NCBI GenBank assembly: GCA_022562275.1 | Contig: JADFPP010000019.1 | Location: 1 to 47,769 of the forward strand | Reading direction: 5' to 3' | DNA from: Bacteroidota bacterium | GTDB taxonomy: Bacteria > Bacteroidota > Ignavibacteria > Ignavibacteriales > Ignavibacteriaceae | Length of the DNA stretch: 47,769 nt | Shown here: one piece after another, positions 1 through 47,769 of the stretch | How the letters are laid out: the number at the start of each line of letters is the position of its first letter | How positions within the stretch are numbered: the stretch's first letter is position 1 | The notes under the pieces: model-generated | Seen by the model: only the letters and a program-made list of their open reading frames with translations | The model's database searches: none | What the model was told of the DNA's origin: nothing | Program-made: the position numbers and the translations under genes

Positions 1-1974
1 CTCGACTGATAATCGCAGTGCAGGAATTTGTGGTAAATACTCTTCTGTTTCTTTAGTCTTTCCTTGTACAAAATCTGATATAATAGTAATTGAAATTCCA
101 TTAGTAAAATCATAGACGGCTTTTAATTCAGCTCCAAATAAATTTGCATCCACCTGAGTATATTTAAAAATTCTAAAGCCCGTTGAATCATTTACCCCTA
201 TATCTTCAGAGAAAAACAATGAAGTAGGACGTTTAAATATATAGTTATCAAAAGAATTATAGTAGCCTGTAATTTCAATCGAGTATCTTCGACTATTTAG
301 TCTGAGTCCAATGTCAAAGCCAATATTATTTTCAATACCAAGATTTTTATTCCCAATATCAAAGCTTCCTGTTGCTGCGTGAAAACCATAAGAAGCAAGT
401 TCTTCAACAGTTGGGGCTCTAAACGCATTTGCTACATTGGAGAATAAAGAAAATCCTTCCAGAAAGCTATATACAACACCAATAGAACCGGAAAGGGAAT
501 GAAAAGTCTTATCAGATTCAGCAAAAGATGAGTCTGCTATTTCCGCTGATGGTATGAAGATATTATTTTGCTCATATCTAATCCCTGCTTGTAAATTTAT
601 ATTTCCAAAACGGTGTTGTTCAAATATATAAGAAGCAAAACTTAAGTAATCTGCATTTGGTGTTAAGGCTTCCTCTCCTTCAACTTCATAATTCTGATTT
701 AAAAACCAAATGCCAAACACTCCCTTCAAACCGGGTAAGAAATCTATTCTTCCTTGTTTCATTGATATATCTAAAGTCTGACTTATCAAAGAGAATTTTG
801 TGCCTGTTTCTCCGGTTAATTTAGAAATTTCGCTATGCTTATAATCCTGGAATCCTCCTTTAGCACTGATAGAACTAATAAAAGATTTAACTGAATCCAC
901 TTCGAAAGAAAACCTGTATTCGCTTTTTTTAATGTCAATAAAAACAGGACTCTCCTCATTCTCACTATTATTATCAAAAGGAATTCCGTAAACAGAATTA
1001 TACCCAGTTATTCCAACACCTATTAAACCCCAGTAGGGAATATAAGAAGCACCGAAGTTAAATCCGCTATTCTTAAAATCGGAATTTTCTACCTTACTAT
1101 GGTTGGGTGTTCTATAATCTGATGCGCCTCTATTGAAATATGCTCCCTGCAAGGAAATTCTTCCGATACCATACCCAAGTTTAATTCTCCCCATAAATTC
1201 TGAATTTACTGATCTACCACTTAGCATTGTACTTCCAAAAAGTCCTTGAGGTATTGTTGAAGGTATCAGTCCGGAAATAACATTAACCACCCCTCCTATT
1301 GCATTGCTTCCATATAAAAGGGAGGAAGGACCTCTTACAATTTCAATCTTCTCAGGTCCGCTCCCATCAACCGAAACAGCATGATCAGAAGAAGAGTTCG
1401 AAAGGTCTCCCATTCTTAAACCATCTTCTAAAATTAAAACCCTGTTGTTGCTTAATCCCCGTATTACTGGTCTGCTCGATGCAATTCCATTCGATCTCAT
1501 TGCTATACCTGGCTGAAAATTCAACATTTCTGCCACAGAAGAACTTCGGTTAATCTTAAGATCAAGATTTGAAAGTGAAATTGAATTCTGTGAAATATTT
1601 TTTGGATCGCTTAAAAATGGATTGCCGGTAACTACTATATCTTCTAAATGGACAACTGATTCTTCCATCGTAATTAATAAGTTTTCAGCTTCTTTTGAAG
1701 GAACAATTACTTCTTTTTCAACTGACCGATGACCAATAAAGGAAAATCGTATAGTGTATTTACCGGCTCTAATATCTGAAAACATAAACTTTCCGTTCTT
1801 GTCTGTTGCTGTACCAATCTTTAGTGCTTTTATTAAAACATTAACACCAAGTATAGCTGAATCGTCGGTTGTATGCAGCACTATCCCTTTAACTAAATAT
1901 TTTTCTTGCGGGATGATATTTATTGAAAAAAATAATAGTAGTAATCCCCAAAATAAAAATGATTTTAATCGCAT
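1..1974 (-). CDS. TonB-dependent outer-membrane receptor, ZnuD-like (C-terminus beyond window)
   Basis: The reverse strand reads open from an ATG at 1974 to the window edge, giving about 658 residues. A signal peptide (residues 1-22) is followed by a carboxypeptidase-regulatory-like beta domain (about 25-110, with the DKNGKF and AGKYTIRFSFIGH stretches) and then by a plug domain with VVTGNPF, RPVIRGLSNNRVLILEDG, a DHAVSVD segment and EIVRGPSSLLYGSNAIGGVV. The rest is beta-barrel. The DHAVSVD plus LLYGSNAIGGVVN combination is typical of ZnuD-like receptors, so zinc or another metal is a reasonable substrate, but this is inferred from family resemblance. It acts in the outer membrane with TonB/ExbBD. 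It lies 71 bp downstream of a small membrane protein on the same strand, probably as one operon. Confidence 0.9.
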   Translation of the reverse strand, partial: MRLKSFLFWGLLLLFFSINIIPQEKYLVKGIVLHTTDDSAILGVNVLIKALKIGTATDKNGKFMFSDIRAGKYTIRFSFIGHRSVEKEVIVPSKEAENLLITMEESVVHLEDIVVTGNPFLSDPKNISQNSISLSNLDLKINRSSSVAEMLNFQPGIAMRSNGIASSRPVIRGLSNNRVLILEDGLRMGDLSNSSSDHAVSVDGSGPEKIEIVRGPSSLLYGSNAIGGVVNVISGLIPSTIPQGLFGSTMLSGRSVNSEFMGRIKLGYGIGRISLQGAYFNRGASDYRTPNHSKVENSDFKNSGFNFGASYIPYWGLIGVGITGYNSVYGIPFDNNSENEESPVFIDIKKSEYRFSFEVDSVKSFISSISAKGGFQDYKHSEISKLTGETGTKFSLISQTLDISMKQGRIDFLPGLKGVFGIWFLNQNYEVEGEEALTPNADYLSFASYIFEQHRFGNINLQAGIRYEQNNIFIPSAEIADSSFAESDKTFHSLSGSIGVVYSFLEGFSLFSNVANAFRAPTVEELASYGFHAATGSFDIGNKNLGIENNIGFDIGLRLNSRRYSIEITGYYNSFDNYIFKRPTSLFFSEDIGVNDSTGFRIFKYTQVDANLFGAELKAVYDFTNGISITIISDFVQGKTKETEEYLPQIPALRLSVE

Positions 1975-2045
1975 CTATATTTCTCCAGTTAAATCTTAAA
2001 CTAAATTCAAAAAAAGACGGTTTACTTTAGATTAGTATTATTGAA

Positions 2046-2405
2046 TTAAGAGGAGATTGGAGGGGCTCGTAAGTTTATGTTATTGAATTTAAGGAGGGAT
2101 TGATAGCTTACTTTTTCAATAGTTGTTATGCTGTCAAAGTATTGAAGATCGGGAGAATGAGCCGTAATATGAATTTTGGAAGTATTGTGAAGTAATGAAA
2201 AATTCTGTTGTATTGTACAAATAAAATTCTGACCATCAAACGTGCCCAATCCTGTTAAAGCATCATTCCTGGAATTTGAAATTGAATTAGGTCTGTTAAG
2301 GTCTATCTGGTGGTAATGAAGAAGTGAAAGCGCAGAAACAAGAATGTAAGCTGAGAGTATAGATAATGAAATAATTTTGCGATATGTTCTTATAGAAAAT
2401 ATCAT
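2046..2405 (-). CDS. small membrane-anchored protein, DUF2946-like
   Basis: A 119-residue protein with one N-terminal membrane segment or signal anchor (about residues 9-29) followed by HYH, a single Cys in FICTIQQNF, and an LRAPP motif near the C-terminus. Small proteins of the DUF2946 type end in RAPP and often precede TonB receptors for metals, but those usually carry two Cys, so the match is partial. It is the first gene of the pair with the ZnuD-like receptor. The start is an ATG at 2405 with no obvious Shine-Dalgarno. Function is unknown; a role in metal handling is inferred only from position. Confidence 0.65.
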   Translation of the reverse strand: MIFSIRTYRKIISLSILSAYILVSALSLLHYHQIDLNRPNSISNSRNDALTGLGTFDGQNFICTIQQNFSLLHNTSKIHITAHSPDLQYFDSITTIEKVSYQSLLKFNNINLRAPPISS

Positions 2406-2524
2406 AATTTATTATACACAATTTTTCACTAATTTTATGAATTTGCAAGTACATTCGATATATATTTTATTTTTACTTTATTGTGAATTTTAACTGACAA
2501 TCAGTATTTACTATAAACAAATCA

Positions 2525-2554
2525 TTGATATCAAGTATAATAATTGATTATCAA
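2525..2554. promoter_or_regulatory. tandem TTGAT-ATCAA palindromes, candidate operator
   Basis: Two palindromes with the same half-sites, TTGATATCAA (2525-2534) and TTGATTATCAA (2544-2554), have centres about 19.5 bp apart, roughly two helical turns. They lie in the divergent region between the DUF2946-like gene and gcdH, just upstream of a possible gcdH promoter. The regulator is not identified. Confidence 0.35.
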
Positions 2555-2580
2555 ACTACCATTTAATAAATTAAACTTTC

Positions 2581-2588
2581 TAAATTTG
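2581..2588 (+). promoter_or_regulatory. candidate Bacteroidota-type -7 element (TAnnTTTG) for gcdH
   Basis: TAAATTTG matches the TAnnTTTG consensus used by the primary sigma factor of Bacteroidota. It lies 13 bases before the gcdH ATG, which would leave a very short leader. No good TTTG lies at the expected upstream distance, so the call is tentative. Confidence 0.3.
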
Positions 2589-2601
2589 AAAAATAAGATA
2601 T

Positions 2602-3771
2602 ATGAAATCGTTCGAGGGCATCGATTTTTTCAATATTGATTCTCTTCTAACTGAAGATGAATTGCTTATCAGAAATACTGTTCGCGATTTTGTTTCGAAG
2701 GAAGTAATCCCAATTATTGAAAAACATTTCCGTGAAGATAAGTTCCCTATTCAACTTGTTCCTAAAATGGCAGAACTGGGATTATTGGGGACGACATTCC
2801 CCGAAAAGTATGGTTGTGCTAATTTAAATTATGTATCTTATGGATTGGCAGCACAGGAGTTAGAGAGAGGGGATAGCGGTATAAGAAGTTTTGTTTCTGT
2901 TCAAAGCTCCCTGGTTATGTATCCTATTTTTAGTTTTGGAAGTGAAGAACAAAAAAACAAATGGCTGCCCCAATTAGCAAGCGGCAATGCCATTGGCTGC
3001 TTCGGTTTGACCGAGCCGGATTATGGTTCAAATCCTTCTGGAATGATTACAAAAGCTGAAAAGGTGGATGGCGGCTTTTTACTTAACGGCGCAAAAATGT
3101 GGATTACAAACGGTTCGATTGCTGATGTTGCTGTAGTGTGGGCAAAATTGGATGGAGTAATTAAGGGATTTTTAGTAGAAAAGGAATTTAAAGGATTCAC
3201 TGCACCGGAGATGAAAGGAAAACATTCACTCAGGGCTTCGGTTACATCAGAATTGATATTTGATGACGTGTTTATTCCACAGGAAAACATTTTATCCAAA
3301 ACTGAGGGAATAAAAAATCCATTATTGTGTTTGAATCAAGCACGCTATGGAATTGCATGGGGAGTAGTAGGTGCAATGATGGATTGTTATGATACTGCAT
3401 TGAAATATGCTAAAACCAGGAAGCAATTCAGCAAACCAATTGCAGCTTATCAACTCACTCAAAACAAATTAGTTTATATGCTTACGGAAATAACAAAAGC
3501 ACAATTATTGAATATTCAATTGGGCAGGATGATGGATAAAGATACAGCTAAACACTATCAAGTCTCACTTGCAAAAAGAAACAATTGCGAAAAAGCTTTG
3601 AAGATTGCTCATATTTCCAGAGAAATTTTAGGTGCTAACGGTATAATAGATGAATACCCGATAATGCGACATGCTGCTAACTTAGAATCAGTAAAAACCT
3701 ATGAAGGAACTCACGAAATGCATACTCTGATTGTTGGACAAAAGATAACTGGATTTCAAGCATTCGATTAA
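2602..3771 (+). CDS. gcdH: glutaryl-CoA dehydrogenase (acyl-CoA dehydrogenase family)
   Basis: The 389-residue product matches glutaryl-CoA dehydrogenase along its whole length. This FAD enzyme oxidises and decarboxylates glutaryl-CoA to crotonyl-CoA in lysine and tryptophan breakdown. Visible family motifs are [59 protein letters not shown] and TYEGTHEMH, where Glu368 is the expected catalytic base. The SVQSSLVM and SLRAS segments separate it from other acyl-CoA dehydrogenases. The ATG at 2602 gives the usual bacterial length. It stands 30 bp before guaB on the same strand, and its divergent upstream region holds two palindromes. Confidence 0.93.
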
Positions 3772-3800
3772 ATTTTAATAAGAATAATTATTTCTTAAAA

Positions 3801-5267
3801 ATGATAAATACCAAAAATATTCAAGAAGGTCTTACATTTGACGATGTACTTTTAATACCCGGCAAATCATCTGTTTTACCACGAGATGTAAATTTAAATA
3901 CTTATTTAACGCGCGAGATTAAATTAAATATTCCTATTGTTTCTGCTGCGATGGATACTGTTACTGAATCTGAGTTAGCAATTGCTTTAGCACGTGAAGG
4001 AGGAATTGGGATACTGCATAAAAATATGAGTATTGACCGTCAGCGTGAGGAGGTTGAACGGGTTAAAAGATCTGAAAGTGGTATGATTCAAAATCCTGTT
4101 ACTCTCACACCGGATAAAACTATAAAAGATGCATTCGAATTAATGAAAAAGTATGGCGTCTCCGGTATTCCTATCATAGATCTTTCACATAAATTAGTTG
4201 GGATACTTACTAATAGGGATCTTCGATTTGAACCCAATGAAAAGCTTAAAGTAGCTCATCTTATGACGAAAGATAATTTAATTACAGCTCCGTTGGGTAC
4301 AACATTAAAAAAAGCAGAAAAAATTCTTCAAAAGTATAAAATTGAAAAACTACCCGTAGTGGATAGGAAAGGAATGTTGAAAGGACTAATTACATTTAAA
4401 GATATAATGAAAAAAAAGAGTTATCCTAATGCTTGTAAAGATGAATTAGGAAGATTAAGAGTTGGAGCAGCAGTTGGAATCACTAAGGATACTATTGACA
4501 TAATTGAAGTTTTATTGAAAGCTGGTGCAGATACTATTGTTATTGACACAGCACATGGTCATTCATCCGGGGTTATAAAAACTATAAAAATTGCCAGGCA
4601 AAAATTTAAATATGAGCAGTTAATTGCTGGCAATATAGGAACTTATGAGGCAGCAGTTGATTTGTTAGATTGTAAAATAGATGCTGTAAAAGTTGGTATT
4701 GGACCGGGTTCAATTTGCACTACAAGAGTTATTTCAGGAGTGGGAATACCACAAATTACAGCTGTTTCAGAGGTATATCGTGCAACGAAAAAAATGGGAA
4801 TCCCGATCATTGCCGATGGAGGAATTAAGCAAACAGGAGATGTTCCCAAAGCCATTGCTTCAGGAGCACATATTGTTATGATAGGAGGATTATTTGCAGG
4901 GGTAAAAGAAAGTCCGGGAGAAATGATTCTTTTTGAGGGCAGAAGTTTTAAATCATATAGAGGTATGGGTTCTATTACAGCTATGCAGTTAGGAAGTAAG
5001 GACAGATATTTTCAGGATGTTGAAAATGATATTGCAAAATTAGTTCCCGAAGGAATTGAAGGAAGAGTTCCATACAAAGGACCTTTAAAAGATACCATAT
5101 ATCAGCTTCTTGGTGGTTTAAGGGCTGCAATGGGTTACTGTGGTACTAAAAATATTGATGAACTTCGTAATAACACAAAATTCATAAAAATCACTTCGGC
5201 GGGTCTGAAAGAAAGTCATCCGCATGATGTGATAATCACTAAGGAGGCACCAAATTACTACAATTAA
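3801..5267 (+). CDS. guaB: inosine-5'-monophosphate dehydrogenase
   Basis: A 488-residue IMP dehydrogenase, the NAD-dependent step from IMP to XMP that commits purines to guanine nucleotides. The (beta/alpha)8 catalytic domain is interrupted by two CBS domains (about residues 95-150 and 155-210). The catalytic loop is [13 protein letters not shown] with Cys306, followed by [12 protein letters not shown] and MIGGLFAG for phosphate binding and YRGMGS in the C-terminal part. It is full length. No strong Shine-Dalgarno is seen, which is common in this phylum. purD follows two genes later, so two purine genes share this strand. Confidence 0.97.
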
Positions 5268-5296
5268 TTATTTATTAAATAGAATATTCGCATCTT

Positions 5297-6583
5297 ATGT
5301 TTAAAGTTCTTGTTATTGCGTATTATTTCCCGCCTATGGGATTAAGTGGTGTGCAGCGTACTCTAAAGTTTATTAAGTACATGAAGAATTATAATTGGGA
5401 GCCAACTGTAATCACTGCCGGTGAAGTTGGATATTTTGCTCACGATGATTCTCTTACCAAAGACCTTCATAATACAGGTATCCGTATAATCAGAACAAAA
5501 GGAAGAGACCCTAATTCAAGATTATCTAAATACGGAACTATAAAACTTCCAAGGGAAATATTCAGAAAAATATATAACAAACTTAGCCAAACGTTTTTTA
5601 TTCCTGATAATAAAATTTCATGGTCAAAGATGGCATACTTGAAAGCTGAAGAATTATTGAAACAAGAAAATTTCGATGCAATCTTTGTAACTGGTCCTCC
5701 GTTTTCTGCTATGCATGTTTTCAGCCAGATTAAAAAGAAACATAATATTCCTCTGATAGTTGATTACAGAGATTTATGGTACGATAGCTACTTTTCGTTT
5801 TATCCAACTCCCATTCATCGCTTGCTTCATAAAAAAATGGAATATAATGTTTTAAAAGCAGCCGATAGAATAATTGTAACCAACAGAAAAATTAAAGAGA
5901 AAATAATTAATCAACACAAGTTCTTAACGCTTAATGATGTTGTTATAATTACTCATGGATTTGATCCGGAAGATTTTGAAAAAGCCAAGATGATTCCCAA
6001 ACATAACAACAGGATGATTTTAACTTACTCCGGAATATTTATGGTTTACAATACTCCTAAATATTTTTTAAAAGCTTTTAAAGAAATAAGTATTGAACAT
6101 CCTGAAATTGCAAAGAATATTGAGCTGCATTTTGTTGGATTTTTAAGAAAAGAAAACCAGCGGTTGGTTAGAAAATTAAACCTTCAGGAATTTGTTTTTG
6201 ATCATGGCTATGTCGATCACAAAGATGCGGTTTCAATACTATTAAGTTCAGACGTATTGTGGATGATGGTTGGTAAACGAAAGAATATTGATGCGATTCT
6301 TCCCGGAAAAATTTATGAATACATGGGAGCTAAAAAACCTATAATTGCCTGTGTACCCGAAGGTGCTGCAAAAATAGTAATTCAGGAATATCCGGCATCG
6401 TATATTTGTAAACCAAATGATATTGCTGAGATAAAAAAAACAATATTGAAGGTTTATTCACATTATAAATCTTCAAAATTTCCAATTGCGGATGATGAAA
6501 ATCTGTTTAAGTTCAGACGCGATTATCTTACCGAAAAATTAACAAAGGAATTTCAATTCTTAATAAAGGCTGATGTTCGATGA
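5297..6583 (+). CDS. glycosyltransferase, GT-B fold, family 4-like
   Basis: A 428-residue two-domain glycosyltransferase. The N-terminal half begins with a Rossmann strand and a Gly-rich loop (VIAYYFPPMGLSGVQRT) as in the GT4 subgroup that often acts on cell-surface glycans. The C-terminal half has YSGIF and the nucleotide-sugar region PGKIYEYMGAKKPIIA with the EYM acidic position near residue 343. There is no signal peptide, so it acts in the cytoplasm or at the inner membrane face. Donor and acceptor cannot be told from sequence. The stop codon overlaps the purD start by 4 bp (ATGA), so the two are translationally coupled. Confidence 0.85.
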   Translation: MFKVLVIAYYFPPMGLSGVQRTLKFIKYMKNYNWEPTVITAGEVGYFAHDDSLTKDLHNTGIRIIRTKGRDPNSRLSKYGTIKLPREIFRKIYNKLSQTFFIPDNKISWSKMAYLKAEELLKQENFDAIFVTGPPFSAMHVFSQIKKKHNIPLIVDYRDLWYDSYFSFYPTPIHRLLHKKMEYNVLKAADRIIVTNRKIKEKIINQHKFLTLNDVVIITHGFDPEDFEKAKMIPKHNNRMILTYSGIFMVYNTPKYFLKAFKEISIEHPEIAKNIELHFVGFLRKENQRLVRKLNLQEFVFDHGYVDHKDAVSILLSSDVLWMMVGKRKNIDAILPGKIYEYMGAKKPIIACVPEGAAKIVIQEYPASYICKPNDIAEIKKTILKVYSHYKSSKFPIADDENLFKFRRDYLTEKLTKEFQFLIKADVR

Positions 6584-7857
6584 ATGTTTTGTTAATTGGT
6601 TCCGGTGGGCGGGAACATGCACTTGCACTTAAAATTAGCGAAAGTGATTTACTGGAAAAATTATACATTATTCCGGGTAACCCGGGGACTGCGCAATTTG
6701 GTGAGAATATAAATTTAGATGTGAAGAATCACTCTATCATCGTAGAATTTTGTAAAGAAACAAAAATTGATCTGGTTGTAATTGGACCTGAGCAACCATT
6801 AGTTGATGGATTGGGTGATGTTCTCAGAAAGAATAATATTTTAGTTTTTGGTCCGGATGCTAAAGCTGCTGAAATAGAAGCTCAAAAAACATTTGCAAAG
6901 TATATCATGAAATCCGTTGGTGTTCCAACCGCTAATTATATAGAATTCAATACTTCTATGTACCAGCGTGCAATAGATTACATAAAACAAAAAAAATATC
7001 CCTGCGTTATAAAAGCAAATGGATTGGCAGCCGGAAAAGGTGTTGTAATTTGTAATAATTCAGTGGAAGCCCGGGAAGCGTTGCATTCTTTTTTTATTGA
7101 TAAAATATTCGGTATATCCGGAGAAAAAATATTAATAGAAGAATTTTTAACCGGGGAGGAGGCATCAGTTTTTGCAATTACCGATGGAATAAACTTTGTA
7201 TGTTTACCGCCATCTCAGGATTATAAGAGAATAGGGGAAAATGATACCGGGAAAAACACAGGGGGTATGGGAGCTTATGCACCTGCAACTATGGTTACAG
7301 ATGAAGTTTTAGAGTATGTTTCTGCTAAAATAATTGAGCCTACACTTCGGGCATTAGGTACCGAAGGACGAAAGTTTATTGGCTGTCTGTACGTTGGATT
7401 AATATTAACTGATGAAGGTCCAAAGGTAATTGAGTTTAACTGTCGGTTTGGTGATCCTGAAACTCAAGCTGTACTGCCTTTATTAAAAGGCGATTTTCTC
7501 AAACTGCTTTACTCTGCATCGGATGGTAATCTTGATAAAGATGCGATTAGTTATGAAACAGGTTGTGCAGTATGTGTAGTTTCCGCTTCAAAAGGTTATC
7601 CTGAATCTTACCAGGTAGGATATGAAATTAATGGTTTAGAGAATATTCCTCAAAACGTAATTGTTTTTCATGCAGGTACAAAAAATATTGCCGGAAAGGT
7701 TGTAACAAACGGCGGACGTGTATTGGGAGTTACATCTGTAAGTCAAGACAATGATCTTTCGGCTGCTAAAAAGCTGGCATATTATGCTATGGCTAAAATT
7801 CATTTCGATAATATTTACTATCGAAAAGATATTTCGAATAAAGCGATTAAAGCATAA
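6580..7857 (+). CDS. purD: phosphoribosylamine--glycine ligase (GARS)
   Basis: The 425-residue product is the second enzyme of purine synthesis and joins glycine to phosphoribosylamine using ATP. It shows the N-domain opening NVLLIGSGGREHALA, the GPEQPLVDG loop, the ATP-grasp segment CVIKANGLAAGKGVV, a DYKRIGENDTGKNTGGMGA stretch and EFNCRFGDPETQ at the metal site. Length is normal. The ATG overlaps the upstream glycosyltransferase stop by 4 bp. It is the second purine gene in this run, with guaB 1.3 kb upstream. Confidence 0.97.
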   Translation: MNVLLIGSGGREHALALKISESDLLEKLYIIPGNPGTAQFGENINLDVKNHSIIVEFCKETKIDLVVIGPEQPLVDGLGDVLRKNNILVFGPDAKAAEIEAQKTFAKYIMKSVGVPTANYIEFNTSMYQRAIDYIKQKKYPCVIKANGLAAGKGVVICNNSVEAREALHSFFIDKIFGISGEKILIEEFLTGEEASVFAITDGINFVCLPPSQDYKRIGENDTGKNTGGMGAYAPATMVTDEVLEYVSAKIIEPTLRALGTEGRKFIGCLYVGLILTDEGPKVIEFNCRFGDPETQAVLPLLKGDFLKLLYSASDGNLDKDAISYETGCAVCVVSASKGYPESYQVGYEINGLENIPQNVIVFHAGTKNIAGKVVTNGGRVLGVTSVSQDNDLSAAKKLAYYAMAKIHFDNIYYRKDISNKAIKA

Positions 7858-7938
7858 TGATATCCTTTTGTATTCGGTAATTTAATACTTGAATTTATTA
7901 GCTCTCTTCATAATTAAAACCTTAATGGTAATAATAAT

Positions 7939-9534
7939 ATGACCCCTCTCCAAGTTCATAGTTATTATACATTCTTAAAAGGAACAATATCTCCCGAAGT
8001 ATTAATTAATAAAGCATCAGAATATAAATTATCATCTTTGGCTATTACTGATACTAATGCAATGCATGGTATTGTTCAGTTCGTAAAGCATGCGAAAGAG
8101 AAAAAAATAAAACCCATTCTCGGCACTGTAATTACAGATACAAAAGATAATAACAATTACACAATACTGTTAGCAAAAAATTACAGCGGTTACCGTGATA
8201 TCTGTAAAATAATTACTGCAAGAAAGCTCAATGAAGAGTTTTCATTAATTGAAATAATAAAAAAACAACAAACTAATTTATTTATCATTTCTCCGTTTAT
8301 TTACCTGGCAAAAGAAGTTCATCCTAAAAATGATTTTTTTATGCATTTGATTACTACAGTAAAAGAAAAGAAAAATAATAGAAACAGGTATGAATATGCT
8401 AAATCTAATAAGCTCAGACTTGTTGCTGCAAATCCTGTTTATTTTCTTAACCAGGAAGATTACGAACTGCATAAAACAGTATCAGCTATTCGTTTGAATA
8501 CCAGTATAGATAATTTAGAAGAAGAAGATATTGTTGATGTAGAATTCTATTTTAAAAATCCTAAGGAGATTGAGAGTGAGTGGAAGCAATTACCGGAAGC
8601 TTTGGATTCAACGGAGTTTATCTCTAATAATTGTAATGTAGAACTCAATCTAAATGAATATAAATTTCCTATATATAAATTGGATAATAAAGATACAGCA
8701 GATTCGCTATTATGGAAAGAATCGTTTGAAGGATTGCATAAAAGATATAAATCAATTACAGAAAAGGAAAAGGGGAGATTGGAATACGAACTTTCAGTTA
8801 TACGAGAGATGAATTTTTCAAACTATTTTTTAATTGTTTGGGATATTGTGCGGGAGGCGAACAGAAGAGGTATGATGATAATCGGACGTGGTTCGGCAGC
8901 AAACAGTATAACTGCATATTGTTTAGGGCTAACTCAGGTTGATCCCATTAAACACAATCTTTACTTTGAAAGATTTTTAAATAAAGCAAGAAGCTCACCA
9001 CCGGATTTTGATATTGATTTTTCGTGGAAAGAAAGAGATGAAATTGTAAAGTATATATTTGAGAAATACGGCTATGAAAATGTGGCGATGATTTCAACAA
9101 CAATAACATTCAGAGCCAGGTCTGCCTTCCGCGAAGTAGCTAAAGCTTTTGGTTTTACAAATGAAGAAATATCAAGACTCAGCAGAAAAATTCCCTGGAC
9201 GAATGCCAAAAATTTACCAAACCTTTCAAAACTGTTTCCTGAATCCAAAGATCTCAATTTTGAAAGAGAACCATGGAAATCCATAGTTAATATTGCCTCC
9301 CAAATAGCAGGATTTCCCCGTCATTTAAGTATTCATCCCGGTGGCTTGGTAATAACACCAACAAAAATAACGGATTACGTAGCTCTTGAATATGCAAAGA
9401 ACAAAGGGTTAGGATTAATTATTACACAACCCGACATGTATTCAATCGAAGAGTTAGGATTAATAAAAATTGATATTCTCAGTCAGAGATCATTAGGTGT
9501 GTTAAGAGATACAATGGAAAGCATAAAGGATTGA
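7939..9534 (+). CDS. DnaE2-like DNA polymerase III alpha subunit, C-terminally truncated
   Basis: A 531-residue N-terminal half of a C-family polymerase; intact members are about 1000 residues. A PHP domain (about 5-190) is followed by the palm with IIGRGSAANS, the PPDFDIDF catalytic cluster (Asp356, Asp358) and FPRHLSIHPGGLV. The frame ends just after GLIKIDILSQRSLGVLRD, which holds the third palm aspartate (Asp512). The AANS and RHLSIHPGG forms favour the error-prone DnaE2 branch over the replicative DnaE. Fingers, thumb, (HhH)2, beta-binding and OB regions are missing, and Rhs debris follows directly. It is therefore probably an inactive remnant, although the reading frame itself is clean. 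Confidence 0.85.
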   Translation: MTPLQVHSYYTFLKGTISPEVLINKASEYKLSSLAITDTNAMHGIVQFVKHAKEKKIKPILGTVITDTKDNNNYTILLAKNYSGYRDICKIITARKLNEEFSLIEIIKKQQTNLFIISPFIYLAKEVHPKNDFFMHLITTVKEKKNNRNRYEYAKSNKLRLVAANPVYFLNQEDYELHKTVSAIRLNTSIDNLEEEDIVDVEFYFKNPKEIESEWKQLPEALDSTEFISNNCNVELNLNEYKFPIYKLDNKDTADSLLWKESFEGLHKRYKSITEKEKGRLEYELSVIREMNFSNYFLIVWDIVREANRRGMMIIGRGSAANSITAYCLGLTQVDPIKHNLYFERFLNKARSSPPDFDIDFSWKERDEIVKYIFEKYGYENVAMISTTITFRARSAFREVAKAFGFTNEEISRLSRKIPWTNAKNLPNLSKLFPESKDLNFEREPWKSIVNIASQIAGFPRHLSIHPGGLVITPTKITDYVALEYAKNKGLGLIITQPDMYSIEELGLIKIDILSQRSLGVLRDTMESIKD

Positions 9535-9581
9535 AATTCAGTAGCCCGGGACAGTTACCTGTGCTTTTACAAGAGTAACAA

Positions 9582-10068
9582 ATCATTTCCGAACAAAGAC
9601 CAGTAATTTTTGATTTTAGGAATTCTATTACAATTCATTATTTTTACCATGAACCGGAAACTAATAAATTAACCAGGGTAACAATTGGCGGACAAGGTAA
9701 AAGCTTTACATACGATTACCCCGGAAATATGACAAGTGACGGATTAAAAAATATTACAATCACAAATTATGACCACCGAAACCTTCCTTTACAAATGACA
9801 CTAGGTGGCTGACTTTTATTACAACTACAATGACGGGGGAAACAGGATAAATAAAAAGGCAGGCACAACAAACGAGTACTACTTAAGAGACCATACAGGA
9901 CGTGAACTGCTTGTTTATGACAACAACACCGGACGACTGAAAATGACAAACATTTTTAGCAACGGGTTAATGGGCAGGATTGATGTTGAGTGGGAATCCG
10001 TCTATGTGCAGAATGAAATGGGCTTTTGGTACTGGCAGATGGCTAAGCGCGGATCCGTTGGCAGATAA
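9582..10068 (+). pseudogene. Rhs/YD-repeat protein fragment, frameshifted
   Basis: One frame ending with TGA at 9810 encodes YD-repeat-like text (KLTRVTIGGQGKSFTYDYPGNM, then NYDHRNLPLQMTLGG). A second frame from 9805 continues in register as FYYNYNDGGNRINKKAG, EYYLRDHTGRELLVYDNNTGRL and NGLMGRIDVEW. This is the layout of an Rhs repeat region joined by a frameshift near 9807-9812. There is no start and no signal, and the C-terminal core is displaced to about 10.9-11.2 kb. It directly abuts the truncated polymerase. Confidence 0.7.
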
Positions 10069-10209
10069 GTATTATGGGCGGAGTCCGTATAATTACAACA
10101 TTTTATTACCATTATGAGTTTTGCAAGACAAATTGTTAAATTGTATTTTTTTGTAAAATTTGTATATTAGTAGAAAACAGTAAAGGAATATTATTATAGA
10201 AACTATTAG

Positions 10210-10410
10210 AATAACGGACAAAATATTTTACTTCCACCAAAATATAAATTAAGAGGTAAAGAAGTATTCATTAAAAAAATTGATGAGGATATAATTATCT
10301 TTACAAAAAAAGGTGGATGGGACTCATTATCCGGTAGTCTCGATAAATCTACTGAAGATTTTATGCAAACAAGAAATCAACCTGAACTTGAAAACAGAGC
10401 AAAACCATTT
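10210..10410 (+). pseudogene. VapB-type antitoxin remnant
   Basis: In the frame opening at 10210 the text reads NNGQNILLPPKYKLRGKEVF, then KKIDEDIIIF, GGWDSLSGSLD and DFMQTRNQPELENR. This follows the VapB antitoxin pattern (NGRSQAVRLPKEFRF-EVYIKK ... W..L..SLD.F..DFM..RNQP..QER). The usual N-terminal residues before NG are cut by an in-frame TAG (10207-10209), and the frame continues past the normal C-terminus into unrelated sequence up to 10554. No VapC toxin gene follows. It is probably a decayed orphan antitoxin. Confidence 0.5.
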
Positions 10411-10489
10411 AAATTAAATATCATTTTAATTAGTGTAGTGATATTTTATCTTTTTTTTAATATTTTAAGAATAAAAAATGAGGTGAATC

Positions 10490-10714
10490 ATGTTACGAAG
10501 ATTAAATGTAATAGTGGAAAAGGATATAAACGGATATTATGCTTATTGCCCTGAATTAGAGGGTTGTCATACGCAGGGTGAAACCTTTGATGAAGTAATG
10601 AAAAATATAAAAGAAGCAATTGAATTATATGTAGAAACGTTAAATGAAGAAGAAAAAAAAGAATTGCAAACAAAGGAAATAATTACTACAAGTTACGAGG
10701 TTTCACTTGCCTAA
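10490..10714 (+). CDS. hicB: HicB family antitoxin
   Basis: A 74-residue protein of the HicB partial-RNase-H fold, with the hallmark segment KDINGYYAYCPELEGCHTQG followed by ETFDEVMKNIKEAIELYVE. HicB neutralises the HicA mRNA interferase and usually represses the operon. The short length means there is no separate C-terminal DNA-binding domain, as in the small HicB subgroup. A good Shine-Dalgarno (GAGGTGA) sits just before the ATG. It overlaps the beginning of the hicA frame by 8 bp. The gene looks intact although its partner is damaged. Confidence 0.85.
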   Translation: MLRRLNVIVEKDINGYYAYCPELEGCHTQGETFDEVMKNIKEAIELYVETLNEEEKKELQTKEIITTSYEVSLA

Positions 10715-10901
10715 ATCTCCACGCCTAACTGCAGCATAAGCCGGGAAGATGTTGTTAAAAAGTAGATATAAGCTATTAAGAACTAAAGGCAGTCATCGTA
10801 TTTATGCAAAAGAAGAAAGAAGAATAATCATCCCCTTTCATAAAGGCAAAACTCTTCATCCCAAAATTGTTAAACAGGTACTTAAAGCCGTTGACTATTA
10901 G
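10707..10901 (+). pseudogene. hicA: HicA family toxin with an early nonsense codon
   Basis: The frame starting at TTG 10707 reads LPKSPRLTAA, then TAA (10737-10739), then AGKMLLKSRYKLLRTKGSHR and IIIPFHKGKTLHP to TAG at 10901. This is a HicA toxin: a double-stranded-RNA-binding fold with the catalytic His in KGSHRIY. The stop falls where relatives have Glu (TAAEAGKML), so one G-to-T change (GAA to TAA) would explain it. An ATG at 10749 could give a 50-residue product without the first helix half, but no Shine-Dalgarno is evident. The His is kept, so residual activity cannot be excluded. Confidence 0.75.
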
Positions 10902-10916
10902 CGGTGAATATTCTAA

Positions 10917-11219
10917 ATAATTCCTGGTATTGGTAATAAGCACAACCCTGCAAGATTAAATGAGAAATGCTATAACACAAAACTCCGTTTTAAACTTAGT
11001 AAGAACAAACGTTATTACTACCTAAAAAACCACCTTGGCAGTACTCGTCTTGGCGAAGGGCCAAGCCGTAGCCAAATAAGAATAACTTTAGATGAAAACA
11101 CAGATGTAGTTGGAGCACAGGATTACTACCCATTTGGCGAAGTGCTCCGTGGATTACCACCTGCAGGCACAAAATCATCACTTCGCTTTGAGAAACTTCG
11201 GATATCCCAACCCTTTTAA
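10917..11219 (+). pseudogene. Rhs core-domain fragment
   Basis: The frame that is open from 10917 to the TAA at 11217-11219 contains KRYYYLKNHLGSTRLGEG, DVVGAQDYYPFGEVLRG and SLRFEKL. Y(L)xDHLGSxR followed by YYPFGE is the signature of the Rhs-associated core that precedes the variable toxin tip. There is no start codon and no tip. Together with the 9.58-10.07 kb fragment it suggests one Rhs gene split and eroded around the two antitoxin loci. Confidence 0.7.
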
Positions 11220-11460
11220 TTATTTGCACAATCCACATATACGCATTAATACGAATAAAAAAAATCAGTATTAATACTGATTCGCTTAACACCCTAATAA
11301 TTTATCTTCATAAGTAATTAACAACTTTTTAAAATGGATAAATGTCAAATTGCTTAAAAAAGATAATTTTGTGTACCCCCGGTTATGCTTTAGCTTCGGT
11401 GTTACTGATAACCTTGCTGGTGGTAACATCAATTATGTGTCTCTTAATGGTTATATTTTT
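11220..11460. other. degraded coding remnant, no intact gene
   Basis: No intact gene is seen. On the + strand a frame ending in TGA at 11464-11466 reads plausibly as protein (CFSFGVTDNLAGGNINYVS) but has no clear start and overlaps the end of the MauE-like gene. It is probably another piece of the eroded region; the family is not recognised. Confidence 0.3.
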
Positions 11461-11904
11461 CTATGATGATGAAATACTCAAAAATCGTGAATCATATTTC
11501 ATTAGAATAAAACCTAAAACTACCAGGAATAAATTCTCACCTAATTTTAATAACCCTATCTTTGATCCGGCACTGGTTCCGAAACATCCGCAATCGATAT
11601 TCAAACCGCGTATGAGACTAATTCCGATTGCAATCATAAATATTATAATTAAACTTGAAATAATAAAAGAATTTTCTTTTACCAATATTCCAAACAGCAA
11701 CAGTATTCCTGCTACAAGCTCAGTCCACGGTAGAATAATTGCAAATATATTAACAAAGTGCAGTGGCAGTAATTTGTAATTATTTACTGCATCAGAAAAG
11801 GCAGAAGGATTGGAGATCTTTTCAATTCCGGCATAGATAAATATGAATGCTAAAAATATTCTAATTAGTAAAAGAAGATAATTATTAATAAATAATTTGT
11901 TCAT
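11461..11904 (-). CDS. MauE/DoxX-type redox-associated membrane protein
   Basis: A 147-residue protein with four hydrophobic helices. It starts MNKLFINNYLLLLIRIFLAF, has the YAGIEKISNP turn after helix 1, and has GLNIDCGCFG with Cys105 and Cys107 before the last helix. The CGCFG motif marks MauE-like members of the DoxX superfamily, which are linked to disulfide or electron transfer at the membrane. The ATG at 11904 is preferred; a TTG at 11919 would add five residues and touch the upstream stop. It is the second gene of a pair with a membrane-anchored rhodanese, which supports a redox or sulfur role, though the substrate is unknown. Confidence 0.85.
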   Translation of the reverse strand: MNKLFINNYLLLLIRIFLAFIFIYAGIEKISNPSAFSDAVNNYKLLPLHFVNIFAIILPWTELVAGILLLFGILVKENSFIISSLIIIFMIAIGISLIRGLNIDCGCFGTSAGSKIGLLKLGENLFLVVLGFILMKYDSRFLSISSS

Positions 11905-11919
11905 TGCATTGCTATTCAA

Positions 11920-12480
11920 TTACTCGTCTGATTCAACCGGATAATTATTATCCTGCCAATCAATCCAACCGTCAAAGAAAATATAAACTTGTTTATAACC
12001 CAACTCGAACAGTTTATCGCCAAGCATAATACTTAGATCACAATCTCTTCCATCACAATATGTCACTAGCGGCGTGTTTTTAGAAATTGATTGAAGGACT
12101 GATTTATATTCATCAAATTCATAATAGGGAAGTGAAATTGCACCTTTAATATGACCGATCTCATACTCGACATAATCACGGGCATCAACAAACAGAACAT
12201 TTTTATTGTAAAGAGCATAAGCTTGTTTTAATGTAATTGCTGCTGCTTCATCAAATTTAGCTTCAGAATTTGTTTTATTATTATCCTCGATAATTTCTTC
12301 AGTATTCTTTATCTCGGATGAATCTGTAGCCCAATTAAGTACTCTTTCCGATTTGATTAATGGAATCCCCTGGTAATTAAGATAATTAGTTGTTAAACCA
12401 AGAAGGCTGCTTAGAACAACTATAATAAGGACAGATGAAAAATTAATTTTCAAATTAAATGATATTTTATTGAGATTCAT
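11920..12480 (-). CDS. membrane-anchored rhodanese-like protein
   Basis: 186 residues: an N-terminal membrane anchor (about 15-35), a linker rich in Asp, Glu, Asn and Ser, and a rhodanese domain (about 82-182). The domain has FVDARDYVEYEIGHIKGAIS and the active-site loop TYCDGRDCDLS, with Cys142 as the persulfide-forming residue. Rhodaneses transfer sulfane sulfur; this one should face the periplasm given the anchor. The C-terminal FFDGWIDW segment is also typical. It directly precedes the MauE-like gene, with no gap if the TTG start is used, so the two probably form an operon. Confidence 0.88.
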   Translation of the reverse strand: MNLNKISFNLKINFSSVLIIVVLSSLLGLTTNYLNYQGIPLIKSERVLNWATDSSEIKNTEEIIEDNNKTNSEAKFDEAAAITLKQAYALYNKNVLFVDARDYVEYEIGHIKGAISLPYYEFDEYKSVLQSISKNTPLVTYCDGRDCDLSIMLGDKLFELGYKQVYIFFDGWIDWQDNNYPVESDE

Positions 12481-12507
12481 TGTTTAAAGATAAAACATAG
12501 TACTACT

Positions 12508-12533
12508 AAAAAAAAACCCTCAATTAAGAGGGC
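12508..12533 (-). terminator. Rho-independent terminator of tRNA-Leu
   Basis: Read on the minus strand, GCCCTC-TTAATT-GAGGG is followed by a run of nine T, about 10 bases after the tRNA-Leu 3' end. Confidence 0.8.
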
Positions 12534-12541
12534 TTGCAATG

Positions 12542-12627
12542 TACCGAAGGCCGGACTCGAACCGGCACCTGGAATAAACCAGACCAGATTTTGAGTCTGG
12601 CGCGTCTACCAATTTCGCCACTTCGGC
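12542..12627 (-). tRNA. tRNA-Leu (anticodon CAA)
   Basis: The reverse strand gives an 86-nt class II tRNA: acceptor GCCGAAG/CTTCGGT, D-arm GGCGAAATTGGTAGACGC, anticodon stem CCAGA/TCTGG around loop CTCAAAA (anticodon CAA, UUG codons), a long variable arm, and T-loop TTCGAGT. The 3' CCA is not encoded. A GIY-YIG ORF ends 1-2 bases from its 5' end. Confidence 0.95.
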
Positions 12628-12628
12628 A
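12618..12628. repeat. direct repeat copy 1 (tRNA-Leu 5' end)
   Basis: CCACTTCGGCA on the + strand covers the first ten bases of tRNA-Leu plus one flanking base. The identical sequence recurs at 12927-12937, so the two bracket the GIY-YIG ORF. Confidence 0.75.
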
Positions 12629-12865
12629 TTATTTGATTTTTTTTAAGAACTCTTTTCCAACACCAGATTTCAAGTATTTTTCTTTGGCTCTCGCTTCAAC
12701 TCTTGACAGAAAATTTTCGAAAAAAATCAGATTAAAAGGAGCGTAAGCTCTGGTTGTCTTTTCATAACCACTGTTGTGTCTATGTAGTCTTTCATTAAGA
12801 TTACTCGTTAAACCAACATAGATATAATTTCGAGTTTTGCTTTTTATAGCATAAACAGTATACAT
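12629..12865 (-). CDS. GIY-YIG endonuclease domain protein
   Basis: A 78-residue protein from the ATG at 12865; an upstream start at 12901 would add 12 residues in repeat-like DNA and is not favoured. It is a bare GIY-YIG nuclease domain: YTVYAIKS takes the place of GIY, YIYVGLTSNLNERLHRHNSG supplies the YIG and the catalytic Arg, and the final helix has EARAKEKYLKSGVGKEFL. Such single-domain ORFs are common in Bacteroidota next to tRNA and rRNA genes and are thought to be mobile or homing-like, without known host function. The stop lies immediately before the tRNA-Leu 5' end, and an 11-bp copy of the tRNA start lies on the other side of the gene. Confidence 0.85.
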   Translation of the reverse strand: MYTVYAIKSKTRNYIYVGLTSNLNERLHRHNSGYEKTTRAYAPFNLIFFENFLSRVEARAKEKYLKSGVGKEFLKKIK

Positions 12866-12926
12866 AATCTTAGTGCGCCTGCCTGCCGGCAAATCTAACA
12901 ATGGAGTTTATCACGCCAAGGCGGGA

Positions 12927-12937
12927 CCACTTCGGCA
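12927..12937. repeat. direct repeat copy 2 (tRNA-Leu 5' end)
   Basis: A second exact CCACTTCGGCA, 309 bp from the first, beyond the start of the GIY-YIG gene. It is followed by AGAAGT-A(n)-ACTTCT (12937-12955), a small hairpin. The pair looks like an insertion or attachment duplication around the cassette. Confidence 0.7.
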
Positions 12938-13021
12938 GAAGTAAAAAAAACTTCTTGTATTGAAAAATTTTCTTATAGAATAAATATAATAATTAAGGCG
13001 CATCAATTTAAAAAACTTATC

Positions 13022-13268
13022 TGCAGTAATCAATCTCAATTAAGTACATTGCATCTTGCTTTAAGACGTTATGTATAAATTATTTAACATTAGATGTGTT
13101 TCATAATAAATCAAATTACTGCAATGAGGCGATAGGCTACCTCCGGATATTGGAGTAAGAATATTCAATAATGACCTAATAAAGTTATTCTAGAAAGTAT
13201 CTGCCTCTGGCACAGATGTTGGATTATTCAAAAAAATATTAAAGCAATATTTTTGAATAAAGAGGCAT
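13022..13268 (+). promoter_or_regulatory. long structured 5' leader, possible ncRNA or riboswitch-like element
   Basis: Pairings seen by eye: GCAGTAAT (13023-13030) with ATTACTGC (13115-13122), enclosing CATCT/AGATG (13052-13056/13092-13096) and GTTA/TAAC (13068-13071/13085-13088); GAGG/CCTC (13126-13129/13140-13143) competing with CTCC/GGAG (13141-13144/13152-13155); ATCTG/CAGAT near 13199-13217; and TGCCTCT (13202-13208) with AGAGGCA (13261-13267), stacked on an AT-rich hairpin 13224-13260. AGAGG (13261-13265) is also the Shine-Dalgarno of the next gene. GAGGC (13126-13130) can instead pair with GCCTC (13203-13207), which would free it. No known riboswitch class was recognised. Confidence 0.5.
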
Positions 13269-13269
13269 T

Positions 13270-13473
13270 ATGAAAAAAAGCAGATACAATAAACAAATCA
13301 AAGATTCATTTTATGATGATATATTTTCATATATGAATCTCGAATCAACGGATTGCGAAGCACTATATGAAAGTGAAATAGAAATGGATCATTTCTTGGA
13401 AGATTATCATATCGACGATCTTGATTTATCGGATCTGGTTGATGCTTACATCGATGATATATCACTTATTTAA
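13270..13473 (+). CDS. small acidic protein of unknown function
   Basis: A 67-residue protein, not recognised. The N-terminus is basic (MKKSRYNKQIK); the rest is strongly acidic, with many Asp and Glu (FYDDIFSYMNLESTDCEALY, then EDYHIDDLDLSDLVDAYIDD), and has no membrane segment. Highly acidic small proteins include DNA mimics and partner inhibitors, but nothing here proves such a role. The ATG at 13270 follows an AGAGG Shine-Dalgarno that is base-paired in the predicted leader hairpin. The next small gene begins 28 bp downstream on the same strand, so the two are probably one unit. Confidence 0.6.
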   Translation: MKKSRYNKQIKDSFYDDIFSYMNLESTDCEALYESEIEMDHFLEDYHIDDLDLSDLVDAYIDDISLI

Positions 13474-13501
13474 TAAAATTTATAATTGAGGAAAACATTC
13501 T

Positions 13502-13720
13502 ATGAGAACGTTTATTGGCTTTGAAGGTAATTATGAAATATATGACAATGGTAAGGTTGTTTTGAAATTGGCAGATGAATTAGGGAGATGTAATGGAAAG
13601 ACTAAAAAATTTCCAAATGCAAAAAATATTGTTAACAATGCTGATAGAAGTGGAGTAATTCATCTTTTGCAGTTAATGAGGATATATAAATCATTAGGTG
13701 AGTCTGTTAGATTATTCTAA
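13502..13720 (+). CDS. small protein of unknown function, paired with the acidic ORF
   Basis: A 72-residue protein, not recognised. It opens [20 protein letters not shown], has a Lys/Gly-rich middle ([19 protein letters not shown]) and a helical end ([16 protein letters not shown]). The early strand pattern ([16 protein letters not shown]) resembles the start of NUMOD4-like or small beta domains, but the match is too short to assign. A GAGGAAAA stretch about 10 bases upstream is an acceptable Shine-Dalgarno. It overlaps the 3' end of the convergent glnS by 4 bp. Confidence 0.6.
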
Positions 13721-15429
13721 TGTGTTTTACTCGCCTTTTCGATTTTAGCCCAGCTATCCCTCAATGAAACTATTCTATTGAATACTAATTTGTTTGGCTT
13801 CGAATCCACAGAATCCAAACAAAAATAACCTAATCTCTCAAACTGAAATCTGTCGATAGTTTTTAACTCTTTTAAAGAGGGTTCTAATTTACAATTATGA
13901 ATAACCTGAAGAGAGTTAGGGTTTATAAAATCCTTAAAATCATTTTCTTTATCACCTGCCGGATTGGTAACAGAAAATAATCTATCATACAATCTAACTT
14001 CTGCATCAATAGAATGTTGGGCAGAAACCCAATGAATCGTACCTTTTACTTTCTTTGAACTTGAACCCGAACCACTTTTTGTATTCTTATCGTACGAGCA
14101 ATGTAGTTCAATTATCTCTCCGGTAGTTGGGTCTTTAATCACTTCTTCACACTTAATTATATAAGCATACCTCAAACGTACTTCTTTTCCCGGAGCCAGC
14201 CGATAGAATTTTTTAGGTGGTTCTTCACGAAAATCATCTTTATCGATATAAATTATCTTTGAAAAGGGAAGTTTTCTTTTACCCATTGATGGATCTTCCG
14301 GGTTGTTGATGGCATCAAGTTCGTCAATTTTGTCATCAGGATAGTTATCTATTATAACTTTTAAGGGTTGAAGTACAACCAGTACTCGCTTTGTGCTTTT
14401 ATTTAACTCCTCTCTAATAATGTGTTCAAACGATGCAATATCAATTACAGCATCTCTTTTCGCAACACCTTTCTTTTCAGAAATATTTCTGATTGATTTT
14501 GGAGTATATCCTCTTCTCCGCATTCCTGATAATGTAGGCATTCTCGGATCATCCCAACCGTTTACATATTTACCTTCAACTAATTCCAGCAGCTTACGTT
14601 TACTCATAACAGTATAACTTAAATTGAACCTTGCAAATTCAATTTGCTGAGAATGAAAGATTTCAAGTTCTTCAATAAACCAATTATAGAGGGGACGATG
14701 ATTTTCGAATTCAAGTGTGCATATAGAATGGGTTATGCCTTCAATTGAATCGGATTGACCGTGAGCCCAATCATATGTGGGATAGATACACCATTTATTT
14801 CCAGTACGATGGTGAGATTCGTGCCTGATCCTATACATTATTGGATCCCTGAGATTCATATTTGGCGATGACATATCAATCTTCGCTCTTAAAACAAGTT
14901 CGCCATCCTTGTATTCTCCTGCTCTCATTTTTTCAAAAAGATCTAAATTTTCCTCTGTTGTACGATTCCTGTAGGGGCTTTCTTTTCCAGGTTCAGTTGG
15001 TGTGCCCCTGTATTTACTTGTTTCATCCGCACTGAGAGCATCTACATAAGCTTTTCCCTTTTTAATTAATTTTATTGCATATTCATAAAGCTCTTCAAAA
15101 TAATCTGAAGCATAATATTCGCGATCACCCCAATCAAACCCAAGCCATTTTATGTCTTCCTTTATTGAATCAACATATTCGGCTTCTTCTTTGGTTGGGT
15201 TAGTATCATCAAATCTAATATTACAAAGTCCATTGTATTCTTCAGCCAGACCAAAATTTAAACAGATAGATTTTGCATGCCCAATATGCAAATAACCATT
15301 TGGTTCAGGAGGGAAGCGTGTATGTACGCGCCCATTATATTTATTTGTTCTAAGGTCTTCCTCAATTATTTCCTTAATAAAATTGGAAGGTTTTGATACA
15401 GATTTTAAATTATTAGATTTTTCTTCCAT
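13717..15429 (-). CDS. glnS: glutaminyl-tRNA synthetase
   Basis: A 570-residue class Ib synthetase that charges tRNA-Gln with glutamine in the cytoplasm. The HIGH region is [17 protein letters not shown], followed by [13 protein letters not shown]; the KMSKS-like loop is VMSKRKL. The middle GIR-like and [20 protein letters not shown] segments and the C-terminal anticodon-binding beta barrels are all present, so it is full length. It lies downstream of gltX on the same strand, separated by a 153-bp inverted-repeat element. Its 3' end overlaps the convergent small ORF by 4 bp. Confidence 0.97.
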
Positions 15430-15445
15430 AATGTTTCAATTACTT

Positions 15446-15598
15446 ACTGAAGTTACGCAAAAACACCTATAACAGAAAAAAGATCCCGATTTGTCATTCC
15501 CACGAAAGTGGGAATCCATTTTTTCGTTTATTTTTGCATAGTGGATGCCCGCTTTCGCGAGCATGACATGCAGTTTTACGATTTTGCGTAACTTCAGT
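15446..15598. mobile_element. MITE-like element with 17-bp inverted ends and TACTT target duplication
   Basis: ACTGAAGTTACGCAAAA (15446-15462) is perfectly inverted at 15582-15598. Both sides are flanked by TACTT (15441-15445 and 15599-15603), as expected for a 5-bp target-site duplication. The 153-bp body has no gene but contains two hairpins: ATTCCCAC-GAAA-GTGGGAAT and a GC-rich one at about 15547-15562. The element ends overlap the gltX stop codon. Confidence 0.8.
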
Positions 15599-17075
15599 TA
15601 CTTAAATTAGTGTTGGGTACTTTTATCACTTCAAGTGCCCGGTTAATTCTATTAATTGTTTCTTCTTTACCTACAATATATTGCAGATCATATACACCGG
15701 GGCCCGTACCCATACCGGATACTGCAAGTCTGATTGGATGAATCAATTCACCATTTCCAATTTTCAATTCTTCTGCAGTTTGAGATAAGGCATTTTCAAA
15801 ATCATCCTTTGATGGATTATTAAGTAACGCAATATTTTCTAAAAATTTTGTTAAATGTTCAGGTGTGTCCTCTTTCCATTTCTTCCTTACAACATTTTCA
15901 TCGTATTTATTTGGAGGCTTGTAAAAATAAGGGCAATTGCTTATGAATTCTTTTACAAAAGTTACCCGCGGTTTCATTGCTTCTATTATCAAAAGCAAAT
16001 AATCATCATCAAAGTTTTTATCTTTATATTCGGAGCAGGACAATTCATCTTTTAACATTTGAAGAACTTCCTTATTCGGTTTTTTGCGAAGATGCTCAGC
16101 GTTTAACCAATTTAATTTTTCAATATTAAATACAGCACCAGATTTATGAACACGTTTTAAATTGAAGTTCTGAATCAACTCATCCATAGTAAAAAATTCC
16201 CTATCGTCGCCTGTGTTCCATCCAAGCAATGCAACAAAATTTATCAGTGCCTCTTTCAAATAACCTTTATTACGATAATCTTCCACCGCCACATCACCCT
16301 GCCTTTTACTTAGTTTAGATTTATCAGGGTTTAAAAGAAGAGGGAGGTGAGCAAAAACCGGCTTTTCCCAGCCGAAGTAATCATAAAGTAAAATATGTTT
16401 TGGTGTTGATGATAGCCATTCTTCACCCCTGATAACGTGGGTAACACCCATTAGATGATCATCTACAACATTTGCTAAATGATAAGTCGGAAAACCGTCA
16501 CTTTTAATTAAAACCTGGTCATCTACATTATTACTTTCGAATTCAACTCTTTCTTTTATGACATCATCAAAAATAATTGTTTTATCCGGTTCTACATTTA
16601 AGCGTACAACTTTCGGTATACCGGATTTAAGTTTTTTTTCAATTACATTTTTTGAAAGATGCAGGCAATGTTTATCGTATTTTGCCTGGGAAAGTTTTTG
16701 TTTTTGCTGTTCCGCTCGTAAAACCGTAAGTCTTTCCTTTGTACAAAAACAGTAATAAGCTTTACCGGATTCAATTAATTTATTTATATGATCATTATAA
16801 ATATTTAACCGTTCTGATTGCAGGTATGATCCCGATTTTCCATCAACGTGCGGACCTTCATCAAACTCGAATCCTGCCCATTTCAGTGTATCAATTAATT
16901 TTTCTGTCGCACCTTCGACAAATCTTTTTCTGTCCGTGTCTTCGATTCTTAAAATTATTTTACCTTTTTTATTGCAAGCAAATAAATAATTATACAGGGC
17001 AGTTCTCAAACCACCTATGTGAAGATATCCGGTGGGACTTGGAGCGAATCTTACTTTTGGTGTAACTTCTTTCAT
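15594..17075 (-). CDS. gltX: glutamyl-tRNA synthetase
   Basis: A 493-residue class Ib synthetase. RFAPSPTGYLHIGGLRTALYN holds the HIGH motif, IIRIEDTD-like text (ILRIEDTDRKRF) follows, and SKLSKRQGDV is the KMSKS loop. A C-terminal helical anticodon-binding domain is present. It presumably charges tRNA-Glu only, because glnS is adjacent. The last codon and the TGA stop (15594-15596) lie at and inside the terminal repeat of the MITE-like element, so the natural C-terminus may have been altered by a few residues. Confidence 0.97.
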   Translation of the reverse strand: MKEVTPKVRFAPSPTGYLHIGGLRTALYNYLFACNKKGKIILRIEDTDRKRFVEGATEKLIDTLKWAGFEFDEGPHVDGKSGSYLQSERLNIYNDHINKLIESGKAYYCFCTKERLTVLRAEQQKQKLSQAKYDKHCLHLSKNVIEKKLKSGIPKVVRLNVEPDKTIIFDDVIKERVEFESNNVDDQVLIKSDGFPTYHLANVVDDHLMGVTHVIRGEEWLSSTPKHILLYDYFGWEKPVFAHLPLLLNPDKSKLSKRQGDVAVEDYRNKGYLKEALINFVALLGWNTGDDREFFTMDELIQNFNLKRVHKSGAVFNIEKLNWLNAEHLRKKPNKEVLQMLKDELSCSEYKDKNFDDDYLLLIIEAMKPRVTFVKEFISNCPYFYKPPNKYDENVVRKKWKEDTPEHLTKFLENIALLNNPSKDDFENALSQTAEELKIGNGELIHPIRLAVSGMGTGPGVYDLQYIVGKEETINRINRALEVIKVPNTNLSN

Positions 17076-17192
17076 AAATTAATAAAATTTAGATTACCAC
17101 AATATTATACAATAATGAATCTTAAAAATAATATATTGGATATTAAAATTGAGAAGTATAACTGAGAATGAGACAATACTTGAAGGAAATAA

Positions 17193-19550
17193 TTAATTAC
17201 TTAAGGCTATTTTTTTTTCTGTATAATACTTCACTTTCTGAATAAATTCCTGACTGTCAATTGGTTTGGGAATATAATCTGTAGCACCTGCCTCCAGGCA
17301 TTTTTCCCTGTCTCCCTTCATTGCAAAAGCTGTTAATGCAATAATTGGTGTATTCTTATAGTCCTCAAGCTGCCTGATTTTTTGTGTTGCTTCAAATCCG
17401 TTCATAACAGGCATCTGCATATCCATTAGTATCAAATCGTATTTTTGTTCCTTAACCTGATCCAGTGCCTCCTGACCATTCTCAACTACCACTATTGATT
17501 CGAAATTATTCTTCTTCAATAATCTTGTTACAATAATCTGAGAATGTTTATAATCTTCTACAAGCAGTATTTTAATAGTATCCGGTTTTTCTTTTATTTC
17601 TTCCGGAGTTGAAGGTTCATCGTATCTGTCTATCATTGATGCAATTACATCTTGAAGATCTTCGATATTTGTACTGTTTTTTAGTAACAAGTCTTCAAAC
17701 ATCCCATCAATTTTTTGTAAGTCTTCTTCAATATTTTCCTTTCCGGTATAGATTATTATTGGAAGTTTTGCAAACTTTTTATCGGATTTAATTAATTTAA
17801 TCATTTCGAAACCATCAATTTCCGGCATATCCAAATCAATAATTGCTAAGTCCAGATCTATATTCTCAATTAAACCCATAACATTAGGTGAACGTGATTC
17901 TGCAATAGGGTTAAATCCCGCTTGCTGAATCGACTCTTTCAGAAGTTTTAATGTTGGTATATCATCATCAACAATAAGAACATTAGAATCTTTACGCAAT
18001 TTATAATGGGTTAAGACTTCAACAAGGTATTTGTAATTGATTGGCTTTACAAAATATTCAACAGCACCTAATAAAAATGCTTTTTGCTGTTCGGCTTCTA
18101 CAGAGCAAATAATAACAGGTGTTCGTTTTGTATTGGGGATTTGTCTTAATTTTTGAAGTAGCTCTAATCCATTTGAATCAGGTAAAACAATATCCATCAG
18201 TATCGCAAGGAAAATATCTTTTTCAATTATTTCTAATGTCTGCTTAGCAGAATTAACAATGGTAGGTTCGTATCCCCACTTTTGCAAATAATTACTTAAT
18301 AGCTTGGAAGTAGCATAATCATCTTCAATTATCAAAACTTTATTTGTTTTTGATGATTTAGGAAGTGTGCTTATTTGTTCTTCTATTTGTGTAATCTCCT
18401 TAACCGGAATAGAAAAATAATATGACGTTCCTTTTCCTAAAGTGCTCGTTATATCAATTTCACCATTCAAATAATCCACATATCTTTTTACTAATGTTAA
18501 ACTCAATCCGGTTGTATTGCCAATTTTGTTAACTACAAAATCGCTTAGAGAGAATGGTGTAAAGATATTCCCGATTTTATCTGAAGGGATACCGGAGCTA
18601 GTATCGGTTATACGGAATGTAAGTTTATTTTGCTCTGTAGAAAATGCCGACACCGTTACTTTCCCCTGATCTGTTAGACGAACAGCATTATTAATAATAT
18701 TTAACAAAATATATCTTAGCTTAGGAGCATCAAGATTCAATGACTCGGGTAAATCATCATCAATATTCACAATAAAATCAATTCGGCTTTTATCAACCTT
18801 TTCCTCAACCAGCTTGATTATATCCTTAATAAATTGTGAAACCTTTACAACAGAAAGAACTGATTTACTCTGACCATTATCTAACTTTGCAATTTCAATC
18901 AGGTCGTTGATGATAGAAAGCAGATCGTAAGCATTTTCTTTTAGAGTATCAACGTATTCTCTTTGTGAGGCTGATAAATTCTCTTCGTTTAATAATGATG
19001 CGAAACCCACAATACTATTTGTTGGTGTACGCAGCTCGTGTGAAATTGATGAAACGATATCTCCGAGTGAATTACTCAGACTTCCTTTTTTACTCATCCA
19101 TATTCGTAACAGGTTTCTAAGTGAATTTCCAATTACAATAATATTATCGATTTCATTCTGAACGAATTCATTTTTTTCAGCAATTTTTAGCATCACTCTT
19201 TCGCTATCGGAAATGTTGATGTATAAACATCCTTCATTCATTACAACTTCCGAGGCAGTGACTTCGCAATCGGCATTAGTGATAAAACGGGTTTCAGTGG
19301 ATTCCTTTACATAATTTAAACAGCCGTTACATTTAATGATTGCATTTTTAGAGTACGATTTTCTGGAATTATATGATTTTCCCAAAATTTCAAGTCCGTC
19401 TTCCCTAACTTTTGTAAGTATAATTGCCTCAAATTCATACTCTTCAGCTAAAAAATTACATAATTCATCAGGAAATTCTGCAGCCAGTGTAATAGCTGAG
19501 TTTACCAGTTGGTTATATTTTGAAAGGAAATCTATTTTAACGCTTTGCAT
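17193..19550 (-). CDS. hybrid sensor histidine kinase with three receiver domains
   Basis: A 785-residue protein with no membrane segment, so a cytoplasmic sensor. Residues 1-155 resemble a GAF-like input domain and carry Cys74, Cys77, Cys95 and Cys108. HisKA has SHELRTPTNSIVGF with phospho-acceptor His171. The HATPase has the N-box INNAVRLT (Asn284/Asn288) and the G1 box TDTSSGIP. Three receivers follow with expected phospho-Asp at 453, 572 and 710. In the second receiver the usual KP pair reads LLLKNS, so the proline is lost and it may be degenerate. There is no output DNA-binding domain and no adjacent regulator; the signal must leave through another protein, perhaps an Hpt partner elsewhere. 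Confidence 0.92.
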   Translation of the reverse strand: MQSVKIDFLSKYNQLVNSAITLAAEFPDELCNFLAEEYEFEAIILTKVREDGLEILGKSYNSRKSYSKNAIIKCNGCLNYVKESTETRFITNADCEVTASEVVMNEGCLYINISDSERVMLKIAEKNEFVQNEIDNIIVIGNSLRNLLRIWMSKKGSLSNSLGDIVSSISHELRTPTNSIVGFASLLNEENLSASQREYVDTLKENAYDLLSIINDLIEIAKLDNGQSKSVLSVVKVSQFIKDIIKLVEEKVDKSRIDFIVNIDDDLPESLNLDAPKLRYILLNIINNAVRLTDQGKVTVSAFSTEQNKLTFRITDTSSGIPSDKIGNIFTPFSLSDFVVNKIGNTTGLSLTLVKRYVDYLNGEIDITSTLGKGTSYYFSIPVKEITQIEEQISTLPKSSKTNKVLIIEDDYATSKLLSNYLQKWGYEPTIVNSAKQTLEIIEKDIFLAILMDIVLPDSNGLELLQKLRQIPNTKRTPVIICSVEAEQQKAFLLGAVEYFVKPINYKYLVEVLTHYKLRKDSNVLIVDDDIPTLKLLKESIQQAGFNPIAESRSPNVMGLIENIDLDLAIIDLDMPEIDGFEMIKLIKSDKKFAKLPIIIYTGKENIEEDLQKIDGMFEDLLLKNSTNIEDLQDVIASMIDRYDEPSTPEEIKEKPDTIKILLVEDYKHSQIIVTRLLKKNNFESIVVVENGQEALDQVKEQKYDLILMDMQMPVMNGFEATQKIRQLEDYKNTPIIALTAFAMKGDREKCLEAGATDYIPKPIDSQEFIQKVKYYTEKKIALSN

Positions 19551-19947
19551 AAATCTAGCTTCTATTTAGTCCAGGTTTCAATCAGTAAATAGTAAAATAA
19601 AAATTAAGTACAAATATAGTAAATTGAAATGAAAAATCATCCTATATTATTTGGCTGCAAAACTTCTGTCCAAAACATTTTTATGTTTGAGTATATGTTC
19701 ATTATTTAATATTAAGTTGAATATTTTACTAAATCAGTGAACTCAACCCCCTAACCCCCTTCTCTTAAAGAGAAGGGGGAATTAAAGGGGGATGAGTTAT
19801 TCTAATAGCTATAGCGATGATTAATACTCGTAATTTATACTATTTCGTTCTTGCTAATATGTTAACAATTAATTTAGCAGACGTGGGCTGCAATGAAACA
19901 CTTAATTTTTATTAATACTAAATCAAAGAAAAACGTGTTAAACTTTA
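19551..19947. other. intergenic region with one palindromic repeat
   Basis: 397 bp between two minus-strand genes. Apart from the palindrome at 19740-19798 it is AT-rich with no ORF or recognised RNA. The upstream region of the histidine kinase starts here, but no confident promoter was seen. Confidence 0.4.
19740..19798. repeat. palindromic REP-like repeat
   Basis: An outer AACTCA/TGAGTT pair (19740-19745/19793-19798), a CCCCCT/AGGGGG pair and a central CCCCCTTCTCTT-AAAGAGAAGGGGG form a near-continuous 59-bp hairpin. There is no T-run, so it is more like a repetitive extragenic palindrome than a terminator. Only one copy is seen in the window. Confidence 0.6.
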
Positions 19948-21960
19948 TCACAGTCTCACATCAATTTGAAAAGAGAAGCGGTTGTCTAAATTCCCATTAA
20001 TTTTGTTGATGCCGGAACTAAGTGATTTTTCTTTAGGTTTAAATGTTTCCGAATACTTTGCCGATAATGTAAGGAAGTATAACGGAGTATATCTAAGTAT
20101 AAGATACCATCTTACACCTTCTCCAAATAAAGCCAGATTTGTTAATACACCTGTCAGGTCATTTTCATATTCATAAATAGCAGAGTTAAATGAATCGGTT
20201 CTAAAAAAGATTATTCTGGCATATAGGTTAAAATTTTGTGTTGGTGAGAACCGTACATCCTGAAAGAATAAATAGCCGTTCTCCTGCTCATTTAACTGTG
20301 CAACCCTATAATCATTATATTCAAATCTACCCTTTAGTCTTAATTTTCTTGTCGGGTAGTAGATTAGTTCAAATCTTATTAATTGTCTTAATCTCTTTAC
20401 TAACTGTTTTTTATTATCAATAATACTATTAATATCTTTGTTCTCATATTTATAGCGGATTCTGGTTTCAAGCTTGTTAAAAGGTTTGCTTACAAAATAA
20501 AGTAATGATTCATCACCATTGCTGGGCTGGGGATTAGAGAATGTTGCAAATGGAAATCTAAACTGATCATAATAAAAATTAAGTACACCGATGGGAGTTC
20601 GCCATTTTATTCCTGTATAAATTCCAAACTCATTTGTCGGCACTCCGGATCTTTCACCAAAAGCGAAACCGTGAAAGCTTACATAGTTTCTCGGATAACT
20701 TCTGACGGAAGTTATTAGAGAGAAATTTCTTCCGATAAAGAATTGTAAGGAGTTTATTGATGCAACTGATGTACCGTTGTAAGCTATCTCACCAAATATA
20801 TTTACGTTGTTGAAAAACAAATCATAATAGAATGATGTATAATTAAATTCTCTTCCTTTTATATCAAATATCTTTGATGGCAAAAAATTATTTGAATACT
20901 TTGACTGATAATAAAGTAATCCTGATTTTAAAAAACCACCATACTGGTAATCAATTCTTGCACCCCAAAGTTTTTCTTCAGCAGCATTTTTCTTTCTAAT
21001 TTCACTTTGAGTTCTGTGAAATCCAGTTTCGGGAGTGGACAATATGTTTCCTGTTACGGAATCTATGCTTGCATCAAAATTGTTTTTTGAAAAAAATCCT
21101 GATATAAGAAAATCGTTTACCTTAACCGTTGCAGCAACGCCCCTTAAGAAACTTGTTTCAGTGGCACTTGTGTATGGCTTAAATACACGGTCTTTCTTTT
21201 TAACTGGATAAATCGCATCGGCACCTTTTAGAAAGCCATAAGGACTCCATAATACCAAGCCTTGTCCAAATTCAGCAATATAGTCGCCTATAATAAATCT
21301 GTAAAGAGGACCTAAATCGCGTACAGCGAAATGAAGGGATTTAAATTCATCAAATGCCGATTCACCGGCGTCTTTCTCTGCAAGAAAACCGATTTGAAAG
21401 TGAGAATCATATTGAAGTAATAACCTGTTATAAATTTTTGGCTTTGTTCCTGTAAACTTATTCTCAATAAATCCATTCCTCGTTTGCAAATCATTGGATA
21501 CTCTGCTGCGAAGTTTAAATTTTGTTTTTGAAAGTAATAGTTCGATTGTGCTTTCATCTTTGATTTCCGGCTGCACAACATCGGTAGGTTTTCCGACAGT
21601 TACGAATGGAACAATTTGCTTTATCAAATCTTTATTTAATCCTCGAACGGCATGTAATTCTTCAACAGAGAAAAAATCGCCATACTTTTTTCTATAATCA
21701 ACTATCAATTTTGCAGATTTAAAGTCCATTTCGGGAATTTGCTGTAGATCAGCAATTTCGGATCGATTAATATTAACAGGGTTTTGTATTAGTTGTTCTA
21801 AAAGCTCATAAAGATTTGAATTATCTACTTCTTTGGTTGGTTCCTGCAAAATATTTTCCAGTACTTCCTCTGCTTTTAGATATAAAGAATCAGTTTGAGC
21901 AACTGAAAAGTATATCGGAAATAAAATGAGTATTATGAAAATCTTATAGGAAGTTTTCAA
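19948..21960 (-). CDS. secreted helix-hairpin-helix protein with outer-membrane barrel-like C-terminus
   Basis: 670 residues. A signal peptide (1-21, ending SVAQ) is followed by a helical part with tandem helix-hairpin-helix motifs (about 65-125: LQQIPEMDFKSAKLIVDYRK and AVRGLNKDLIKQI), like the ComEA HhH unit that binds DNA. Residues from about 140 to the end alternate aromatic and polar residues and end in an aromatic-rich strand (FSFQIDVRL), as in outer-membrane barrels. The architecture is widespread in Bacteroidota but poorly studied. A role in DNA uptake or surface DNA binding is only a suggestion. The PorV-like gene lies 21 bp upstream, so both are likely co-transcribed. Confidence 0.75.
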   Translation of the reverse strand: MKTSYKIFIILILFPIYFSVAQTDSLYLKAEEVLENILQEPTKEVDNSNLYELLEQLIQNPVNINRSEIADLQQIPEMDFKSAKLIVDYRKKYGDFFSVEELHAVRGLNKDLIKQIVPFVTVGKPTDVVQPEIKDESTIELLLSKTKFKLRSRVSNDLQTRNGFIENKFTGTKPKIYNRLLLQYDSHFQIGFLAEKDAGESAFDEFKSLHFAVRDLGPLYRFIIGDYIAEFGQGLVLWSPYGFLKGADAIYPVKKKDRVFKPYTSATETSFLRGVAATVKVNDFLISGFFSKNNFDASIDSVTGNILSTPETGFHRTQSEIRKKNAAEEKLWGARIDYQYGGFLKSGLLYYQSKYSNNFLPSKIFDIKGREFNYTSFYYDLFFNNVNIFGEIAYNGTSVASINSLQFFIGRNFSLITSVRSYPRNYVSFHGFAFGERSGVPTNEFGIYTGIKWRTPIGVLNFYYDQFRFPFATFSNPQPSNGDESLLYFVSKPFNKLETRIRYKYENKDINSIIDNKKQLVKRLRQLIRFELIYYPTRKLRLKGRFEYNDYRVAQLNEQENGYLFFQDVRFSPTQNFNLYARIIFFRTDSFNSAIYEYENDLTGVLTNLALFGEGVRWYLILRYTPLYFLTLSAKYSETFKPKEKSLSSGINKINGNLDNRFSFQIDVRL

Positions 21961-21981
21961 TTAATTATTTTTCCTTTAACA

Positions 21982-22839
21982 CTAATCTATTTGAAGATAT
22001 CTTCTGATTTCATCATTTCGAGAGTTATTTCTACCAAAACTAATAATTATTCCGGCTTGATGTGTTAAACCAAGTTCCTGATGGGTGAATAGCGCATAAT
22101 CTAAGCCTATCATCGAATAATTAATTCCGATTCCGGCAGTATAACGGGAAGGTTCGTTTTGGAAACCGAATCTTAGTGAAAGATACCTAATGATGTCATA
22201 TTCAATTCCGAATTGTACGGAGGGTTTGTACCTTATGTCTTTTTCAACTGCCAGGTTAATGCTAAGAGTATTTATTAAATCATAACTGAATCCTGTTGTA
22301 AATACCATAGGTAATTGATCATCATCATCGGAGATGCTTGCCCTATTTAAATTTGAGATGGCAAAGCCCCATCTGATCTGTTTTGTTATATAAGCTAATC
22401 CTCCAAAATTTAAATAAAATGAACTTGTGCTCCCGTAATTTTGAATCGAAAATGTGTGATAATTAATAGCTATTCCAATAAAGAATTTTTTTTCATACTT
22501 GTAGGAATATCCAAGTACAATTTTGGATTCTCGGTACAACTCGAATCCGTAAGTCATTCCACCAATAGCAATAGATCCGAAATCAAACGGCTCTAAGTAT
22601 GCAGCATATCCGTTGGACAATTCCGATAAACCAAATGGTGCTGGAGAATAATAGACACCAATTTCGCGCCAGTTAAGCTGGGATAATCCTGCCGGATTAT
22701 TAAAAATTGAAAACACATCATTGCTCAATGCTACATCTGAGTTAGATAAGGATATCTGTCTTGCACCAGGATTTAGTTGAGCGTAGTTGGTTGATAGTAG
22801 CAATAATGGAGCGAATATGAGAAGGATTCGTTTATTCAT
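21982..22839 (-). CDS. PorV/PorQ-like outer-membrane barrel protein
   Basis: 285 residues with a signal peptide (1-20, ending NYAQ). The mature start LNPGARQISLSNSDVALSND, followed by VFSIFNNPAGLS, is the PorV/PorQ family signature (an FadL-like fold). PorV shuttles type IX cargo to the attachment complex and PorQ is a relative. The domain is shorter than PorV of Porphyromonas, so PorQ-like or a generic family member is as likely. It is the first gene of a pair with the HhH protein and sits opposite a T9SS cargo gene. Confidence 0.8.
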   Translation of the reverse strand: MNKRILLIFAPLLLLSTNYAQLNPGARQISLSNSDVALSNDVFSIFNNPAGLSQLNWREIGVYYSPAPFGLSELSNGYAAYLEPFDFGSIAIGGMTYGFELYRESKIVLGYSYKYEKKFFIGIAINYHTFSIQNYGSTSSFYLNFGGLAYITKQIRWGFAISNLNRASISDDDDQLPMVFTTGFSYDLINTLSINLAVEKDIRYKPSVQFGIEYDIIRYLSLRFGFQNEPSRYTAGIGINYSMIGLDYALFTHQELGLTHQAGIIISFGRNNSRNDEIRRYLQID

Positions 22840-23493
22840 AGTCCTAAAATAAAATATAAGTAGTATATCTATTTTTATATATTAAATCAACAATTAATCA
22901 AACTATCTTCTCGGCAAATAAAAAATAATCTTAATTATCCCTTTTCTGATTAAAATAAAATAATAACTTCATCATAAATTTTGCTGTGAGAAAATTTATG
23001 AATCTCCATAATTCGAATGCCGGCAATTAATTATTGTATCCCCACAATTAGATTTATATCACTAAAAATATACGATAACCCGGGAAATGAAGTTTCAATT
23101 TTAGTTAGTGCGTAAAAACAACATAACAGATAAAAATTTGAATTTTTAGCAATTAAATCTTTCAAGTGAAGTATTTAATTACAGAATCAAAACAAGGGAT
23201 AATCGTTAAACCTGGAATGTACCAGCAGTGCCAGGTAAGATGATGTTTAAAAGTGTCGAATATAACCTCAAAAGTAATAAAATTGAAAAAAAGGTGGTTT
23301 GATGAGCACCATTATATTTACCCGGACAGATGCAATGATTTTAAAATGGAGTCTATTTAATAACCATCCCAAGCAGATTCTATGAGCCAAAAATGTTGAT
23401 GAGTTTTAGCACGATATTTGTAAAATCGAAGAATCATAATTCTTAATCTGAATTATGCGGCAGCTGGAATAATTATTTTAAGAAGGTTCTCAA
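22840..23493. other. 654-bp divergent intergenic region
   Basis: This AT-rich spacer separates the PorV-like gene (minus) from the repeat protein (plus). It holds a CCTGG/CCAGG hairpin (23211-23235) and one 27-codon ORF with a Shine-Dalgarno (listed separately). No known riboswitch was recognised. The length leaves room for control of the large secreted protein. Confidence 0.4.
23302..23385 (+). CDS. possible 27-residue leader peptide
   Basis: An ATG at 23302 follows AAAGGTGG at good spacing and opens a 27-codon ORF (MSTIIFTRTDAMILKWSLFN...) ending in TGA. It lies 108 bp before the T9SS repeat protein. It could be a leader peptide or chance; there is nothing else to support it. Confidence 0.2.
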   Translation: MSTIIFTRTDAMILKWSLFNNHPKQIL

Positions 23494-26442
23494 ATGAAAA
23501 AATATCAAACCTATCTATTCATAATTCTCTTATGTTCATTTAATGTATTTGCACAATCTATTATTAATATAACCTCACCTAACGGTGGCGAAAGCTGGCA
23601 AACAGGGCTTGAACAAACAATTACCTGGTCTGACAACATTACAGAGGATGTAAAGATAGATCTTTACAAAGGAGGTGTTTTTGATTCTGAATTGTTCGCA
23701 TCAACCTTTAGTGATGGATCCAAATTTTGGACAATTCCAGTAGGCACTGCACCTGGTTCAGACTATAAGATAAAGTTAACCAGTGTAGATAGTAGCAATA
23801 TTTTTGACTTTTCTGATGCAGATTTTACAATATTTCCTAGCGTTATTACTATCTCAACCCCTAACGGTGGTGAATCCTGGCAGGCAGGTACTTTACAGCC
23901 TATAATCTGGACAGATAATATAACTGAAAATGTTTTGATTGAGCTCTATAAGGGTGGTTTATTTCATTCTATAATAGAAAGCTCTACTGACAGTGACGGC
24001 AGAAGGAACTGGAACATATCATTTGCACTTGAATCAGGTTCTGACTATTCAGTTAAAATAACAAGTGTGGATAATCCAGGTATTTTTGATTTCTCAGATA
24101 CTAATTTTACTATAATCGATAACGAGATAACAGTAACATTGCCTAACGGTGGTGAAGATTGGGCTATAGAAAGCGTTCAAAATATTACCTGGACTGATAA
24201 TTTTGTTGATAATGTTGAGATACAACTATTCAAAAGTGATATTTTTCATTCACAAATTAAAAATTCTACCGAAAGTGACGGTTCATACTTGTGGAATATT
24301 TCTTCTGCTCTCGATCAAGGATCTGATTATAAAATTAAAATCTTAAGTGTTGCCGATAATAATATCTTTGATTTCTCTGATGCAGATTTTACACTTTCAA
24401 GTGTAATAATAATAACATCACCCAATGGTGGTGAAAACTGGCAAACAGGAGTTGAACAAACAATTACTTGGTCTGATAACATTACAGAGGATGTAAAGAT
24501 TGATCTTTACAAAGGAGGTGTTTTTAACTCTGAATTATTTGCCTCTACCTTTAGTGATGGCTCCAAATTCTGGACTATCCCATTGGGCACTCCACCGGGT
24601 TCTGACTATAAAATTAAAATATCAAGTGTAGATAGCAGCAATGTTTTTGACTTTTCTAATAATGACTTTACAATATTTGCAAGCGATATTACTATTTCAT
24701 CCCCTAACGGTGGTGAATCCTGGCAGGCAGGTACTACACAGCTTATAACCTGGACAGACAACATAACTGAGAACGTTTTAATTGAGCTTTATAAGAGTGG
24801 TTTATTTCATTCGCTAATAATAGGTTCAACTGACAGTGACGGTAGAAGAAATTGGAGTATACCATTTACGCTTGAATCAGGTTCTGACTTCTCAGTAAAG
24901 ATTACAAGTGTGGATAACTCAGGTATTTTTGATTTCTCAGATACTAATTTTACTATAATCGGTAACCAGGTAACTTTAACATCGCCTAACGGTGGAGAAG
25001 ATTGGCTTATTGGAAGCATTCAAAATATTACCTGGACTGATAATTTGATTGGTAATGTTAAGATACAATTATTCAAAAGTGGGATTTATCATTCACAAAT
25101 TAAGAGTTCTACAGAAAGTGACGGTTTATACTTGTGGAGTATTTCTTCTGCTCTCGATCAAGGATCCGATTATAAAATTAAAATCTTAAGCATTACCGAT
25201 AATGATATCTTTGATTTCTCTGATGCTGACTTTACACTTTCAAGTGTGATAATAGTAACATCACCCAATGGTAGTGAAAACTGGCAGGCAGGAAGTGAAC
25301 AGGTTCTTACCTGGGATGATAATATCACCGGTAATGTTTCGATCGAACTATATAAGGGCGGGTTATTACATTCTGTGATATCAAGCTCAACCACTAGCGA
25401 TGGGTTGAAAACTTGGGATATTCCATTTACTCTTGAATCAGGTATGGACTATAGTATTAAAATAACAAGTATAGAAGACCCGGGTATTTTTGATATCTCG
25501 GATGCTGATTTTAGTATCATCGGCAACCAGGTAACAGTAACATCACCTAACGGTAGTGAGAATTGGTTTGTAGGTAGTTCCCAGGTTATTAATTGGACAG
25601 ATAATTTAACAGGAAATGTTGAGATTCAGTTATTCAAAGGTGGGGTATTTCATTCATTCGTTACCAGTTCAACTACAAGTGATGGTTTTTACAACTGGAA
25701 TATTTCTACTTCCCTTGTGTCCGGATCTGATTACAAAATCAGGATCTCCAGCATTTTTAATGGTAATGTCTTTGATTTTTCCGATGCCGAATTTACACTT
25801 TCCAATGAAATAACTGTAACTTCACCCAATGGTGCCGAGGCTTGGCAGGCAGGTAATATATACAACATTGCTTGGTTTGATAATATAACTGGCAATGTGA
25901 AGATAGAACTTTATAAAGACGGAGTTTTTGATTCAGATATAATAAGTTCAGCAACAAGTAATGGTTCTTTCAACTGGGATATTCCTGCCAGTACTGTAGA
26001 TGGTTCAGATTATAAAGTAAAGGTGACAAGTGTTGATGATACATCGTTATTTGACTTGTCAGATGCTGATTTTACGATATTTAATGGGAATATCACAGTA
26101 AGTTCACCAAATGGAGGTGAGAGTTGGCGCGCAGGAACCACAAATATTATAACCTGGGCAGACAATTTAACAGAGAATGTATTGATTGAACTTTATAAAG
26201 GAGGTTCATTCAATTCGGTTATATCAACTTCAACAGCTAGTGACGGCTCCAAGCATTGGAACACGCCATTTGATCTTGAATCAGGTACTGATTACACTGT
26301 TAAAATAACAAGTGTAAATGACCCGGGTATTTCTGATTTCTCAGATTCTAACTTTACAATAATCGATAACCAAATAACAGTTGCATTACCAAACGGTGGT
26401 GAAAACTGGCAGGTTGAAAGTTCACATTATTTCCTGGACTGA
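23494..26442 (+). CDS. T9SS-exported repeat protein, N-terminal part (frame broken near 26425)
   Basis: 982 residues with a signal peptide (1-20, ending VFAQ) followed by ten and a partial eleventh copy of a beta domain of about 92 residues. The consensus is SPNGGESWQAG.....ITWTDN, then IELYKGG, SDG..W.IP, G.DYKIKI.SV and FDFSD..FTI. These resemble the Kre9/KNH or Ser-Thr-rich GPI-anchored family fold found in bacterial surface proteins. The frame ends at TGA 26440-26442 inside repeat 11, whose text continues in the +1 frame. A missing AT dinucleotide (CATATTATT to CATTATT) at about 26425-26430 would account for it. A Shine-Dalgarno AGAAGG precedes the ATG. Confidence 0.85.
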   Translation: MKKYQTYLFIILLCSFNVFAQSIINITSPNGGESWQTGLEQTITWSDNITEDVKIDLYKGGVFDSELFASTFSDGSKFWTIPVGTAPGSDYKIKLTSVDSSNIFDFSDADFTIFPSVITISTPNGGESWQAGTLQPIIWTDNITENVLIELYKGGLFHSIIESSTDSDGRRNWNISFALESGSDYSVKITSVDNPGIFDFSDTNFTIIDNEITVTLPNGGEDWAIESVQNITWTDNFVDNVEIQLFKSDIFHSQIKNSTESDGSYLWNISSALDQGSDYKIKILSVADNNIFDFSDADFTLSSVIIITSPNGGENWQTGVEQTITWSDNITEDVKIDLYKGGVFNSELFASTFSDGSKFWTIPLGTPPGSDYKIKISSVDSSNVFDFSNNDFTIFASDITISSPNGGESWQAGTTQLITWTDNITENVLIELYKSGLFHSLIIGSTDSDGRRNWSIPFTLESGSDFSVKITSVDNSGIFDFSDTNFTIIGNQVTLTSPNGGEDWLIGSIQNITWTDNLIGNVKIQLFKSGIYHSQIKSSTESDGLYLWSISSALDQGSDYKIKILSITDNDIFDFSDADFTLSSVIIVTSPNGSENWQAGSEQVLTWDDNITGNVSIELYKGGLLHSVISSSTTSDGLKTWDIPFTLESGMDYSIKITSIEDPGIFDISDADFSIIGNQVTVTSPNGSENWFVGSSQVINWTDNLTGNVEIQLFKGGVFHSFVTSSTTSDGFYNWNISTSLVSGSDYKIRISSIFNGNVFDFSDAEFTLSNEITVTSPNGAEAWQAGNIYNIAWFDNITGNVKIELYKDGVFDSDIISSATSNGSFNWDIPASTVDGSDYKVKVTSVDDTSLFDLSDADFTIFNGNITVSSPNGGESWRAGTTNIITWADNLTENVLIELYKGGSFNSVISTSTASDGSKHWNTPFDLESGTDYTVKITSVNDPGISDFSDSNFTIIDNQITVALPNGGENWQVESSHYFLD

Positions 26443-28069
26443 CAATTTAACCGGCAATGTTGAGATACAACTATTCAAAGGTGGTGTTTTCCAAACTATG
26501 ATATCATCATCAACCTCCAGTGACGGTTCTAAAGAATGGATTATACCTTCTGATCTAGAACCGGGCATTGATTACACAATTAGAATAACAAGTGTGGATG
26601 ATCCGAGTATTTTTGATTTCTCCGATACAAACTTTACAATAATCAGTAATCAAATTACTGTAATATCACCCAACGGCGGCGAAGGTTGGCTGATGGGAAC
26701 TCAACAAAATATCCAGTGGAGCGATAATCTTAGTGGCAATGTTGAGATACAACTGTTCAAGGGGGGAGAATTTCATTCGGAAATTGAAAATTCAACATCA
26801 AGTGACAGCTCTTTCATCTGGAATATTTCTGCATCATTAAAACAAGGTTATGATTATAAAATTAAGATCTTAAAAGTTAACGATGGTACTGTCTTTGATT
26901 TCTCTGATGAGAACTTTACTCTTGCAAACGAGATAATAGTAACATTTCCAAACGGAGCAGAGGTCTGGCAGGCAGGTACTTCACAATCTATTACCTGGAC
27001 AGATAATTTGGAAGGAGACGTTAAAATAGAGCTTTATAAAAGTGGGGTATTTAATTCAGAAATTATCAACTCAACGCCCAGTAATAGTTCCTACACGTGG
27101 GATATATCTAATAATCTTTTACCGGCTACCGATTATAAGATTAAAATTTCGAGTACTAATAACAACCAGATTACAGATTTCTCAGATAGTAACTTCACTT
27201 TAGAAGGCAAATTTATTGTAGTAACATCTCCTAATAACAGTGAGATATGGCAGGCAGGTACCACACACGAAATTCTTTGGCTTGATAACATTTCAGAGAA
27301 TGTAAGGATAGAACTGTACAAAGACGAAATTTTCGATATTGAAATTAATCCTTCAACCACTAGTGATGGAAGCAAATTATGGAATATTCCTTTTTTAATT
27401 GAGGGGGGTTCTAACTATAAAATTAAGATGACAAGTACGAATAACCCGGGTACTTATGATTTCTCTGACACCAGCTTTACTATAGTCAGTAATCAAATAA
27501 ATGTAACATCACCCAACGGCGGTGAGAGTTGGCTGATTGGGAGTCTGCATGAAATTATCTGGACTGATCAGTTAGATGGTGATGTTCAGATATTACTCTA
27601 CAAAGGTGGTATATTACATACAATTATAGCAGGGTCAACATCTAGTGATGGCTCCATTACCTGGACAGTTCCTTCAATTGAAGAAGGTAATGATTACAAG
27701 ATAAAAATATTGAGTGTGGTAACAGATGAAGTGTTTGATGAGTCAGATAGTAATTTTACTTTTACAAATTTTATAGATGTAACAGACCAGTTTAACGGAA
27801 TACCTCTTAATTATGGGCTGTTACAGAATTATCCCAATCCCTTTAACCCAACTACAACCATCTATTATGCATTACCAAAAGAAAGCTCTATTGAATTAAA
27901 GATATATGATGTTCTTGGTAATGAGATTATGACTTTTAGCGAGGAGCGACAATCGGCAGGTTATCATAAAATAGAGTTCGATGCTGCCAGATATAACAGT
28001 GGGGTTTATTTCTACAGACTTCAAGCAGGTATCTTTGTTGAAACAAAGAAAATGATCCTTCTTCGTTAA
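26381..28069 (+). CDS. T9SS-exported repeat protein, C-terminal part with sorting domain
   Basis: In this frame the protein resumes at about 26428 (IISWTDNLTGNV) and completes repeat 11, then repeats 12-15, and ends in an 80-residue type A sorting domain: NYPNPFNPTTTIYYALPK, KIYDVLGNE, AGYHKIEFDA, SGVYFYRLQAG and KKMILLR. That domain directs export through the type IX system and is cleaved on attachment to the surface. The nominal ATG at 26381 lies within the other frame and has no Shine-Dalgarno, so the part is unlikely to be made alone. Joined to the upstream part, the intact protein would have about 1520 residues and 15 repeats. Confidence 0.85.
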   Translation: MHYQTVVKTGRLKVHIISWTDNLTGNVEIQLFKGGVFQTMISSSTSSDGSKEWIIPSDLEPGIDYTIRITSVDDPSIFDFSDTNFTIISNQITVISPNGGEGWLMGTQQNIQWSDNLSGNVEIQLFKGGEFHSEIENSTSSDSSFIWNISASLKQGYDYKIKILKVNDGTVFDFSDENFTLANEIIVTFPNGAEVWQAGTSQSITWTDNLEGDVKIELYKSGVFNSEIINSTPSNSSYTWDISNNLLPATDYKIKISSTNNNQITDFSDSNFTLEGKFIVVTSPNNSEIWQAGTTHEILWLDNISENVRIELYKDEIFDIEINPSTTSDGSKLWNIPFLIEGGSNYKIKMTSTNNPGTYDFSDTSFTIVSNQINVTSPNGGESWLIGSLHEIIWTDQLDGDVQILLYKGGILHTIIAGSTSSDGSITWTVPSIEEGNDYKIKILSVVTDEVFDESDSNFTFTNFIDVTDQFNGIPLNYGLLQNYPNPFNPTTTIYYALPKESSIELKIYDVLGNEIMTFSEERQSAGYHKIEFDAARYNSGVYFYRLQAGIFVETKKMILLR

Positions 28070-28431
28070 AACTATGGAGGGCAGGTCCTTCTTCGTTAAT
28101 CCTGCCAGCTTGCAAGCTGAGAAAGTGGATAAATATTAATAGGATAAAATTAAAGAAAAATATCTCTTCTTGGTTTTTTATTCATTTAATGAGAATTAGA
28201 AAATCTACATAACCCTTTAATTAAAGGGCTCATTAAATATTATAAAAATCTCATTCACATCTGAGTTTTACAAAGAAACCCACTTCGCCCCCTCCTTCGA
28301 TAACTGTCGGTAGAAAGTAATCATGGAACTAAACGAAGTGTCTATAGTTTAATCACAGATAAATAGCATTGAGACAGTATATCTAATTTTATATATTAAA
28401 GCAACAATAAATAAATCTATTTGAACAGCAG
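28070..28431. other. intergenic region with hairpins
   Basis: 362 bp. The last 14 bases of the repeat-protein gene (TCCTTCTTCGTTAA, 28056-28069) recur at 28086-28099 inside a GGCAGG/CCTGCC hairpin (28080-28106). CAGCTTGCAAGCTG and CCCTTTAATTAAAGGG (28213-28228) are perfect palindromes. Any of these may end transcription, but none has a good T-run. No gene is seen. Confidence 0.4.
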
Positions 28432-29316
28432 ATGAAAAAAATAATTTTGATAATACTGATCGTCTCCTCATATATTTATCCACAGGAATTAAACTGCAAT
28501 GTTACAGTAAACTATCAGAATGTGCCTGTAAAAAATAGAGAGTTACTCGCAGATTTTGTAAATGTAATAACAGATTATATTAATACTACAAGATTCACCG
28601 ATTTATCCTGGGAAGGTGATAAAATAAATTGTACGTTTAATATTTTCTTTAATTCGGCTGGAAGTGATGTTAATTACAGTGCTCAACTAATTGTTATTAG
28701 TCAGCGACCGATATATCACTCCACAAGAAATTCACCTATTCTAACTATTAACGATGGACAATGGTCCTTCAATTATGAAGTTGGGCGGGCAATGTATGCG
28801 AATTTAGATGCCTTTGATGGGTTAACAAGTTTCCTCGATTTTTATGCGCTAATTACTATTGGGTTTGATTTGGATACCTGGGAGGAATTCGGCGGAACAC
28901 CTTATTTTAAAAAAGCATTTGATATTGTAAACCTTGCTTCTACAAGTAGTTTCTCAAATGGCTGGCTTCCGGGGAGTAATACTTATAATAGATGGACATT
29001 TGTGTCAAATTTATTAGATGAAAAATATTCTGACTTTCGTTCTGCTATTTTCAGTTACCATTATGGAATTGATATTTATGCACAAAACAAGCAAGAGGGA
29101 CAGCAAAGAATTGTTGACTTAATAAATGTTTTATACGATATGTACGAACGTGAGGGAATAATTAAAAGTGTATTTGTTAAAACTTTTTTTGATGCTAAAT
29201 ATACAGAGATCGTTGATCATCTTATGGATTATCAAGATAAAACGGTGATTATAAAATTAAAGAAAATCGATCCATCTCATGCCGGCAGGTATGATAATGT
29301 TCTGCGTGAAAGGTAA
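28432..29316 (+). CDS. porD: PorD-like type IX secretion protein (DUF4835)
   Basis: 294 residues with a short signal peptide (1-17) and the mature start QELNCNVTVNYQ, which is the opening of the DUF4835/PorD family. The later SFNYEVGRAMYANLDAFDGLTSFLDFYALITIGFDLDTWEEFGGTPYF region matches the conserved core. PorD is required for type IX secretion in Porphyromonas, and its exact place in the machine is not settled. It lies downstream of a type IX cargo gene on the same strand, although the 362-bp gap suggests its own promoter. Confidence 0.85.
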   Translation: MKKIILIILIVSSYIYPQELNCNVTVNYQNVPVKNRELLADFVNVITDYINTTRFTDLSWEGDKINCTFNIFFNSAGSDVNYSAQLIVISQRPIYHSTRNSPILTINDGQWSFNYEVGRAMYANLDAFDGLTSFLDFYALITIGFDLDTWEEFGGTPYFKKAFDIVNLASTSSFSNGWLPGSNTYNRWTFVSNLLDEKYSDFRSAIFSYHYGIDIYAQNKQEGQQRIVDLINVLYDMYEREGIIKSVFVKTFFDAKYTEIVDHLMDYQDKTVIIKLKKIDPSHAGRYDNVLRER

Positions 29317-29378
29317 AACTAAAAATCAAATATTATATCTTTTTTAATTCAGGTTATAAATAATATCTTTATCCTAAA

Positions 29379-30500
29379 TTAAATATTAATTTCCCATATC
29401 CTATATTTTTTGTATTTCTCAGCTTTCATTAATTTTAGCCCGCGGTTCATCATATCATTATCTTCCAACACCCAGCTTGCTTCACCTTTGTCAATTCCTA
29501 ATTTATGTGCTCTTTCAAGTATATCCCAATATAAAACAGCATCAAGTCCCTTTTTCTGAAATTCGGGAATTATACCAAGCGTTAAAACTCTTGCCCAGGT
29601 AATTTTCTTTTTTTGAGTAAATAGTTTTATAAAATTGAAAGGGAAAAGACGACCATTCATGTTTTTGAAAATCTGGTTATAATCTAACATTACTAATGCT
29701 GCGCCAACTAATTCGTCTCCAATCGTCCCGAATAAAACTAAAGATGGTTCAGCTATTGGTTTCAGGTCTTTAGCCATTGCATCAATTTGTTCTTCGGTCA
29801 TCGGAACAAAACCCCAGTTTGGGGCCCAAGCTTTGTTATAAACGTATTTAAACTTTTCAAGATCCCTATCAAAGTTTTTCATATCGAGTTGGGTTACTTT
29901 TATATTATATCTTTTCTTTACAATTTCCTGTCCTCTTCTTAGTTTATCGGATGATGTAACTTTGGAATATTCTAATTTCCAAGCATACATATCTTTAGCT
30001 TTTTTCATGCCGTAATTTTCACAAAGGTTGTTATAATATTTTGGATTGTACGTCATAAGAATTCGGGGTGAATCATCATATCCTTCCAGCAGCATGCCCC
30101 ATTCATCATTACTGGATGGATTTGCCGGACCCATCATCTTTTTTAATCCTTTTTTGTTCAGCCAGTTTTTTGCTGTATCAAATAAAACATTAGCAGTTTG
30201 CTGATCATTAATGCACTCAAAAAATCCAAAGAAACCAGCATTATCATTATGATATTTTAAGTGCATATCATTTTTTATCGCTGCAATTCTTCCAACTAAT
30301 TTTCCATCTTTTTCTGCAAGGAAGTATTCAGCTTCAGCGTGTTTGAAGAAGGGGTTTTTTTCCTTATTGAGTAATTTTTTCCTTTCCATTATAAGTGGCG
30401 GAACCCAGTATTTATCATCTTTATAAATTTCCCATTGGAATTTGATAAACTTCATCAATTCTTTTTTATTTTGAACCGTTCTAATTTTAATTGAAGCCAT
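29379..30500 (-). CDS. GNAT-like acyltransferase, candidate bacterial ceramide synthase
   Basis: A 373-residue protein from the ATG at 30500, preceded by AGAAGA; a TTG at 30515 would add five residues. The first 190 residues carry YWVPPLIMERKKLL and AEYFLAEKDGKLVGRIAAI, a GNAT-type strand pair, then MMGPANPSSNDEWGMLLEGY, which is conserved in this family. A second GNAT-like half ends with LTLGIIPEFQKKGLDAVLY. Proteins of this type neighbour serine palmitoyltransferase in many bacteria, and the bacterial ceramide synthase of Caulobacter belongs to a GNAT-like family. Here spt is 76 bp upstream on the same strand. The ceramide role is inferred from family and context. Confidence 0.75.
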   Translation of the reverse strand: MASIKIRTVQNKKELMKFIKFQWEIYKDDKYWVPPLIMERKKLLNKEKNPFFKHAEAEYFLAEKDGKLVGRIAAIKNDMHLKYHNDNAGFFGFFECINDQQTANVLFDTAKNWLNKKGLKKMMGPANPSSNDEWGMLLEGYDDSPRILMTYNPKYYNNLCENYGMKKAKDMYAWKLEYSKVTSSDKLRRGQEIVKKRYNIKVTQLDMKNFDRDLEKFKYVYNKAWAPNWGFVPMTEEQIDAMAKDLKPIAEPSLVLFGTIGDELVGAALVMLDYNQIFKNMNGRLFPFNFIKLFTQKKKITWARVLTLGIIPEFQKKGLDAVLYWDILERAHKLGIDKGEASWVLEDNDMMNRGLKLMKAEKYKKYRIWEINI

Positions 30501-30576
30501 AGTAAATCTTCTCAAATAAAAAAAGCATACACATCAATTATATGAGTATGCTTCTATATAAATAAAAAACGAACAA

Positions 30577-31767
30577 TTAAATTAATCCTAATTGTTTCCC
30601 AGCTTTTTCAAAGGCATCGATTATCTCATCCAGATGTTCTTTTTCGTGTGTTGCCATGTAACTTGTACGCATCATCTGTCTTCCCTCCGGAACACCGGGA
30701 GGTAAAAAGACATTAACAAATACACCACCGTCATACAGCATTTTCCACATCTGCAAAGCAATTTCGTCGTTACCGATCATTACCGGAACGATAGCTGTTC
30801 TGCCGTCAATAACATTAAATCCTTTTTTCTTTAAACCTTCTCTCATATAATTAGCATTGCTAATTAGCTTCTCAACTCTTTCAGGTTCTTCTTCTAAAAT
30901 ATCCAATGCTGCAAGAGCTGCAGCAACTGATGCTGGCGTTGGTGAAGCACTAAATATTAATGCGGGTGAGAAATGTTTAATAAAATTAATTACTCTTTCG
31001 GGTCCAGCAACAAAACCACCGAGCGATGCGAAAGTTTTACTAAAGGTTCCCATTGTCAGGTCGATGTCCTTCTCAAGACCGAATTCGCTAGCAGTACCTC
31101 TTCCGCCTTTTCCAATCACACCAACAGAATGTGCATCATCAATCATTATCTTTGCATTATTCTCTTTTGCAATTTTTACCAAGGTTGGTAGATCAACTAT
31201 TTCACCACCGGTACTGAATACTCCATCGCTGACTAAAAGTTTGGGTGTCTCCTTGGGTATTTTTGACATTACCTTTTGCAGGTTTTCCATATCTTTATGT
31301 TTATAACGCGCAAGCCCTCCCATAGCACCTTTTGCCATTAAAGTTGCGGCAACAATGCAAGCGTGATTATCTTTATCAGAAATAACGTATTCATTTCTTC
31401 CTACCAAAGTAGGTATTATACCTTGAGCAGTTTGATAACCTGTGCTAAATAACAAGACGGATTCTGTACCGAAAAATTTTGCAAGTCGTTCTTCTAATTC
31501 TATATGCAAATCTAGTGTGCCGGTAAGATATCTTGACCCGGAACAGCCCGTGCCATATTTTTCAATAGCTTTAATAGCTGCTTCAATTACACGTGGATGC
31601 CCTGTAAGCCCTAAATAATTATTAGAACCAGCCATAATTTTTTTCTTTCCCTCAATTTGTACAACAGGTCCTTCATTGGCTTCTATAGCACGAAAATAAG
31701 GATAAACACCCGATGCTTTAACTTCATCAGCACGCGTGAATTCATGACACTTTTTAAATATGTTCAA
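30577..31767 (-). CDS. spt: serine palmitoyltransferase-like alpha-oxoamine synthase
   Basis: A 396-residue PLP enzyme that condenses serine with an acyl thioester to 3-ketosphinganine. It has [10 protein letters not shown] near the start, [18 protein letters not shown] (His135, cofactor stacking), DDAHSVG and [13 protein letters not shown] with the Schiff-base Lys244. The C-terminal [19 protein letters not shown] segment is typical of bacterial Spt. The paralogues KBL and BioF share the fold; the YPYFR and GTFSKTFAS forms plus the neighbouring GNAT and SDR genes favour Spt. It is first in a two-gene minus-strand operon. Confidence 0.85.
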
Positions 31768-31865
31768 CTATTCCTCCAAAGAATATAAAAGGTTTGAAAA
31801 AAAATAAGAAAAAAAATAGAATCGAAATAAAAATGAATTCGTATTTAATCTTGACGAAAATTGTC

Positions 31866-31873
31866 TAAATTTG
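31866..31873 (+). promoter_or_regulatory. candidate -7 element (TAnnTTTG) for the SDR gene
   Basis: TAAATTTG lies 41 bases before the ATG of the SDR gene in the 147-bp divergent region shared with spt. A TTG (31851) stands only 12 bases upstream and does not fit the normal spacing, so support is weak. Confidence 0.3.
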
Positions 31874-31914
31874 TAACAAATCTATTACTTATTTGTCTGA
31901 AAATTAAATAAACT

Positions 31915-32907
31915 ATGGAATCAAAACAAATTGCAGTAGTCACGGGTTCAAATGGATTTATAGGCAGTCATTTAGTTGATCTTCTAATTAAAGAAGGATT
32001 TTTAGTTAGATGTATTGTGAGAGAGTCCAGTAACCTTAGATGGCTTGATGGAAAAGATATAGAAATTATTAAATGCGGATTATTTGATAAAGCAGGATTA
32101 GAAGCGGCATTAAAGAATGCAGATTATATTTATCACGTAGCCGGAGTGGTAAAATCTAAAACCAAAGAGGGTTATTATAAGGGAAATGTTGAAACAACTC
32201 GCAACCTGCTTGATGTAGCTATTGAACAAAATAAAAATTTAAAAAGATTTGTTATTGTCAGCAGTCAAACTGTAACCGGACCGTCGCTGAATAGTAAACC
32301 TGTAAATGAAGAAACCAAATGTGCACCTTTAACAACTTACGGCAGAAGTAAATATGATGAAGAAAAATTAGCACTTTCGTATAAAGATAAATTACCAATA
32401 ACAATTTGCAGAGCACCCGCAGTTTACGGCGAGAGAGATACGGAGATTTTTATTTATTTCCAGAATTTTGCAAAAGGTATTACAACAAAAATTGGTTTTG
32501 ATAAAAAGATACTTAACTTAATTCATGTTGCTGATCTTGTTGAAGGATTTTACTTGGCAGCAATGTCAGAAAAAGCAATTGGTGAAATTTACTTTATTAG
32601 CTCTGAAAAGTTTTATTCGTGGGATGAAGTTAATGCTATAACATCGAAGGTTTTAAATAAGAAAGTAATTAAAATTTTTGTGCCGCATTTCCTTGTTTAT
32701 ATACTTGCGGCAATTTCTCAATTCTTTTCATTATTCTCTTCAAAAGCTGCAACACTAAATCTGGAAAAGGCAAAAGATCTTGTTCAGCATGCCTGGATAT
32801 GCGATACATCAAAAGCCATGAGAGATTTTGGATATCGGCAAAATATTTCAATTGAAGAAGGAGTTAAAAGAACCTGTGAATGGTATAAAGAAATGAAGTG
32901 GATATAA
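31915..32907 (+). CDS. extended SDR (NAD-dependent epimerase/dehydratase), candidate CerR
   Basis: 330 residues. The NAD-binding loop is VVTGSNGFIGSHL (TGxxGxxG, residues 10-17), and the catalytic pair is in TYGRSKYDEE (Tyr142, Lys146) with the SSQTVTG serine upstream. The 250-290 region is hydrophobic and could touch the membrane. It is divergent from spt. In bacterial ceramide synthesis the ketone is reduced by CerR, an NAD-dependent epimerase-like SDR rather than the eukaryotic type of reductase. That family and this position make 3-keto(dihydro)ceramide or 3-ketosphinganine reduction the likely role, but the assignment is by context. Confidence 0.75.
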   Translation: MESKQIAVVTGSNGFIGSHLVDLLIKEGFLVRCIVRESSNLRWLDGKDIEIIKCGLFDKAGLEAALKNADYIYHVAGVVKSKTKEGYYKGNVETTRNLLDVAIEQNKNLKRFVIVSSQTVTGPSLNSKPVNEETKCAPLTTYGRSKYDEEKLALSYKDKLPITICRAPAVYGERDTEIFIYFQNFAKGITTKIGFDKKILNLIHVADLVEGFYLAAMSEKAIGEIYFISSEKFYSWDEVNAITSKVLNKKVIKIFVPHFLVYILAAISQFFSLFSSKAATLNLEKAKDLVQHAWICDTSKAMRDFGYRQNISIEEGVKRTCEWYKEMKWI

Positions 32908-33000
32908 AAACAAATTGTTATGAGTTTATTTTATTAGAATAATGAAATTATTGTTATTATTTCTTCACTTAAATGTGTTTACTTTTTATCCTATTAAACA

Positions 33001-33080
33001 GACCACGAAGTGGTCAAACGTTTGTAAAAAGAGATAAAAGAATAAAATTAAAACGATGCCGAAGGTATCGAAGATAAATC
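33001..33080. repeat. palindromic end of the IS200-like element (left end)
   Basis: Starts with the palindrome GACCACGAAGTGGTC and continues AAACGTTTGTAAA, then a CGAT...ATCG hairpin at 33053-33069. The same 80 bp recurs at 33685 and 33871. It lies directly upstream of the transposase gene. Confidence 0.75.
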
Positions 33081-33108
33081 GTATTTGAATAACAAAACGG
33101 AGCATAGT

Positions 33109-33564
33109 ATGGCTGGAACTTTTCATCAAATTTATATTCAAATTGTTTTTGGAGTAAGAAGCAGAGACAGAATTATCCCTCAAAGTAAAAAGACAACTCT
33201 CCATAAATACATTACCGGTGTAGTACAAAATAATAAATGTAAAATGATCTGTATTAATTCTGTTCCTGATCATCTGCATTTTTTAATGGGATTGCATCCA
33301 ACAATCTGTATATCCAATTTAGTGAAAGATATTAAATTATCTGCAAGCGATCTCATCAAAAAAGAAAAATGGGTTGCAGGAAAGTTTTACTGGCAAGCTG
33401 GTTTCGGTGCTTTTTCATACTCCCGGTCAGATATTGATAAAGTATGTAGATATATTAATAATCAAGAAGAACATCACAAGAGAATAACTTTTAAGGAAGA
33501 GTACGAAGCGCTGTTAAAAGAGTTTCAGGTTGAGTATGACCCCAAATATGTTTTGGACTTTTAA
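33109..33564 (+). CDS. tnpA: IS200/IS605-type Y1 transposase
   Basis: 151 residues from the ATG at 33109; an upstream start at 33085 would add eight atypical residues. It is a HUH single-strand transposase. The opening MAGTFHQIYIQIVFGVR and the VPDHLHFLMG motif (His-U-His) bind metal, and RYINNQEEHH holds the catalytic tyrosine. WQAGFGAFSYSRSDI is conserved in the Bacteroidota group of these enzymes. No TnpB is present. Palindromic end units lie on both sides, as expected for an enzyme that recognises hairpins in single-stranded DNA. It appears intact. Confidence 0.9.
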   Translation: MAGTFHQIYIQIVFGVRSRDRIIPQSKKTTLHKYITGVVQNNKCKMICINSVPDHLHFLMGLHPTICISNLVKDIKLSASDLIKKEKWVAGKFYWQAGFGAFSYSRSDIDKVCRYINNQEEHHKRITFKEEYEALLKEFQVEYDPKYVLDF

Positions 33565-33684
33565 AATAGTATTTTGTTCAACTGCTTGGAAGTTTAGTAA
33601 TCTTGAGATAGCAGCAAAACTTTATCTAAATTTTCTCAGCATATTCATCAGTAAAGATAATCAAACTGTTTTATCTAATAAATT

Positions 33685-33861
33685 GACCACGAAGTGGTCA
33701 AATGTTTGTAAAGAGATAAAAGAATAAAACTACAACGATGTCGAGGATATCGAAGGGAAATGTTATTGTCATAAATTGGAGAGTAAACTTCAACCACTTA
33801 GCGGTTGACAATATCACATTCCTATTTTAAGTTTTTACAAACATTAAACTGCTTCGCAGTT
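33685..33861. repeat. palindrome-bounded unit 1 (non-autonomous IS200-like derivative)
   Basis: Begins GACCACGAAGTGGTC, contains CGAT...ATCG and AACCACTTAGCGGTT hairpins, and ends AACTGCTTCGCAGTT. Each end has the palindrome followed inward by GTTTGTAAA in inverted orientation. It has no gene. A second copy starts 186 bp later. Confidence 0.75.
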
Positions 33862-33870
33862 ATAAGAGTA

Positions 33871-34047
33871 GACCACAAAGTGGTCAAACGTTTGTAAAGA
33901 GATAAAAGAATAAAACTACAACGATGTCGAGGGTATCGAAGGGAAATGTTGTTCTCATTAATTAGAGAGTAAACTTCAACCGCTTCGCGGTTGACAATAT
34001 CACATTCCTATTTTAAGTTTTTACAAACATTAAACTGCTTCGCTGTT
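33871..34047. repeat. palindrome-bounded unit 2 (tandem copy)
   Basis: Nearly the same as unit 1, with GACCACAAAGTGGTC at the start, AACCGCTTCGCGGTT inside and AACTGCTTCGCTGTT at the end. The exact 186-bp period indicates a tandem duplication or repeated insertion. The paired changes in some arms (for example AACCACTTAGCGGTT against AACCGCTTCGCGGTT) affect hairpin quality. Confidence 0.75.
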
Positions 34048-34121
34048 TTAAGGTTCAAACATTATCTAATAGAAAATCATTCTATCAAGTAACAGTTTAA
34101 TTACTGAATAAAAACAATCCC

Positions 34122-34529
34122 CTAATTATTCTCTGCACCTTCATCAATCCAGGTTTTAACACCTTGTATTTGTTTAGATGTTAAAGGTAAAAAAGGTGAA
34201 CCTGCTGGAGGCATTGGGGGAAATCCCTGGCGCCCTTCAATCGTCCATACTAATACACTATTATTAGATACACTTGGTACAACTATTCGCCCATCAACAA
34301 AACCTGACCAAACAGTCAAATCTAATCCTGCATCCAGTCTGCCGTTTCCGTGGCAGCTCACACATTTCAATTCAAATATTGGAGCAATATCCTTAGAATA
34401 ACTTACATTTGAATCAGGAATTTCCCTGTTATCTAAATCCTGAACTGTAATTGTATCATCGCAACCAAGGAATGAAATTATTAATCCACTAATAAATAAT
34501 GTTTTTAGGTAATTATGCATTATTTTCAT
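34122..34529 (-). CDS. mono-heme c-type cytochrome lipoprotein (planctomycete cytochrome C-like)
   Basis: 135 residues. A lipoprotein signal ends FLGC (Cys23). KDIAPIFELKCVSCHGNGR holds the CxxCH heme site (Cys56, Cys59, His60), and GRQGFPPMPPAGSPFLPLTS supplies the usual Met ligand region. IAPIF...CxxCHG...GLDL plus the final IQGVKTWIDEGA is the PSCyt1-like pattern. It probably sits in the envelope as an electron carrier or a domain of unknown partner. No oxidase genes are nearby. The start is the ATG at 34529; an internal ATG at residue 4 is also possible. Confidence 0.85.
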   Translation of the reverse strand: MKIMHNYLKTLFISGLIISFLGCDDTITVQDLDNREIPDSNVSYSKDIAPIFELKCVSCHGNGRLDAGLDLTVWSGFVDGRIVVPSVSNNSVLVWTIEGRQGFPPMPPAGSPFLPLTSKQIQGVKTWIDEGAENN

Positions 34530-34618
34530 TCTTATAAAATAAAAATTTATGTGATATACAATTGTAATTCAATGCTATTAGGAGCATCAAAAGATAATTA
34601 TTTTCAATTGTAAATTTT

Positions 34619-34655
34619 GGGGCTATAACTCAGTTGGAAGAGCGAATGACTGGCA
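34619..34655 (+). pseudogene. 5' half of a tRNA-Ala gene
   Basis: These 37 bases match the first 37 of the intact tRNA-Ala at 35554 with five or six changes (for example ATAACTC for ATAGCTC) and stop right after the anticodon. No 3' half follows. It is a partial copy 935 bp upstream in the same orientation, enclosing a lipoprotein gene between the two. Confidence 0.75.
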
Positions 34656-34736
34656 AATAAACGCTATTCTGTTTATAGCACAAATATGTACATATATTTT
34701 AACTTATTTCGTAATTTTGTGATAGCTTTTTAACTT

Positions 34737-34767
34737 AAAACGACTCATTGAAAGAGTCGTTTTTTTA
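34737..34767 (+). terminator. Rho-independent terminator
   Basis: AACGACTC-ATTGAAA-GAGTCGTT followed by seven T. It lies after the half tRNA and before the lipoprotein gene, so it would have terminated the original tRNA transcript or a read-through. Confidence 0.8.
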
Positions 34768-34831
34768 TACTTCTGTAAATGGAAGTAAATAACATTTTTC
34801 ATTATCATTTACATAAACAACAGGAAAAATA

Positions 34832-35317
34832 ATGAAGACTTTTTATACACTTCTTTTATTAGTGCTGTTCTTTCTTGGCTGTTCATCAGACAGATATGAA
34901 ACAAGCAATGTACATATTATTAAAAATTATAAGACTTTATCTGAGAGTGTAATAGCAGGTGACGGTTCATTATTAATTATGAGCTACGTTGCTTGGTACG
35001 ATAAACACAGTAATAGTTTTTTTATTGAGGTAAGAAGTATAGATTATATAGAAAAATTGACAATAGAAAATCCGATATATTATAATGGAAGTGAAAATGT
35101 AAAATTGGTAGCATCAGTACCAGAAGCTGATGATTTTAATGACCAGGTTTTTAAAATCTTTATAGAACAGGATGTATTTAAATCAATAGTTGAAAATGGC
35201 TATCATATATCTTTCAGAGTTTTAAAACCTGTTATAGGTAAAAATACTTTTTTCATTAATAAAACTGTAAAAGAAAAAAAAGATTTACTAGATTTCTATA
35301 GTAACGTTAAATTTTAA
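34832..35317 (+). CDS. hypothetical lipoprotein
   Basis: 161 residues, family not recognised. A clear lipoprotein signal ends FFLGCSS (Cys17), so the product should be an envelope lipoprotein. The mature part mixes strands and helices (LLIMSYVAWYDKHSNSFFIE, FNDQVFKIFIEQD, GYHISFRVLKP) and has no cysteine besides the lipidated one. It is the only gene between the half tRNA-Ala and the intact tRNA-Ala, so it may be cargo of a small insertion. A GGAAAAA stretch precedes the ATG. Confidence 0.65.
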   Translation: MKTFYTLLLLVLFFLGCSSDRYETSNVHIIKNYKTLSESVIAGDGSLLIMSYVAWYDKHSNSFFIEVRSIDYIEKLTIENPIYYNGSENVKLVASVPEADDFNDQVFKIFIEQDVFKSIVENGYHISFRVLKPVIGKNTFFINKTVKEKKDLLDFYSNVKF

Positions 35318-35553
35318 GTCAGATTTTTAATTGCCTCTTTTATTGTTCCCAGGACAGCCTACAAATCATTTAAAATTATTTCTTTTAAACGGTTGCCAAT
35401 GTTACCATCCCACCATCTCGTCCTGGCGATTCTTCGTGGTGTGTGGTTATTGCTATTTTATTCACCTATCTGTAGATAAGTGTTAATGGACTGGTTCTCT
35501 AAATTGACAAAAGAAAAAAAGATAATTAGCTTTACTTTGTAAATTAAACAGAT

Positions 35554-35626
35554 GGGGCTATAGCTCAGTTGGGAGAGTGTCTGACTGGCAGTCAGAAGGT
35601 CGGCGGTTCGAACCCGCCTAGCTCCA
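35554..35626 (+). tRNA. tRNA-Ala (anticodon GGC)
   Basis: A 73-nt cloverleaf: acceptor GGGGCTA/TAGCTCC, D-arm GCTCAGTTGGGAGAGT, anticodon stem TCTGA/TCAGA around CTGGCAG (anticodon GGC), and T-arm GGCGGTTCGAACCCGCC. The 3' CCA is not encoded. A TTGACA at 35504-35509 and a TACTTTG at 35533-35539 lie upstream, at wide spacing. Confidence 0.96.
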
Positions 35627-35635
35627 CTTTATTTT

Positions 35636-35663
35636 GGCGTTGAAAAAAATATCAACGCCTTTT
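35636..35663 (+). terminator. Rho-independent terminator of tRNA-Ala
   Basis: GGCGTTGA (35636-35643) pairs with TCAACGCC (35652-35659) and is followed by TTTTG, ten bases after the tRNA. Confidence 0.8.
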
Positions 35664-35769
35664 GTTTGTTATATAAATTAATTCCTTACTAGTTTGGTGT
35701 TCAGCAATTGATTATAAACATTTCTACTTAAAATGACGCCCTGGATACTGGTTCTAAAATATTTTTAAA

Positions 35770-37131
35770 ATGAATTTATTACCTCACAAGAATTATTATA
35801 AAAAAATATTAAGAGTTGCCTTACCGGCAATTGCCGGGTTATCATCACAAATGGTTGTTTCGTTAGTTGATACAGCTATGGTTGGACGATTGGATGAAGC
35901 TACTTATGCCCTCGCAGCTATGGGAATTGGTGTTCTAGCAACTTGGGCCCTTATCAGTTTCTTTTCAAGTCTTGCAACTGGCATTCATGTTATTGTTGCA
36001 AGGAAATATGGGCAGGCAGATTACATAAGTTGTGGAATAACATTGAACAACTCAATACTCATTGCTTTAGTAATCGGGGTTATTGTTGCGGCTGTGGGTG
36101 TTTTCTTTGCAAATCCAATTGCGCATCTTTTTGCTGCTGACCCGATAGTTGGCGATTATGCAAGTGATTATATCTTTTATAGATTTCTTGGTATTCCTTT
36201 TTTCCTCATTTCCGTTTCTTATCGTGGCTTTTTCTTTGGTATTAGTAAAACTAAAATATTTATGATTTCAGGTGTTATAACAAATCTGTTAAATATTATT
36301 TTTAATTACATACTTATTTATGGAGAACTTGGTTTTCCGAGAATGGGTTTAGCCGGTGCAGGATTAGGTTCAACTTTTGCCACCGTATTCGATCCGATGT
36401 TCTACCTTTTTATCATTCTTCTCCCATCTTACAGAAAAAGATATAAGAATTTCAAAAACTTAAAAATTAAGACAAATATTATTTCAGCAATATTTAAAAT
36501 ATCGCTTCCTGTTTCTTTCCAAAACGTATTTATTTTAATCGGCTTTTTAAGTTTTATTTCTATAATCGGGTTGATTGGAACAGTTGAACAAGCAGCTACA
36601 CAAGCAATCATCTCTACACTTTTCATTTCATTTCTTCCTTGCTTTGGTTTTGGTATCGCCGTGCAAACTTTAGTGGGAAATAATTTAGGTGCCGGTAAAT
36701 ACAATTTAGCCAAGATATATGGATTTGAAACTGCAAAAGTTGCAACAGTTTATACAGTAATACTTGGTATAATATTCATGTCAATTCCGCAATATGTTTT
36801 ATTGATTGTTACAAACAATCAATCGATAATAGAAATGGCGAAACCTGCCTTAAGAGTTGCGGGATTCACCCAATTATTTTACGGCGTTGGTGTAGTTTTA
36901 GCAAACGGTTTACAAGCAGCCGGTAGAACTATGTACGTTATGAAATCGGAGGTAATTGCTAATTTGTTAATATTTGTACCGTTGTCTTATTTCCTGGGAG
37001 TTTATCTCGGCTTGGGGTTTACCTGGGCGTGGGTAGCACTTCCTGTATATATACTAGCTTACTCCACTATGATGTATATTAAGTTCAATTCAGGAAATTG
37101 GTTTACAAAAATATCGATTGAAAAAAAATAA
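35770..37131 (+). CDS. MATE family efflux transporter
   Basis: A 453-residue inner-membrane protein with about 12 hydrophobic helices in two similar halves. The opening IAGLSSQMVVSLVDTAMVGRL is the MatE domain signature, and the second half has ANGLQAAGRTMYV at the matching place. Members export drugs or metabolites using Na+ or H+. The sequence resembles the DinF/NorM group broadly; the substrate cannot be predicted. Full length. It stands alone downstream of tRNA-Ala. Confidence 0.92.
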   Translation: MNLLPHKNYYKKILRVALPAIAGLSSQMVVSLVDTAMVGRLDEATYALAAMGIGVLATWALISFFSSLATGIHVIVARKYGQADYISCGITLNNSILIALVIGVIVAAVGVFFANPIAHLFAADPIVGDYASDYIFYRFLGIPFFLISVSYRGFFFGISKTKIFMISGVITNLLNIIFNYILIYGELGFPRMGLAGAGLGSTFATVFDPMFYLFIILLPSYRKRYKNFKNLKIKTNIISAIFKISLPVSFQNVFILIGFLSFISIIGLIGTVEQAATQAIISTLFISFLPCFGFGIAVQTLVGNNLGAGKYNLAKIYGFETAKVATVYTVILGIIFMSIPQYVLLIVTNNQSIIEMAKPALRVAGFTQLFYGVGVVLANGLQAAGRTMYVMKSEVIANLLIFVPLSYFLGVYLGLGFTWAWVALPVYILAYSTMMYIKFNSGNWFTKISIEKK

Positions 37132-37243
37132 AATTCTATTTTTCCATTGATTTTTTATAATTAAATAACTTCTGATAATAGCTCTTCAAGCGAAATCACT
37201 CAAAAAATGAATAAAAGTTAATTTTTAAGGATGGTTAAAAGTC

Positions 37244-37272
37244 TTGACAAAGTTGTAACAAAGGAATATATT
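37244..37272 (+). promoter_or_regulatory. candidate promoter TTGACA-N17-TATATT
   Basis: TTGACA (37244-37249), a 17-bp spacer and TATATT (37267-37272). The expected start would fall at about 37279, exactly the A of the preferred ATG of the next gene, which would make a leaderless mRNA. Confidence 0.35.
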
Positions 37273-37278
37273 TTGAGT

Positions 37279-37677
37279 ATGAAAAAAGGGATTATAATAC
37301 TTTTTTCCATATTAGTTATTGCAGCTGCTGTTTATGCGGGTACTTTCCTTGATTACTTCCAGGGACGTAGTGAAGGAGAGGATGTACTATTAGAATGGAA
37401 AACATCTGCGGAAGTGGACCTGAAGCATTTTGCTATTGAAAGAAAGACACCTCAGAACCCATACATCGAATTAGCCATTGTAGAACCTAAAGGTAGTAAT
37501 TCGTTTTATTCTTACGTGGATGAAGCAGCATACAAAACAGTAGATCTTGTTTTCATATACAAATTGAAGATAGTTGATAACGATGGTTCAACATCCTTTT
37601 CTGCTGAAGTTACAGTTTCACATAATGTATCCGGTGTAAAGAGAACATGGGGTAGTATCAAAGCAATGTTCAGGTAA
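37279..37677 (+). CDS. small secreted fibronectin-like protein
   Basis: 132 residues from the ATG at 37279, which puts the signal peptide (MKKGIIILFSILVIAAAVYA) at the N-terminus. The ATG at 37231 would add 16 residues before it and has its AAGG directly abutting. The body reads as one Ig/fibronectin-like beta sandwich: DYFQGRSEGEDVLLEWKTSA, LKHFAIERK, FIYKLKIVDNDGSTSFSAEV and a final basic VKRTWGSIKAMFR. The pattern EGEDVLLEWKT...L.HF.IERK is common in secreted proteins of this clade. It is probably envelope-located; its role is unknown. Confidence 0.7.
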   Translation: MKKGIIILFSILVIAAAVYAGTFLDYFQGRSEGEDVLLEWKTSAEVDLKHFAIERKTPQNPYIELAIVEPKGSNSFYSYVDEAAYKTVDLVFIYKLKIVDNDGSTSFSAEVTVSHNVSGVKRTWGSIKAMFR

Positions 37678-37686
37678 ATTATTTCA

Positions 37687-38994
37687 TTGCTTACAAAGTC
37701 TTTTTGCTCATCATACACATTTCAAAAAATTCATCATTTAAATTTTATTAGTCTCTCTTTTAATATTTTAAAAGTAATTTTCCTGCTTTATTTATTTTCC
37801 TTCCCATTTACTGCGTGTTCAAGTTCAAAGCGTTTTACATCTGAGGAAGAATATGATGAGGAAGAATTTAAAGTAGATATTAATTATGTAAGGGTATTAT
37901 TAGATGAAAAACCTACTTCAATAAATTTTTTGGTTCAAAGTAAAGTAAATCTATTAAGAGAAAACAACAAAATTGCTGAAGTAAATAGCGGAAATACTAT
38001 TGAGTTTTATAATGAACACGAAAAATTAATTGCTAAAATTGGTAGAAAAAAATTTTCAGGCAAATACTTTCAGCTAATTTCTGCAGAGAGTAAAGAAATA
38101 AAATATAACGGTAACAGTTATATGGGAAGTTTAAGAGTTGTTGACAACAGAGGTACGGTTAAGATAATAAACTTTGTAGATGTTGAGAATTATCTTAAAG
38201 GAGTTATTGCAAAAGAAATGCCTTTAGGAAAAGGAAATGAAAACTTTGAAGCACTAAAAGCATTTACCATTTGTGCCAGAACATATACATTTATGAAAAT
38301 GAATCGTGGTAATTTACTCTACGATATCTTTCCGGATACAAGGGATCAGGTTTACGGTGGAAGTACAGCAGAGCACAATATATCTAATCGTGCTGTTAAA
38401 GAAACAGAAGGATTGATCCTAATGTTTGATGGAAAACCAGCAACCGTGTATTATCATTCTACTTGCGGAGGTGCAAATGAAAATGTTGAAAATGTCTTCC
38501 CTCAAAAACCAAAGACTTATTTAACATCTATAGAAGATGGATATAATCCCTATTGTAAAATATCTCCTCGTTTCGAATGGGAGGAAATATATACTCAACA
38601 GCAGTTCATCGAACAACTTTACAATGCAAAACTGATCGGCAGTAAAAAATATTTTATTGTTGAAGTTAACGTTGCAAGTAGATTTGCATCAGGTAGAGTC
38701 GATGATCTTGAAATAATAATTGAAGGAGAAAGAGGGAAGGAGGAAATTCATCTTTACGGTAATGAAATCAGGTCTAAAATTAGAACTCCAAATAAAAACC
38801 AATTATTATGGAGCACACAATTTAATATACGCACGATGACAAATGATAATATTATTATTAAGGGGAAAGGATTCGGACATGGGGTCGGGCTGTGTCAGTG
38901 GGGAGCTATTGGTCAGTCTCGCCAGGGAATAAATTTTGAACAAATTCTAAACCATTATTTTCCCGGAACAAATTTAAGAAGGTTAAATGATTAA
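37687..38994 (+). CDS. SpoIID/LytB domain lipoprotein
   Basis: 435 residues with a TTG start at 37687; no ATG lies before the signal, so the exact start is uncertain. A lipoprotein-like signal ends FPFTACSSS. The core NYLKGVIAKEMPLGKGNENFEALKA and ARTYTFMK segments, HSTCGGANENVENVF and KGFGHGVGLCQWGAIGQSRQG are diagnostic of SpoIID/LytB proteins. SpoIID itself is a peptidoglycan lytic transglycosylase, with the Glu in AKEMP as the catalytic residue, so cell-wall remodelling is likely. The gene overlaps the maf start by 8 bp. Confidence 0.85.
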   Translation: MLTKSFCSSYTFQKIHHLNFISLSFNILKVIFLLYLFSFPFTACSSSKRFTSEEEYDEEEFKVDINYVRVLLDEKPTSINFLVQSKVNLLRENNKIAEVNSGNTIEFYNEHEKLIAKIGRKKFSGKYFQLISAESKEIKYNGNSYMGSLRVVDNRGTVKIINFVDVENYLKGVIAKEMPLGKGNENFEALKAFTICARTYTFMKMNRGNLLYDIFPDTRDQVYGGSTAEHNISNRAVKETEGLILMFDGKPATVYYHSTCGGANENVENVFPQKPKTYLTSIEDGYNPYCKISPRFEWEEIYTQQQFIEQLYNAKLIGSKKYFIVEVNVASRFASGRVDDLEIIIEGERGKEEIHLYGNEIRSKIRTPNKNQLLWSTQFNIRTMTNDNIIIKGKGFGHGVGLCQWGAIGQSRQGINFEQILNHYFPGTNLRRLND

Positions 38995-39565
38995 AACTGA
39001 TTTACAGATTTATTTAGCCTCCAAATCTCCAAGAAGAAGAAAACTTTTAAAACAGTTAAATATTAATTTCAAATCATTTTCAGTTGATGTTAATGAAAAT
39101 ATAAGCAAAGCCGAAAGACCGGCACACATTGTTAAGAGACTGGCAAATGAAAAATTATTAAAAGCAAAAGAAAAAGTTAAAAACGGAATTATTATAACTG
39201 CTGATACAATTGTTGTTTTGGATGGTAAAGTTATTGGAAAGCCGGCTAATACTAAAAATGCTAAAACAATTCTGAAAAAACTTAGCGGAAGGGTTCATAA
39301 GGTTTACACTGGTTTTTCGGTTTGGAACTCCGATAAAAATATAATTATAGCAGATTATGAAAAAACAATTGTAGAATTCAGAAATTTATTTGATAGAGAA
39401 ATTGATGACTACATTTGTGGTGGAAGCCCTATGGACAAAGCCGGTGCTTACGGAATTCAAGACGATATAGGTGCAGTATTTATTAAGAAAATTAACGGTT
39501 GTTATTATAATGTTGTTGGATTGCCGTTAACAAAAATATATCAAGCATTGATCAAGATAGTTTAA
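38987..39565 (+). CDS. maf: Maf family nucleoside triphosphate pyrophosphatase
   Basis: 192 residues. The opening IYLASKSPRRRKLLKQL is the Maf signature (S-x-SPRR), TADTIVVLDGKVIGKP holds the catalytic Asp, and GSPMDKAGAYGIQD is the third conserved block. The DKAGAYGIQ form marks the YhdE-like group that hydrolyses dTTP and UTP as a house-cleaning function. It overlaps the SpoIID-like gene by 8 bp and is one base from the next gene, so these three form an operon. Confidence 0.93.
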   Translation: MIKTDLQIYLASKSPRRRKLLKQLNINFKSFSVDVNENISKAERPAHIVKRLANEKLLKAKEKVKNGIIITADTIVVLDGKVIGKPANTKNAKTILKKLSGRVHKVYTGFSVWNSDKNIIIADYEKTIVEFRNLFDREIDDYICGGSPMDKAGAYGIQDDIGAVFIKKINGCYYNVVGLPLTKIYQALIKIV

Positions 39566-39566
39566 A

Positions 39567-40529
39567 TTGTTCAGCAAATTAAAAAAGAAAATACTTGTCT
39601 CAATTGTAATTGCTGGAATCGTTTATCTCACATTTGCATTATATGCAGATTATCAAAAAGTTATTGATGCATTCTCTAATTTTAACTGGCTTCTTCTTCC
39701 TTTACTTTTAATCTTATCCCTATTCAATTATATCACAAGGTATTTTAAATGGGATTACTATTTATCTGTCATCAATGTAAAAATAAAAAAAGTCGATTCA
39801 CTGTTAATTTTTATGTCTGGTTTGATAATGAGTATTACACCGGGTAAAGTAGGCGAACTTTTAAAATCGTATCTGGTAAAGGAAGTTACAAACACACCAA
39901 TAAGCAAAACCGCCCCAGTAATATTTGCTGAAAGAATTACTGATTTTATTTCACTTTTATTGATTACAATTATTGGTGCTTATACATTCGATTACGGACT
40001 TATGCCTACAATAGTTATCTCAGTATTTTTTATTATTTTGATATTAATCTTAAGTAACAAAAAGATCTCCCTAAAAATTCTTAGCTCTCTGGAAAAATTA
40101 TCTTTCCTAAGGAAGCATTTAATAAATATTCATCTGGCTTATGAAAGTGCTTACCAACTTCTAAGACCTATTCCATTACTGAAAATGACAGTCATCAGCA
40201 TTATTGCCTGGGGATTTGAGTGTTTGGGATATTATATAATTCTCTTAAATTTCCATATAGAATTTGGATTGTTTTGGGCATCATTTAGTTACGCTTTTGC
40301 CATAATAGCAGGGGCAATATCGATGCTGCCTGGCGGTCTTGGTGTTACGGAAGGTTCACTAACTTATCTCTTAATTCAAAAGGGAATAGCTGATAATGTT
40401 GCAGTTGCAACCACATTTATTGTTAGAGTTGTAACTTTATGGTTTGCTGTTCTTGTTGGAATTGCAAGTGTATCGTTTTATCAAAAAAGATTTGGAAAAA
40501 TTAATAGTATTTCTGTTAATAATTTGTAA
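39567..40529 (+). CDS. flippase-like membrane protein (LPG synthase TM domain family)
   Basis: A 320-residue membrane protein with about eight hydrophobic helices. The conserved features are YITRYFKWDYYLS, SGLIMSITPGKVGELLKSYL and SMLPGGLGVTEGSLTYLL, which define the lysylphosphatidylglycerol synthase TM-region / UPF0104 family. Members are thought to move or modify lipids at the inner membrane. The start is a TTG at 39567, one base after the maf stop; no ATG fits. The cytoplasmic aminoacyl-transfer domain of MprF is absent. Confidence 0.85.
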   Translation: MFSKLKKKILVSIVIAGIVYLTFALYADYQKVIDAFSNFNWLLLPLLLILSLFNYITRYFKWDYYLSVINVKIKKVDSLLIFMSGLIMSITPGKVGELLKSYLVKEVTNTPISKTAPVIFAERITDFISLLLITIIGAYTFDYGLMPTIVISVFFIILILILSNKKISLKILSSLEKLSFLRKHLINIHLAYESAYQLLRPIPLLKMTVISIIAWGFECLGYYIILLNFHIEFGLFWASFSYAFAIIAGAISMLPGGLGVTEGSLTYLLIQKGIADNVAVATTFIVRVVTLWFAVLVGIASVSFYQKRFGKINSISVNNL

Positions 40530-40545
40530 ATAAGGAGAAAAAATA

Positions 40546-41796
40546 ATGGGTAAATTCAGGAATATCAAAGTTCCGAAAAATGGTGAAAAGGTTACTGTAC
40601 AAAACGATAAATTAGTTGTACCTGATAATCCGATAATTGCCTTTATCGAAGGAGACGGAATAGGACCTGATATTTGGAGAGCAGCAAAAATAGTATTTGA
40701 TGCTGCAGTTGAAAAAGCATATAATGGCAAAAAGAAAATTGCATGGATGGAAATATTTGCAGGTGATAAAGCAGTAAAAAAATACGGTAAAAATAAATGG
40801 CTTCCTTCCGAAACAGTGGATGCAATAAGAGAATATGTTATTGCAATTAAAGGTCCTCTTACCACACCAATTGGTGGTGGAATAAGAAGTTTAAATGTTT
40901 CGCTCCGTCAGCAGCTAGATCTTTTTGCTTGTGTTAGACCTGTAAAATATTACACCGGCACGCCATCCCCCATGAAAAAACCACAACTATTAGATATAGT
41001 TTTGTTTCGTGAAAATACTGAAGATGTTTATTCCGGTATTGAGTTTAAATCGGGCACAAAGGATTGTGACAGCATAATTAAGTATATCAATACAAAATTT
41101 AAAAAGAATATCAGACCAAAATCGGGTATTGGAATCAAACCTATTAGTGAATTCTGTTCTGCACGACTTGTTAAAAAAGCAATTGAATTTGCGATTGAAA
41201 ACGGTAGAAAGAGTGTAACTCTTGTTCATAAAGGAAACATTATGAAATTTACTGAAGGATCATTTAAAGACTGGGGATATAAAGTTGCTAAAAAAGAGTT
41301 TAAAAATATTATTGTAACCGAAGATGAACTTTGGGATAAATATAATGGGAAACTTCCGAAGCGAAAAATTCTCCTTAAAGATAGAATTGCCGATAGTATT
41401 TTCCAGCAGTTACTTCTCAGACCTGATGAGTATGATGTTCTTGCTACAACAAACCTCAACGGAGATTATTTATCGGATGCCGCTGCCGCACAGGTAGGTG
41501 GATTAGGAATTGCTCCCGGCGGTAATATCAGTTACTTCACTGCCTTGTTTGAAGCAACTCATGGTACTGCTCCTAAATACGCCGGAATGGATAAAGTAAA
41601 TCCTGGCTCCGTTATCTTATCCGGTGTAATGATGTTTAGATATATTGGATGGGATAAAGTTGCTAAGCTTATTGAAAGCGGTATGAAAAAAGCAATTCGC
41701 TCGAAAGTAGTAACGTACGATTTTGCCAGACAAATGAAAGGTGCAAAGAAAGTTAAAACATCTGAATTTGCAAATGAAATAATTAAAAATATGTAA
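40546..41796 (+). CDS. icd: NADP-dependent isocitrate dehydrogenase
   Basis: The 416-residue TCA-cycle enzyme that converts isocitrate to 2-oxoglutarate and CO2. It shows [15 protein letters not shown], the substrate loop [49 protein letters not shown], the metal site [14 protein letters not shown] and the coenzyme loop [12 protein letters not shown]. The text follows the homodimeric bacterial NADP type. A good Shine-Dalgarno (AAGGAG) precedes the ATG. It is 17 bp after the flippase-like gene. Confidence 0.96.
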
Positions 41797-41958
41797 TGGC
41801 TTTAGATTTATTAACTTATTTTAAGAATATTTAAAGACCTTCTGTAAAAGAATAGAATTTAAAAATAACAAAAACGTTAAAAATAAGCTGTTTTCTTGAT
41901 TTTCAGAGAGTCAATTATTATATTTAATTTCAAAAACTTTGATAAAAAGGAGTAAAAA

Positions 41959-42375
41959 ATGTCAGAAGATAATAATTTTGGTAGTGGAATGTTTATGGGT
42001 TTATTAGTTGGTGGAGCACTTGGTGCAACATTGGCGCTCTTATTTGCTCCAAAGAGCGGAAGGGAACTTCGTCAGGAAATAAAATCGAAGACAGATATTT
42101 ACCTCAATGATGCAGATAAATATATTGCTGAAGCTAAACACAAAGCCAGTGACATGATCAATGATGGAAAAATGAAATCAGAGAAGTTAATAAAAGAAGC
42201 TAAATCCAAATCCGATAAACTATTAAAGGATGCTGAAAAAGTTTTGGCTGATGCAAGATCTAAAACTGATGAACTACTAAAAACCGGCAAAGAAAAATTA
42301 GATCAGAAATCCGGTCAGGTAAAATCTGCTATTAAAGCAGGTGTTGATGCCTATAAGGAAACTAAGAAGGTTTAA
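41959..42375 (+). CDS. YtxH domain protein
   Basis: 138 residues. A single N-terminal membrane helix with the YtxH motif (GLLVGGALGATLALLFAPKSG) is followed by a long Lys/Asp/Glu-rich amphipathic helix or coiled coil to the end. YtxH proteins are associated with the general stress response in some bacteria, but the molecular role is unclear. A strong Shine-Dalgarno (AAAGGAG) precedes the ATG. The DUF948-type gene follows 14 bp later; the two families commonly travel together. Confidence 0.85.
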   Translation: MSEDNNFGSGMFMGLLVGGALGATLALLFAPKSGRELRQEIKSKTDIYLNDADKYIAEAKHKASDMINDGKMKSEKLIKEAKSKSDKLLKDAEKVLADARSKTDELLKTGKEKLDQKSGQVKSAIKAGVDAYKETKKV

Positions 42376-42389
42376 AACTATTCTGATAA

Positions 42390-42782
42390 ATGAATTTACT
42401 TGATATCTTATTAATATTACTTGTAATATCAGCTTCAGCATTATGCATTGCTTTAATTTATTATGTTTGGAAAATAACGAATGCTGTCAAAGCAATACAG
42501 AACGATATTAGTAAGCTATCTGCAAATTTACAACCTCTTCTAAATTCTACAACAGAACTTTCCAACAACATTAATGAAATTGCAGATAATGCAAGAGAGC
42601 ACCTGGATATTTCTAAAAATGTAGTAACAAGTATTAAGAATAGAGTTGATACGATTCTTGAGTTCGAAGCAAAAGTAAGAGGTGGTATTGAAGGTCCGGT
42701 AATGTCCTTAATTAGAGAGATTACAGCATTGAACAATGGTTTTAATTCCTTTTTAAACGTTTTTAGAAAGAAGAATAATTAA
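42390..42782 (+). CDS. DUF948-like membrane-anchored coiled-coil protein
   Basis: 130 residues with one N-terminal membrane helix (about 4-28, LLDILLILLVISASALCIAL) and a continuous helical body with heptad-like spacing (AIQNDISKLSANLQPLL, NEIADNAREHLDI, SLIREITALNNGFNSFLNVF). This layout fits DUF948, usually next to YtxH as here. Function is unknown; envelope stress is suggested only by the pairing. Confidence 0.7.
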   Translation: MNLLDILLILLVISASALCIALIYYVWKITNAVKAIQNDISKLSANLQPLLNSTTELSNNINEIADNAREHLDISKNVVTSIKNRVDTILEFEAKVRGGIEGPVMSLIREITALNNGFNSFLNVFRKKNN

Positions 42783-42821
42783 AAAAATTTTACTCACCTT
42801 TAGTTTTTCTGGAGGATTCAT

Positions 42822-44915
42822 TTGAATGAACACGGAACAGAAGCAATTAGAAACATAGCATTTGTTGGGCATGGCGGCAGCGGTAAAACTACGTTGTCTG
42901 AAATAATTTTATTCATCGCAGGGGAAACTACAAGAATCGGAAAAATTGAGGAGGGGAATACGATCTCTGATTACACACCAAATGAAATAGATAAACAAAT
43001 TTCTATTTCAACAGGATTGATGCACCTTGAATGGAACAATACTAAAATTAATATTTTAGATACGCCTGGTTATTCTGATTTTGTTGGAGAAGTTAAAGCT
43101 GCACTAAAAGTTGCTGATTTAGCAGTGCTATTAGTAAAATCTGCTGAGGGTGTGGAAGTATGGACTGAATCTGCCGCTGAATTTATTAAAGATTATAATT
43201 TACCCAGCAGTGTGATTATTAATAAAATTGATAATGAGCACTCAACTTTTTCTGAAACCTTTTCACAAATAAAAGATAGAATTTCTTCCTCAGCAACGGT
43301 GGTTACTTTTCCTGCTGCTGAGGGGAATAGTTTTAATATGGTAATAGATGTTTTGAAAATGAAGGCATATACTTACGATCAGATTGGGAGTAAAAAAGTT
43401 AGTGTAATAGATATACCGGATAATCTGAAAGAGAAAGCTGAGAAATACAGAATTGAACTTATTGAGAAAGTGGCAGAAACTTCTGAAGAATTAATGAACA
43501 AGTATTTTGAAGAAGGTTCATTATCAGATAACGATCTTAAAACTGGCTTAATAGAAGCAATAGAATCGGGATCGTTCGTTCCAATCTTTGCTGTGTCGGC
43601 TACCGAAGGTGTCGGTATAAATAATTTTCTGGATTTTGCATCCGCTTACTTTCCTTCTCCCGCACAATCAGGTGGAGTTGAAGCATCTCTTGTTGGAAAG
43701 GATGAGAAGGTGTTGGTTAAAGCTGATAAAAATGGAGAACCGGTACTTTTCATTTTTAAAACCATATCGGAACAACATGTTGGTGAACTCTCATTATTTA
43801 AAGTTTATTCAGGTACCATTCGAGCCGGAATGGATCTTTTAAATGAAAATAATAATAAAACTGAAAGACTGAACCAGCTCTATATTCTGAATGGTCATCA
43901 TAGAAAAGATGTTTCACAATTAGTAGCAGGAGATATTGGTGCCGTTGTAAAATTAAAAGATACACATACAAACAATACTCTAGCCTCTAAAAATTATTCT
44001 GTTGTAATAACACCAATAATTTTTCCGGAAGCAATTATAAGAGGCGCAATTATTCCAAAAGCCAAAGGTGATGAAGATAAAATTGCATCGGGATTACATG
44101 CATTGCACGAGGAGGATCCATCGTTTAATGTGCAGTACGATCCTGATATTTCTCAAACTATAATCTCTGGTCAGGGAGAGTTACAACTGTTTTTAGCTGT
44201 TAAGAGATTGAAAAATCGTTACAATGTGGATGTAGATTTAGTTGAGCCAAAAGTTCCTTTCCGTGAAACAATTAAAAGCAAAGTATCAGACACAGAGTAT
44301 AAACATAAAAAGCAATCTGGGGGAAGAGGTCAGTATGGACATGTTCATTTTAAAATGGAACCTTTATCCAGAGGGAAAGGATTTGAATTTGTTAATTCTA
44401 TTACTGGCGGTGCCGTACCTGGTAAATTCATTCCTGCAGTAGAAAAGGGGATAGTAGAAGTAATGAATAAAGGTGTTATTGCTGGCAATAAGGTTGTTGA
44501 TGTAAAAGTAACTTTATTTGATGGAACATTCCATAATGTTGACTCTGATGAAATATCATTTAAACTGGCAGCTTCACAATGCTTTAAGAAGGGATTTGTT
44601 GAGGCAAAACCTTGTCTTCTGGAACCAATTTATAAAGTTGAGCTAAAAGTGCCTGAAGAATATATGGGTGATGTTATGGGTGATATATCAAGCAGAAGAG
44701 GCAAAATACTAGGAATGGATTCTGACGGTCATTTCCAGATCATAAAAGCTCTTGTTCCACTAGCCGAATTATACAAATACTCTTCACATCTAAGGAGCAT
44801 AACTCAGGGTAGAGGCGTGCATCAACGCAAGTTTGACCATTATGAGGAAATGCCAAATGATGTTGAACAAAAAGTAATTGAGGAATATAAAAAATCCAGA
44901 GAAGAAGGAAAATAA
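42822..44915 (+). CDS. fusA2: elongation factor G-like GTPase
   Basis: 697 residues. The GTP-binding motifs are GHGGSGKTT (G1), DTPGYSDF (G3) and NKID (G4), and domains II-V follow with SGGRGQYGHVHFK and RRGKILGMDSDG. In switch I the usual RGITI is replaced by KQISIS, which marks the EF-G2-like group rather than the translocase. These homologues are of uncertain role and are sometimes tied to ribosome recycling or stress. The start is a TTG at 42822 supported by GGAGG six bases upstream; the ATG four bases on is out of frame. Confidence 0.9.
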   Translation: MNEHGTEAIRNIAFVGHGGSGKTTLSEIILFIAGETTRIGKIEEGNTISDYTPNEIDKQISISTGLMHLEWNNTKINILDTPGYSDFVGEVKAALKVADLAVLLVKSAEGVEVWTESAAEFIKDYNLPSSVIINKIDNEHSTFSETFSQIKDRISSSATVVTFPAAEGNSFNMVIDVLKMKAYTYDQIGSKKVSVIDIPDNLKEKAEKYRIELIEKVAETSEELMNKYFEEGSLSDNDLKTGLIEAIESGSFVPIFAVSATEGVGINNFLDFASAYFPSPAQSGGVEASLVGKDEKVLVKADKNGEPVLFIFKTISEQHVGELSLFKVYSGTIRAGMDLLNENNNKTERLNQLYILNGHHRKDVSQLVAGDIGAVVKLKDTHTNNTLASKNYSVVITPIIFPEAIIRGAIIPKAKGDEDKIASGLHALHEEDPSFNVQYDPDISQTIISGQGELQLFLAVKRLKNRYNVDVDLVEPKVPFRETIKSKVSDTEYKHKKQSGGRGQYGHVHFKMEPLSRGKGFEFVNSITGGAVPGKFIPAVEKGIVEVMNKGVIAGNKVVDVKVTLFDGTFHNVDSDEISFKLAASQCFKKGFVEAKPCLLEPIYKVELKVPEEYMGDVMGDISSRRGKILGMDSDGHFQIIKALVPLAELYKYSSHLRSITQGRGVHQRKFDHYEEMPNDVEQKVIEEYKKSREEGK

Positions 44916-44973
44916 TATTTACAAAAAATCATTTGATAGTTTTACAGCTTAATATAAATTTTTTGTATTGATT

Positions 44974-45474
44974 ATGGAAAAGCTTTGGTCGCCATGGCGT
45001 TCAAAATATATCGAATCATTTAGTAAAGATAGTTCCTCTGAAGAATGTATTTTTTGTGTTGCAGCAAATCAAAAAATTGAAGATCCGGAGAATCTTTTAG
45101 TGCATAAAAGTGAACTTACCTTTTGTTTGTTAAATCTTTATCCTTATAATAACGGTCACTTAATGATTGTTCCTTACAGACATTTCAGTGACTTTAGTGA
45201 ACTAACAAATGATGAGTCATCTGAAACTATGTACGAATTACAACTTGCCCGGCGTGCACTGATTGATGTATCAAAACCACATGGTTTTAACATTGGAGCA
45301 AATCTTGGTAGGGTAAGTGGAGCAGGAATAGACGAGCACATTCATTTTCATATTGTACCACGTTGGAATGGCGATACCAATTTTATGCCTGTTTTGGGGG
45401 ATGTAAAGGTTATCTCTCAGGAATTAAAAGAGACGAAAGAAAAGCTTATAGAAGCATATAAAAAACTAAAATAG
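44974..45474 (+). CDS. HIT family hydrolase (AP4A phosphorylase/hydrolase-like)
   Basis: 166 residues from the ATG at 44974; an upstream TTG at 44968 would add two residues. MEKLWSPWRSKYIESF is the classical opening of the HIT group that acts on dinucleoside polyphosphates, ECIFCVAA could bind zinc, and the catalytic triad is DEHIHFHIVPRW (H-x-H-x-H). LLNLYPYNNGHLMIVPYRH is the substrate region. It is probably a cytoplasmic nucleotide hydrolase or transferase. Confidence 0.9.
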   Translation: MEKLWSPWRSKYIESFSKDSSSEECIFCVAANQKIEDPENLLVHKSELTFCLLNLYPYNNGHLMIVPYRHFSDFSELTNDESSETMYELQLARRALIDVSKPHGFNIGANLGRVSGAGIDEHIHFHIVPRWNGDTNFMPVLGDVKVISQELKETKEKLIEAYKKLK

Positions 45475-45543
45475 TAATAAGAGATATAACCTATACAATC
45501 AGCCTCTAAAATCTTCAGTCATCATAATTTTGGATTCTCGCAT

Positions 45544-46089
45544 ATGTACTACTTAAAAAAACTGAAATCATTTCTGCAATTATCAATTTTATTTTTTCTA
45601 ATATTTTCTTGTACTAAAAATGAAATTCCGCCAGCAACTCTGGAAATGCGGGATTCATTAATATATAAAATAGGTAGTGATTTACCTTTTACAGGGAAAG
45701 AGAAGGCAGTAGTTGAAGGCAAAATTATTGAATATGATGTTGTTGAAGGTATGAGACACGGTGATTTTCGCTTTTACTATGAAAATGGTAATCTGGAAGT
45801 ACAAGGGCAAATGGATCATAATGAAAATATTGGGAAATGGCACTATTATTTTATGACCGGTGAATTAGAGTCGGAAGGACATTTTGTTGATAATAAACCT
45901 GAAGGAAAGTGGACCTGGTATTTTCCATCCGGTAAAATAATGGAAGAAGGAATTTTTATTAATGGTAAAAGAATTGGTCTGTGGAAGCAGTTTGATGAGC
46001 AAGGAAATCTTACTATAGAAAAAGAATTTCTTTTGGATGATTCAATCACTACAGAAGAAAATTACCTGGATAAATTTAGAAATAATTAA
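45544..46089 (+). CDS. MORN-repeat (YwqK-like) lipoprotein
   Basis: 181 residues. A lipoprotein signal ends LIFSC (Cys23). From about residue 65 there are four or five MORN-type variant repeats (RHGDFRFYYENGNLEVQGQM, IGKWHYYFMTGELESEGHF, EGKWTWYFPSGKIMEEGIF, IGLWKQFDEQGNL). Databases often label such proteins YwqK antitoxins, but the repeats alone do not show that and no toxin is adjacent. It is most likely an envelope repeat protein. The DUF72 gene follows 8 bp later. Confidence 0.8.
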   Translation: MYYLKKLKSFLQLSILFFLIFSCTKNEIPPATLEMRDSLIYKIGSDLPFTGKEKAVVEGKIIEYDVVEGMRHGDFRFYYENGNLEVQGQMDHNENIGKWHYYFMTGELESEGHFVDNKPEGKWTWYFPSGKIMEEGIFINGKRIGLWKQFDEQGNLTIEKEFLLDDSITTEENYLDKFRNN

Positions 46090-46097
46090 AATTATAA

Positions 46098-46952
46098 ATG
46101 ATTAGGTTTGGTACCTGCAGTTGGAAATATGATTCCTGGAGAGGAATATTATATTCTGATGAAGTAAATATTAATTATCTTAAAGAATATTCGTCACATT
46201 ATTCAACTGTCGAAATTGATCAATGGTTCTGGTCTCTCTACGCTCCGGATAAAGTTGTACTTCCAAATACAAAAACAGTTGAAGTTTATAAAAGATCTGT
46301 ACCTGAAGATTTCCTTTTTACAATTAAAGTACCTAATTCAATTACTCTAACTCACTTTTACAATCGAGATAAAAATGAGCCCCTGATAGTTAATCCATAT
46401 TTCCTTTCAATAAATATTTTTGAGGAATTTTTAGAAACATTAAATCCTATTAAAGAAAATATCGGGTGTTTAATATTACAGTTTGAATATCTGAACAAAC
46501 AAAAAATGAATTCGTTCTCAGCTTTTCAGGAAAAAATTTATGAGTTTCACTCAAGTCTTCCCAACGATATTCCTCCCATTGGAATAGAAATTCGTAACCC
46601 TAATTACTTAAAAGAACAATATTTTGAATTGCTGCAAGAATTAAAAATTATCAACGTTTTTCTCGAAGGATATTACATGCCTCCTGCTGCCGGAGTTTAT
46701 GACCAATTTAAAAATTATATACAAGATGTGTCTATCATTCGATTACATGGACCCGATAGAAAAGAAATTGAGAAAATCGCTAAGGATCATTGGAATAAGA
46801 TTTATATAGATAGAGAGAAAGAAATAAATTTGATTGCTGATATGATTAATGATTTAAATAATAAGAAAGTTGATTTATTTGTAAATGTTAACAATCATTT
46901 TGAGGGATCAGCGCCACTTACGATTAAGAGAATTAGAAATGCATTAGAATAA
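46098..46952 (+). CDS. DUF72 family protein
   Basis: 284 residues matching DUF72, a TIM-barrel family of unknown activity. The start is IRFGTCSWKYDSWRGILYS, followed by EYSSHYSTVEIDQWFWSLY, FLFTIKVPNSIT and a late RLHGPDR motif. The conserved Trp and Glu positions of the N-terminal motifs are present and the length is standard. It is 8 bp after the MORN lipoprotein on the same strand. Confidence 0.88.
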   Translation: MIRFGTCSWKYDSWRGILYSDEVNINYLKEYSSHYSTVEIDQWFWSLYAPDKVVLPNTKTVEVYKRSVPEDFLFTIKVPNSITLTHFYNRDKNEPLIVNPYFLSINIFEEFLETLNPIKENIGCLILQFEYLNKQKMNSFSAFQEKIYEFHSSLPNDIPPIGIEIRNPNYLKEQYFELLQELKIINVFLEGYYMPPAAGVYDQFKNYIQDVSIIRLHGPDRKEIEKIAKDHWNKIYIDREKEINLIADMINDLNNKKVDLFVNVNNHFEGSAPLTIKRIRNALE

Positions 46953-47132
46953 AGAGTGATGAGGATGTTTTAAATAACAAATTACAATTTCTAAATAACA
47001 AATAAATAACAATAATTAATTTTTCAAATTCCAAACTTTATTTTTTATAATTGCGTGTTTTCTGAATTGATTATTGGTGCTTGTAAATTATTTGAGATTT
47101 AGTATCAGGCTCTTATAGTTTACAAAAGGTCG

Positions 47133-47163
47133 TTGATTTACGGGATAAAACCTATTAAATTTG
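47133..47163 (+). promoter_or_regulatory. Bacteroidota-type promoter for the tRNA(CAT) region
   Basis: TTG (47133-47135), 20 bases, then TAAATTTG (47156-47163), a perfect TAnnTTTG. The predicted start at about 47170 is just upstream of the interrupted tRNA copy, so both tRNA copies could share this transcript. Confidence 0.45.
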
Positions 47164-47175
47164 TAACCTAAATTC

Positions 47176-47276
47176 GGGCCCATAGCTCAGTTGCCTGTCC
47201 GGCGTATCCCGGTAGCGGCAGTAAAGTCTTTCGGGAGAAGACGGAGTTAGAGCAGCTGATCCATAATCAGAGGGTC
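47176..47276 (+). pseudogene. interrupted, 3'-truncated tRNA(CAT) copy
   Basis: The first 18 bases (47176-47193) equal the intact tRNA at 47298. A 53-nt insert follows (47194-47246), then 30 bases resuming the D-arm, anticodon arm (CCATAAT) and variable loop to GGGTC (47276). No T-arm or 3' acceptor follows. The insert is GC-rich and folds by eye (GTCTT/AAGAC and TCCCG/CGGGA arms). Some bases of the anticodon stem have changed. Confidence 0.7.
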
Positions 47277-47297
47277 TAAGGAAATATTAAAAAATCA

Positions 47298-47371
47298 GGG
47301 CCCATAGCTCAGTTGGTTAGAGCATCTGACTCATAATCAGAGGGTCGGTGGTTCGAGTCCATCTGGGCCCA
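47298..47371 (+). tRNA. tRNA with CAT anticodon (elongator Met or Ile2)
   Basis: A 74-nt cloverleaf: acceptor GGGCCCA/TGGGCCC (perfect), D-arm GCTCAGTTGGTTAGAGC, anticodon stem TCTGA/TCAGA with loop CTCATAA (anticodon CAT), and T-loop TTCGAGT. The anticodon alone fits elongator Met or the lysidine-modified Ile2; it is not the initiator type. After the discriminator A come CC and then G, so no full CCA. Confidence 0.95.
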
Positions 47372-47374
47372 CCG

Positions 47375-47409
47375 AAAAACCCTTGAAACAATACGTTTTG
47401 AGGGTTTTT
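47375..47409 (+). terminator. Rho-independent terminator of tRNA(CAT)
   Basis: CCCTTGAAAC-AATAC-GTTTTGAGGG forms a ten-pair stem flanked by A-run and T-run, so it could work in both directions. Confidence 0.8.
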
Positions 47410-47442
47410 GTTTTTTAAAGCCAAATGGAATCCCACTGATTA

Positions 47443-47473
47443 AGTAGGGAGTGAGTAGGGACTTTAGTAGGGA
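47443..47473. repeat. three AGTAGGGA direct repeats next to tRNA(CAT)
   Basis: AGTAGGGA occurs at 47443-47450, 47454-47461 and 47466-47473, at 11 and 12-bp spacing. Short phased direct repeats beside a tRNA 3' end resemble integrase arm-type sites, but no integrase is in the window. Confidence 0.4.
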
Positions 47474-47543
47474 CTTTTTCTCTACCTGATGTTTTTTAGT
47501 TGATTGATATAATTGATTAGTAAACATTGCAAACAAAGATATA

Positions 47544-47750
47544 TTATTTAAATAATTTATCCAATCCTCTCGGATCGAACTGTTCAAAAATCTTATCGCA
47601 GATTTTACATTTCTTTTTTCTTCCGATCACAATATTGTAAGATGAATTGACTGAATGAGTTTGCTCAATAACTATGAGATGGATTTTGCAATCGTGCGAG
47701 GGAATAATTTCCATCCAATCGAAATTGAGGTTTGTTTCTGATTTATTCAT
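47544..47750 (-). CDS. hypothetical small protein with CxxC
   Basis: 68 residues, family not recognised. The sequence has one CKICDKIFE motif, which could bind a metal with other ligands, preceded by basic GRKKK. There is no signal peptide. An ATG at 47750 opens the frame, with AAAGG upstream (on the reverse strand). It is the last gene in the window and lies beyond the tRNA and direct repeats, so it may belong to an adjoining island. Confidence 0.45.
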   Translation of the reverse strand: MNKSETNLNFDWMEIIPSHDCKIHLIVIEQTHSVNSSYNIVIGRKKKCKICDKIFEQFDPRGLDKLFK

Positions 47751-47769
47751 TTCTGAATCCTTTCTATTT

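Follow-up and report, generated by a model that had tools for sequence, protein, structure and literature searches.

The window, the whole 47,769-nucleotide stretch of DNA analysed here, carries an intact tRNA-Leu(CAA) gene immediately downstream of a short ORF for a GIY-YIG protein. Displaced tRNA sequence lies upstream of this ORF, and a second partial tRNA copy is found elsewhere in the window. The features are as follows.

12541..12627, minus strand: intact tRNA-Leu(CAA), found by ARAGORN, the presumed target gene, kept functional downstream of the GIY-YIG ORF
12629..12865, minus strand: GIY-YIG ORF, ATG at 12865, stop at 12629-12631, 78 aa, a single catalytic domain
12871..12936, minus strand: displaced, decayed copy of the tRNA-Leu 5´ part (nt 1 to ~31) with two inserts, aligning to the half copies of loci L018 and L019 and to the scar of genome G004
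12878..12893, minus strand: GC palindrome remnant TTTGCCGGCAGGCAGG (consensus CCTGCCTGCCGGCAGGCAGG), a palindrome found in the D-arm of displaced tRNA-Leu copies of the same clade
12902..12926, minus strand: 25-nt insert (TCCCGCCTTGGCG...) within the displaced copy, also present in the G004 scar
12927..12937, minus strand: exact 11-mer TGCCGAAGTGG, where the displaced copy is still preserved at its start, together with 1 nt of leader
47176..47276, plus strand: partial tRNA-Met copy without an ORF (nt 1-18, a 52-nt insert, nt 19-49), just ahead of the intact tRNA-Met at 47298-47373

The displaced tRNA-Leu copy and the alleles of its locus

Read along the minus strand, the order is leader, TGCCGAAGTGG (12937-12927), 61 bases, ATG, 78 codons, stop, 1 base and tRNA-Leu(CAA), with ORF and tRNA on the same strand and 1 nt between them. 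A sequence-only reading of this DNA had placed the gene stop at the tRNA boundary and an exact 11-mer on both sides of the gene, and both observations hold. The stop lies 1 base from tRNA-Leu, and CCACTTCGGCA at 12618-12628, comprising the tRNA 5´ end and one flanking base, recurs exactly at 12927-12937 (the tRNA itself, 12627-12541, starts with GCCGAAGTGG). With 0.24 matches to the 11-mer expected in the whole window at no more than one mismatch, an exact occurrence beside the GIY-YIG ORF is unlikely by chance. A local alignment of tRNA-Leu with its own flank scored 20, below the best shuffle, where other tRNAs used as controls and shuffled sequences scored 20-22. The 11-mer alone thus fails a stand-alone statistical test and is suggestive but weak evidence, not conclusive.

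Comparison with relatives makes the case conclusive. The stretch 12866-12940 aligns with a half-copy scar in the same-genus genome G004 at a score of 68 (best of 500 shuffles, 21) and with the half copy at L018 at 45, compared with 15.5 for shuffles; the window repeat is therefore a decayed copy of tRNA nt ~1-31 rather than an 11-mer. Its layout is GCCGAAGTGG, 25 nt, TTGTTAGA (which corresponds to TTGGTAGA of the tRNA), the 16-nt palindrome and CGCACTA, followed by the ATG. At the loci of other members of this protein clade, the ORF is preceded by a legible copy of the first 24-40 nt of the local tRNA-Leu, its D-arm usually interrupted by the palindrome CCTGCCTGCCGGCAGGCAGG. A plain 11-bp target duplication is rejected, since the repeats of other family members are mostly 25-140 bp long.

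The same tRNA-Leu(CAA) gene can be followed in the same-genus genomes G001-G004, where it shows 94-99% identity and synteny. A small acidic ORF at 13270-13473 of the window, upstream of tRNA-Leu, has a similar-looking sequence upstream of the tRNA in all four and so serves as a synteny marker. G001, G002 and G003 have one clean tRNA at the locus and no ORF, and in G004, where the ORF is again absent, the intact tRNA directly adjoins a half copy that shares the 25-nt insert. Empty, occupied and ORF-lost alleles thus coexist within one genus. Another same-genus pair provides a comparable case at tRNA-Gly: Tyr-Gly-Thr is uninterrupted in G054 (an empty site), and in G041 the ORF comes after the intact Gly gene and is itself followed by a displaced Gly copy, its anticodon arm replaced by TCCCGACTTGTCGGGA, which keeps the native junction to Thr. 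These single clean tRNAs in substance bear out the empty sites that the sequence-only reading had predicted for close relatives. That reading had proposed a minimal mobile cassette inserting at the 5´ end of a tRNA, and much of this proposal stands, as the insert is ORF-only, lies at a tRNA gene, leaves an intact tRNA and has empty counterparts; what changes is the repeat, a decayed partial tRNA copy in place of an 11-bp target site.

A family of single-domain GIY-YIG proteins at tRNA genes

The 78-aa protein matches Pfam GIY-YIG (PF01541, 7.3e-16), and its AlphaFold model has a pLDDT of 96. It belongs to the GIY-YIG superfamily by its domain, conserved motif and Arg, His and Glu positions; residues Y5, Y16, G18, R26, H30 and E62 are invariant in alignments A1 and A3, the broad alignment A1 being too diverse for a genome scan. 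The closest folds are UPF0213 BH0048 and Slx1, followed by the catalytic domains of I-TevI and UvrC. In fold and size, and as best sequence and fold matches, it resembles the UPF0213 single-domain GIY-YIG proteins (1zg2, 1ywl) and Slx1; no link of UPF0213 to tRNA genes was found in the papers searched. Unlike the well-studied homing endonucleases, it has no separate DNA-binding domain, a feature typical of such enzymes though not universal, and the catalytic domain makes up the whole 78 aa.

When 59 related genomes were searched at the protein level, 52 proved to hold relatives, often in tandem in arrays of up to five. Presence is patchy, with up to 18 copies in a genome and zero in relatives. 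Our survey read ~120 stretches from related genomes together with 80 named loci from a GTDB scan, the latter covering Ignavibacteria, Bacteroidota, Balneola-like bacteria and several Patescibacteria. It yielded 195 ORF clusters, numbers to be read with the caveats that resemblance to the window protein determined which loci were included, that many of these are related, that units in tandem are not independent and that several loci are truncated at the ends of MAG contigs. In 161 of the 195, the stretch held a tRNA or tmRNA gene; the ORF lay within 260 bp of the RNA gene in 154 of these 161 (median gap 34 bp), always on the same strand (154/154). Single-domain GIY-YIG ORFs had been said to sit near tRNA and rRNA genes, and for tRNA this is seen in the 154 clusters. 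For rRNA it is not, as Rfam detected none at the 30 loci searched, which were mostly picked for having no ARAGORN tRNA or tmRNA; 12 of them were searched again at a relaxed threshold. The family also uses tmRNA as its neighbouring RNA gene. Elsewhere in the window's own genome, other GIY-YIG ORFs stand in tandem after tRNA-Asn (three) and after tRNA-Ser(CGA) (two), with one after tmRNA and one after tRNA-Met (L002, L003, L007 and L011, on contigs C7, C99, C40 and C67).

Of the 147 tRNA cases that could be tested, 140 have a partial copy of the same tRNA beyond the ORF as seen from the intact gene, with scores above those of other tRNAs and shuffles, which in substance confirms the expectation that the repeat would recur around other family members. 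Where the ORF precedes the tRNA, the 5´ part is copied (55/56) and the copy begins at nt 1 in 51 of the 55; where it follows the tRNA, the 3´ part is copied (85/91) and the copy reaches the last tRNA nucleotide in 65 of the 85. The side of insertion claimed earlier, the tRNA 5´ end, is therefore right for the first arrangement, whereas the second uses the 3´ part. These 140 loci, together with the G004 scar and the half copies at L018-L020, contradict the notion of an unrelated small ORF beside an accidental 11-mer; the stand-alone alignment score of the window repeat, no better than shuffles, speaks for such a coincidence, to which we give next to no credence. Among the 34 clusters without a recognised RNA gene, about a dozen have tRNA pieces and two have tmRNA; ~20 have no RNA gene or tRNA piece recognisable by ARAGORN or by Rfam run on loci. 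At L053, L057, L059, L060, L078, L084, L092 and L102, neither an RNA gene nor a piece of tRNA can be recognised beside the family member, and some of these loci are in a complete genome. At L045, in genome G006, the nearest intact tRNA-Leu is ~1.6 kb away from two Leu-clade ORFs that have 5´ half copies, and the flank is duplicated at CCGGATGGTGA, common to the end of a neighbouring gene and the tRNA, which suggests a microhomology event.

Integrative elements use tRNA genes as sites and leave tRNA 3´ fragments behind, and a remnant of a prophage or ICE with att sites in tRNA genes would share these features. Such an origin is contradicted by the bare-ORF architecture, in which the ORF is the only gene between the repeats, with no integrase and no cargo, and the duplicated part is the tRNA 5´ part in 55 loci. 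The protein also had no match among 50,697 phage records or 72,556 plasmid records and only four matches in viral contigs, with a tRNA in the fetched stretch for one of the four. We regard this explanation as very improbable.

Isotype and protein lineage go together. On a tree of 212 proteins (75 columns, many forks open), the isotype changes 12 times, against a minimum of 9 and 80 when shuffled, and the Leu lineages of Bacteroidota and Patescibacteria group together. Each protein lineage keeps to a single tRNA isotype across phyla. Selection on the proteins is purifying, with a median dN/dS of 0.10 over 35 close pairs, tandem copies included.

Local duplications, hairpins and copies without an ORF

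Several properties of the repeats bear on how they arise. Identity continues past the tRNA end: on the 5´ side it is 0.55-0.75 over the first five bases, compared with 0.31-0.51 for shuffled pairs, and the 3´ side is similar. Because the repeats run on into leader or trailer, the duplication is a DNA-level event, and duplication through a processed tRNA by reverse transcription is rejected. The displaced copy matches the tRNA of its own locus at least as well as any other tRNA of the same isotype at 65 of 70 Leu and 29 of 32 Ser loci, with 24 different acceptor 7-mers among the Leu loci. The duplicated part was thus made locally, and a foreign tRNA half carried in the cassette is not supported. 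Repeat lengths are mostly ~25-140 bp, with medians of 46 and 73, and extend beyond the tRNA. Where preservation is good, the gap from the left copy to the ATG is 0-5 nt and the right copy starts within ~10 nt of the stop, so that the insert is practically a bare ORF.

A bare ORF bracketed and abutted by direct repeats of ~25-140 bp, made from local sequence, is also what might be seen if the single-domain nuclease acted as a transposase and inserted its ORF with a long target-site duplication from the tRNA end. We think this unlikely, as the repeat length varies widely, the ORF has no terminal repeats of its own, and the strict orientation (154/154) and an isotype that tracks the protein tree are typical of homing, not of transposition.

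The displaced copies have gathered additional sequence. Inserts of at least 8 nt occur in 86 of the 140 copies, are typical in sequence of the isotype clade and contain a perfect stem of at least 5 bp in 69 of 94 cases (10 after shuffling). The GC palindrome CCTGYCTRCCGRCAGGCAGG, 18-20 bp, is found at ~30 places in the window's genome with at most 2 mismatches (L310-L329); the remnant at 12878-12893 is the only such palindrome in the window. The Leu palindrome is dispersed at low copy and intergenic, and also occurs in frame inside at least two long ORFs (for example as ACLPVGRA, L311). It is commoner in genomes with Leu-clade ORFs (median 11 vs 1, p 4e-4, uncorrected for kinship). The hairpins may be short parasites of breaks or may protect displaced copies. 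REP palindromes with RAYT transposases are likewise small, dispersed palindromes of clade-specific sequence next to a nuclease gene; unlike them, the present hairpins accompany an unrelated enzyme, and at the locus the palindrome is confined to the displaced tRNA copy.

Partial tRNA copies also occur without an ORF. A partial self-copy within 420 bp was found for 23 of 65 tRNA genes in two carrier genomes and for 1 of 74 in two non-carrier genomes (Fisher p 3e-8), and 18 of the 23 have no ORF. They could be scars left when ORFs were lost, or nucleases acting in trans could have produced them. The tRNA-Met copy at 47176-47276 is probably a second scar in the same window. Three contigs of G000 (C146, C148 and C117; L143, L126 and L134) hold tandem pseudo-copies of tRNA-Gln, -Val and -Arg and one of tRNA-Glu, without a GIY-YIG ORF, in which hairpins replace the anticodon arm or sit in the T-loop.

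A resident, useful nuclease near tRNAs, for example a domesticated repair enzyme like UPF0213 or Slx1, with the partial copies left by ordinary recombination, would account for the purifying selection and for UPF0213 and Slx1 being the closest folds. It sits poorly with the near absence of partial tRNA copies from ORF-free genomes, with the patchy distribution, including empty and scar alleles among same-genus genomes, and with copy numbers of up to 18 in a genome and zero in relatives, and we consider it quite improbable.

Probable homing into tRNA genes and what the family may offer

We think it probable that the ORF is a free-standing gene of homing-endonuclease type, selfish and resident in tRNA genes of one isotype, whose insertion duplicates part of the target and leaves one tRNA intact. 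As with homing endonucleases, the gene lies at its own inferred target, relatives carry ORF-less alleles and target specificity, read from tree and isotype, tracks protein lineage. In this model, the nuclease would cut a tRNA gene of its isotype, and repair of the break would place the ORF there and recopy part of the local tRNA with some flank on the other side. One complete tRNA would persist, satisfying selection on the tRNA, and a joint transcript of ORF and tRNA could be split by RNase P. Tandem arrays could result from further cutting or from unequal exchange, as reported for phage SegB, while the displaced part would decay and gather hairpin inserts at tRNA loop positions. Against homing, the intact tRNA in a carrier should still hold the target, which leaves self-protection unexplained. 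The 18 of 23 partial copies without an ORF in carrier genomes and the ~20 clusters without an RNA gene or tRNA piece also count against it, as do the lack of a separate DNA-binding domain and the stand-alone test in which the window's own repeat does no better than shuffles.

A broader proposal is that bare single-domain GIY-YIG genes, one lineage per isotype, form a distinct class of chromosomal mobile element that has spread among the tRNA genes of both Bacteroidota and Patescibacteria, each insertion duplicating a part of the tRNA found there. Cutting would also spread clade-specific hairpins and ORF-less pseudo-tRNA arrays, giving an autonomous gene with non-autonomous derivatives. We put this forward tentatively, as possible but short of an even chance.

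Known systems share some of these features. In phage T6, cleavage inside tRNA genes by the GIY-YIG enzyme SegB leads to tandem amplification of segments that hold the tRNA and the SegB gene itself (PMC13096335). The window family resembles SegB of T4 and T6 and other free-standing GIY-YIG homing endonucleases of phage tRNA clusters in having a nuclease gene beside tRNA genes (PMC13096335); SegB is a phage gene for which no isotype preference is reported, whereas the window family is chromosomal, encodes 78 aa, has one clade per isotype and is bracketed by a partial copy of the target tRNA. In the mORFs of fungal mitochondria (Allomyces atp6; Glomus atp6, atp9, cox2 and nad3), an endonuclease ORF lies in a gene whose end has been duplicated, with the native end displaced and one gene intact (PMC3630166). 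The same layout, a displaced native end on one side of the ORF and an intact gene on the other, is found here. In contrast, mORFs occupy protein genes of mitochondria, with GIY-YIG in only one of four Glomus cases, and their replacement end is taken as foreign (PMC3630166), whereas the copy in the window family matches the local tRNA. Group I introns with homing endonucleases in bacterial tRNA genes are likewise selfish DNA that spares the occupied tRNA gene (PMC3984707); unlike them, the present family involves no intron and no splicing, as tRNA-Leu is contiguous and intact, and the tRNA is spared by duplication. No description of a tRNA gene, a GIY-YIG gene and a partial copy in this arrangement was found in the open-access literature searched. 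Judged from that literature, the arrangement bears the marks of a family of selfish genes, so far unnoticed, that enter tRNA genes and yet spare them.

tRNA genes are essential and conserved targets, which introns spare by splicing and integrases by carrying a tRNA end. The family described here appears to represent a third solution, in which the tRNA is spared through part-duplication at the break. Its isotype-specific 78-aa nucleases, with their empty, occupied and scar alleles, provide natural experiments on how one tRNA gene is recognised by a domain that has no DNA-binding module, why carrier genomes are strewn with tRNA fragments and pseudo-tRNAs, and how nuclease breaks give rise to tandem arrays.
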